From the NCBI GenBank assembly GCA_018396995.1, contig JAGTQB010000011.1, positions 1 to 42,074 of the forward strand: a DNA stretch of 42,074 nucleotides, in the 5' to 3' direction. The stretch's first letter is position 1; each line of letters opens with the position of its first letter. Origin of the DNA: Candidatus Bathyarchaeota archaeon. GTDB lineage: Archaea > Thermoproteota > Bathyarchaeia > Bathyarchaeales > DTEX01. The notes under the pieces were generated by a model. The model worked only from the letters and a program-made list of their open reading frames with translations, ran no database searches and was not told the origin of the DNA. Made by a program: the position numbers and the translations under genes. Positions 1 through 42,074 of the stretch are shown piece by piece.

Positions 1-148
1 TTACTGATTTTGCTGTTGGTAGCATGGATTTTGCTGGGTGTAGGTGTGGTGGGGCTCCATTAAACCTATCTATAGATGCTACTCCAACAAGGTCAGCACC
101 CCTCTCCCTCGCAAACCTCTTCACAGCCTCAGCGCTCAAACTATTCAT
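1..148 (-). CDS. QueG-like 4Fe-4S protein, N-terminal part only (runs off left edge)
   Basis: The minus strand reads from ATG at 148 to the window edge without a stop, giving 49 residues that begin MNSLSAEAVKRFARERGADL and continue with a VGVASIDRF segment and a HPAKSMLPTAKSV segment. This pattern (ARExGADLVGVA, then a loop ending in LPxAKSV) is the usual start of the epoxyqueuosine reductase / corrinoid-dependent iron-sulfur reductase family. A GGTGA ribosome site lies just upstream of the ATG. The cobalamin- and iron-sulfur-binding parts are outside the window, so a true QueG cannot be separated from the many archaeal paralogues of unknown substrate. The family assignment is fairly sure; the function is not. 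Confidence 0.6.
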   Translation of the reverse strand, partial: MNSLSAEAVKRFARERGADLVGVASIDRFNGAPPHLHPAKSMLPTAKSV

Positions 149-225
149 GGATTCACCTTTTTATTGTTATACTAGCAAGTTCCATCAAAAAATAGTGAGA
201 GAGCTATTTGAAACTTTATTTTGCC

Positions 226-693
226 TTAAATCTTCTCTTCCATTATTTTGTCCTTAAAGAATTTTGTAAGTTTTGGATCATGCATCCTGAAGTGGGCGAT
301 TCTAATTCGTTTGAATTTATCATTTTCAAGGTCATATAATACCCAGTTTGTCATGATAACTAGGTCACCCTTCTTATACTGTAGGTATGATCCTGGAGGC
401 GGATCCCTGTAGCAATAAAACTCTGTCCATAGTTCAACAAAAATGTGTTTTTCGTTCATCATTAAAACTCCAATTTCGAGCTTCTCATCTACATATTCAT
501 GGAGGTATTTATAATTTTCAATGAACTCCTTTGGTCCATGTAAGGTCTTTGCTGGGGGAACCTCGTAGCCTCCTCGATATATAGCATTATCATGATATTC
601 TATCACTACATCTGGGGCGAAGTATTTTACTAATTCTTCATAGCGTTTATTGTTAAAATGGTCTATATACTTTAGAAAGTCCTCTCTCTTCAT
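226..693 (-). CDS. SnoaL-like / NTF2-fold protein
   Basis: A 155-residue soluble protein. It opens with a helical stretch (MKREDFLKYIDHFNNKRYEE) followed by LVKYFAPDVVIEYHDN, then a long curved-sheet region with the phrase HIFVELWTEFYCYRDPP and a closing IRIAHFRMHD. This is the layout of the SnoaL-like/NTF2 alpha+beta barrel: the length is normal and acidic and histidine residues line the predicted pocket. Members act as small isomerases, hydrolases or ligand-binding proteins, and the substrate cannot be predicted. The start ATG is preceded by GAGGGATTGGG. A TATA-like TTTTAAATAATTT near 725-740 suggests its own promoter. The gene follows a MoaD-like gene on the same strand. Confidence 0.6.
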   Translation of the reverse strand: MKREDFLKYIDHFNNKRYEELVKYFAPDVVIEYHDNAIYRGGYEVPPAKTLHGPKEFIENYKYLHEYVDEKLEIGVLMMNEKHIFVELWTEFYCYRDPPPGSYLQYKKGDLVIMTNWVLYDLENDKFKRIRIAHFRMHDPKLTKFFKDKIMEEKI

Positions 694-804
694 CCCAATC
701 CCTCTGATATCAAGTATTAAATTATTAAATTATTTAAAAGATTCCTTTTTGCGTGGAGGTGTAAGAGGTTTTTCTTTGGGCGCCTTAAGTCTTTTGGATA
801 AAAT

Positions 805-1074
805 TTAGCCACCGGATGTTAGTGATATTATGGCGACTCTATCGCCATCATTTAATTTAATGTCCTTGTCCTCGAAAAACTCTATGCCCTGCCCGTTGAG
901 CAATATTCGAACCTCTGGTTTCCGCAATGCATCTAATAATCTATTACCATATCTTGCCACAATAAAATTTAGCAAATCCTCGATGGTGGAATTTTCTTGT
1001 AGCTCGAGAATAACCTCTTTTTCTCCAATAATCTCTCTTATCTCTTCATCAAATAATCTAAGTTTAACCTCCAT
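805..1074 (-). CDS. MoaD/ThiS-family ubiquitin-like sulfur carrier
   Basis: An 89-residue protein starting MEVKLRLFDEEI and ending ISLTSGG. The beta-grasp layout, the DGDRVAIIS strand and the C-terminal Gly-Gly are the hallmarks of MoaD/ThiS sulfur carriers. Their terminal glycine is adenylated by an E1-like enzyme and then carries sulfur as a thiocarboxylate. I chose the ATG at 1074 because GGGAG sits about seven bases upstream; an ATG at 1095 would add seven residues and lacks a comparable site. It lies 80 bases downstream of, and on the same strand as, an FAD oxidoreductase. It could serve molybdopterin/tungstopterin synthesis (an aldehyde oxidoreductase is in this window), thiamine, or tRNA thiolation. 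The family is firm, the pathway open. Confidence 0.8.
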   Translation of the reverse strand: MEVKLRLFDEEIREIIGEKEVILELQENSTIEDLLNFIVARYGNRLLDALRKPEVRILLNGQGIEFFEDKDIKLNDGDRVAIISLTSGG

Positions 1075-1154
1075 TATAAGCTCCCGCAGAAACACTGATT
1101 ATGTTGAGGGAAATTATGGGGATTTAGAGACGATCTCTTGAAGCTGGTAATCAA

Positions 1155-2645
1155 TTATGTTCTCTTAGGGACTGGTACCACAAAGTCTCCTGGTGGAGGT
1201 AAGACGACGTAGTCTATTTCGCCCTTAGCTTTAAGCTCCGCAACAGTTGCTCTCCAGCGGAAGTAGTATGGATCTGGCTCCTTATCCAGCGGGACCCCCT
1301 GCTCTATCATCATCTTCCTAACGAGTCTACCATCAAGCTTTCTGGGTATCGTCCCGTTCTTCACGCATAGCGCAGCAGCTATGCCAGCAGCTTGCCCCAT
1401 ACTCATACAAGGACCAATAATTCTTACTGCTATTGCATCAAAGTCCGCTGAGATGCATCTTCCGGCTACCAATAAATTGTCTATCTTAAGCGGCACCAGG
1501 CATCTATAGGGTATCTCACAGTACTCTCCCGGCCTTACACGTGCCTCATAGCCTCCGGGCACACCAAGGGGATGCATCTCCGCTGAACATTGAGCTGGCC
1601 TGCATACAGCTGGCTCTTTGGGCTCCTTTAAATGGATGTGTCTTTTAAATCCAAGCCGCCTACTCGTTGGATGATGAGTATTCAAGAATGAACCGAACCG
1701 CGCAATCCCGTCCTCAAATTTTCTAGCGCAAACAACATCTTCAGACGTCAAAATATATTCGCCTATTACGCGCCTTGAGTCACGTACACCCAATAGGCTA
1801 GCGAAGCCGCTTAACCGGCATCTTTCGAAGCCAGGAACATACTTCCTAAAGAATTTTTCTAGGTATATGATCTGCTGTCTCTGTTCGATAATCTGTCTTG
1901 TTAAGTCTTCAACGTCTGTACAGCGGCAATAGAAGCTGTGAGCCATTGTAACGGTAACTTCTCTGTTTTCTTCAGGTGTTCCTGGAACGTTATATATTAG
2001 GCATCCGGGGAATATGAAGTAGGGTAAGTCTCCATTCTGAACAGCCCTTTCTTGGAGATCCGCGATTAACGCTACACCCCTTTCACGCGCCTCACGCATA
2101 GCCTCATTATATCTTCGCATATCTATATCACTGAGTTTGAAACAAAGCGTTGTGGATTGATTAAATCCCCCATACTCTACGCCCCCAACCTCATAAGGCG
2201 CTCCCGCATACGCTGCTACATCCGCATCCCCGCTAGCATCAATAAATATTTTTGCGCTAACCGGTATCTTACCAGATTTACTCCAACATATAACCTCTTT
2301 AATCACACTACCTTCAACTACCGCATCAATTGCATACGTGGAGTATAGGATTTTAACCCCTGCCTCTAAGACCATCTGTTCAAGCACATATTTTGCCTTT
2401 TCTGGATCTATTTGTGTAGGTGGGTAGAGAGCGCCTATTGCTTGCATTCTATCTAAAAACTCTTTACAGATTCCACCATCCGCATCCACTATTCCTGTAA
2501 CGAGTCCGTTTGTTGCAAGTCCACCAAGGCTCGTTTGTCCTTCAATTAAAAGTGTTCTCATTCCATTACGGGCAGAAGAAATCGCAGCTGCGACGCCAGC
2601 CATTCCTCCGCCCACAACAAGAACATCAACATCAAATTTCTTCAA
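1155..2645 (-). CDS. FAD-dependent oxidoreductase (FAD_oxidored / HdrA-like Rossmann family)
   Basis: A 496-residue soluble flavoprotein. The N-terminus holds a dinucleotide-binding loop, V-G12-G-G14-M-A-G17, with the ribose-binding Glu at E35, followed by SLGGLATNGLVTG. Near the middle is KIFIDASGDADVAAYAG, the second FAD contact typical of the family. The C-terminal part contains LLVAGRCISADFDA and GPCMSMGQAAGIAAALC, again FAD-contact phrases. The start is TTG, chosen from the GAGGTGA site six bases upstream; most of this window uses TTG freely. No iron-sulfur CxxC cluster motif is evident, so it is not a full HdrA. It is probably co-transcribed with the downstream MoaD-like gene. The electron donor and substrate are unknown. 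Confidence 0.8.
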   Translation of the reverse strand: MKKFDVDVLVVGGGMAGVAAAISSARNGMRTLLIEGQTSLGGLATNGLVTGIVDADGGICKEFLDRMQAIGALYPPTQIDPEKAKYVLEQMVLEAGVKILYSTYAIDAVVEGSVIKEVICWSKSGKIPVSAKIFIDASGDADVAAYAGAPYEVGGVEYGGFNQSTTLCFKLSDIDMRRYNEAMREARERGVALIADLQERAVQNGDLPYFIFPGCLIYNVPGTPEENREVTVTMAHSFYCRCTDVEDLTRQIIEQRQQIIYLEKFFRKYVPGFERCRLSGFASLLGVRDSRRVIGEYILTSEDVVCARKFEDGIARFGSFLNTHHPTSRRLGFKRHIHLKEPKEPAVCRPAQCSAEMHPLGVPGGYEARVRPGEYCEIPYRCLVPLKIDNLLVAGRCISADFDAIAVRIIGPCMSMGQAAGIAAALCVKNGTIPRKLDGRLVRKMMIEQGVPLDKEPDPYYFRWRATVAELKAKGEIDYVVLPPPGDFVVPVPKRT

Positions 2646-2818
2646 AATATCACCTCTATATATACTAAGAGTAAGATAATAAAAAGATTTTAAGGATTTC
2701 GGTTTTTATGCATAGCGCTATATTGAATCTATTTTTGTTTATGGAGGGAGCTCTATTAGAAGATTTTTTATGGTATTTGTCACAAGTTAATGCTCCATTT
2801 TAGTAAATGATAGCCATA

Positions 2819-3883
2819 TTACATGAGCGCAGTTATTAAGTGGAAGAGGATATATGAGGCGTATCCTATCAAAATTGCGCCGCTTATGCCTCTAATTAAA
2901 TTGCGATGTTTATAGGCTTCTCTGGAGATTTTTGATAATGAACCCACAAGTAATCCAGCTCCAATAAATGGTATGAAAGCGCCTATACAGAAGAGGAGTA
3001 AGGCAAAGTTAAAGGTCTCGGAGAAGACGGCTGTTGTAAGGGAAACAAATACTGGTGCAACACATGGATCTAAGTAATAGAAGATTACACCCAGCAAGAA
3101 AATTTTGGCATAACTGATGGCATATTTTTTGGCAGCTTTCCTCATTAAAGATTTGGAGCGTTCAGGGAGCCTTAGTAATCCCAATAAATTTAATCCAAAA
3201 ATTATTGCTAGGAGACAAGTCACCAATGTCAAGTATAGTTTTAAGGTTGCCATCGAGAGAAACATGTTAAATATGTAACTGAGGATGACGGATGAAAGTA
3301 TGAAGCTGATACCAAAAATCATAACCTTTAAAAATCCCTCTCTCATCTGGAAGCCGCTTCTTTCACTGGAAGCATAGCCGACTATGAAGGATAGCATAAT
3401 TAGAACGCAGGGAGAAAAGCTTTCAAAAAATCCTAAGACAAATGCCGATGCTATTATTCCTAAGCCTGCATATCTTCCTAGCTCCTCTTGATCTAAGCCA
3501 GCAAGCTGTGAGTCAATTATCTCTCTTAACATGGTTTCATTAACGCATTTTTTACCCCCACCAAGAATTATTTTGCCATTTACTATTATTACATTCCAAT
3601 CCCTTAGGCTAAGACCATATTGCTTAACTCTTTTTAATCCCTCTTCTGAGAAAAAGAAGATATATTCAACGACGACTTTCTCTCCATAATCCCTCTGTAT
3701 ATTTGCCAAAACATCGCGGTTATGAACATACGCAACATACTCTTCTATCATTTCTGGGCAATATTGGCAAAACTTATCATGGTATAAAAATTCAATGCGT
3801 ACCCGCTGCGATGAACAATAAGCAACACCAGTAATGCAAAGAAAAATTATGATTATGCATGACGTAAAAATAGCTCTTCTCAT
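2819..3883 (-). CDS. CcdA/DsbD-type thiol-electron transporter with N-terminal thioredoxin-like domain
   Basis: A 354-residue membrane protein. Residues 1-24 form a signal peptide or anchor, and about 25-130 form an external thioredoxin-like domain with a C39-Q-Y-C42 pair. From about 137 on there are six or more hydrophobic helices. The two conserved cysteines of the CcdA/DsbD channel are present in S-P-C159-V and D-P-C274-V-A-P, each after a proline as in the family. CcdA proteins carry reducing equivalents from cytoplasmic thioredoxin to outside thiol proteins for cytochrome c maturation, thiol repair or metal-protein assembly. The fused outer domain resembles half of DsbD. No partner gene is adjacent. 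The AGGAGA site is about 11 bases from the ATG. Confidence 0.75.
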   Translation of the reverse strand: MRRAIFTSCIIIIFLCITGVAYCSSQRVRIEFLYHDKFCQYCPEMIEEYVAYVHNRDVLANIQRDYGEKVVVEYIFFFSEEGLKRVKQYGLSLRDWNVIIVNGKIILGGGKKCVNETMLREIIDSQLAGLDQEELGRYAGLGIIASAFVLGFFESFSPCVLIMLSFIVGYASSERSGFQMREGFLKVMIFGISFILSSVILSYIFNMFLSMATLKLYLTLVTCLLAIIFGLNLLGLLRLPERSKSLMRKAAKKYAISYAKIFLLGVIFYYLDPCVAPVFVSLTTAVFSETFNFALLLFCIGAFIPFIGAGLLVGSLSKISREAYKHRNLIRGISGAILIGYASYILFHLITALM

Positions 3884-3978
3884 GAGTCTAAAGTCTCCTA
3901 AAATTATAGACTTTATTATTGAGAGTTAAGTCCATTCTTCGCTTAATGCTCACATCCCCCTATATCAATTTTAAGCCT

Positions 3979-3994
3979 TAATACTTAAGTATTA
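3979..3994. promoter_or_regulatory. 16-bp perfect palindrome in the ccdA / methyltransferase intergenic region
   Basis: The sequence TAATACTTAAGTATTA is a perfect palindrome, about 95 bases upstream of the ccdA-like start and 118 bases upstream of the first methyltransferase start. It could be an operator for either divergent gene, but it is AT-rich and no second copy was found, so this is a weak call. Confidence 0.3.
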
Positions 3995-4081
3995 TTGGAA
4001 ATTTAGCTAGGAATTAAATGACGCCACAGCATTATTTGACTTATACAAGCGAGTCTGGATGATGTTAAAAAAAGACAAAAA

Positions 4082-4090
4082 GTTTATAAG
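4082..4090 (+). promoter_or_regulatory. TATA box of the methyltransferase operon (probably leaderless)
   Basis: GTTTATAAG preceded by an A-run (BRE-like) has its centre about 27 bases before the ATG at 4113, the usual archaeal TATA-to-start distance. There is no Shine-Dalgarno sequence between the box and the ATG (only TTTCAGGT), so the transcript most likely begins at or next to the start codon. Confidence 0.5.
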
Positions 4091-4112
4091 TTAAACTTGA
4101 AAAGTTTCAGGT

Positions 4113-5354
4113 ATGTGTAAAATTGATTCAGAGGAACTTGCTAGGCAGAGATGGGAAAGGATTAAGGCGGCTGCCGACTTAAAGGAGCCAGATAAGGTCC
4201 CGCTTGAGCTTCTTTTGGACTTTGGTTTTAGGGCTAGGTGGTATGGTATAACTACTTATGAGTTCTTCTTTGATTATGAGAAAGCTAAGAAAGCAATAAT
4301 AAAAACCGCAACAGACTTCCCAACAGACTTCCCACCACTCCCGATGTTTGGAACTGGCTCATTAATTGGTCTCGCTCTTAGAGATTATCCTGATATAGCT
4401 CGAATCGCCGGGGTCTTAACTGGTCCTATGCATGATATTTTACGCGACAAATACACCCGTTGGCCCGGCAGAGAGATCTCACCAAATTCTGGCTCCTTCC
4501 AATTTATAGGTGGGGAGTTTATGAAGGCTGATGAATACGATGACTTTATAAGTGATCCATTCGGTTTCATAGCCGAGGTTGTTGTTCCGAGGGCGCATCA
4601 GAGCCTTGAGAGACCCGGGTCAGCAGAAGCCATGGCGGCGTTGATTAGAGCCGCCCTCGAGGGACTTAAATATGTTGAAGCCGTAGACTCTCTGGTTAAT
4701 GGTCTTATTGAGCTGGGCTATCCATCACTGCTAGCATTCATCACCTCCGTCCCACTGGACTTTATTGGAGATTTTCTCAGGACAATTCCAGGGGTTCTAC
4801 TGGATTTAAGAAGGAGGCCAGATAAAGTTAAAGAAGCCTGCGATGTTTTAATAAAGGAAACTATGTCTCGTAGGATAATATTGACTTCTAGGTCAGTTGG
4901 CTTTGTGTTAATACCACTGCATCTAAATGAGTATCTTTCTCCGAAACTGTATTATGAGTTTTATTGGCCTTATCTAAAAAATATTATAACCAGCTTCTAT
5001 AATCAGGGTGTTAAGTGTCAGGTCGCCTTTGAGGGTAGGCATGACGCATATTTAGAGAGTATTCTTGAACTGCCAAAGGGCTGGGGAATAGCGCTTTTCG
5101 AAAAAACTGATGTAAGAAGAGCAAAGAGAGTATTGGAGGGGCATACTTGTGTGATGGGTGGTGTGCCACCCACCCTACTCTTAAATGCTACTCCGAGTGA
5201 GGTTGAGGAATATGTTAGAAAGTTATTGGAGGAAGTTATGCCCGGAGGAGGATTCATACTGGCGGCGTCGACAGCAATACCAGCAGAGACACCGCCCGAG
5301 AATGTCAGAGCTGTGATAAGAGCTGTTGAAAAATATGGTGTTTACAGGCGCTAG
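4113..5354 (+). CDS. UroD-type corrinoid methyltransferase, copy 1
   Basis: A 413-residue protein of the uroporphyrinogen-decarboxylase-like methyltransferase family, the TIM-barrel group holding MtaA/MtbA and O-demethylase MtvB-type enzymes. The barrel phrases VPLDFIGDF, LHLNEYLSPKLYYEFYWPYLK and GHTCVMGGVPPTLLLNATPSEVEEYV are typical of the fold. A corrinoid protein lies downstream, so methyl transfer is far likelier than porphyrin decarboxylation. The HxC zinc motif of MtaA/MtbA is not at its expected place; instead there is E307-G-R-H310-D, while C346 in the CVMGG strand matches the last zinc ligand. It forms a tandem pair with the next gene (large identical DNA blocks). The substrate is unknown; O-, N- or S-methyl donors are all possible. 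Confidence 0.8.
   Translation: MCKIDSEELARQRWERIKAAADLKEPDKVPLELLLDFGFRARWYGITTYEFFFDYEKAKKAIIKTATDFPTDFPPLPMFGTGSLIGLALRDYPDIARIAGVLTGPMHDILRDKYTRWPGREISPNSGSFQFIGGEFMKADEYDDFISDPFGFIAEVVVPRAHQSLERPGSAEAMAALIRAALEGLKYVEAVDSLVNGLIELGYPSLLAFITSVPLDFIGDFLRTIPGVLLDLRRRPDKVKEACDVLIKETMSRRIILTSRSVGFVLIPLHLNEYLSPKLYYEFYWPYLKNIITSFYNQGVKCQVAFEGRHDAYLESILELPKGWGIALFEKTDVRRAKRVLEGHTCVMGGVPPTLLLNATPSEVEEYVRKLLEEVMPGGGFILAASTAIPAETPPENVRAVIRAVEKYGVYRR
4218..5354 (+). repeat. Mosaic repeat, copy 1 (partner 5574-6707)
   Basis: Read against copy 2, this stretch alternates perfect identity with strong divergence. Identical tracts read by eye: 4218-4337 (120 bases), 4416-4474 (59), 4575-4672 (98), 4920-5002 (83), 5133-5263 (131) and 5311-5354 (44). 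The sequence between them differs in many positions and in protein, for example 4338-4415 and 4673-4770. Confidence 0.85.
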
Positions 5355-5468
5355 AAAAGCATTTACCAGAAACGCCAGTTTTAAGGCGTGGATTCTGGAG
5401 CTCAACCTTAAAAATTTTCTCGAAAAACCTATAATTCTACAAATAATTTTTAGTGCAGGGTTCTAGGT

Positions 5469-6707
5469 ATGCACTATACAGATTTTGAAGACATTGCCGA
5501 GCAGAGATTACGTAGAATTGAGGCGGCCATTAACTTTAGGGAGCCAGACAGGGTCCCACTGAATCTCCCCCTAGACTTTGGTTTTAGGGCTAGGTGGTAT
5601 GGTATAACTACTTATGAGTTCTTCTTTGATTATGAGAAAGCTAAGAAAGCAATAATAAAAACCGCAACAGACTTCCCAACAGACTTCCCACCATCCACAA
5701 TAATTGGGTCAGGTTTACTAATTGGTTTTCTGCTCAAAGATTATCCAGAAATAGCTCCGCTTTTCGGAGCTTTAACTGGTCCTATGCATGATATTTTACG
5801 CGACAAATACACCCGTTGGCCCGGCAGAGAACTGTCACCTAACGCGGGCTCCTTCCAATTTATAGGTGGGGAGTTTATGAGGGCTGATGAGTATGATAAA
5901 TTTGTAGAGAATCCTAGCGAATTTATGGCTGAGGTTGTTGTTCCGAGGGCGCATCAGAGCCTTGAGAGACCCGGGTCAGCAGAAGCCATGGCGGCGTTGA
6001 TTAGAGCCGCCCTCGAGGGACTTAAATACATCAAATTCACGGATTCTCTAATTAACGAGCTTGCAAAATTAGGTTATCCATCAGCAAACGCCACCGCCTT
6101 AACGCTCGTCCCTTTAGACTTTCTTGGGGACTATTTAAGAACAATTCCAGGGGTTCTACTGGATTTAAGAAGGAAGCCGGATAAAGTTAAAGAAGCTTGT
6201 GACGCTCTAATGAAAAATTTACCTTACAGAACGTTCACTTTTAAACCAATTAGCTCTATAATGATACCGCTCCATCTAAATGAGTATCTTTCTCCGAAAC
6301 TGTATTATGAGTTTTATTGGCCTTATCTAAAAAATATTATAACCAGCTTCTATAACCGGGGAATTAGATGCCACGTTGCTTTTGAGGGCCGTCATGACGC
6401 GTATCTGGAGAGTATTCTTGAGTTGCCAAAAGGTTGGGGGGTAGCATTCTTTGAGAAGACGGATGTGAGAAAGGCTAAGAAAATTTTGGAGGGGCATACT
6501 TGTGTGATGGGTGGTGTGCCACCCACCCTACTCTTAAATGCTACTCCGAGTGAGGTTGAGGAATATGTTAGAAAGTTATTGGAGGAAGTTATGCCCGGAG
6601 GAGGATTCATACTGGCAACTTCAGCACCCATACCAGCAGAAACACCACCCGAAAATGTTAAATCTGTGATAAGAGCTGTTGAAAAATATGGTGTTTACAG
6701 GCGCTAG
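5469..6707 (+). CDS. UroD-type corrinoid methyltransferase, copy 2
   Basis: A 412-residue paralogue of the preceding gene, colinear along its whole length. Catalytic-region phrases (FEGRHDAYLESI, GHTCVMGGVPPTLL) and the C-terminus VIRAVEKYGVYRR are shared. The N-terminal 35 residues, the segment after DFPTDFPP, and the middle (KFTDSLINELAKLGYPSANA) differ, so the two probably handle different substrates or form a heteromer. The 114-base gap from copy 1 contains a TATA-like CCTATAATTC near 5429-5438, so it may have its own promoter. The corrinoid gene starts 12 bases after its stop and must be co-transcribed. The start ATG follows CTAGGT, a poor ribosome site. Confidence 0.8.
   Translation: MHYTDFEDIAEQRLRRIEAAINFREPDRVPLNLPLDFGFRARWYGITTYEFFFDYEKAKKAIIKTATDFPTDFPPSTIIGSGLLIGFLLKDYPEIAPLFGALTGPMHDILRDKYTRWPGRELSPNAGSFQFIGGEFMRADEYDKFVENPSEFMAEVVVPRAHQSLERPGSAEAMAALIRAALEGLKYIKFTDSLINELAKLGYPSANATALTLVPLDFLGDYLRTIPGVLLDLRRKPDKVKEACDALMKNLPYRTFTFKPISSIMIPLHLNEYLSPKLYYEFYWPYLKNIITSFYNRGIRCHVAFEGRHDAYLESILELPKGWGVAFFEKTDVRKAKKILEGHTCVMGGVPPTLLLNATPSEVEEYVRKLLEEVMPGGGFILATSAPIPAETPPENVKSVIRAVEKYGVYRR
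5574..6707 (+). repeat. Mosaic repeat, copy 2 (partner 4218-5354)
   Basis: Identical tracts matching copy 1: 5574-5693, 5931-6028, 6273-6355, 6486-6616 and 6664-6707, with a further 59-base tract around 5772-5830. The junctions are abrupt: identity ends within a base or two and the flanking codons differ in all positions. This is what repeated gene conversion between neighbours leaves. Confidence 0.85.
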
Positions 6708-6719
6708 GAGGCTCAAAAC

Positions 6720-7355
6720 ATGTCTTTGCTAGATGAAATTGTAAGCGCTTTTGCTGACCTCGATGAGGAAAGGACTATAAATCTTGTAAAGGAAGCTCTT
6801 GAAAAGTATCCCCTCAACGAAATATTTGATGCATGTAGACGCGCTACAGACATAGTTGGTGAAAGATACGAGAGAGGAGAATATTTCTTATCAGAGCTCG
6901 TCTATGCAGGACACATATTCAATAGAATCTTAGAATTATTGCTGCCAAGACTTGAAAGGGAGAGGGTTAGTATTCTGGGAACTATATTGCTTGGAACCGT
7001 GGAGGGAGATGTCCACGATATTGGCAAAAACATTTTCAAGGCGTTTGCTGAAGCCGCTGGCTTTAAAGTTATAGACATCGGGGTTGATGTTCCTCCCCAA
7101 AAGTTTGTTGAGGCAGTTAAAGAACATAAACCAGATATTGTTGGATTAAGTGGGTTATTAACGCTAGCGATTGACTCCATGAAGAGAACTATTGATGCTT
7201 TAAAAGCGGAGGGACTTAGGGACAAGGTTAAGGTTATTATTGGCGGCGGTAGAGTGGATGAGTATGCCAAAAACTATACTGGCGCAGATGCATGGGCCGA
7301 CTCTGCCACTAAAGGAGTAAAGCTATGCAAAGAGCTTCTTGGCATTAAAGAATAA
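6720..7355 (+). CDS. Corrinoid (cobalamin-binding) methyltransfer protein, MtbC/MttC type
   Basis: A 211-residue protein with the full two-domain layout. A helical cap covers residues 1-85, including YERGEYFLSELVYAGHIF. A Rossmann-like B12 domain follows with G-D97-V-H99-D-I-G-K-N (H99 is the lower axial cobalt ligand), SGLLT at 144-148 and IIGGG at 174-177. Such proteins carry the methyl group on cobalt between a substrate-specific methyltransferase and an acceptor methyltransferase. GGAGG lies nine bases before the ATG. It is the third gene of the operon with the two UroD-type enzymes. No MtrH, MttB or MtmB-type partner is visible here, so either UroD-type copy may act as donor-side or acceptor-side enzyme. 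Confidence 0.92.
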   Translation: MSLLDEIVSAFADLDEERTINLVKEALEKYPLNEIFDACRRATDIVGERYERGEYFLSELVYAGHIFNRILELLLPRLERERVSILGTILLGTVEGDVHDIGKNIFKAFAEAAGFKVIDIGVDVPPQKFVEAVKEHKPDIVGLSGLLTLAIDSMKRTIDALKAEGLRDKVKVIIGGGRVDEYAKNYTGADAWADSATKGVKLCKELLGIKE

Positions 7356-7503
7356 AATGGTATACGGCTGGAATAGCAGACTCCACTAAAAACACCACTC
7401 ACAAACTGCAAAGGAAAATAAGATATCATCCAAAATTTTTCCTTTCTATTTTTGGCTTAATATATTTAAATTTTTATAGTATAAATAAATTTGGAAAGAA
7501 ACA

Positions 7504-8403
7504 TTAACTGATTTTCGGCATCCTCTCATATTTACCAGAAGGACCTGTTGAAAAGTGTAAAATCGGCTTATCAACCTTTCTAAATATCATCGGACAATGT
7601 TTTACTCCTCTTGGTATGAAGATTAGGCAGCTTTTAGTAAGAATATGTTTTTCATCATCAATCCATAGCTCTACTTCACCATTTAACTCCCTCGGCCTAT
7701 TAGGGTCACTGCCGAGGAAACCTAGGACTTCATCAAACTCATGAGTGTGGGGTGGAGGACTACCACTGCCAACCCCCTCGCCAAACCAGACGCACTCCAT
7801 GTAAAAAGCTCCCTCAACAATTTCATCATCTAAATATAATATGCGGTTCATCTTCACCGTTCCAGGGAGCTCTTTTGGTGGTTGCGGAAGACCGCGTTTC
7901 TTCATCTCGCTCACTATGAGGTGCTCTAAGTTACGGGCGCTCTCCTCCGAAACACTTTTTTCCATAACTTTTCTCGTATACATGCTCATCGGTGATAGCG
8001 TCATAAACCATAACGGTTTCCCAACCATCTTAAACCTGATGGGACAATGTTTTAGTCCTCTGGGAATAAAAACTAAACAACTTCTATTAATGGTATATAG
8101 TTTATCATTAAGCCACAGCTCAATTTCAGAGTTCAGGTTCCATGGGTCATTAGGGTCGGTCCCAATGAAGGCTATTATTTCATCAGCGTCATGGATGTGG
8201 GGGTCCTCTATAAAGTCCTCAGAAGTCCCCTCGTGGCATAATGTTACCTCCATGTAGAAGGCTCCGTCCACAACCTCTTTATCCAAATATAATAGACGCT
8301 CAATCTTTACGGTGGAGCGTACTGGCCCCCTCCTCATAAAACTCTCTATAACCTCTCTGGGGAGAGGCTTAGTTTCAGTCACTATATTCCTTGTATATTT
8401 CAA
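7504..8403 (-). CDS. Tandem double-cupin protein, putative metalloprotein
   Basis: A 299-residue protein made of two cupin domains repeated with an exact 150-residue period. Repeat 1 carries H69-I-H71-D-A-D-E75 and K-H119-C-P; repeat 2 carries H219-T-H221-E-F-D-E225 and K-H269-C-P. Each copy therefore has the complete HxHxxxE...H set for one divalent metal. The shared phrases RSCLVFIPRG / KSCLIFIPRG show recent internal duplication. Cupins of this kind are dioxygenases, isomerases, lyases or ligand sensors; an oxygenase role is doubtful in an anaerobe. The TTG start was taken with AGGAG about nine bases upstream. It is convergent with the corrinoid gene and divergent from the alcohol dehydrogenase operon, so it probably belongs to the same catabolic island. 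Confidence 0.75.
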   Translation of the reverse strand: MKYTRNIVTETKPLPREVIESFMRRGPVRSTVKIERLLYLDKEVVDGAFYMEVTLCHEGTSEDFIEDPHIHDADEIIAFIGTDPNDPWNLNSEIELWLNDKLYTINRSCLVFIPRGLKHCPIRFKMVGKPLWFMTLSPMSMYTRKVMEKSVSEESARNLEHLIVSEMKKRGLPQPPKELPGTVKMNRILYLDDEIVEGAFYMECVWFGEGVGSGSPPPHTHEFDEVLGFLGSDPNRPRELNGEVELWIDDEKHILTKSCLIFIPRGVKHCPMIFRKVDKPILHFSTGPSGKYERMPKIS

Positions 8404-8601
8404 TCAATTCACGCTCCTATTTAACAAAGCTTATTTTCTTTCTCTCTCCTTATTAATATATTTCACTTTTGAGGTTAAAATGCTGCGCTAATTTCACTCG
8501 GCAGTAGATTTCTCTCTACCTTTCAGACAAAAATAACATAACCTTTTTACGAGATCTTTAAAAAGAAGTAAGTCACTTCCAAGTTAGTGAGGTGTGTTAA
8601 A

Positions 8602-9630
8602 TTGAAAGCTATGGTGTGCACCTCGCTAGGAAAGCCACTTGAATTGCAGGATCTACCCTTGCCAAAACCTTCTAACGATGGTGTCGTTCTAAGAGTTGAG
8701 GTATGCGGAGTTTGTCACAGCGATCTTTTCCACGCTCGAGGACACATTAAGGGAACAAACACTCCCTTCATACCTGGTCACGAGATTGTTGGAACAATCT
8801 ATGAGATGGGCCCTGACGTTCAAGGCTTCTCGGTAGGAGAGAGAGTTATAGTTTACCCAGTCTTTACCTGTGGCATCTGTAAAGAATGTGTAAGCGGTCT
8901 TGAGCACCTTTGCGATAAATGGTATCCTATAGGGTGGAAGATTGAGGGGAGGGGTATTGATGGAGGGTTTGCCGAGTACGTTCATGTTCCAAACTTTCGA
9001 AATATCTTGAAGGTGGAGGGTTTAAACCCTGAGGAAGTGGCCCCCCTCGCATGTGCTGGCTTAACTGCTCTGCATGCCCTCTATGAAGCACAGGTTCATC
9101 CAGATGACCTATTAGTTCTCATAGGGGTGGGCGGGCTTGGACACATGGCTCTACAGCTGGCAAAAAATCTAATGAATGTAACTGTAGTGGCGGTGGACAT
9201 TGATGAGAAGAAACTCTCCTTAGCGTCAAAATTAGGTGCGGATTACGTTATAAATTCATTAAAGGAAGATCCAGTAGCCTTTGTAAGAAAGGTTTCTGGC
9301 AGGGGAGCCGACGCAGTTATCGATTTTGTGAATAATTCAGAGACTTCCAAGATAGCTTTCCAAATGTTGGGTAGAGGGGGTAGGCATGTTTTTGTTGGGG
9401 TATATGGTGGTGTCCTCTCCATCCCAACGGCTTTCATGGTGGGCGGCTCCTTCCGCCTCATTGGAAGCTTTATGGGAACAAGAAGACATCTAATGGAGTT
9501 AATAAGCCTATATAAGAGGGGCATCGTTAAGCCCATGGTTTCATCGAAATTTAAGTTAGAGGAAGCTAATGAAGCCTTTAATAAGCTTGAACGTGGGGAA
9601 ATTGAGGGGAGATCTATTCTGAAACCATAA
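8602..9630 (+). CDS. Zinc-dependent medium-chain alcohol dehydrogenase
   Basis: A 342-residue MDR-superfamily enzyme. Catalytic zinc residues are C38 (GVCHSD) and H60-E61 (GHEIVG), and the structural zinc site is C90, C93, C96 and C104. The cofactor loop is GVGGLG at 175-180, and D199 after the second strand favours NAD over NADP. The start is TTG at 8602: GAGGTG ends seven bases upstream, and MKAMV is the classic family start. A GTG at 8587 would put five odd residues in front and lacks a ribosome site. It is the first gene of an operon with the ferredoxin and aldehyde oxidoreductase, suggesting alcohol-to-aldehyde oxidation feeding the next enzyme. Substrate size is unknown. Confidence 0.9.
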   Translation: MKAMVCTSLGKPLELQDLPLPKPSNDGVVLRVEVCGVCHSDLFHARGHIKGTNTPFIPGHEIVGTIYEMGPDVQGFSVGERVIVYPVFTCGICKECVSGLEHLCDKWYPIGWKIEGRGIDGGFAEYVHVPNFRNILKVEGLNPEEVAPLACAGLTALHALYEAQVHPDDLLVLIGVGGLGHMALQLAKNLMNVTVVAVDIDEKKLSLASKLGADYVINSLKEDPVAFVRKVSGRGADAVIDFVNNSETSKIAFQMLGRGGRHVFVGVYGGVLSIPTAFMVGGSFRLIGSFMGTRRHLMELISLYKRGIVKPMVSSKFKLEEANEAFNKLERGEIEGRSILKP

Positions 9631-9655
9631 ATCCATTTGAGTAAAGGTGAGTGGG

Positions 9656-10183
9656 TTGAAGGGCCCTATTTGGATCGAACGTCTCTACGAGAGGTGTAGC
9701 GGCTGTAGAAGATGCGAGATAGCATGCTCACTTCTCCATGAAGGCCGAATTTGGCCTGAAGCATCTAGAATCAGGGTTTTTATGCTCATTCCTGGAGTCG
9801 AGGTTCCACACTTGTGTTTTCAATGTGAAGACTATCCGTGCGTTAAAGCCTGCCCCTTTGAAGCTCTCTCCATAAATTCTGAGACGGGAGCAGTAAATGT
9901 CGATGAATCAAAGTGTAATGCATGTGGCCTATGCATAAAGGCCTGCCCAGCAAAGGTTCCGCACATGCACCCGATGAAGAACCATGTTATAATATGTGAT
10001 TTATGCGGTGGGAGACCAAGATGCGTGGAGACATGTACGGAGGGTAGGTGGAATGCGCTGAGGGTTACGTCGCGAGAGAGAGACTTTTCCTACAAGTCTT
10101 TAGCTAAGACGCCTGAGGAATTAACCCGTAAGGTCGCTGAGAAACTTTATGGAAAGGAGATAGCAAGGGAGGTTTATGAGTGA
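9656..10183 (+). CDS. Four-cluster 4Fe-4S ferredoxin subunit (HycB/AOR-associated type)
   Basis: A 175-residue protein with sixteen cysteines in four 4Fe-4S sets: C14/17/20/24, C54/57/62/66, C87/90/93/97 and C114/117/123/127. This is the layout of HycB/DmsB-like electron-transfer subunits. It starts MKGPIWIERLYERC from TTG at 9656, chosen because AAAGGTGA ends five bases upstream; a GTG at 9647 overlaps that site. The gene lies between the alcohol dehydrogenase and the aldehyde oxidoreductase, with its stop overlapping the latter's start. It therefore very likely carries electrons from the tungsten enzyme to soluble ferredoxin or another acceptor. Confidence 0.9.
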   Translation: MKGPIWIERLYERCSGCRRCEIACSLLHEGRIWPEASRIRVFMLIPGVEVPHLCFQCEDYPCVKACPFEALSINSETGAVNVDESKCNACGLCIKACPAKVPHMHPMKNHVIICDLCGGRPRCVETCTEGRWNALRVTSRERDFSYKSLAKTPEELTRKVAEKLYGKEIAREVYE

Positions 10184-12078
10184 TGAGGGGCTACGCCGGG
10201 AAGTTCTTAGAGATAGATCTTTCAAGTGGCGCTATTAAGGAACTAAAGTTTTCAGAGAAGATTTTAGTTGACTATATAGGTGGTAGAGGACTAGCTACAA
10301 AGATACTCTGGGATAGATTAGGTAGTAGGTGGGAGAAGGTTGATCCCTTGGGCCCAGAGAATATTTTATTAGTGCTTACGGGGCCATTAACTGGCTATGC
10401 TCCTGGAACAAAAATCTGCATTTCGGGCAAATCCCCCCAAAGTAACGGTGTAATAGGCTCCACAGTTGCGGGCGAATTTGGTGTAGATTTAAAATGTGCC
10501 GGATATGACGGCTTAATAATAACTGGAGAGGCCGAGAAACCAAGCTACATATTCATATGTGATAATCATGTTGAGATTAAAGATGCAAAAGCAATATGGG
10601 GTAAAAAAGCTAGAGAGTCTCTAAAATATTTAGTTAAAAAGTCTATTGAGGACATTAAGACGATTAAGCAGAATTATGGAGAGGTTAAGGAGCCGTCGAT
10701 TCTATATGTTGGGCCAGCTGGCGAGAATAGAACAAGGGTTGCCGCCGTAATGGCCAAATATACTCATGGAGCTGGTTATGGTGGATATGGTGGAGTAATG
10801 GGTTCTAAGAAGTTGAAGGCGATAGTTGTAAAAGGTTTTGGGCCGCTGCCTGAAGTTCACGACTTAGATACCGTCCTCCAATTTTTCAGAGAAATCTCCA
10901 AGAGAAATTTTGAGTTGGAACATTTTAGACGCTTCGGTACCGGGGCTGGCGGATACTATCATGGCGCAGTACAGAGCTCTGAGCCTATTAGGAACTGGCA
11001 GGAAGAGTGGCATAATAGGGATAGCTATAGGCCAGAAGAGTTTGATAAATTCTGGGTTAAGAAATATTGGGGTGATTTTGGCTGCGCGATTACCTGCTTA
11101 AAGCTTGCTGTTCTTAGGGATGGAAAATTTAAGGGCGCGATTTGCGATAATCCAGACTACGAAAACCAAGCATATGTGGGAACAAATCTTGGAATATTCT
11201 CCCCAGAAGACAACATTTACTTATCCTACATCATTAACGAGCTTGGCATGTGTGGAATACAGGGTGGAGCAGTATTAGGCTTTGCTGCGGAGCTCTATGA
11301 AAAGGGAATATTGAGTGAAAAAGATCTTGAAGGAATAAAGCCTGAATGGGGGGATACTGAGGCGTTTGCAGCGCTTGCTGAGAAGATAGCTTATAGACAA
11401 GGTATAGGCGATATACTGGCTGAAGGGGTATATAGGGCTGCTAGAAAGATTAGTAAAATAAAGGGTATTGATGTCTCAAAGTATGCTGTCCATGTAAAGG
11501 GCGTTGCAGTTGGAGCACACGGCGTAAGAAGCGGAAAAGATGACGTCGCACAGGACATAGGCTATGCATGCTCAGTCCAGGCTGGCGATCATACTTCGGC
11601 AGCATCCCTACCACCAGACAGAGATTCTCCAGCCCCAGGAGAACTCCGGGCAATGTTCCTCGACTCAGCTGTATTATGCATGTTCACAACAACATTACCC
11701 TTCTTTAAACTCGAGGACAACGAAATATTCCGGTTTTACGAAGCGGTGACTGGATATAATCTATCAAGGGAGGAATGGTATAATGAGAAGGCTCTTAGAA
11801 TACTGCATTTGCAAAGAACTATGTTACTTCTAGGCGGACCCGACGCTTGTTGGAGACCAGAGACTGATGATGATAATCCGCCCAGGTTCTGGGAGCCTTT
11901 ACCATCCGGACCCTGCAAAGGTAAAACCCTTGATAGAAAAAAGTTTGAAGAGAACAGGCTTAATTATTATAGATCTGTAGGCTGGGATGAGAGGGGTATA
12001 CCTAAACCCGAAACTCTAGAGAAGTTAGGCCTACACGAGGTCATAGCGAAGCTTAAAGAAGTGGGATATATAGATTAG
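10180..12078 (+). CDS. Tungsten-type aldehyde:ferredoxin oxidoreductase (AOR family)
   Basis: A 632-residue enzyme (631 if the ATG at 10183 is used; GGGAGG upstream serves both). N-terminal GYAGKFLEIDLSSG and GGRGLATKILWDRL are the AOR domain 1 signature; domains 2 and 3 follow at normal length. AORs oxidise aldehydes to carboxylic acids with ferredoxin as acceptor at a tungstobispterin site. Odd point: the usual Cys-x2-Cys-x3-Cys cluster motif reads D299-F-G-C302-A-I-T-C306 here, an Asp replacing the first Cys, while the distant C500 in AVLCMF is kept. Some archaeal AOR paralogues vary at this position, so a non-standard cluster is possible. It is the third gene of the alcohol dehydrogenase / ferredoxin operon. 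Confidence 0.92.
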   Translation: MMRGYAGKFLEIDLSSGAIKELKFSEKILVDYIGGRGLATKILWDRLGSRWEKVDPLGPENILLVLTGPLTGYAPGTKICISGKSPQSNGVIGSTVAGEFGVDLKCAGYDGLIITGEAEKPSYIFICDNHVEIKDAKAIWGKKARESLKYLVKKSIEDIKTIKQNYGEVKEPSILYVGPAGENRTRVAAVMAKYTHGAGYGGYGGVMGSKKLKAIVVKGFGPLPEVHDLDTVLQFFREISKRNFELEHFRRFGTGAGGYYHGAVQSSEPIRNWQEEWHNRDSYRPEEFDKFWVKKYWGDFGCAITCLKLAVLRDGKFKGAICDNPDYENQAYVGTNLGIFSPEDNIYLSYIINELGMCGIQGGAVLGFAAELYEKGILSEKDLEGIKPEWGDTEAFAALAEKIAYRQGIGDILAEGVYRAARKISKIKGIDVSKYAVHVKGVAVGAHGVRSGKDDVAQDIGYACSVQAGDHTSAASLPPDRDSPAPGELRAMFLDSAVLCMFTTTLPFFKLEDNEIFRFYEAVTGYNLSREEWYNEKALRILHLQRTMLLLGGPDACWRPETDDDNPPRFWEPLPSGPCKGKTLDRKKFEENRLNYYRSVGWDERGIPKPETLEKLGLHEVIAKLKEVGYID

Positions 12079-12114
12079 CCAAGAAAATAACCGATTCATC
12101 TAACAAAATTTTCT

Positions 12115-13074
12115 CTAAAAACATAATTTATGTTTTTTAAAAAATTGACCAGTAATTCTTTTTAAATGGACTACCAATCCTTCTCTGAAGAATAAGAATA
12201 AGATTATTAGGAGAATACCAAATATTAAAGTGGTTATGGGACCTAACGGCCGCAGAAGTTCAGAAATTAAGGTGAAAGCCCCGGCTCCCAGTAGGGGTCC
12301 AGTTAAGGTTCCCATTCCACCGAAGACGAGCATGACAAGAATATGGACGTCAATATTTTGGAACATTGATGGGCATATATAGAGATTATAGTAAGCGTAT
12401 AAGCCTCCCATAAACCCAAATAGAAACGAGCTAATGAAAGCTGAGAGAACTTTATATTTAACAACATTAATCCCGATGAAGGATGCCGCTATCTCGTCTT
12501 CCACAATACATCTAAACGCCACTCCTACACGCGAGTTAACAATCTTATCATATATGATTACTGTAGCGAATAGAGTTGCGATCAATAAGTAATAGTAAAC
12601 CAATTCCCTGTTAGCACCAATTAATCCTCTAAGGATATCAGATCGAATAACGATGCCTTCATCAGCGCCAGTTATATGCCGTAGGCCCAGAATCAGCTCC
12701 CCAAAAATAACTTGGAAAGATGATGTTAGAACAGCCATGAAAATAATGCTTAATCTCCTTATGGACGAAACGGCACTAATAAGGGAGCCAATTCCAGCCG
12801 AGGTTAAAGCCCCTACTGGAAGTATTATCCAAGGAGCGACGCCAAGTCTCTCCGGCAGGATAGCGGATATGTAAGAACCAATACCTACAAGTGCGCCTTG
12901 GCACAAGAATAACTGTCTTGTATGCCCGAAGATTATGTTTGAGGATAAAGTGAACATTGTGAAGAAAATGAGTAAATTTAGTAGCCTTAGCTGATAACTG
13001 TGGCTAAAAATGATGGGCAGTAAGGCGTAGACCGCCAAGATAATAACTTTCTGAACTATGCTAGCCTTTTTCAC
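12115..13074 (-). CDS. livM: Liv-type ABC importer permease, LivM family (system 1)
   Basis: A 319-residue integral membrane protein with eight to ten hydrophobic helices. The LivM family signature is present: HTRQLFLCQGALVGIGSYISA near the N-terminus, then FRCIVEDEIAASFIGINVVKYK (the cytoplasmic coupling loop) and LVMLVFGGMGTLTGPLLGAG. It pairs with the LivH-type permease upstream, whose stop it overlaps by 14 bases. It is the last gene of system 1, transcribed K-G-F-H-M on the minus strand. Annotation as a branched-chain amino acid permease is by family; related systems also carry amides, urea and aromatic acids. Confidence 0.85.
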   Translation of the reverse strand: MKKASIVQKVIILAVYALLPIIFSHSYQLRLLNLLIFFTMFTLSSNIIFGHTRQLFLCQGALVGIGSYISAILPERLGVAPWIILPVGALTSAGIGSLISAVSSIRRLSIIFMAVLTSSFQVIFGELILGLRHITGADEGIVIRSDILRGLIGANRELVYYYLLIATLFATVIIYDKIVNSRVGVAFRCIVEDEIAASFIGINVVKYKVLSAFISSFLFGFMGGLYAYYNLYICPSMFQNIDVHILVMLVFGGMGTLTGPLLGAGAFTLISELLRPLGPITTLIFGILLIILFLFFREGLVVHLKRITGQFFKKHKLCF

Positions 13075-13918
13075 CGAGAATCCCCTCTGGTCGAGTCAAT
13101 ATTATTATAATAGTAACGGAAAGCAATATTACGAGTGAAAGGTAAGCTCCAAGAAAGAAACTAGCGATTGTATGTACTATGCCAAGTATAACACCACTTA
13201 AGATGTTGCCATATATGCTCCTAACACCACCTACAATTGCAACTATGAGAGCCAGAAGTGTGAAATCAACGCCGATTATGACGGCCACAGTAGCTATAAG
13301 ACCGTAAAGGATGCCGGCAAGACCAGCCATTACAGCACCCAAAATAAACACCAGTGTCCTAAGGGGCGCAGGGTTCACACCACAAAGCTGTGCATCCATT
13401 TCATCTTGAGCTATTGCTCTAATAGCCTTGCCAGTGTACGTCTTCTTGAGGAAGACTTCAAGCAATACTAGTGCAAGCACGGAGATTACTGCTGAGAGTA
13501 AAGTAGAAGGTCTTATAATGAGACCACCAATCCTTATGGCTTCAAAAGGCAATTTCACTGAAAAAAATGCTTTAGGAATTGTGTTCACTAGATAGCTGTG
13601 TATAGCGAGTGAGAGACCAAAGGTTATGAAGATCCCTAAGAGTATACGTGTTTCACCCCTCGCACGATAAACTAGAGATATAAGTGATCTTTCAAGTGCT
13701 AAGCCTATTAACCCGGTGATTAGTAAGCCTAATATTATACTTAAAAGCGTGTTTACCCCCCTTTCCATGAATATGAGGGCTAGCATTGCACATATAACGG
13801 CAAACTCGCCATGCGCTAGATTGAGGATCTCTCCAAGACCAAATATTAATGTAATGCCCACGCCTAATAATGAGAGCAGCAGCCCGAATGTAATTCCATC
13901 AATAATTAGTTCCAGCAA
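13061..13918 (-). CDS. livH: Liv-type ABC importer permease, LivH family (system 1)
   Basis: A 285-residue membrane protein opening with LIIDGITFGLLLSLLGVGITLIFGLGEILNLAHGEFAVI. This carries the LivH signature in which a GxGITLIFG helix is followed by ILNLAHGEF. The coupling loop RAIAQDEMDAQLCGVNPAPLRT is present at about two thirds, and GGVRSIYGNILSGVILGIVHT near the end. It makes the second transmembrane half of system 1 with the LivM-type protein, and is encoded between the LivF ATPase (10 bases upstream) and LivM. Confidence 0.87.
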   Translation of the reverse strand: MLELIIDGITFGLLLSLLGVGITLIFGLGEILNLAHGEFAVICAMLALIFMERGVNTLLSIILGLLITGLIGLALERSLISLVYRARGETRILLGIFITFGLSLAIHSYLVNTIPKAFFSVKLPFEAIRIGGLIIRPSTLLSAVISVLALVLLEVFLKKTYTGKAIRAIAQDEMDAQLCGVNPAPLRTLVFILGAVMAGLAGILYGLIATVAVIIGVDFTLLALIVAIVGGVRSIYGNILSGVILGIVHTIASFFLGAYLSLVILLSVTIIIILTRPEGILGEKG

Positions 13919-13928
13919 CGATATTCAC

Positions 13929-14642
13929 CTACATTCCTAGATAAGCCTTTTTTACTAATGGGTTATTCGCAATCTCGTTGGAGTTTCCTTCAAGCACCAC
14001 ATTACCATTCTCCAACACATAGGCTCTATCCGCCACAGTTAATGCCTGACGAGCGTTCTGCTCAACAAGCAAGATTGTGGTTCCCTCATTATTAATCTGT
14101 TCTATAGCCTTAAATAACTCACTCACTACTTTAGGAGCAAGCCCAAAAGACGGCTCATCGAGTATGAGAAGCTTCGGTAAGGACATTAACGCCCGTGCTA
14201 TGGATAGCATTCTCCGCTCCCCACCGCTTAGGGTGCCAGCTAGCTGGTCTTTCCGCTCCCTCAAAATTGGGAAGAGCTGGAAAACAAAGTGTAGCCGCTC
14301 CCCCTTCTTCTTCCTTGCCTTAGTCACGTATGTTCCCATATCAAGGTTCTCCATAACACTCATTTTAGGGAAGATTCCTCCCTCGGCTGGCACGTAACTT
14401 ATACCTAAGTTAACTATTTCGTAGGGTGGAAGCCCATCTATGCGTCTACCAAGGAAATATATTTGCCCTTTCTTCGGCTGCAGGATGCCGGAGATTGTTC
14501 TTAGAAGGGTAGTCTTACCAGCTCCATTTGAGCCCAATACTAGAACTATCTCTCCCTCTTTAACTTCTAGGTTAATGCGTTCAAGGACTGTGAGGTCTCC
14601 ATAGGCTGCATAAACATCTTTGATGGATAATATTTCATTCAA
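13929..14642 (-). CDS. livF: Liv-type ABC ATPase, LivF family (system 1)
   Basis: A 237-residue ABC ATPase with Walker A GSNGAGKTTLL, the signature LSGGERRMLSIARALMS, Walker B LLILDEPSFGLAP and switch His replaced by the family-typical LVEQNARQAL (Gln-Asn). The short form and ISYVPAEGGIFPKMSV are LivF-like. The start is TTG at 14642 (MNEILSIKDVYAAYG): a GGGAGGGGGG site sits four bases upstream, and the TTGAATGA overlap couples it to the end of livG. An ATG at 14666 would read through that ribosome site as protein. Confidence 0.88.
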   Translation of the reverse strand: MNEILSIKDVYAAYGDLTVLERINLEVKEGEIVLVLGSNGAGKTTLLRTISGILQPKKGQIYFLGRRIDGLPPYEIVNLGISYVPAEGGIFPKMSVMENLDMGTYVTKARKKKGERLHFVFQLFPILRERKDQLAGTLSGGERRMLSIARALMSLPKLLILDEPSFGLAPKVVSELFKAIEQINNEGTTILLVEQNARQALTVADRAYVLENGNVVLEGNSNEIANNPLVKKAYLGM

Positions 14643-15372
14643 TGAGCCCCCCTCCCAGGTAAACATCTATAACCCTCTTATCATTAGCTATTTCAAAGGG
14701 CTTACCTTCAGCTATCTTCTCGCCGTAAGCAAGGACTATTATCCGGTCAGCTAAACCCATCACAGCCCTCATTACATGCTCAATCCAAAATATAGTTACC
14801 CCTAACTCATCTCTAATTTTGCCAATTAATCTCATAGTCTCTTGAACTTCAAGGGGGGTCAACCCGGCTATTAATTCATCAATCAATAATATTTTAGGGT
14901 TCGTGGCTAAGGCTCTGGCAAGCTCAAGCATTTTCCTTTCATGTAAGGTTAATTCTTTCGCCAATTTATTTTTCTTTTTCTCAAGACCAACAAAATTTAT
15001 AATGGATAAGGATCTTTCATAAGCGTCCTTCAAATCACTCACGGCATCCTTACCAAAGAGGGCGCCGCTCAAAACGTTATCTAGGGTGCTCATATTGTTA
15101 AAGGGTCTGACTATCTGAAAAGTTCTAGCAATTCCAAGCTTGCATATTTGATGCGGCTTAAGACCAGTAACATCTCTGCCCTCAAAAAATATTCTTCCAG
15201 CAGTAGGTGGAAAAGCTCCAGAAATAATATTAAAGAGGGTAGTTTTGCCAGCTCCATTTGGTCCAATGAGACCTAAAATCTCCCCCCTCTTTATATTAAA
15301 CTCTACATTTTTTAGGGCTGTGAAGCCACCGAACTTTTTAGTAATGGATTCACCTCTAAGTATTGTCTCCAT
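14635..15372 (-). CDS. livG: Liv-type ABC ATPase, LivG family (system 1)
   Basis: A 245-residue ABC ATPase with Walker A GPNGAGKTTLFNIISG, the LivG-specific insertion ARTFQIVRPFNNMSTLDNVLSG, the signature region LTLHERKMLELARALATNP and Walker B ILLIDELIAGLTPLE. The Walker B Asp-Glu pair is followed by Leu-Ile rather than the common Pro-Xaa. The start is ATG at 15372 with GAGG eight bases upstream. It forms the heterodimeric motor with the overlapping LivF and follows the binding-protein gene by 36 bases. Confidence 0.88.
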   Translation of the reverse strand: METILRGESITKKFGGFTALKNVEFNIKRGEILGLIGPNGAGKTTLFNIISGAFPPTAGRIFFEGRDVTGLKPHQICKLGIARTFQIVRPFNNMSTLDNVLSGALFGKDAVSDLKDAYERSLSIINFVGLEKKKNKLAKELTLHERKMLELARALATNPKILLIDELIAGLTPLEVQETMRLIGKIRDELGVTIFWIEHVMRAVMGLADRIIVLAYGEKIAEGKPFEIANDKRVIDVYLGGGLIE

Positions 15373-15408
15373 CAACTATTCCTCTTTAACAGTAAGGTTA
15401 TCCGTTAT

Positions 15409-16656
15409 CTATGTCGGAGTATATGGCTCTAGTGTTGGGGATATATAAATTGCTTCAACCCACCACGGAGATCCTGGATTTACCTTACCTGGAGGTGGAC
15501 CTGACCTGAAGACCGTTAAGACTATACGTTGCTCCTTCAATTCACCCCAAGGCGTGTAGCTTATTGGAAAGGCCAGAAATCCCTGATATCTAATCTGGCT
15601 TAATGCTTCTCTAACTTTTCTAGGCTCATCTGAGAGCGCTTTCTTAATAGCTTCCGCAATTAGGTTTATTTGAATATAGCCCACAACATGTGAAATATCC
15701 ATAAACTTTCCAGTCTTCTCTCTGAACTCTTCCGCAATCTTTATGTAGTCTGGATTATTTGGGTCGAAGCTACCCCAAATATGTATTACTTTTATTCGGA
15801 ATACATCCTCTCTTAAGGCTCCCCATAGCTCAGTCCAGTCGGGCGCATATGAAACAATAACTTCCACATTCATCCCCATTTCAACCATCTGCTTTATTGC
15901 AGAAGCTCCTCCCGGGGGATGCGCGTTAATTATAATTTCTGGGCCGAAGGTTTGGAGCTTCCGAATGTAAGATGTGAAGTCCGTTTCTCCTACTGGTGCT
16001 ACTTCAGCTTGCACCTCAACCCCAGGAAGGACTTTTAAATAATCCTTTAGGATGGCTTCAACAGACCGTCCGAAGGCGTAATCAGCAATGAGCATGCCTA
16101 CTCGCTTATATCCTTTGCTCTTAATGTACTCTGTGACACCCCTCATAACAGGAGGGACGCATTGAACAATCCCTCTAAACGTGTATTTATAATCTTTTTT
16201 GTGGGTCTTCTCTGAGGCAGCCCAACTTAATATTAATGGGACCTCTGCCTTCTCCGCCTCTTCAGTAAGGGCTATTCCAACACTACTCGAGATACCTCCT
16301 ATCACGGCTGAGACCTTTTCAACCTCAACCAATCTTTTGAAGAGAGTAATGGCTTCACTAACATCACTCTTAGAGTCCGTGACAACAAGCTCTAGAGGAC
16401 GGCCCAAAACCCCGCCTTCACGGTTTATTTTCTCGACAGCGAACTTTAAGCCTTCAAGTTGCCCTGTGCCACTATATGCCCAAGGACCAGTAAGTTCGCC
16501 CACTAACCCTATCTTTATCGGAGGTCTCTCCACGGGGGGCATACTTGTGGTGTAAAGGTGATAAGCTACACCCGCTACCACAGCAATAATTACAATCACA
16601 GCAATTACAATCGCCTGCATCCTAGTAATAGCCTTTCTATCTCTCAAAAATAGCAC
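15409..16656 (-). CDS. Liv-type solute-binding protein (system 1), membrane-anchored
   Basis: A 415-residue periplasmic-binding-protein type I (LivJ/K family). Residues 8-30 (RMQAIVIAVIVIIAVVAGVAY) are an N-terminal membrane anchor, as is common in archaeal binding proteins. The domain begins IKIGLVGELTGPWAYSG and includes AVIGGISSSVGIALTEEAEK (ligand-loop region) and RVGMLIADYAFGRSVEAIL. Bound ligands in this family are hydrophobic amino acids, amides or aromatic acids; nothing here decides which. It is the first gene of system 1. Confidence 0.87.
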   Translation of the reverse strand: MLFLRDRKAITRMQAIVIAVIVIIAVVAGVAYHLYTTSMPPVERPPIKIGLVGELTGPWAYSGTGQLEGLKFAVEKINREGGVLGRPLELVVTDSKSDVSEAITLFKRLVEVEKVSAVIGGISSSVGIALTEEAEKAEVPLILSWAASEKTHKKDYKYTFRGIVQCVPPVMRGVTEYIKSKGYKRVGMLIADYAFGRSVEAILKDYLKVLPGVEVQAEVAPVGETDFTSYIRKLQTFGPEIIINAHPPGGASAIKQMVEMGMNVEVIVSYAPDWTELWGALREDVFRIKVIHIWGSFDPNNPDYIKIAEEFREKTGKFMDISHVVGYIQINLIAEAIKKALSDEPRKVREALSQIRYQGFLAFPISYTPWGELKEQRIVLTVFRSGPPPGKVNPGSPWWVEAIYISPTLEPYTPT

Positions 16657-16787
16657 ACAACACCCCCACTCTTCTCTTATCCCTAAACTACTTTTAAATT
16701 TTTCTCAGCGAAAGGAAAATATTCTAATGCTTATCGTACTTTGCACCACGACTTCTTGAAAAAAAGAAAGTGAGGACTAGAATGTTT

Positions 16788-18062
16788 TTATTTCCATGGT
16801 TTTGGATATATGAAAGAGGCTGTAGCATACTTTGATGGCCACACTATTTCTTGTCGTCCATTCTGCCATTGATATACTACCTGCTCCAGATAAGCTCCTG
16901 GACGCACGAGTGGGTCACAATGCCCCGGCCCCGCAAACTTCAGTTTCCCTACTACTGTATCAACTTCGAGTGTACTTAGGGTTTCTCTAACCTTCTTCTG
17001 ATCTAATGTTCCTGCCTTCTCAATAGCTGCCGCAAGCACCTGCACTGCTGCATAAGCTGATGGAAAGTTGACTCCTGGCAGCTCACCGTATCTTGCTCTA
17101 TACCGCTCAGTTATCTCTTTATTCTTTGGTATTGGTAGAAGTGGGTGCCCCGTAAAGCTTGCTATTACCCCCTGTGCATCCTCACCTAATAGAGACCAGA
17201 ATCCAGGCGGCTCTGCGGCGCGCTGGAAATATATGACGCTTGGGAGGAAGCCCAGTTCCTTACATTCACGTATAAGGGTTACAGCATCAACTGTGGAAGG
17301 TACTGCAAAAACCATATCAGGATTATACTCTTTTGTCTTTGCAATCATAGTTGAATAGCTGGCCTGACCTGGCGTGTATTTCTCTTTATATACTACAGTA
17401 AACTTATCCGCGAACTTATTAATTGCCGCCTCCAGACCCTTCTCGAAGAAAGCGCCAAGCGTTGTATCTTCCATCCACATCGCTATTTTGTATGGCCCCT
17501 TTCCGGGAAGGACTTCATTCAGAAAGTTCATAATAGTTAGACCATTATGTAATTCCGTATGGAATGGTATAAAAGTCCAGTTATAATTCTTTTCTTCTAC
17601 AGGGATGCTACCAATTCCCGTTGTTACATGGACAATTTTATATTCTTCGGCTACTGTGGCAACGGCAAAAACAAGTGGTGTCGAAAAACTGCCTAACAGA
17701 AAATCTACCTTATCAGCTGTAATTAGTCTCTCCGCATTCGTTCTAGCTTTCGTGGCATCACTTTCATCATCATAATAAACATACCTGACTTTTAAGCGTC
17801 GCCCAAGCTCCCTAACATATATACCACCCGCCCCATTAATATCCTCGATTGCAAATTCATATCCTCTCTTAATCATTTCACCAATATAGGCATGGGCCCC
17901 ACTAAGCGGCACTGAGAAACCAAATAATATTTCTTCCTTAACAGAAACTGGAGCCTTTTGAGCCATCATATAATAGTAGTAGATTACGCCAGCAACGGCA
18001 GCAACAATAATTATGACAGCAATTACTGCCGCTTGCAACTTAGTTAAAGCATTAGCACACAT
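16788..18062 (-). CDS. Liv-type solute-binding protein (system 2), membrane-anchored
   Basis: A 424-residue periplasmic-binding-protein type I. The N-terminus KLQAAVIAVIIIVAAVAGVIYYYY is an anchor like that of the neighbouring system 1 protein. FGFSVPLSGAHAYIGEMIKRG is the first strand/helix of the fold, and KVDFLLGSFSTPLVFAVATVAEE corresponds to the ligand contact region. The body of the protein differs clearly from the system 1 receptor, so the two importers likely have different substrates. It is divergent from the LivH/LivM pair at 18203, which is probably its own membrane channel. Only 131 bases separate it from the system 1 receptor on the same strand. Confidence 0.85.
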   Translation of the reverse strand: MCANALTKLQAAVIAVIIIVAAVAGVIYYYYMMAQKAPVSVKEEILFGFSVPLSGAHAYIGEMIKRGYEFAIEDINGAGGIYVRELGRRLKVRYVYYDDESDATKARTNAERLITADKVDFLLGSFSTPLVFAVATVAEEYKIVHVTTGIGSIPVEEKNYNWTFIPFHTELHNGLTIMNFLNEVLPGKGPYKIAMWMEDTTLGAFFEKGLEAAINKFADKFTVVYKEKYTPGQASYSTMIAKTKEYNPDMVFAVPSTVDAVTLIRECKELGFLPSVIYFQRAAEPPGFWSLLGEDAQGVIASFTGHPLLPIPKNKEITERYRARYGELPGVNFPSAYAAVQVLAAAIEKAGTLDQKKVRETLSTLEVDTVVGKLKFAGPGHCDPLVRPGAYLEQVVYQWQNGRQEIVWPSKYATASFIYPKPWK

Positions 18063-18202
18063 TTTATTTCCCCGACTATTAAGATAAGTAGACCGCGCAT
18101 TTAAGAGTTTTTACTTATTAGAATACAACAAAACTTTTAATAAACTCGGTTGAATCTTTAATATCGTGGTTTAAATCTAAAGCCTAGCGAAGAGGAGATA
18201 AA

Positions 18203-19165
18203 ATGGCTCCAATAACTTTTAGAGCAACACTTTGGATGGTTTTTCTCATAGTTATTGCTGGCATACTTATTGCCAGCCTGGCCAGTTATTTGGTTATGGG
18301 ACCCGTGGCTCTGTTGGTAATATTACGTGGAATTTGCACGGGATTATTTTACGGCATGCTCGCAATCGGTCTCAGTCTTGTATTCGGCGTCATGAAAGTA
18401 ATCAACATTGCGCATGGAGAGTTCATTATTTTAGGCGCCTACATTACTTATTGGTTATCTACTTTATTCGGCCTTGACCCCTTCGCTACCTTAATATTCA
18501 GCGCTTTAGCCCTCTTCTTCCTCGGTCTAATTATTGGCAGATTTGTGATAAGCCCAGCCTTGAAGGGCGGCATTGACCCTCCATTAATAATTTCCTTCGG
18601 CCTATCTTTATGTCTTGCTAACCTCATGAGGGTTTATTGGACAGCAACTCCAAGGGGATTACGCCTATATCTTGGCGGTATACCCTTACCTGGCGGGGCT
18701 ACTCTTTCAGTTACACACCTCATAGTAGCTGCGGCAGCTATTATAGGGCTCACATTACTCCACATATTCCTCTCAAAAACTTATCCGGGTAAAGCGTTAA
18801 GGGCTGTTAGCATGGACCGAGAAGCAGCTCTACTAATGGGTATATCATCCTCCCGCATTGAGACAATAGCATATGCGGTGGGCTTACTCTTTGCCGGAGT
18901 TTCCGGTTCATTGCTAAGTATTGTGCTAAGTTTTGATCCCACATGCGGTCACATATATCTTGGAAAGGTTATGTGTGTGATAGTTCTTGGAGGAGTTGGC
19001 TATATACCTGGTGCAGCAGCTGGTGGAGTTATCTTAGGAGTGGCTGAAGCTCTCGGCTCCCTCTTTTTCGGGGATACTGTAAGGGATCTTGTTGCATTTG
19101 TTATATTCCTGCTTATACTTCTCTTCAAGCCGACTGGGCTTTTCGCCAAATATCGTGCATTCTAG
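18203..19165 (+). CDS. livH: Liv-type ABC importer permease, LivH family (system 2)
   Basis: A 320-residue membrane protein with the LivH signature GMLAIGLSLVFGVMKVINIAHGEFIILGAY and the coupling loop RAVSMDREAALLMGISSSRIE. It carries about 30 extra N-terminal residues with an additional hydrophobic helix (LWMVFLIVIAGILIASLASYL) not needed by the family. The start ATG has GAAGAGGAG seven bases upstream. A TATA-like CTTTTAATAAA near 18133-18143 is placed for transcription of this divergent pair. It is followed at once by the LivM-type gene. Confidence 0.87.
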   Translation: MAPITFRATLWMVFLIVIAGILIASLASYLVMGPVALLVILRGICTGLFYGMLAIGLSLVFGVMKVINIAHGEFIILGAYITYWLSTLFGLDPFATLIFSALALFFLGLIIGRFVISPALKGGIDPPLIISFGLSLCLANLMRVYWTATPRGLRLYLGGIPLPGGATLSVTHLIVAAAAIIGLTLLHIFLSKTYPGKALRAVSMDREAALLMGISSSRIETIAYAVGLLFAGVSGSLLSIVLSFDPTCGHIYLGKVMCVIVLGGVGYIPGAAAGGVILGVAEALGSLFFGDTVRDLVAFVIFLLILLFKPTGLFAKYRAF

Positions 19166-19174
19166 GTGATGAAT

Positions 19175-20104
19175 ATGAGGAAAATAATGGTATTCTATAT
19201 TTTCCTTTTAATAGTTCTTTTATTATTAATTGTAGCGCCACTCGTGCTTGGAACAGTTTATTGGACAACTTTACTCTATACCCTGCTCCTCCACATAATC
19301 TTAGCTGAAAGCTGGAATATAATAGGGGGGTTTGGAGGACAAGTTTTCTTAGGGACAGCTGCTTTCTTTGGATGGGGCGCATATACATCTGCTATGCTCT
19401 ATTATGCAGGGGTGCCATTCGCAGCATGTATTTTACTCGCTGGGTTCTCGGCCGCGTGCCTAGCATTCATATTAACTCCCACATTTAAATTGAGAGGCGT
19501 GTATTTCGTTGTTGGCTCCCTATTCATTTCTGAGATAATGAAGACGATTGTTCTCACATTACCTATTTTTGGTGGAGCTGCTGGGATTATGCTGCCAGTA
19601 TTTAGGGAAAGGGTGCTGTTCACTTATTATTCTGCCTTCTTATTAATGCTTGTAGTGTTTTTGATTACTCTGTTTATTACAAGGTCTAAAATTGGAATTG
19701 CGCTAAGAGCTATCCGTGATGATCAGGAGGCTGCTGAAATCTTTGGAATAAACTCAACAATGTTTAAGCTTTTAGCGTTGGTGATAACATCCCTGCTCTG
19801 CGGTATGGCTGGAGGGATTCATGCATTCTACATGATATATGTGGAACCGCACAGCTTTTTCAGTATCAGCTGGAACATTATTCCAGTTTTTACAGTATTA
19901 ATAGGGGGGACTTCCACCATAATGGGCCCGATAATTGGAACAGCCATTTATACCCTCCTAAGGGAACTGTTCATTTTTGTTACAGGAGAAATATACTTGA
20001 CGGTACTAGGGGCACTACTAATTGTCGTAATGCTCATAGCGCCTTCAGGAGTTTACCCCGCTTTCACCAAGGCTATACATAGGGTGCAGAAAAGAATAAG
20101 GTAA
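19175..20104 (+). CDS. livM: Liv-type ABC importer permease, LivM family (system 2)
   Basis: A 309-residue membrane protein with ESWNIIGGFGGQVFLGTAAFFGWGAYTS and the coupling loop LRAIRDDQEAAEIFGINSTMFKL, both LivM signatures, and GGTSTIMGPIIGTAIYTLLRE near the end. I start it at ATG 19175 because AGGTGA at 19164-19169 overlaps the upstream stop codon and ends five bases before it; GTG 19166 and ATG 19169 lie inside that ribosome site. It is translationally coupled to LivH and convergent with the LivF/LivG pair of the same system. Confidence 0.86.
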   Translation: MRKIMVFYIFLLIVLLLLIVAPLVLGTVYWTTLLYTLLLHIILAESWNIIGGFGGQVFLGTAAFFGWGAYTSAMLYYAGVPFAACILLAGFSAACLAFILTPTFKLRGVYFVVGSLFISEIMKTIVLTLPIFGGAAGIMLPVFRERVLFTYYSAFLLMLVVFLITLFITRSKIGIALRAIRDDQEAAEIFGINSTMFKLLALVITSLLCGMAGGIHAFYMIYVEPHSFFSISWNIIPVFTVLIGGTSTIMGPIIGTAIYTLLRELFIFVTGEIYLTVLGALLIVVMLIAPSGVYPAFTKAIHRVQKRIR

Positions 20105-20143
20105 CACCTAACTTTTTACCAGGAAATCAATTTGCCGGGATAT

Positions 20144-20848
20144 TTAAATGCCAAGATAAGCTTTTCTCAAATTTTCATCTACAAAGAGCTTTTCACTTTC
20201 TCCTTCCATCACTATTCTTCCATTCTCCATAACATAAGCCCTATTAGCCAGTTTTAAAGCCATGTGGACGTTCTGTTCAACAAGAAGTATTGTTATTCCC
20301 TGAATGTTTATTTCCTTTAAAGTATCAAAGATTTTCCTGTAAACTACTGGTGCCAGCCCAAGTGAAGGCTCGTCAAGCATCAGGAGCTTTGGCCTTGACA
20401 TCAATGCTCTCCCAATGGCTAGCATTTGCTGCTCCCCTCCGCTCAAAGTATACGCCATTTGATTCCTCCGCTCCTTTAGTCTCGGAAAGAGCTGATATAC
20501 TAGTTCCAAGCTATCCTTTAACTTCTTCCTTGCCTCTCCCTTGTAGGCGCCTACTTCGAGATTTTCTTGGACCGTTAAGAACGGGAAGAGCCTTCTCCCC
20601 TCAGGGACCAATGATATTCCCTTTTCTGATATAATGTTCGGTGGAAGATTCGTTATTCTTTTATTTAGGAAGTAGATGTTGCCGGAGGATGGTCGCAATA
20701 AACCCGCTATTGTTTTAAGAGTTGTGGTCTTTCCAGCTCCATTAGATCCAACTAGCGCAACAATCTCTCCTTTGCTAACTTGTAACGAAACATTATAAAG
20801 AGCTTGAGCCCCTCCATAAAAAACATTAATACTCTCTACATTAAGCAT
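20144..20848 (-). CDS. livF: Liv-type ABC ATPase, LivF family (system 2)
   Basis: A 234-residue ABC ATPase with Walker A GSNGAGKTTTLK, the signature LSGGEQQMLAIGRALMSRP, Walker B LLMLDEPSLGLAP and LVEQNVHMALKLANRAYVMENG. GISLVPEGRRLFPFLTVQENLEVGA is the LivF-type Q-loop region. It overlaps the end of LivG by eight bases, so the pair is translationally coupled. It lies convergent to the permease pair that it presumably energises. Confidence 0.9.
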   Translation of the reverse strand: MLNVESINVFYGGAQALYNVSLQVSKGEIVALVGSNGAGKTTTLKTIAGLLRPSSGNIYFLNKRITNLPPNIISEKGISLVPEGRRLFPFLTVQENLEVGAYKGEARKKLKDSLELVYQLFPRLKERRNQMAYTLSGGEQQMLAIGRALMSRPKLLMLDEPSLGLAPVVYRKIFDTLKEINIQGITILLVEQNVHMALKLANRAYVMENGRIVMEGESEKLFVDENLRKAYLGI

Positions 20849-21566
20849 AGGCTTCCCCCAGATAAGCCTCGATTACCTTTTCATCCCTCGCGATGAGGTT
20901 AGGCGGCCCCTCAGCAATCTTTGAACCCTGATGGAGGACTATAATTCGATGGCAAACACTCATGATAGCTTTCATAACATGCTCAATCCATACAATAGCT
21001 ATCCCATAATCCTTCCATATAATCTCAATTTTCCTCATCATATCTGTTACTTCAGCCGGGTTTAACCCCGCGGCAACCTCATCTAAAAGTATAAGCTTAG
21101 GCTCTGAGGCTAAAGCTCTTGCAAGCTCAAGTTTTCTCCTTTCGACGTAGTTAAGTTGATCAGCTATGACGTCTTTCTTCTCATGTAAACCTACGAATTC
21201 AAGCCAGCGTAGAGCTTCGCGCCTCGCTTCAACATAGCTAACTCTCTTCCTTTTGTTATAAAGAAGCCCAACTAAGACGTTCTCAAGAACCGACATCCTC
21301 AAGAAAGGTTTAACTATTTGGAAAGTTCTAGCAACCCCTAGCTGAAAAATTTCATATGGTTTTAGATTCGTAATGTCTTTTCCCTCAAAAATAATTTTTC
21401 CAGAGTCGGGTCGGTAAAAGCCACATATAATGTTGAAGAGGGTTGTTTTACCAGCCCCGTTTGGCCCAATAATGCCAACTATCTCCTTACTATCAACATA
21501 AAAATCAACTTCATTAAGAGCCTTCAAACCTCCAAAGTACTTAGTTACTTTTATGCCCTCAAGCAT
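20841..21566 (-). CDS. livG: Liv-type ABC ATPase, LivG family (system 2)
   Basis: A 241-residue ABC ATPase with Walker A GPNGAGKTTLFNIICG, the LivG-type phrase ARTFQIVKPFLRMSVLENVLVG, the degenerate signature LNYVERRKLELARALASEP and Walker B LILLDEVAAGLNPAE. It is first of the livG-livF unit, with GAGAGGGG upstream of the ATG. It is similar to, but clearly not identical with, the system 1 LivG, an old duplication rather than a recent one. Confidence 0.9.
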   Translation of the reverse strand: MLEGIKVTKYFGGLKALNEVDFYVDSKEIVGIIGPNGAGKTTLFNIICGFYRPDSGKIIFEGKDITNLKPYEIFQLGVARTFQIVKPFLRMSVLENVLVGLLYNKRKRVSYVEARREALRWLEFVGLHEKKDVIADQLNYVERRKLELARALASEPKLILLDEVAAGLNPAEVTDMMRKIEIIWKDYGIAIVWIEHVMKAIMSVCHRIIVLHQGSKIAEGPPNLIARDEKVIEAYLGEAYA

Positions 21567-21920
21567 ATAACAGCCCCTCTCAACATCATATAAGTACTTT
21601 CACGCTTCACTATATAAGTACACTACGTTTAAACTCTTTATAGCAAGATCCCCCAGCATGACATTTAAAGTAGAGTCTAAAAATCTGGCAAATAAATGAG
21701 AAAGCTGCAAACGTTTTATTTCGAAACCAATTAATTACCCTTCATTTCCAGTAATACTATAGAAATTTTATGTTATCAATATTCAGAAGAAAGAAAACTC
21801 TTATTTTGAAACATTTTTTAGAACTCCTCTATGCCTTAGTCAGCTGTTTCGAGACAGATGTGTTTGAATGGTAGTTTGTTAATTAAGTTATTTGTGGAAA
21901 AGAGAAAAATTGTTGACAAC
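21567..21920. other. AT-rich intergenic stretch between livG and an IS607 remnant
   Basis: About 350 bases with no convincing open frame on either strand. It must hold the promoter of the minus-strand livG-livF unit and the vanished left end of the decayed insertion element. I found no tRNA, clear inverted repeat or direct repeat in it. Confidence 0.4.
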
Positions 21921-22047
21921 AAGTTAAGTTGCCGAGATATTCAATATTACAAGACATACCGTAGCTAAGTGGATTAGGGAGGGGAGAATCAACGCCATCA
22001 AACTCCCTGGTGGGAGGTATAGGATACCGGAATCTGAGGTAAAAAAT
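21921..22047 (+). pseudogene. tnpA: IS607-type tnpA remnant: MerR-like DNA-binding head only
   Basis: From GCC at 21931 the frame reads AEIFNITRHTVAKWIREG, then RINAIKLPGGRYRIPESEV. This is the N-terminal helix-turn-helix of IS607 serine transposases, normally preceded by MKLSEV. Here AAGTTAAGTTGCCGAG breaks the frame just before, consistent with a five-base loss between two AGT copies. The serine-recombinase domain that should follow is absent; after about 40 residues the frame runs straight into the start of TnpB. The gene is non-functional. Confidence 0.65.
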
Positions 22048-23223
22048 ATGGAAGTCGTTAAAGCAGTAGTTTTTAAACATGATGCTGATGTTAAGCCCCT
22101 GCTTGAGGCCTTCAATCAAATGGTTAACGAATGTATGGCTTACGCCTTAAAGAACAACATCAGCTCTCCAATGGAGACTTGAGAAGGCGTTGTATGACTA
22201 TTTCAAGCAAAGATATGGCTTCGCCACCCATTATTGTATATCGGCTTGCAGGGTAGCGTGTGGAATAATACGTTCTTGGAGGAGGCTTGTGAAGAGGGGA
22301 AGGGCTGATTCCAATAAACCTCCAACTTTTAAGGTCTCAGCCATGAGGCTCCAGAAGGAGCTTATGCGTTTCAGAGGAGATAAAATAGTCGTTGCAATAA
22401 AGTCTTACAGCTGGATCGAAGTTCCGCTGGTCATAGGCTCCTATCAAAGACAATTTGTTGAGGGATGGAGAGAGGGAAAGTTAAAGGTTGGGGAAATCAC
22501 ATTACTCAACAATAGAGCGATTGTAACCTTCAAGAAAGAGGTTAAAGAGAAAAAGCCCAGTGGCTACGCTTCAGTAGACATCAACCTAATGAGCCTAGAT
22601 ATACTTGAAGCAAAGGATGAGCTAAAATATCGGAAAATCGACCTTAAGAAACTGTATGGCGTAAGGGTTCATTACTTTGAGAAGCGTAGAAAAATCCAAG
22701 CTTTGTCTAAATTCAAGCCCAAGACTTCAAAGATGCTTATGGAGAAATACTCTAAGCGTGAGAAAAGAAGGGTCAACGACATCCTTCATAAAATAACCAT
22801 AGCAATCGTTAAAGAATTCGTTGAAAACGGCGTTAGCCCAATCCTCGAGAAACTAAAGGGGTTAAGCTACAATGCGACGAGGAATAAATACGCTAAGCGT
22901 AAGAATAGAAAAGTCTCCCCCCTACCCTACAGGAAAATCCAAGACTTCATTGAGTACAAAATGGCGTGGCATGGCTACAGAACACACTATGTTTCAGCCA
23001 GGAACACGAGCAAGACCTGTCCAAGATGCGGGCGTTTGTCCAAGACAAATGGGCAGGTCTTTAAATGCGAAGGTTGCGGATTTAAGACAGACATTTTGTA
23101 GCTTGCATCAACATCCTCAGGATGTGGGGAATCGGGTTCTCCCCAAAAGCCCTCGATGAGCTAATCGAGAGGGAAGAGTTAAGTAAGAATGAAAGTAACA
23201 ATTCACTATGTATTCCTACTTAA
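22048..23223 (+). pseudogene. tnpB: IS607/IS605-type tnpB, broken by two frameshifts
   Basis: ATG 22048, with GAGGT seven bases upstream, opens MEVVKAVVFKHDADVKPLLE, a TnpB N-terminus. The frame stops at 22180-22182. Homology resumes one frame over (LEKALYDYFKQRYG, from about 22165) through the RuvC-like core to the zinc ribbon TCPRCGRLSKTNGQVFKCEGCG, and stops again at 23098. A third frame then gives HFVACINILRMWGIGFSPKALDEL up to TAA at 23221. The second break fits loss of one GACA unit in AGACAGACATTTT, right at the last RuvC motif (TDRHFVA). TnpB proteins are RNA-guided nucleases; this copy cannot make an intact one. Confidence 0.8.
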
Positions 23224-23434
23224 CTCAGAATCCCTAACCCTGTCCTTTCTTCTCCATGTTGGCCCTTCACTATTAAAATTGTTATGTAGCCATGAGCCTA
23301 ATAGCCTTGCTCAGAAATTTTTACATTAAAATTAATTCTATAGATTAAGTTTAAACATGTTTAGATAAATTATACGCAATCCATTTATTTTTGAATTTTT
23401 TGCTTTATATATAATTATCTTTGGGGGATGTGGG

Positions 23435-24259
23435 TTGCGTTCATCTTTAAATATTGTTTTAACTGCTCTTTGTGCTGCTTTATATGCTATTGGTGCTTAC
23501 ACTACAGCGTATATTCCGTCTCCATGGGGTTTCGGTCAGTTCCGCCCAGCGGTCGTTATACCATCAGTATTCGCCATCGTCTTTGGACCCTGGGTTGGTG
23601 GTGTAGGAGCAGCCGTTGGAACATTGATCTGCGATTCAGTTAAGCATGGAACGCTTCATATGGGCAGTCTCATGGCCGCTGTTCCAGGAAACTTTGTTGG
23701 GTTTTTCATACTTGGCTATATAATGAAGAAGAAGTTTACTTGGGGAAGGTTCATTCTCGCATCAAACTTAACGCTCATCATTGGAAACCTCATCGTAGCA
23801 TTTCTATACGTCTTCTTGTATAAAGCGCTTTACACTCAAACTTTACAAATGCCAGTTGACTCATTGGTAATGCTCTCTCTTGGCCTAACAATATTCTGGT
23901 TTATAACAATGCTTCCATTTGCCCTCACAATTACTCCTATCCTTATAAGAGCAGTCGCAATGGCCTTCCCTGGACTCGTCTCTGAGGATGTTAGGATACA
24001 TTCGCTTAAGAAGGAAATTCCAAAAACAACATTCAGTTTAGCCCTAACAGTCCCAGGAATATTGATACTACTAGCTGGAATAGTGATCGCCTATACGCCT
24101 TTTGGAAACTATCTTGCAACGAGCTTTCCAAAAATCTTTACTCCAGCAGTCATGGAACTCCTTAAGATACTTTTCCACATATGTGGTGCGGTACTCTTAA
24201 TTCTAGGCCTTGCATTTTTAGGCGCGAAACCCCTCCTAACCAGGGAAAGGAGCGAATAA
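23435..24259 (+). CDS. ECF-transporter S-component-like membrane protein
   Basis: A 274-residue membrane protein. The first 180 residues have six hydrophobic helices with the ECF substrate-component layout: TALCAALYAIGAYTT, then FRPAVVIPSVFAIVFGPWVGGVGAAVGTLICD and an LMAAVPGNFVGFFILGY helix. About 90 further residues with two more helices follow (LALTVPGILILLAGIVIAY and LLKILFHICGAVLLILGLAFLG), beyond the usual length of 170-200. The vitamin or metal carried cannot be named; no EcfA/EcfT genes are adjacent. The start is TTG with GGGGGA six bases upstream; TTTATATA at 23404-23411 would give a very short leader. It is flanked on both sides by decayed transposons. Confidence 0.65.
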   Translation: MRSSLNIVLTALCAALYAIGAYTTAYIPSPWGFGQFRPAVVIPSVFAIVFGPWVGGVGAAVGTLICDSVKHGTLHMGSLMAAVPGNFVGFFILGYIMKKKFTWGRFILASNLTLIIGNLIVAFLYVFLYKALYTQTLQMPVDSLVMLSLGLTIFWFITMLPFALTITPILIRAVAMAFPGLVSEDVRIHSLKKEIPKTTFSLALTVPGILILLAGIVIAYTPFGNYLATSFPKIFTPAVMELLKILFHICGAVLLILGLAFLGAKPLLTRERSE

Positions 24260-24284
24260 TTCCTAACAAAGTATGGGTTCTGAG

Positions 24285-24656
24285 CTACGTAGTCTTAGAT
24301 GGACTTGCGTAGCTCTTGGGGTTCACCAGCCTAGGGCTCCTCGCGGGTTCATAGGAGTCCTCATTGGCCTCTTCCCCTGTTAGGGTGAACCCGCTCCAAG
24401 CCTTCATCAGCTCATTAAAGAGCCTTTTGCTTGGAGAAAGCCCCTCCATCTGAAGGTATAGGTTTATGGCAGCGTTTAGCTGTCTATTGATCCTTAGCCC
24501 GCATCCCCTGCATTCGTATTTCGCTCCTTTCGGGGCATTAATCATCCCACATCTGGAGCATCTTTTGCTTGTATTCTTCGGGTTGAGGGGCATTATCTTC
24601 GACTTATATGCCATAAAGGACTGTATGGTCTTCCAGTCGCTCTTCGCAACCCCCTA
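24285..24656 (-). pseudogene. tnpB: tnpB 3'-terminal fragment (ISC1913-like family)
   Basis: On the minus strand, KSDWKTIQSFMAYKSKIMPL continues into NTSKRCSRCGMINAPKGAKY, then ECRGCGLRINRQLNAAINLYLQMEGLSPSKRLFNELMKAW. This is the C-terminal third of an archaeal TnpB: last helices, zinc ribbon and final RuvC motif. That motif normally reads IDRQLNAAIN, but here the catalytic Asp is Asn (codon AAT for GAT). The first two thirds of the gene are missing. The family differs from the tnpB at 22048, so this is an independent insertion remnant. Confidence 0.75.
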
Positions 24657-24660
24657 TTAT

Positions 24661-24753
24661 GTCTCTTTTAGCTGTTGAGGATGAAACTCTAGCATACCCA
24701 ATAACAATCCTCTCTTCCCTTAAGCCTAGAATGCGCTTAATCTCGCTTTCACC
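24661..24753 (-). pseudogene. tnpA: IS607-type tnpA fragment (serine recombinase start)
   Basis: The minus strand reads GESEIKRILGLREERIVIGY followed by ARVSSSTAKRD. This is the hinge between the helix-turn-helix and the catalytic head of IS607 resolvases, whose active-site Ser lies in YARVSS. It is cut off after about 31 residues and joined out of frame to the tnpB fragment, so an internal deletion removed most of both genes. Confidence 0.6.
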
Positions 24754-24782
24754 TTTTAATTTTAATATTTAATAGATGATCA

Positions 24783-25409
24783 TTAGCTCGGAGCATATGC
24801 TTTTACAGTCATGCTGATAAGAAGCTTATGTATCCGTGTATCATCTGTGAGTTCGGGGTGGAAAGCGGTGCCAATTATATGGCCCTGCTGAGCAGCTACT
24901 GCTATGTTTCCTAGCTTGGATAAAACTCTAACTTGCGGTCCAGCCTCCTTTATAGCTGGAGCCCTAATAAACACTCCAGGAAACTTTTTATCTCCAATTA
25001 CTGGTATTTCCAGTTCTGCCTCAAAGGACTCCCTCTGCCTTCCGAAGGCGTTTCTCTCAACAACCACGTCCATAACTCCCAACGTGGGTTGTTGTGTTTC
25101 TCCTAAAACCCGATCATAAACCTTTCTAGCAAGTAGGATAAGGCCCGCGCACGTGCCTAAAACGGGTAGCCCATCGTAAATTCTCTGTTTAATAACTTGT
25201 AGTGTCTGATTAATGCTTGAAAGCCTGCCTATTACAGTGCTTTCTCCACCAGGTATAATCAATCCTTGAATAGCCCTAATCTCTTCAATAGTTTTAACAG
25301 GTTTAACGGAGCCTTTAATGCCCATTTCTTCAAGTGCGAGCTTTGTCATCGCTATGTGCTCTTCAATTGCTCCTTGAAAAGCAAGCACGCCTATAGTCAG
25401 TTTACTCAA
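24783..25409 (-). CDS. pdxT: Pyridoxal 5'-phosphate synthase glutaminase subunit
   Basis: A 208-residue class I glutamine amidotransferase. The catalytic triad is visible: C87 in [10 protein letters not shown], and H184 and E186 in FHPEL. PGGES at 53-57 forms the oxyanion strand typical of PdxT. It hydrolyses glutamine and channels ammonia to PdxS for PLP formation from ribose-5-phosphate and glyceraldehyde-3-phosphate. Its ATG overlaps the pdxS stop by four bases, giving strict coupling. It ends directly beside the transposon remnant. Confidence 0.95.
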
Positions 25410-26380
25410 GTAGTTCCCCGCTCCTGCATCCTTAGCTCTAAGGCTTTAATGTCGAAGCCCACCATAGACTTCTTTTCATCAATCATTTCCTGGGCTTCTG
25501 CAACACTCTCCGGATCATTGTAAAATGCTGTAGCTAAAACTATAGCCCTAGCCCTTTCTAAGGGGTCTTCAGACTTAAATATACCTGATCCTACAAAAAT
25601 GCCGTCGCACCCCAAACTCATCATTAATGCGGCGTCTGCTGGCGTTGCTATACCCCCAGCTGCAAAGTTTACTACGGGCAGCCTCCCTAAACGGGCGGTT
25701 TCTAAGGCAAGCTCATAAGAAACCTTAAGCTCCCTGGCAGCTTTAATAAGCTCCTGTTGATCCCCGCTCTCATAAATCGCCCTTAACCGCCTAATTTCAT
25801 TGTTAACTATTCTAATATGTCTCACGGCCTCAGCAACATTTCCAGTTCCAGGCTCGCCCTTAGTTCTAATCATTGATGCACCCTCCTCAATCCTACGGAG
25901 GGCCTCACCTAAATCCCGAGCACCACAGACAAATGGTGTTGTGAAATCCCATTTCCAAATGTGCCTCTCCTCGTCGGCGGGTGTCAAAACCTCAGACTCA
26001 TCAATCATGTCTACGCCTATAGTCTCTAGAACCCTAGCTTCATAGGTGTGTCCAATACGGCACTTAGCCATGACTGGTATTGTGACGTGGTCCATAACTT
26101 CCTCAATAACTTTAAGGCTTGCTGTTCTGGCAACACCGCCAGCCCTCCGCACATCATACGGTAGCTTATCCAGAACCATGACGGCGACAGCCCCAGCTTC
26201 TTCAGCAATCTGTGCCTGCTCAACACTTGTAACATCCATGATTACACCATGCTTCAGCATATGAGCAAAGCCGCGCTTCACTAAAACTGTGCCCCGTTTA
26301 ATCTCGACGCCCTCGATCTCACTATAATGCAGACCCCTAGATTGCTTAACAGCAGCTACAAGCGAGATCATATTAACCAC
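25406..26380 (-). CDS. pdxS: Pyridoxal 5'-phosphate synthase lyase subunit
   Basis: A 324-residue TIM-barrel protein with extremely conserved PdxS phrases: [35 protein letters not shown] with the Schiff-base Lys at K106, and [40 protein letters not shown]. It condenses ribose-5-phosphate, glyceraldehyde-3-phosphate and ammonia into PLP as a dodecamer with PdxT. About 20 residues longer at the N-terminus than bacterial forms; [23 protein letters not shown] may start at either Met. It is first gene of the pdxST operon; an imperfect stem-loop lies about 55 bases upstream. Confidence 0.96.
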
Positions 26381-26435
26381 AAAAGATAGTAAAGATACAA
26401 CTTGAATATAAAAAAATCTTTCCAGACAAAAGTAT

Positions 26436-26490
26436 CCATGTTCTTAAAAGAGTAAAGCTGCTCTTTTTAATCAGATACTCTTAAACATGG
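26436..26490. other. Nested stem-loop upstream of pdxS
   Basis: The outer arms CCATGTT (26436-26442) and AACATGG (26484-26490) enclose inner arms AAAAGAG (26446-26452) and CTCTTTT (26461-26467) with an eight-base loop. In either orientation it folds into a two-part hairpin. It lies in the pdxS leader/promoter region on the minus strand and could be a leader structure, an operator, or chance in AT-rich DNA. It matches no riboswitch class I know. Confidence 0.4.
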
Positions 26491-26615
26491 TCTAAAAAAA
26501 TTTAGTAGGAAAGAAAAAATATGCCTTAACTTTTAGAGATCGTTGCCGTCTTTCTTTAAAGATGAATACGTCCTCTATTTTATATTAAAGATGTTGGCGA
26601 TTTTATAGGTTAATT

Positions 26616-26702
26616 TCAGAGATGGTAGGTCTTGCCGTTCTCTACGGCTATTATGGTCTGCCTTGTGACTCCCACATTTCTTGCGAGCTCCTCCTTCGTC
26701 AT
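26616..26702 (-). pseudogene. HTH (XRE/Cro-C1 type) regulator fragment, 28 codons
   Basis: The minus strand reads MTKEELARNVGVTRQTIIAV followed by ENGKTYHL and a stop. The segment is a clean match to the helix-turn-helix of small archaeal XRE regulators (usually MTQEELAxxVGVTRQTIxAIENGKYNPSL). The protein is cut where NPSL should follow, and nothing recognisable precedes it. It overlaps, antisense, the upstream extension of the radical SAM reading frame. It is probably a relic; a 28-residue functional peptide cannot be excluded. Confidence 0.5.
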
Positions 26703-26729
26703 CCCTATGGGCCGGCATGGAAGAGGGCG

Positions 26730-27587
26730 ATGCTTAAGAACATAAGTAAGAATGCTCTTCTTTCGGAACAACTTATATGTTTTAGAGGAGAAGATATCCT
26801 TTATATGCGGTCAGAAAGTTTAGGTACAAGGGTTTTTCACATAGTCTTCTTCGACTATGACTATTCGGCATATATTCATTTCTTTGATTGTAACTTTAAG
26901 TGTAGGGGATGTTTGAGAAAGTTGTCCATTTGGGATTGCCACCTACCTGATGAAGTCACCTCTAAGTTAACGTTTAAGGGTTTTCTTTCACTTAGGGATT
27001 TAGAAGATATTATCTTAAGAGTTGTCTCTGAGTATCATATGAAAAAGGCAGTTTTGGGTGGCGGTGAACCCACTACGGACCCAAGTTTAATCGAAGTTCT
27101 TAGGATGCTTAAGCGTTTAAACCTTGACATAGTAGTTCTAACCAACGCCTATAGAGTAAATGAAGATCTTTTGAAGGAGTTCGTGGACCCAAAGGTAATA
27201 GTCATCGTTAGCATTAAGAGCATTGACCCAACAAGGCATGAAATGTACACGGGTTTCCCATTAGAGCCAGTACTTAACAACTTAGCTAGAATGTATAGTT
27301 CTGGTACGAGACTTCTTGTCGAGACAATAGTTATTCCAGGATTTAATGATGCTAATGAAGTAGGCTTGCTCGCGAAATTCATTGCGTCTATAGATAGAAG
27401 CATACCCTTAATAATAGATTCCTTCATACCAGTCCCAGGGGCTCCATGGAGGAGGACAACTCTAAATGATCTGAGAGAGGCTGAGGAGACAGCGTTAAGA
27501 TACTTAGAGAACGTTTATGGAAGAGGAAAGGCTATATCTGAAGGAATGAGGGGAAGAGTTTATCTAATATATCCTCAGCTTGAGTGA
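26730..27587 (+). CDS. Radical SAM protein (activating-enzyme-like)
   Basis: A 285-residue radical SAM enzyme from ATG 26730. The 4Fe-4S motif is C54-NFK-C58-RG-C61 (CX3CX2C), preceded by AYIHFFDC. The SAM-binding GGGEPTTDP follows, then LTNAYRVNEDLL and ETIVIPGFND, both common in pyruvate-formate-lyase-activase-like members. An earlier in-frame ATG at 26622 would add 36 residues. They look non-protein-like and are antisense to a real HTH relic, so I prefer the later start despite its close GAGGG site. No glycyl-radical partner is nearby. It lies divergent from pdxST and convergent with cobY; the substrate is unknown. Confidence 0.75.
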   Translation: MLKNISKNALLSEQLICFRGEDILYMRSESLGTRVFHIVFFDYDYSAYIHFFDCNFKCRGCLRKLSIWDCHLPDEVTSKLTFKGFLSLRDLEDIILRVVSEYHMKKAVLGGGEPTTDPSLIEVLRMLKRLNLDIVVLTNAYRVNEDLLKEFVDPKVIVIVSIKSIDPTRHEMYTGFPLEPVLNNLARMYSSGTRLLVETIVIPGFNDANEVGLLAKFIASIDRSIPLIIDSFIPVPGAPWRRTTLNDLREAEETALRYLENVYGRGKAISEGMRGRVYLIYPQLE

Positions 27588-27628
27588 CTGTTAATAACGT
27601 TGAGGGAGAATACGATTTATATAATGGG

Positions 27629-28252
27629 CTATCGATGGAAAAACGCTTGCAGGAGTAATTCAGCAATTTCAGCATCTTTAGGTGTATCAACGTTTATGGC
27701 GGCCCTTATGTCCTCAATTATCATAATTTCCTCTTCTAAGTATCCCTCTGTTTTTCTTAGTTTCTCCCCATCGATCATACTTACTCCCACTGGAACGAGT
27801 CTTCTTCCTCCAATGTTGAGGACAAAATCCACGCTTAACCCAATCTTCTCACAGGTCTCTAATGGGGTCATAACTGTTAATGCGGGCTTCATGCATTCTT
27901 CATAGTGCCTTATCACCATGTCTATGAAACTGCTTGTGATTAAAGGGAGATCCGCACAGACCACAAGGACAGTTCTAAGCCGTAATCTCTCAATGGCATA
28001 TCTTAAATCTAAACAGAAGCCTCTTCCCGGCGTCCATATAATCTCTAATCCACGTTCCCTCGCAAATATCGCCGTCTTTGGAGTGCATTTGCTCACGGCC
28101 ACGATTATGCGATTGATTCCGTTAACACCTTTGAGGGCATTGATGACATACTCTATCATGGGTTTACCACAAATCCTCACTAATGGCTTCTCTCCACAGG
28201 CCCTTAGTCTTGAACCCCTTCCACCAGCCATTATTAAAGCATCTACGTCCAT
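27629..28252 (-). CDS. cobY: Adenosylcobinamide-phosphate guanylyltransferase (archaeal CobY type)
   Basis: A 207-residue nucleotidyltransferase with MAGGRGSRLRACGEKPLVRICGKPMIEYV, the nucleotide-binding loop of the MobA/CobY fold, then VVCADLPLITSSFID and a C-terminal INVDTPKDAEIAE strand. CobY transfers GMP from GTP to adenosylcobinamide phosphate, giving the GDP form used by CobS. It overlaps the cobS stop by ten bases, which supports this over other small nucleotidyltransferases. It is the last gene of the minus-strand corrinoid cluster. Confidence 0.9.
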   Translation of the reverse strand: MDVDALIMAGGRGSRLRACGEKPLVRICGKPMIEYVINALKGVNGINRIIVAVSKCTPKTAIFARERGLEIIWTPGRGFCLDLRYAIERLRLRTVLVVCADLPLITSSFIDMVIRHYEECMKPALTVMTPLETCEKIGLSVDFVLNIGGRRLVPVGVSMIDGEKLRKTEGYLEEEIMIIEDIRAAINVDTPKDAEIAELLLQAFFHR

Positions 28253-28995
28253 TTAACCGCCACCAGAACTGCTAAAAGAGAGCCTAACCTGGCAAGCTCA
28301 TTGCCAGCTCCAAAGACGTCGCCTGTTAATCCCCCAAACTGTCTCTCAGAGACTTTGACGAGGATTAACGCAGTAATTATGCCAGCAATTATTGTGGCAA
28401 GGCCCGCAGCGCGCAGGAGTAAGAAAGCTATGCAGGAAGTTATGATCAACGCGGCTGTTAATCGAGTGTTTTGGTAGGAGCCATGCATGGCGCAGATGAA
28501 GGGTTTATTCATGCCCTCATGTGCGGATTTTCCAAGCCGGGCCATGAGAACCATTGTGAACTTCGCAGATGCCTCTGAGACAATTAAGCTCTGGATTACT
28601 AGACTTTTATGAACACTTGCTATACAGAGGATCGTAGCTGAAAAGGTTATGAAACCAGCTGTGAAACCCCCGGCGCCAGTTTGCTGGTCGCGCATCACTC
28701 TAATTTTCTCTTCTGCAGACCCTTGATATATTAGGCCGTCCCCGAAATCAAGGAGACCGTCAGCGTGGTGTAAGCCTGTAATTAATAGAAGTAGACCCAA
28801 TGTTAGAACGCCGACAAGCAGGGGGCTGAAGAAGTTATAGAGAAACCAGGCAAAAGTTCCAGCTATTAAACCAATGAAGGCGCCTACTAGCGGAAAAAGA
28901 TACATGTATTTTGCGGCATCCATTATACAATTTACATCCATGCCCACTGGAATTATTGTAAGGAAAGCAACTAGGTTTCTTATTTCTCTAAGCAT
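28243..28995 (-). CDS. cobS: Adenosylcobinamide-GDP ribazoletransferase (cobalamin synthase)
   Basis: A 250-residue polytopic membrane protein. The conserved cytoplasmic motif HHADGLLDFGDGLIYQGSAEEKIRVMRDQQTGAGG (about residues 74-108) supplies the Asp residues that bind metal and GDP-cobinamide; GLTGDVFGAGNELARL near the C-terminus is equally typical. It joins alpha-ribazole (or its phosphate) to adenosylcobinamide-GDP to make adenosylcobalamin. The start ATG lies 113 bases after the upstream small reading frame, still on the same strand as the B12 uptake genes. Confidence 0.95.
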   Translation of the reverse strand: MLREIRNLVAFLTIIPVGMDVNCIMDAAKYMYLFPLVGAFIGLIAGTFAWFLYNFFSPLLVGVLTLGLLLLITGLHHADGLLDFGDGLIYQGSAEEKIRVMRDQQTGAGGFTAGFITFSATILCIASVHKSLVIQSLIVSEASAKFTMVLMARLGKSAHEGMNKPFICAMHGSYQNTRLTAALIITSCIAFLLLRAAGLATIIAGIITALILVKVSERQFGGLTGDVFGAGNELARLGSLLAVLVAVKWT

Positions 28996-29108
28996 TGCTC
29001 ACCACGAGTCCTCTATAGCTTCTCTCCACTCCTTTGAGCAATATCTCTCTCGTTATTAATCCCTTGATTTAATTATGGTCCCCATCTGCGCCCCACTGGC
29101 CAGCAAAA

Positions 29109-29249
29109 TCAGCAATCTATGAGAGGGTGGTGAGGGAGTGTAATCCGTTCAGCTCCAGGCTCTTTCCAGCCGCCGATATGCTTGGAAAGCCTTGCGATCT
29201 CTTTAAAAATGTTTTGTCCTCCTTCTCCCCCATAACATAACTTCTTCAT
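29109..29249 (-). CDS. Small unrecognised reading frame (46 residues) or gene relic in the B12 cluster
   Basis: ATG at 29249 opens six bases after the stop of the Dph6-like gene, with GGGGG overlapping that stop as a ribosome site. It reads MKKLCYGGEGGQNIFKEIAR, then a helical LSKHIGGWKEPGAER and a stop after PLIDC. Downstream, another frame continues as IADFAGQWGADGDHN, a stop, and ITREILLKGVERSYRGLVVS up to the cobS start. So this may be the front of a decayed larger gene instead of a microprotein. I do not recognise it. Confidence 0.35.
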   Translation of the reverse strand: MKKLCYGGEGGQNIFKEIARLSKHIGGWKEPGAERITLPHHPLIDC

Positions 29250-29254
29250 ACAAT

Positions 29255-29938
29255 TTACCCCCTTTCCTTAAATTCCCACTTCAAGATGTCTAAAAGCCAG
29301 TATTTCCAGTAACCATTCACTAGAACTTTCCTACTCTCAAGTATCTTTATGCCCTTCTTAAAAAGCGGCCCATCTATAACAAGCGTATGGTATTCTCCAT
29401 ACTCGCCACACATGTCGAAATCTCGTTTACCCTTGAGCTCCTTTAGCTCTTTCAGAAAATTTTCATCAATTTTTCTCCCCAGCCACTCCGACCCAAACAG
29501 ATCAGCTTTAACATTAACTACGATTGCTTCAAAGCCAACATTCATAAACTCTCTTAATACTTGCTCCGGATTCATACCCCAAAGCGGCTCTAATGGCGTA
29601 ATGCCAACCTCACCACATACTCGGTTAACCCAACCAAGATGATCCCTAACATGAATATCCCCAAAAACCATGCCCTCCACACCAAATTTTTTCAGTTCAG
29701 TTAAAGTAGCCTTAAATACGTCTTCATATGTGTCCCAAAAAACCTCCCTCTGGATTAAGGGAACCCCAATTGCCTGAGACTGCGCAGCAACCAAGTTTGG
29801 GTTCAGTCCATGGAAGGCGCATCTATCCCTATAGACGAAATTTATGAGGTATAGAACCCTAAAACCTCTCTGTATCGCCTTATAACATGCTAAGCAGCTA
29901 TCTTTACCGCCGCTCCACGATGCTACAACATTTCGCAT
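29255..29938 (-). CDS. Dph6/ATP-pyrophosphatase (PP-loop) family protein in the B12 cluster
   Basis: A 227-residue PP-loop ATPase with S9-G-G-K-D-S14 at the N-terminus, FGDIHVRDHLGWVNRVCGEVGI in the middle and CGEYGEYHTLVIDGPLF near the C-terminus. These are the phrases of the diphthine-ammonia ligase (Dph6) family. Such enzymes adenylate a carboxylate and replace AMP with ammonia. Many archaea carry several paralogues, and only one can be the diphthamide enzyme. Its place between an AsnB-like gene and the cobS-cobY pair, in the B12 uptake operon, suggests this copy acts on a corrinoid or its building blocks; that is inference. GGAGGT sits well before the ATG. Confidence 0.75.
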   Translation of the reverse strand: MRNVVASWSGGKDSCLACYKAIQRGFRVLYLINFVYRDRCAFHGLNPNLVAAQSQAIGVPLIQREVFWDTYEDVFKATLTELKKFGVEGMVFGDIHVRDHLGWVNRVCGEVGITPLEPLWGMNPEQVLREFMNVGFEAIVVNVKADLFGSEWLGRKIDENFLKELKELKGKRDFDMCGEYGEYHTLVIDGPLFKKGIKILESRKVLVNGYWKYWLLDILKWEFKERG

Positions 29939-29956
29939 TATAATCTGACCTCCACG

Positions 29957-30919
29957 TTAAATTGGGTATGCCCCGCATGTCCGACAGTATATGGCTTCAG
30001 CCGCAACGTTTGATCTACAGTAGGGGCACACTTTGCCATTCAAATCAATCGGACGGGGAGTACCAACAACCGACCTATAAACCTCGTAGTAGAAGAGTTG
30101 CTCCTTACTCTTAATTAATACGCCATCCTTCTCAAGGTACTCACGTCTCTTACCCTCAAACTCAATATCTGAGATTCTTCGGTCAAAGAGTTCTGGCAGG
30201 ATGGCTGTTCCCGAGCCACCTTCTATGGGCATTTTATCCCTCCATAAGATCTCATCTGGCAAAATACCTTCAAAGGATTTGCGGAGAATCCACTTTCCAT
30301 AAACCTTCCCCTTTTCACGCCGAACCTTATACTTTGAGTTAAGACTCATTGCAAATGACTTGACTTCTGGATCGAGGAACGGTAGTTTTATTTCTAAGCC
30401 TAAAGCTCCCGCCAAGTCTATTGATGAGAAGTGCATTGTATTCCATAGTTTCTGTAGTGCCGAGTTTAATTCTTCTTCCCCCAGGTTAAAAAGAAAACTG
30501 TATCCAGCGAAGAGCTCATCACATCCGTCGCCCGTCATAATGCTGCTTACTCCATGCTCCTTAGCCACTTTTAAGCCCACATAGATGACCACACTATTGC
30601 GCACCTCCATTGGGTCAAACGACTTCTCAATCTCAATTACTCTTTTAATGGCTTCCTGGAGTTCATGTTCATCAAAGCAGTGGATTATGTGCTTAAGCCG
30701 CAGCTTCGAGGAGAGCATGCTTGCATAATTAATATCTGGTGCTGGCGCACCATCAAAACCAATAGTAAAAGCTTTAAGAGAGACATGTCTCGACGCCAAT
30801 GCTGCTAGAATACTTGTGTCCAGTCCTCCAGAGAGTAAAATCCCCTCTGACAAATTTCTCTTAACAGCTTCTTCCAATAAGGCTAAAACCTTAGAACATA
30901 TTTCGCTTATTTCATCCAT
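29957..30919 (-). CDS. Stand-alone asparagine-synthetase-type domain with C-terminal zinc ribbon
   Basis: A 320-residue protein. It corresponds to the synthetase half of AsnB: PP-loop L-S30-G-G-L-D-T-S36, SIMTGDGCDELFAGYSFLF (the family's GDGxDELFxGY motif) and DLAGALGLEIKLPFLDPEV. The N-terminal glutaminase domain that provides ammonia in AsnB is missing altogether, so free ammonia or another donor must be used. The last 25 residues add a zinc ribbon (VCPYC...YCRTC). It overlaps the btuD stop by 13 bases and precedes the Dph6-like gene by 18. The location argues for an amidation or adenylation step on corrinoids rather than asparagine synthesis. Confidence 0.8.
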   Translation of the reverse strand: MDEISEICSKVLALLEEAVKRNLSEGILLSGGLDTSILAALASRHVSLKAFTIGFDGAPAPDINYASMLSSKLRLKHIIHCFDEHELQEAIKRVIEIEKSFDPMEVRNSVVIYVGLKVAKEHGVSSIMTGDGCDELFAGYSFLFNLGEEELNSALQKLWNTMHFSSIDLAGALGLEIKLPFLDPEVKSFAMSLNSKYKVRREKGKVYGKWILRKSFEGILPDEILWRDKMPIEGGSGTAILPELFDRRISDIEFEGKRREYLEKDGVLIKSKEQLFYYEVYRSVVGTPRPIDLNGKVCPYCRSNVAAEAIYCRTCGAYPI

Positions 30920-32187
30920 ATCTTCTCCCGCTCCATTCTATCCAGCAGAAGCATGAGCTCACTACGATCTTTAATGAATATTGCACCCCTATTGCTGAGT
31001 TCTAAGAAATATTTACGGGCTTCACCACCAGTGAAATCTCTCTTCTCAATGGGCTCCTCATTTATGATGCATACATGAACGCCTTTTTCTAAGGCTTTCA
31101 AGGCTACCTCCAGGTTCCTTAGGTTACCACGTCCAAAGGGAACCGAAGTGACTACTACGACATCCGCGCCACTCGCCATCTCCAGGTTAGCCTTATAGTT
31201 TTCATCGGTTATTGGCGAGAATGGTGCCTCGCTTACGACTGGTATTTTCAACAATTGCGCAGTTTCATAGTCCGTGTCTAGGACGTTAAGGACCCCGGCG
31301 GTAACCCTATACCCATTCTCTATAAGAGACTTCATTAAAGCGCTTCCCGTCCCAGCCCCACATATTAAGTGAATGGAGAGACTCCTCCCTTTAGCTAAAG
31401 TAGGTTTAATAGAGGATACTGGAATTACGTAAAGAGAGTTTGTTAAAGGATGCTTTTTGACAATAACATCCACATTAAAGACTTTCTTAATATTCTCGCT
31501 GGTTAATACATTCTCTACGCTTCCTATAGAGACTATTCTTCCATCTTTTAGCAGGATTAGGGAGTCACAGTATCGTGCAGCTAGGTTGAAGTCATGAAAG
31601 ACTGCTAGGGCTATTAACCCGTTTTTCACGCAGAGTTCTTTTAGGAGATCCATTACCTCGAGCTGGCTGTTGATGTCCAAGTGCGTGGTCGGCTCATCTA
31701 ATAATAGAACCTTTGGTTCCTGAGCCAACGCACGTGCAATCATGACTCGTTGTCTCTCACCACCACTTAGCTCATTAATCCACCTTTCAGCCAGATGCCA
31801 AGTATTCGTCATCTCCATAGCCCTCCTCGCTACCGCTAAATCCTTTTCATCCTCTAACTTAAAGCGCCCAAGGTGGGGGTGTCTACCCATGAGAACTACT
31901 TCAAGTGCAGTAAAATTGAAGCTTAAGCTAGAGCTCTGGGGTACAACAGCAATATTCTTAGCGACTTCCCGGCTACTCATGCTAAAGAGCTCTACCTCAT
32001 CCAAGTATACTGCGCCAACCCTCGGCTTCAGCGTCCTACTAATAGTCCTCAACAACGTTGTTTTCCCAGAACCATTTGGCCCAAGTAGACCTATAAACTC
32101 CCCAGATTTGATGGTGAAGCTCACGTTCTCCAGCACCTTAACAGATCCATAGTAGCAGTCGACGCCGCAGATTCTTAAGACCACCAT
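30907..32187 (-). CDS. btuD: Corrinoid ABC importer ATPase with extra C-terminal Rossmann-like domain
   Basis: A 426-residue protein. Residues 1-250 are a FecCD-partner ABC ATPase: Walker A GPNGSGKTT at 36-44, signature LSGGE at 140-144, Walker B LLLDEP at 161-166 and VFHDFNLAARYCD with the switch His. Residues about 270-426 form a second domain starting LSIHLICGAGTGSALMKSLI, with strands GYRVTAGVLN, VVVVTSVPFG and VHVCIINEEP, which looks like a nucleotide- or cofactor-binding Rossmann fold. Standard BtuD ends near 255. The extra domain is not the CbiZ amidohydrolase known from other B12 loci. It is third in btuF-btuC-btuD. Confidence 0.88.
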   Translation of the reverse strand: MVVLRICGVDCYYGSVKVLENVSFTIKSGEFIGLLGPNGSGKTTLLRTISRTLKPRVGAVYLDEVELFSMSSREVAKNIAVVPQSSSLSFNFTALEVVLMGRHPHLGRFKLEDEKDLAVARRAMEMTNTWHLAERWINELSGGERQRVMIARALAQEPKVLLLDEPTTHLDINSQLEVMDLLKELCVKNGLIALAVFHDFNLAARYCDSLILLKDGRIVSIGSVENVLTSENIKKVFNVDVIVKKHPLTNSLYVIPVSSIKPTLAKGRSLSIHLICGAGTGSALMKSLIENGYRVTAGVLNVLDTDYETAQLLKIPVVSEAPFSPITDENYKANLEMASGADVVVVTSVPFGRGNLRNLEVALKALEKGVHVCIINEEPIEKRDFTGGEARKYFLELSNRGAIFIKDRSELMLLLDRMEREKIWMK

Positions 32188-32199
32188 AGAGCATCGCCT

Positions 32200-33288
32200 C
32201 TACATTAAAGTTCTCCCGCTCTTTATTAGCAGGTATATGAAGAATGGTGCACCAAGCATTGCAGTCACTATACCAGCTGGGAGCACAATCGGTCTCAGGA
32301 TGGTTCTTGCAACTGTATCGCAGAGCACGAGGAGCGAGGCTCCGAAGAGGGCTGACGATGGAATCAATATACGGTGATCTGGGCCAACTAGGATTCTCAT
32401 CATGTGAGGCACAACGAGGCCGATGAAGCCTATAATGCCGCTCATTGAAACCGCAACAGCGGTTACCAATGAGGCTAGAATGAGCAGGCGCTTCCTTAAC
32501 GCCTCAACTTCAACGCCGAGATGTCTCGCCTCCTCGTCACCGAGGAGCATCACATTTAAATCCCTAGCGAACGTATAAATTAACGCAGAGGTTAGTAATA
32601 TCACTGGAGCTGCCACGTAAATATACTCCCATCTACTTATTGGGAAGCCGCCGAAAAGCCAGCTAAATGCGGCATGCACACCCTCATCGGCAATAGCCAT
32701 CATAAGGGAGATTAATGCAGAGAAAAAGCTGCTTACTGCTATCCCTGCGAGAATCAGCCTTAAGATGGGGATGCCGAAACCTGTTCTCGCTATGCTGTAG
32801 ACTAAGAAGAGAGTTAGCATTGCAAATATGAAGGCCATCAATGGTATTGCGCAGAAAAGACCGAGCTGTGATAGCCCAACCCCTAAAACAATCACTAACG
32901 TAGCTCCGAAGCCGGCTCCAGAGGCAACTCCAAGCATGTAGGGATCCGCCATAGGGTTCCTGAAGACACATTGGAAGATAGTACCCGCAATTGATAAGGC
33001 GACGCCAACAAGCGCGGCCGAGAGAACCCGCGGAAACCTAATCTGGAGAACAGCCCCCTCCTCCAGCGGAGTCCAACATTTGTTGACCATACCACCTATC
33101 AGAGGAATCTGGCGAAGAATTATCCCAAAAACTTTTCCTGCATCTATCTGCGCTGGGCCTATAGAAGATGCGAAAACCATAGAGAGCAATAATAAAATGA
33201 GGAGGGAGAGGGTTATGAAAGCCCACTTAGCATACCTCTTCAAGTACTTTTCCTCAATGCTAGCAGAGCTTTTTTCGCTGTGCATCAC
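32200..33288 (-). CDS. btuC: Corrinoid ABC importer permease, FecCD family
   Basis: A 362-residue membrane protein with about ten helices. VLQIRFPRVLSAALVGVALSIAGTIFQCVFRNPMADPYMLGVASGAGFGA is the FecCD/BtuC signature, and MSGIIGFIGLVVPHMMRILVGPDHR is the coupling-loop region for BtuD. It begins with GTG (33288) or the next ATG (33285), the first giving a GTGA overlap with the btuF stop. Assignment to corrinoids instead of iron siderophores rests on the flanking cobS, cobY and cobZ genes. Confidence 0.9.
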   Translation of the reverse strand: MMHSEKSSASIEEKYLKRYAKWAFITLSLLILLLLSMVFASSIGPAQIDAGKVFGIILRQIPLIGGMVNKCWTPLEEGAVLQIRFPRVLSAALVGVALSIAGTIFQCVFRNPMADPYMLGVASGAGFGATLVIVLGVGLSQLGLFCAIPLMAFIFAMLTLFLVYSIARTGFGIPILRLILAGIAVSSFFSALISLMMAIADEGVHAAFSWLFGGFPISRWEYIYVAAPVILLTSALIYTFARDLNVMLLGDEEARHLGVEVEALRKRLLILASLVTAVAVSMSGIIGFIGLVVPHMMRILVGPDHRILIPSSALFGASLLVLCDTVARTILRPIVLPAGIVTAMLGAPFFIYLLIKSGRTLM

Positions 33289-34745
33289 CGAGCGCCCCTC
33301 ACCCGCCTATACGCTGCATATGCGCCAACAAACGCTAAAGATGCTACAGCCACTAATGATAACACGAATATCCAAAGCGGTATTGGCTGCTCCCAGGGGG
33401 GTAGCTGCGGCGCACTCTCCCCCATCAGCGCAAAGTAACCTAAGTGCATAACTGTGGACTCAACTAAGTTAGTCTCCTTGCTTAAAGCACTATTAAGGGC
33501 AACCCACTTTCCGCCCTTCTCGTCCCATAGGTAGATCTTAAGCGAGTCCTCGCTTACCCCCAGCGCTCGAAGCTGCTCCTCACTATAATAGACCCTTAAG
33601 ATGTAGACTAGACCCTCCGGGACACTGCAATCAACGTCTATATAGCTCCCCACAAGCAACTTATTGGGCGGGGCCTCTGGGCCAGTCCGCGATAATGTAA
33701 CCATTAATATGCAGCTGCTTGCAGCCTTAACTACAAGGACATCGAGATCCATTACACCAGTAACTTTAAAGGATTGGATTCCAGTCCTCAGCAGAGTCTC
33801 ATTCACTAGAAAAGTGAACGTCTTCGCACCACCAAAGAGATCTGGGTGGAGAATCTTTGCAAGGGCCTCTAAGCCTTCAATTATTCGCGGTCCAGGTCTA
33901 TGGAATAGGTTCTCGTCAAGCAGATACACGGCTCCTTTAGTGACGGCGGCAATTCTATCCCAGCCAGGGCGCTTCTTAAAGTCTTCAAGCGTAGCATAAT
34001 GCATATAGCCGTAGAGACTTATGATCACATCTGGGTTTCTAGCAATAACCTCTTCATCAGTCGTCTGAACCCACTCAGCGGCAGCGTCCCCAAATGCGTT
34101 AACTCCCCCAGCTAACTCAATCATTTGGTGGCCCCACGTGTTTGGGCCAAACGTCCATGGCGGCGGATACCATGACTCAATGTAAACTTTCGGTTTAGCT
34201 ATAACTTGGCTAATCTTACTCTTAATTTCATTGATCCGTTGGCTTAAAGTTGACGCAAGCGCCTCCGCTTCCCGAGTTTTACCAGTCGCGGTGCCAAGCA
34301 ACCTTATGTCCTTAATTACATCTTCGATGGTTTTGGGGTGAAGCGCTATTACTGTTAAGCCTAGATTTGAGAGTGTTTCTACAGTTGGGTCCCATGGCCC
34401 CCAATGATAATATACTACAAGGTCTGGATTTAGGGCTATGATCTCCTCTGGGTCCGGCGTCATGACCTTGCTAATTTTCTGTTTAGCAATGACCTCTGGG
34501 GGGTAATCTGAATATTTGTCAACGGCAATTATTCTATCGGCGAGACCTAGCGCACAAAGTATTTCAGTACAGGATGGACCTATCGACACAATCCTCTCAG
34601 AGCTCATTATAGTTACTGTTCTCCCAAGATCGTCAATAACCGTCACTGGCTGAGACGACACAGCAACCTCCACGAACCCCATAACGAAAACCATTATCAT
34701 AACCGCAATTAAGCACAAAGAAATTGCCTCTTTAATCTTTTTCAT
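33285..34745 (-). CDS. btuF: Corrinoid-binding protein of the BtuFCD importer, with C-terminal anchor
   Basis: A 486-residue secreted protein. Residues 1-30 are a signal peptide. About 35-290 are a helical-backbone metal-receptor domain: VIDDLGRTVTIMSSERIVSIGPSCTEILCALG, then NPDLVVYYHWGPWDP, and EVIARNPDVIISLYG. About 300-445 are an additional beta-rich domain (VYILRVYYSEEQLRALGVSEDSLKIYLWD), and a membrane helix (IPLWIFVLSLVAVASLAFVGAY) with a basic tail anchors it. BtuF in bacteria is about 250 residues, so the extra domain and anchor are an archaeal elaboration. GGTGGGAGG precedes the ATG; a perfect palindrome lies in the promoter. Confidence 0.88.
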   Translation of the reverse strand: MKKIKEAISLCLIAVMIMVFVMGFVEVAVSSQPVTVIDDLGRTVTIMSSERIVSIGPSCTEILCALGLADRIIAVDKYSDYPPEVIAKQKISKVMTPDPEEIIALNPDLVVYYHWGPWDPTVETLSNLGLTVIALHPKTIEDVIKDIRLLGTATGKTREAEALASTLSQRINEIKSKISQVIAKPKVYIESWYPPPWTFGPNTWGHQMIELAGGVNAFGDAAAEWVQTTDEEVIARNPDVIISLYGYMHYATLEDFKKRPGWDRIAAVTKGAVYLLDENLFHRPGPRIIEGLEALAKILHPDLFGGAKTFTFLVNETLLRTGIQSFKVTGVMDLDVLVVKAASSCILMVTLSRTGPEAPPNKLLVGSYIDVDCSVPEGLVYILRVYYSEEQLRALGVSEDSLKIYLWDEKGGKWVALNSALSKETNLVESTVMHLGYFALMGESAPQLPPWEQPIPLWIFVLSLVAVASLAFVGAYAAYRRVRGAR

Positions 34746-34757
34746 TTCCTCCCACCT

Positions 34758-34778
34758 TTGGATGGATTATCCATCCAA
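34758..34778. promoter_or_regulatory. 21-bp perfect palindrome in the btuF promoter (candidate operator)
   Basis: TTGGATGGAT, a central T, then ATCCATCCAA. On the minus strand an A-rich BRE plus TTTATTAAT (about 34783-34795) is the likely TATA box. The palindrome then lies between the box and the ribosome site, over the predicted transcription start. That is a classic place for an archaeal repressor. It may also affect the divergent cobZ gene, about 60-70 bases away. Confidence 0.7.
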
Positions 34779-34837
34779 CGTATTAATAAACTTTTTCCTA
34801 AAAATTTTTATGTAAACATTCATTACAAGCGGGTGAG

Positions 34838-35317
34838 GTGAAGTTGTTGCTCCTTAAGTATCTTGAGGAGAGGGGGATCACCCTCAAGGATCTTATTGAT
34901 ACCGCTTTGGAGCTCTTTATTCCTCATCCCGGCGTGGAGACTAAGGAGAGAGCTGCTGAGATACTTAGGGAGGAGCTCTTGGATGCACTATCAGATGTTA
35001 ATGTCTCCTGCCTAATTGTCGCCTGCTTTCGCTTAGAAGAGGATGCTAAGTTGGGCTTAGTTCCGGGTCTATCGAAGGAGAGATTTCTTGGGCGTCCTGG
35101 GCTGGTGGCAGATGAGCTGCTTGGGATGACAATAGCATGTTATATTGCGGGAGCGAGGGGGATTTTTGAGTTCATAAGGTTCGATCAGACTAAGCCAGGA
35201 ATTTTGAGTAAGCTGGGTCCTATTACTAATGATGCAATTGGCGGACTGGTCGCTGGCGCATCATCAAACATGTATACACGAGCCTTCAGAGAACACAGTC
35301 AACTTACACGTGGATAA
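34838..35317 (+). CDS. cobZ: Alpha-ribazole phosphatase, CobZ type (PgpA-like)
   Basis: A 159-residue protein of the PgpA/CobZ family: GLVPGLSKERFLGRPGLVADELLGMTIACYIAGARGIFEFIRFDQTKPG and GPITNDAIGGLVAGASSN are the conserved acidic core. In archaea CobZ removes the phosphate from alpha-ribazole-5'-phosphate or cobalamin-5'-phosphate, the last step after CobS. PgpA proper would act on phosphatidylglycerophosphate; gene context (divergent from btuFCD, with cobS and cobY in the same cluster) favours CobZ. The start is uncertain: GTG 34838, TTG 34844 or TTG 34847. GAGGTGA at 34835-34841 best serves TTG 34847. Confidence 0.8.
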   Translation: MKLLLLKYLEERGITLKDLIDTALELFIPHPGVETKERAAEILREELLDALSDVNVSCLIVACFRLEEDAKLGLVPGLSKERFLGRPGLVADELLGMTIACYIAGARGIFEFIRFDQTKPGILSKLGPITNDAIGGLVAGASSNMYTRAFREHSQLTRG

Positions 35318-35364
35318 TTCCATTGCATTGAAGAGAAATGGATGAGACATGGCATAATATAACA

Positions 35365-35994
35365 TTATTTGGTTTTTGAAGGGAGCCAAACTTTGCCAGC
35401 TATTCCCGGTATCCTTTTTATCGCTGCTATAAATATGACCACAGCGATCGCAGCCGAAAGGATCACGTGAAGGACATTAAATATTGCGTTAAAGGCTAAA
35501 GTCCATAGGAGAGCGTCGATCTCAGAGGACACATTTAATCCAATTGCCTTCAAGTAGCCCACTGAAAACTTGAGGAAATCAGGCGCGACGAAGAGAAAAA
35601 CTATGGTGTTAGCGATCGCGCATACCATGACTCTAAAGATTGCTCCGAGCGGGAAGGCTAAGACCATTGATTTTTGAAGCGATTTTATCTTCCATATTTT
35701 TATTCCAAGCCAGAAGCCTACAACCATGGGAGCAACTGCTAGAAACTTCATTAGTGGTCCTAAAACCCAGCCCCTCGCCATAGATAACCCAATCCAATGG
35801 ATAACCGCTGTGGCTAAGCCAGGAGCTAAACCACCTAGCAAAAGCGCTAACATCACCGGAATCTCCGCGAAATCAAACTTTAAATATGGTAGGAGAGGGA
35901 ATGGAATCTCAGCTCTGCTAAAGGTGAGAGAAATAGCCAGTGCAGAGAACACAACTACGTAAGCAATCGTAACACTTCTTGCATACTCACTCAT
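35365..35994 (-). CDS. ECF transporter S component, RibU-like
   Basis: A 209-residue membrane protein with six hydrophobic helices. FPLLPYLKFDFAEIPVMLALLLGGLAPGLATAVIHW carries the K-F-D-F-A-E-I-P motif seen in riboflavin-type (RibU) S components, and FKFLAVAPMVVGF-type helices follow. ECF S components bind the vitamin and dock on a shared EcfAAT energising module, which is not in this window. Riboflavin is the best guess from the motif, but folate, thiamine or a B6 vitamer cannot be ruled out. The start ATG follows GGTGTCCGG; two GAGTA-type repeats lie upstream of the TATA-like TTAAATAAG. Confidence 0.72.
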   Translation of the reverse strand: MSEYARSVTIAYVVVFSALAISLTFSRAEIPFPLLPYLKFDFAEIPVMLALLLGGLAPGLATAVIHWIGLSMARGWVLGPLMKFLAVAPMVVGFWLGIKIWKIKSLQKSMVLAFPLGAIFRVMVCAIANTIVFLFVAPDFLKFSVGYLKAIGLNVSSEIDALLWTLAFNAIFNVLHVILSAAIAVVIFIAAIKRIPGIAGKVWLPSKTK

Positions 35995-36037
35995 ACCCGG
36001 ACACCTTAAGAATATAGCTTTGTAAACACTTATTTAA

Positions 36038-36067
36038 GAGTAACTACTCAAAAAAGAGTAATACTTA
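36038..36067. promoter_or_regulatory. Tandem GAGTA-n-TACTY motifs upstream of the RibU-like gene
   Basis: GAGTAACTACTC (36038-36049) is followed after six A's by GAGTAATACTT (36056-36066). The first overlaps the upstream edge of the predicted minus-strand TATA region. Two half-palindromic copies close together suggest a protein-binding site, but the sequence is short and AT-rich. Confidence 0.35.
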
Positions 36068-36134
36068 GAAACATATCTATTTAACACCCAAACATTTTCT
36101 AAAAAATAAAATATTGGAGTTAAATTTTATGGCG

Positions 36135-38042
36135 CTACGTTTTTGGTTTTCTTTTAACCTTGATTGCCATGTAACTGGCGGCTACAATTACAATAATTAC
36201 TATTATGGCTATTATAATCATCTGTTCTATTGATATCACTGGTGCAATTGGCGGCATTTCTGGCGGTGGCGCTGTTGGAGGAGTTGTTGGAGGCGCAGTA
36301 GGTGGCTGCTCAGCTGGCGGCGCGGTGGGTGGCTTCAAACCGATCGGGATAAGCTCATGCGTTATTAATGGTCTTGATGGCTGCGGGAAACCAAATGCCG
36401 GGGTCATTGTTGAGTGTTCCGGATTCCAGTTGGTCAAAACATCTGTTCTATACGCCAATATCCAGAAGGGATAGAAGGCTAGGCAGATTGTAGGTAGATG
36501 ATCCTTATATATTCTAATTATTTCTTTGACGTCCTCCACAAGGTCAGCATAGTTTAGCCTTCGCAGGGCCCTATGACATAGCTCGCTAACCCGCTCAGCA
36601 ACTTCAGGATCTGTTTGATCCCAACCGGTAGCCGCCACTTGGGATAAACCTACAGAGGGCAACAGGTAATTAAAGACTTGGTTATACCATGGCTCCGGAT
36701 ATTCAGCATATGTTCCCTGGGCAAAACCCCAGTCCTTCTGGGGAGATATGAAGGCCTGTATAAAGTATTCTATTACTTCTAGTGGCTGGTAGTGGCTTAT
36801 CTCTATTCCTATCTCCTTCAGGTAACCTATGATGGCTTCCGAGACCCTAAGCCTTACCGCCGTTATGGGAACCATCTGTATGATGAATTTAAAGCTTAAT
36901 CTTGTCCCGTTTGGTGTTTCTCTTACCCCATCCCCATCCCTGTCAATTATGCCCAATTCGTCTAGGATCCTCCTCGCCTCAGCTATGCGCTCTTCCTTTG
37001 TTTTACCCCAACCCAGCCAAGCAGCCTCAGGAACATAGAACTCTGGATAAGCAGCCATATTAACTAGACATCTATTGCCAGGCACACCGTAGCCCATAAA
37101 ATAGAACTGCGCTATTTCAAGCTTATCTATTGCCAAGTCTATGGCCTGCCTAACCTCCTTAAGATTCAACGGATAAAGCCTAGTATTAATGCATAAGACC
37201 TCTGTGGCAGATGGGCCTGGTGGGAACCAGATAGCTATATTAGGCTTTCCAACCACTTGTGGGAGCAAGTAGAATGGGTATGCGTCAGCAATATCCACAT
37301 CCCCCTTCTGGAGGAGAAGCGGGAATAATGATACGTCAGCAATGTTTCGGAGTAAAACTCCATCTATTTTTGGCATCGACTCGGTCTTCCAGTAATCTGG
37401 CCTCTTCCTGAAGTACCACCATTCTCCAGGCTTGAATGAATCGTAGATAAAGGCGCCAGATGTAACATGTTTCTTTGGGTCGTCAATAAACTCATATTTT
37501 AATGGATCCTCAACGTTTTCCCATACATGTTTTGGTAAAACGAGAGTCCCGCCGAAATCTAGGGACCACCTTGCCCAAGGCTGGGTTGTTACGAATACGA
37601 CAGTATATTTGTCAACAGCCTTAACATCACTGAGTATACCTTGTAGGCTTGATGGAAAAGCGTATTTCATTCTTAAGCTCCACGTGAATTCCACATCATA
37701 TGCCGTGAGGGGGGTTCCATCGCTCCACTTAGCCCTCTCATCTATGTGGAATACATATCTCGTGCCATTATCTAAGATTTCCCAGCTCTTAGCAACCCAC
37801 GGAATAACACTACCATTAACCAAGTGTAAGATGAGGGGCTCGCTCAATAGGTATGCAAATGTGCCAGCTAGACAAACATCACGTATTGAGTGTAGTAAGT
37901 TGAATGTGCTTGGCGGACAAGTGATAGCTATTCTGAGAACATTCTGCTCCGGAGACGCTCTGGCGTAGGGAAGAATGGATGCAGCGAAAATCATCAGCGC
38001 CAAGCTGAACGCTATAAAACATTTTGTTACAACTTTATTCAA
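36135..38042 (-). CDS. ABC transporter solute-binding protein, family 5 (peptide/nickel type), membrane-anchored
   Basis: A 635-residue secreted protein. The signal peptide covers 1-29 (ending ASILPYARA). The family 5 body holds YVFHIDERAKWSDGTPLTAYDVEFTW, GAFIYDSFKPGEWWYFRKRPDYWK and LNLKEVRQAIDLAIDKLEIAQ, all classic SBP_bac_5 phrases. A proline/threonine-rich linker (repeats of PPTAPP) and a single membrane helix with basic tail (IIIAIIVIIVIVAASYMAIKV) close it, the usual archaeal anchoring. Ligands in this family include peptides, sugars, nickel and opines. No permease or ATPase gene is adjacent, so its partners are elsewhere. GGGAGA precedes the ATG. Confidence 0.87.
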   Translation of the reverse strand: MNKVVTKCFIAFSLALMIFAASILPYARASPEQNVLRIAITCPPSTFNLLHSIRDVCLAGTFAYLLSEPLILHLVNGSVIPWVAKSWEILDNGTRYVFHIDERAKWSDGTPLTAYDVEFTWSLRMKYAFPSSLQGILSDVKAVDKYTVVFVTTQPWARWSLDFGGTLVLPKHVWENVEDPLKYEFIDDPKKHVTSGAFIYDSFKPGEWWYFRKRPDYWKTESMPKIDGVLLRNIADVSLFPLLLQKGDVDIADAYPFYLLPQVVGKPNIAIWFPPGPSATEVLCINTRLYPLNLKEVRQAIDLAIDKLEIAQFYFMGYGVPGNRCLVNMAAYPEFYVPEAAWLGWGKTKEERIAEARRILDELGIIDRDGDGVRETPNGTRLSFKFIIQMVPITAVRLRVSEAIIGYLKEIGIEISHYQPLEVIEYFIQAFISPQKDWGFAQGTYAEYPEPWYNQVFNYLLPSVGLSQVAATGWDQTDPEVAERVSELCHRALRRLNYADLVEDVKEIIRIYKDHLPTICLAFYPFWILAYRTDVLTNWNPEHSTMTPAFGFPQPSRPLITHELIPIGLKPPTAPPAEQPPTAPPTTPPTAPPPEMPPIAPVISIEQMIIIAIIVIIVIVAASYMAIKVKRKPKT

Positions 38043-38064
38043 AAATCTCCCTTAACATAATCTG

Positions 38065-38105
38065 TAGCCAAAATTTTATAAAACTTTTGGCTAAAAGTTT
38101 TATAA
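38065..38105. promoter_or_regulatory. Overlapping inverted repeats containing the promoter of the family 5 binding protein
   Basis: TTATAAAACTTTT (38076-38088), GGCT, AAAAGTTTTATAA (38093-38105) form a perfect 13-base inverted repeat. A second one shares it: TAGCCAAAA (38065-38073) with TTTTGGCTA (38085-38093). On the minus strand the first arm reads AAAAGTTTTATAA, a BRE/TATA-like box about 35-45 bases before the start codon at 38042. The other arm is the same box facing the other way. Confidence 0.5.
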
Positions 38106-38163
38106 GCAAATATCATTACCCTCTACTCTCACTTTAAACGTCCCTTAACATGGCTTATGCTTC

Positions 38164-39375
38164 TCACAATTTTCTCTTAACTCCTGTCGGCAATAGTGAG
38201 AGTATTGATAGCAGTGAGGCGATTCCAGCCATTAGAAACGAGGTTTTTAATGTTCCTGTTAAATCGGCTGCTAAACCTGCGAGTGGCGGCGAGCTCATAC
38301 AACCTATGCCAAAAAATATTGTGAGAAATCCTAATACTGCACCAACCCTCTCCACTGAAAAGATGTCTGAGGCATACGCCATATAGAGTGGCCAAAGAGA
38401 GCCGTAACCGATTCCATAAATAATTGCTGAAGAAATCATTATAATAGATGCCGTATTTTGTATGAGACTGGCAAAGATCATTCCAGAAATACCCACTATG
38501 GACGCTATACCGCTTAACACAAATGCCTTTAGTCTCCCAGCTTTCTCAGAAAATGATGCTAAGACTAATTTTCCAGGTATTGCTCCAACAGCAATTACGC
38601 TTACAAGAGCCGCGGCAACGCTATATGGGATGTGGATCTCGTGGAGAGCATATTTGCTGAGGAAGGTAAATGGAACCATTACATAGAAGCCGGAAAGCAT
38701 ATAGGATATGCTTAGCATCCAAAGCCGTAAGTCTCTAATAAGAACCACCATATGTCTAAGAGATTCTTTATAACTCTCACCTTTTTTCTGGGGAGAATTT
38801 TCTGGATGACTTTTTAATAGTAACCATGTTAGCGGAGAGAGAGCGAAACTAACGAGACTGAACAACTGCCAACCAAGTCTCCAACCTCCCACCTTCACTA
38901 GGATTGGCATAATGATACCGCTTAAAAAGAAGCCAATTGTGGCGCCCATATCGATTACTGCCACCGAAAGAGCCTTTTTCTCAAACCATCTTTGAACAAC
39001 CACAACTATTGGAACCCAGCATGCAGCGCATCCAATCCCCGCTAGGAGATAGGATATGGCAGCTTCAATTAGTCCATTAGATAAACTCATTAAAAGGATG
39101 CCTGAACCTAATATAAGTAGAAAAACTGAAACAACTTTTCTAATATCAGCTCTGTTTATAATTAATCCGAGAAGAAATGAGAAGGCAGTGTAGCCAATGA
39201 AGTAGGAGGTGTATATTATGCCAGCTTCAAATAATTTCGATATCCCAAATGTGACTAACATTTCGGGGAGCAGAATACCGTAGCTATACCTTACAGAGTA
39301 ATGGATGAAGACTATACAGAAGCCCAGTGCCAGGACAACGGCACCTCTACTAATATGAGAACCACTCAACCCCAT
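38164..39375 (-). CDS. Major facilitator superfamily transporter
   Basis: A 403-residue protein with about twelve helices. YSVRYSYGILLPEMLVTFGISKLFEAGIIYTSYFIGY opens it, and the inter-helix loop LIINRADIRKVVSVFLL between helices 2 and 3, with its equivalent SFSEKAGRLKAFVLS in the second half, gives the MFS pattern. The N-terminus resembles the oxalate/formate antiporter and monocarboxylate group, which carries organic acids, but the substrate is not determined. It is on the same strand as, and upstream of, the family 5 binding protein gene, separated by about 120 bases holding that gene's promoter, so it is a separate unit. Confidence 0.82.
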   Translation of the reverse strand: MGLSGSHISRGAVVLALGFCIVFIHYSVRYSYGILLPEMLVTFGISKLFEAGIIYTSYFIGYTAFSFLLGLIINRADIRKVVSVFLLILGSGILLMSLSNGLIEAAISYLLAGIGCAACWVPIVVVVQRWFEKKALSVAVIDMGATIGFFLSGIIMPILVKVGGWRLGWQLFSLVSFALSPLTWLLLKSHPENSPQKKGESYKESLRHMVVLIRDLRLWMLSISYMLSGFYVMVPFTFLSKYALHEIHIPYSVAAALVSVIAVGAIPGKLVLASFSEKAGRLKAFVLSGIASIVGISGMIFASLIQNTASIIMISSAIIYGIGYGSLWPLYMAYASDIFSVERVGAVLGFLTIFFGIGCMSSPPLAGLAADLTGTLKTSFLMAGIASLLSILSLLPTGVKRKL

Positions 39376-39517
39376 GCCCTCTTGGCCTCACTAAACAAAA
39401 GATATACACTTATGTTAGCAATAAATGACTAGCGATTTCCCCACTACTAAACTCTCATAGCTCTTCACACAGTTTTATATCATTGACTTTATGAGAGAGT
39501 TATTAAATTGAGCCACG

Positions 39518-39934
39518 TTATTCTTCGCCGTGAATAATCTTCTCAAATATGCCTATAATAATGAAAATTATAGAGAAACCTATAATTATTAGTAGCAGCG
39601 GCTTAAATTCAAAAGCAGCGCTTATCTTTACACCACGTACTGTCATTGGCACCTCAGCAACTCCTAAACTAATAATATCCAACAATATTAGCAAACCCAG
39701 CATAAATGAGAGAGAGCTGAAGATTATTCCAATAAATGGCTTTGTTATAGAGGAGATTATTCCTAAAGATATGAAAACGCCTATTAATAGAGAAAATGTG
39801 AGTGGCTCTATGACTTCTATTGGAAAGCCGAGCGCTATATCGAGAAAGAAGGGTAGAACATGTACAAAGACAATATAGTATATTAAGCCCTTAATGACCC
39901 CGATTAAAATCCTCTCAATTATCTTTTTAACCAC
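39518..39934 (-). CDS. Four-helix membrane protein of unknown function
   Basis: A 138-residue protein with four predicted helices, for example LIYYIVFVHVLPFFLDIALGF, FIGIIFSSLSFMLGLLILLDII and LLLIIIGFSIIFIIIGIFEKI. The start is GTG with GAGGGGA upstream, nine bases after the stop of the preceding gene. I do not recognise the family. It is the last of three adjacent membrane-protein genes, which suggests a joint complex. Confidence 0.55.
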   Translation of the reverse strand: MVKKIIERILIGVIKGLIYYIVFVHVLPFFLDIALGFPIEVIEPLTFSLLIGVFISLGIISSITKPFIGIIFSSLSFMLGLLILLDIISLGVAEVPMTVRGVKISAAFEFKPLLLIIIGFSIIFIIIGIFEKIIHGEE

Positions 39935-39943
39935 AGCGTCCCC

Positions 39944-40312
39944 TCACGTGAATTTGAAGAGACACTTGAATAGACCGGCTATCACTATTTCTTCTTCCTT
40001 AATCCCCTGCTGGATATCGCTAAGCGTTAAGACAACATCTTTACTCACAGCACCCTTAACCACATCCTCAAAGATAACTTCTGTATTACCTATCATAATC
40101 CTAACCCTGCTCAACGTTATGTCTAGAGCGTATTGAAGAGTAACTCTGACAGAAAACCTGTTGTCATCTAAGGGGACAACGTTCTCGATACTAATGCTTA
40201 TACAATTTGGTTTATTTGCAATTTGATAGATGAAGATAGTGAAGGGCGCCGCGATTATGAGTACTATGGAGATAAAGGATAATATAATGGCGAACTTGAG
40301 CAAATTATACAT
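39944..40312 (-). CDS. Single-pass membrane protein with external beta-rich domain, unknown function
   Basis: A 122-residue protein. Residues 5-33 are an uncleaved hydrophobic anchor (FAIILSFISIVLIIAAPFTIFI). The rest (VTLQYALDITLSRVRIMIGNTEVIFEDVV...) is a predicted beta-strand domain on the outer side, resembling late-embryogenesis/immunoglobulin-like accessory domains only in general character. GGAGT lies before the ATG, three bases after the previous stop, so it is coupled to its neighbour. No homologue is recognised. Confidence 0.55.
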   Translation of the reverse strand: MYNLLKFAIILSFISIVLIIAAPFTIFIYQIANKPNCISISIENVVPLDDNRFSVRVTLQYALDITLSRVRIMIGNTEVIFEDVVKGAVSKDVVLTLSDIQQGIKEEEIVIAGLFKCLFKFT

Positions 40313-40315
40313 GCC

Positions 40316-40615
40316 TTACTCCTGCCTATGAGCCTGCTCCAACCTAAGGGACTGAACACCATACCTCAATAAGATACTGCCAGCCCAGACCATTAACCCC
40401 AGAAAACCAAGTCTCGCGGCAAGCTCAACCAATGTGTTCACCAATGATATTATAGCCGCCTCTATATTAGAAGCTTGAGTGTAAAACCATGGTAGCCGAT
40501 AACTATAAAAGGATTGATAAGCAATGTAGGCTGCGAGTACGATTAAAACGATGCCTATCAAGATTAATCCTAACCCAACATACTTGTGAATAGGTTTTTC
40601 AGCCACTCCTTTCAT
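40316..40615 (-). CDS. Two-helix membrane protein of unknown function
   Basis: A 99-residue protein with helices YVGLGLILIGIVLIVLAAYIAY and LGFLGLMVWAGSILLRYG and an outer loop rich in aromatic residues (SFYSYRLPWFYTQASN). GGAGGT precedes the ATG at a normal distance, and about 285 bases of non-coding DNA lie upstream, so this is the first gene of the three-gene unit. The arrangement of conserved hydrophobic-glycine helices resembles small archaeal envelope proteins, but no function can be given. Confidence 0.5.
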   Translation of the reverse strand: MKGVAEKPIHKYVGLGLILIGIVLIVLAAYIAYQSFYSYRLPWFYTQASNIEAAIISLVNTLVELAARLGFLGLMVWAGSILLRYGVQSLRLEQAHRQE

Positions 40616-40833
40616 CCCAAATTACCTCCTAATAGGACAGTTATAAAAGAGAACACAAATGATATTTTAATGATTATAACATTATTGTAGCAATGAGCTA
40701 TATTTTATGTAAGAGATTAGAGGAATAAAGGCTTAATAAAATATATTCGCCTTGCATAACGCCGCGCAACCTAACAAGTATGAAAAAATAGAGGCATCCA
40801 GTTAGGTTTATAATTGTTAAAGTTAAATAAATC

Positions 40834-40842
40834 TTTTATATA
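40834..40842 (+). promoter_or_regulatory. TATA box of the FmdE-like gene
   Basis: TTTTATATA preceded by AAATAAATC. The expected transcription start is near 40866, leaving a leader of about 35 bases with GGTGA before the ATG at 40901. Confidence 0.5.
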
Positions 40843-40900
40843 GGTATTACAAGCTTATAATGTTATTTTTACAAACGCTTTAATGTCTGGTGATTAAGAA

Positions 40901-41470
40901 ATGGTAGATGAAGTGGAGTTAGCTGAGATTCTCCATGGACACCTCTCGCCCGGGGTTGCCCTTGGAGTCCGGATGGGCCAAATAGGGTTGAAAAAGGTGG
41001 GTCTTTCCAGGGGGGATAAGAGACTTTTCGCCGTTGTTGAAACAGCGCTGTGTCTGGCTGATGGCATTCAAGCAAGTACTGGATGTACTGTTGGGCACTC
41101 TTCTCTACGCGTTGAGGATTTTGGAAAACTTGCCGCCTGCATATTCAGGTCAGATACAAAAGAGGGCATACGTTTGTCCTTGAAGATTGGCTCCCTACCG
41201 CCCGCCCTCAGGGACTGGGTTATGCGAAAGAGAAAGTTTAGCCGTGAAGAAGAGGAAAAAATTGTTAAGGAGATACTACATTTAGATGAAGCATCTTTTA
41301 ACATTGAATACGTGACCGCTGAACCATTCTCAAAATTTGAGGAAGCAGCAATAGTGAAGTGTGAAGCTTGCGGCGAGCTAATTATTGAGACAAAAGCCAT
41401 CAAAGTTGAGGGAAGAACCCTCTGCAGAGCATGCCACGGCGAAAGATATTATAGACCACACAAAACTTAG
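40901..41470 (+). CDS. FmdE/FwdE-like protein with C-terminal zinc finger
   Basis: A 189-residue protein. LHGHLSPGVALGVRMG and ETALCLADGIQASTGCTVGHSSLRVEDFGKLAACIF are the FmdE-domain phrases (the HGHxCPG-like motif here has Ser for Cys), with the metal-site Cys residues in LCLADGIQxxTGCTxG. A CEACGE...CRACHG zinc finger closes the protein. Named for subunit E of molybdenum/tungsten formylmethanofuran dehydrogenase, most solitary homologues are not part of that enzyme and probably bind a metal or pterin. No other fwd gene is in the window. Confidence 0.8.
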   Translation: MVDEVELAEILHGHLSPGVALGVRMGQIGLKKVGLSRGDKRLFAVVETALCLADGIQASTGCTVGHSSLRVEDFGKLAACIFRSDTKEGIRLSLKIGSLPPALRDWVMRKRKFSREEEEKIVKEILHLDEASFNIEYVTAEPFSKFEEAAIVKCEACGELIIETKAIKVEGRTLCRACHGERYYRPHKT

Positions 41471-41542
41471 GCATAAAGAAGACATAATAACAGTAGTCTT
41501 AGAAGATAAAAATGAATGAATAATGGATTTTATTACCGTTGT

Positions 41543-41570
41543 CGGATAGTTAAGTTTTTATAACTATCCG
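41543..41570. other. 10-bp perfect stem-loop over the tnpB stop codon
   Basis: CGGATAGTTA (41543-41552), an eight-base loop AGTTTTTA, and TAACTATCCG (41561-41570). The tnpB stop codon (41550-41552, minus strand) sits in one arm. It could be the subterminal hairpin of an IS605-type right end, the 3' end of a guide RNA, or a bidirectional terminator between the convergent FmdE-like and tnpB genes. Confidence 0.5.
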
Positions 41571-42074
41571 TTCCACCTCTTTAAATTCATCGGTGGCTTT
41601 CGGGGGCAACGGTAAAGCACCCCACATTGGATGTTTCATGGCGATGTTCCATGCAGCGATAAAGTGTCTATCCGCTTGGAAGCCGCACTTTCTACATTTA
41701 AAGACATGCCCATTCGGCTTACTAATTTCGCCACATATCGGACATGCCCTAGAGGTGTTTTCCGCTTTAACGGTTTCCGGCTTAAAGCCCAGCTCCATCG
41801 ACTTATAGGAGGTGTAAAACTGAATTTTTCTGAATGGCATGCTGTGGAGCCTTCTATTCATCTCCCTACCATACCGTATCCTCTCCCTGATATGGGTGAG
41901 TTTCTCCATTACAGGTTTAACGTTTTCCTCGGCGATTATACCAGCTATAATCTTTGTTGCTCTATGGAGTATGTCGTTTACTCTCCGCTTTTCCCTTCCA
42001 GAATACTTTGCTAACAGCTTAGCTTTTGTCTTCCCCGAAGTCTTACTCTGAATGCTCCTCCTCTTCCTGAAGTA
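41550..42074 (-). CDS. tnpB: TnpB-family RNA-guided nuclease, C-terminal part (runs off right edge)
   Basis: The minus strand is open from the window edge for 174 residues. They include EKRRVNDILHRATKIIAGII, the zinc ribbon TSRACPICGEISKPNGHVFKCRKCG and the final RuvC motif FQADRHFIAAWNI, with the catalytic Asp kept. The 5' two thirds, including the first two catalytic residues, lie outside. Unlike the two decayed copies elsewhere in the window, no frameshift is visible, so this one may be intact. TnpB uses an omega RNA derived from the element's right end, which here would lie at and beyond the tnpB stop. Confidence 0.82.
   Translation of the reverse strand, partial: YFRKRRSIQSKTSGKTKAKLLAKYSGREKRRVNDILHRATKIIAGIIAEENVKPVMEKLTHIRERIRYGREMNRRLHSMPFRKIQFYTSYKSMELGFKPETVKAENTSRACPICGEISKPNGHVFKCRKCGFQADRHFIAAWNIAMKHPMWGALPLPPKATDEFKEVERIVIKT

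Follow-up and report, generated by a model that had tools for sequence, protein, structure and literature searches.

The stretch analysed here (the window, 42,074 nucleotides from the genome of a Candidatus Bathyarchaeota archaeon, G000; L numbers denote locus records and other G numbers related genomes) carries an operon headed by btuF on the minus strand and the divergent gene cobZ on the plus strand. Between them, at 34758-34778, lies the perfect palindrome that the initial annotation had described, with ten-base arms (TTGGATGGAT / ATCCATCCAA) around a single T, exactly as stated there.

The btuF-cobZ Locus

The features of the region are the following:

34758-34778, no strand: candidate operator, perfect 21-bp palindrome TTGGATGGATTATCCATCCAA (sequence, recurrence, archaeal consensus)
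34783-34790, minus strand: probable TATA box of btuF, TTTATTAA (sequence; palindrome centre 15-22 bp downstream)
34746-34756, minus strand: ribosome binding site of btuF, GGTGGGAGGAA (sequence)
33285-34745, minus strand: btuF, corrinoid ABC transporter substrate-binding protein, the putatively regulated gene (Pfam Peripla_BP_2, 5.5e-34)
32200-33288, minus strand: btuC, permease, btuF operon (FecCD, 6e-95; BtuC model, 3e-93, under cut-off)
30907-32187, minus strand: btuD, corrinoid ABC transporter ATPase, btuF operon (NCBIfam corrinoid ABC transporter ATPase, 7e-107, under cut-off)
29957-30919, minus strand: asparagine-synthetase-like PP-loop protein, fourth gene of the btuF operon (Asn_synthase, 3.6e-44)
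29255-29938, minus strand: diphthamide-synthase-2-like PP-loop protein, fifth gene of the btuF operon (Diphthami_syn_2, 4.8e-55)
34838-35317, plus strand: cobZ, alpha-ribazole phosphatase, divergent (NCBIfam CobZ, 2.3e-41, slightly under cut-off)
34804-34817, plus strand: possible TATA box of cobZ, atttttatgtaaac (sequence only)

The five minus-strand genes of the btuF operon, running from 34745 to 29255, overlap their neighbours or are separated by gaps of 12-18 bp, and btuF itself also matches the NCBIfam BtuF model at 4.6e-37, under the cut-off of that model. The same order of five genes is repeated under the same palindrome in a Methanomethylicota record (L203), and the two PP-loop genes stand alone under a palindrome of their own in L103 and L106. 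This PP-loop pair (29255-30919 in the window; 6038-7714 in L103; 6047-7711 in L106; 1-1373 in L203) perhaps serves a corrinoid salvage step or side-chain amidation.

Reading towards the btuF start (ATG at 34745, minus strand), the TATA box is followed by the palindrome and then by the ribosome site. Relative to cobZ, the palindrome is situated about 36 bp upstream of the TATA box and hence outside the core promoter, and the divergent btuF/cobZ layout recurs, with other btuF/cobZ and S-component/cobZ intergenic regions alike; on these grounds the control of cobZ by the palindrome is left as uncertain. Some open reading frames begin within the palindrome ('MDNPS...'). Leaderless initiation there was weighed but dismissed, because the TATA box would be too close, and these starts are taken as artefacts of choosing the longest ORF.

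No second match with up to three mismatches occurs within the window, and 100 dinucleotide shuffles gave none. By its length alone, however, the palindrome is unremarkable, because the window holds two other long palindromes, with 10-bp arms (12117-12137) and 13-bp arms (38076-38105), and about 0.3 palindromes with arms of at least 10 bp are expected in shuffled windows; its significance lies in its recurrence. Of the two others, the inverted repeat at 38076-38105 (arms TTATAAAACTTTTGGCTAAAAGTTTTATAA) lies upstream of a minus-strand gene for 635 aa at 36135-38042, and the AT-rich palindrome AAAAACATAATTTATGTTTTT at 12117-12137 is found at the convergent gene ends 12078 (plus strand) and 12115 (minus strand) and is perhaps a terminator.

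Recurrence of the Palindrome in B12 Promoters

Exactly three sites with up to three mismatches, the window copy included, were found in G000 (reversed pattern, none), and all of them sit in promoters of B12-related genes, namely btuFCD, an S-component with a DUF4430 protein, and a cblTS-like pair. The second site, TTGGATGGGTAATCCATCCA on contig C34 (C34:70718), runs directly into the ATG of a gene for an S-component-like membrane protein, behind which the DUF4430 gene lies. When the family profile of this S-component was compared with the whole PDB, CbrT (6FNP_A, E 1.9e-9) was its sole relative, which places the protein among the CbrT-type B12 S-components, with B12 as putative substrate; the function of CbrT as a B12-specific S-component has been demonstrated (PMC5997447). 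Vertebrate transcobalamins carry a DUF4430 domain at their C-terminus (PMC4350170), a link resting solely on the common Pfam domain since the DUF4430 profile had no significant relative in the PDB. The third site (C6:7923) lies about 30 bp upstream of the genes for an ECF S-component (PF12822) and an AIR-synthase-like protein, a pair which, from gene order and weak matches, may be read as cblT and cblS, the alpha-ribazole transporter and kinase. The putative CblS has a weak AIRS match alone (9e-4) and adjoins the CblT-like ECF S-component; PDB comparison of the two proteins did not confirm the names. In L170, which seems to be contig C238 of G022, the palindrome stands between divergent btuF and a cblTS pair, an arrangement that ties the first and third targets of G000 together. 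Weak matches in G000 with two or three mismatches, such as C23:3699, fall inside genes and were discarded as looking like chance, as were several weak sites in G022.

The same signal is widespread among relatives. Among 101 related genomes, the 17-mer core with up to two mismatches was detected in 86, with 195 near-copies versus 12 for the reversed pattern, and in an even sample of the phylum the core with at most one mismatch was present in 28 of 96 genomes. Relatives of the same genus carry the site at the S-component/DUF4430 operon; for btuF, genus members are without a clear orthologue. As to conservation ahead of orthologous btuF genes, on which the initial annotation had made its proposal depend, the site precedes the btuF homologue in G016, from the same family as the window genome, and in eight genomes of other families (G022, G032, G034, G038, G041, G047, G053, and G055); several genomes of family f8 have a btuF homologue with no palindrome upstream.

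An exact scan with the 19-mer across 84,980 species returned 106 stretches. Among the 80 loci listed, 68 are archaeal and 12 bacterial by record title, the archaeal ones coming from Bathyarchaeota, Caldarchaeales/Aigarchaeota, Conexivisphaerales, other Nitrososphaeria, Methanomethylicota, Methanomassiliicoccales, and Methanofastidiosia. A B12-related or DUF4443 gene is found within 500 bp of 42 of the 68 listed archaeal loci and within 3 kb of 48; at the 12 bacterial loci, the same 3-kb range holds none. Likewise, the site lies deep inside open reading frames in 3/69 archaeal versus 5/12 bacterial cases among the matches listed.

Genes beside the Site

The families most often encountered beside the site are the S-component (47 loci), DUF4430 (44), BtuF (33), DUF4443 (20), and BtuC (19), followed by ABC ATPases (15), diphthamide-synthase-2-like proteins (13), and CobZ (5); as these target families were partly defined from site-bearing loci, the counts describe the regulon and do not test it. 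Independent support is provided by the BtuF, BtuC, CobN, CobZ, and CbrT matches, which come from outside models. Also found beside the site are CobN, the class III ribonucleotide reductase NrdD, a CobD-looking class I/II aminotransferase, and the methanol methyltransferase MtaB. Beyond btuF, the palindrome also precedes other genes of B12 uptake and salvage in a number of archaeal classes.

Control of NrdD would fit induction under B12 scarcity, because this enzyme needs no B12. In four loci from Caldarchaeales and related records (L163, L166, L216, and L224), the NrdD gene is the one immediately behind the palindrome. Two loci, L105 (8479-11469) and L096 (6154-9099), encode long BtuF-like proteins (about 980-1000 aa) with several tandem substrate-binding domains, which adjoin palindromes and cobN.

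In Methanomassiliicoccales, the exact palindrome is found about 115 bp upstream of mcrB in L158, L168, and L190. Four loci of the same order (L311-L314) carry a winged helix-DUF4443-DUF2111 gene that starts at a two-mismatch palindrome and is transcribed divergently from an ABC ATPase gene, and it is possible that this protein regulates methyl-coenzyme M reductase. From these mcrB and DUF4443-DUF2111 palindromes, the signal may differ between lineages.

Promoter Geometry and Predicted Mode of Action

The consensus derived from 69 oriented archaeal promoters is TTGGATGGATwATCCATCCAA, with a maximum of AT content directly upstream of the palindrome. In 49 of the 55 promoters with a good TATA match, the first base of the TATA 8-mer lies 16-23 bp ahead of the palindrome centre. 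The usual TATA-to-start distance in archaea being about 26 bp, the palindrome fills the stretch between TATA box and start point; at btuF this spacing places it from about -18 to +3. The initial annotation, which had located the palindrome over the btuF transcription start, was right in setting it between the TATA box and the ribosome site, but the element mainly covers the TATA-to-start stretch and is not centred on the start. A protein bound there would hinder TFB and the polymerase, which points to a repressor, and repression by promoter occlusion is accordingly regarded as the probable mode of action.

Briefly, a dimeric repressor would bind the half-sites GGATGGAT and ATCCATCC in the TATA-to-start stretch and, with corrinoid in sufficient supply, would block TFB or RNA polymerase at the promoter of btuFCD; under corrinoid scarcity, it would release the DNA and allow the uptake genes to be expressed. 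The repressor would most likely be a winged-helix DUF4443 (PH0730-like) protein, encoded in G000 by a single copy on contig C27.

Other explanations of the palindrome itself fare poorly. If transcribed, the perfect inverted repeat could fold, and an RNA hairpin acting as an attenuator or riboswitch-like element in the btuF leader might be envisaged. However, the close TATA box puts most of the palindrome upstream of the start, where it would not be transcribed, both arms are conserved in sequence beyond mere pairing, and Rfam gave no riboswitch at gathering score in the window, L019, and L020, the three sites of G000, which bears out the view of the initial annotation that no cobalamin riboswitch is present; an RNA role is therefore very improbable. 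The shuffle expectation given above is what a functionless chance palindrome has in its favour, but it is refuted by the repeated occurrence of this very sequence in archaeal B12 promoters, which leaves it a practically negligible probability. By contrast, the earlier proposal, in which the palindrome is bound by a protein and places btuFCD in an archaeal corrinoid regulon, gains support from the recurrence at btuF and other B12 genes, and the palindrome is very probably the operator of an archaeal B12 regulon.

A Winged Helix-DUF4443 Protein as Candidate Reader

Among DNA-binding families, DUF4443 adjoins the motif most often, at 20 of the examined loci, in three arrangements and several lineages. 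Its gene lies in the same operon as the S-component and DUF4430 targets in L108, L194, and L211 (truncated in G001, of the same genus, L075), divergent from the targets of the site in L159, L191, L200, L206, L213, and L221, and directly downstream of the site in L117, L124, L131, L134, and L138, or behind cobZ in L128. Among the 19-mer matches listed, 15 of the 68 archaeal loci have a DUF4443 gene within 2.5 kb; conversely, when DUF4443 genes were picked irrespective of the motif, the palindrome was present within 1.5 kb in 7 of 30, versus none for the reversed control.

G000 has one DUF4443 gene only, on contig C27 (L140, 1498-2145, minus strand, 215 aa), whose product contains the domains PH0730-like_N (9.1e-10) and DUF4443 (PF14544, 1.2e-29) over the cut-off. 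The recognition helix, LGEGxxRTxL, is near-identical between the linked DUF4443 copies and the G000 copy. In the structure predicted for the linked protein of L194 (5469-6086, minus strand; pLDDT 90.5), a MarR/CggR-like winged helix is joined to a second domain, which matches a region of aspartyl-tRNA synthetase that we take to be the GAD insertion. Over its full length, the best PDB match of the model is PH0730 (Z 20.1, rmsd 2.5, 175 residues, 28% identity). These data make it fairly likely that DUF4443 reads the palindrome in the lineages in which the two are linked, and tip the balance slightly towards the same role in G000.

The distribution of the family is a separate matter. DUF4443 is present in 84 of the 96 phylum genomes versus 28 of 96 for the palindrome, and as the family is nearly universal in this phylum, the Thermoproteota, its co-occurrence with the palindrome cannot identify the reader. 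For that reason presence and absence (24 of 25 archaeal palindrome genomes versus 0 of 8 bacterial ones) was discarded as proof, being uninformative at such prevalence. No DUF4443 was found in the palindrome-bearing genomes G010 and G211. The family is also present in Methanomassiliicoccales. A wider proposal, somewhat doubtful and offered tentatively, is that winged helix-DUF4443 proteins are ancient archaeal tetrapyrrole- or corrinoid-sensing repressors that use one palindrome, mostly for B12 genes and, in Methanomassiliicoccales, for mcr genes.

Aside from DUF4443, in 5 of 10 loci (L142, L143, L145, L147, and L148) a palindrome-like site lies no more than 1.5 kb from a gene for a winged helix-DUF7839 protein, and the protein may be another regulator or else a target in the families where it is linked. 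As the regulator of the palindrome it was set aside, being absent from G000 and from 77 of the 101 genomes searched.

Two variants of the repressor scheme concern its reader and its signal. The operator might be read in G000 by another winged-helix protein, with DUF4443 regulating something else there: the G000 gene is unlinked, its locus (L140) having no palindrome at up to three mismatches, it adjoins a GPN-loop GTPase gene and belongs to a tree clade in which 11 of 12 sampled copies are unlinked, the family abounds in the phylum without the palindrome, and DUF7839 illustrates that further HTH genes adjoin the site. Such an outcome is nevertheless on the unlikely side, given the predominance of DUF4443 at the motif, the recognition helix common to the G000 and linked copies, and the lack of DUF7839 in G000. 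Similarly, the regulon might sense cobalt or another tetrapyrrole state and not corrinoid itself, since cobN and mcrB adjoin the motif and no recognised corrinoid-binding sequence motif was found in DUF4443. Most targets, however, serve corrinoid uptake (BtuFCD and CbrT-like) and lower-ligand salvage, a better fit to corrinoid, and NrdD fits B12 scarcity, making a cobalt or tetrapyrrole signal quite unlikely. Taken together, the scheme of a B12 operator, an occluding repressor, a DUF4443 reader, and corrinoid as the signal is judged to be likely as a whole.

Relation to Known Systems and Biological Meaning

In bacteria, B12 genes are regulated by riboswitches. To our knowledge, B12 sensing and regulation in archaea are essentially unknown, an archaeal B12 regulator having merely been postulated. 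Rodionov et al. reportedly predicted in 2003 a CBL-box upstream of B12 genes in some archaea, together with a hypothetical B12 regulator. The palindrome described here would be alike in being an archaeal DNA signal at B12 genes; most of the lineages covered here were unsequenced at that time, and a candidate regulator family is now proposed. A literature search gave no match for the term CBL-box and no mention of DUF4443, and PH0730 turned up in one paper, where a table merely lists it as the name of a family; the assignment of DUF4443 as a B12 regulator thus appears to be new.

Several characterised systems offer points of comparison. The bacterial cobalamin riboswitch likewise controls btu and cob genes and B12-independent isozymes and responds to corrinoids, but it is an RNA element, whereas the present one is a palindromic DNA site, most of which precedes the start. 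PH0730 of Pyrococcus horikoshii (PDB 2p8t) has its two-domain fold in common with the DUF4443 candidate, and the literature searched describes no operator or regulon for it. ECF-CbrT, the B12 transporter of Lactobacillus delbrueckii (6FNP), is a relative of the S-component at the second G000 site, although the archaeal CbrT-like S-component is paired with a DUF4430 protein, unlike the L. delbrueckii system. RbkR, the archaeal riboflavin regulator (cited in PMC8305020), resembles the DUF4443 candidate in combining an HTH with a second domain and in acting on vitamin genes from an operator in the DNA; in RbkR, the additional domain is the enzyme riboflavin kinase, whereas in the DUF4443 candidate it is GAD-like with no known activity.

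The operator, its regulon, and its promoter geometry are now defined across many uncultured archaeal lineages. With PH0730/DUF4443, a family with a solved structure but no function, named as the likely reader, archaeal B12 sensing becomes testable. The regulon further points to two PP-loop proteins and to the DUF4430 partners of CbrT-like S-components in archaeal corrinoid metabolism.
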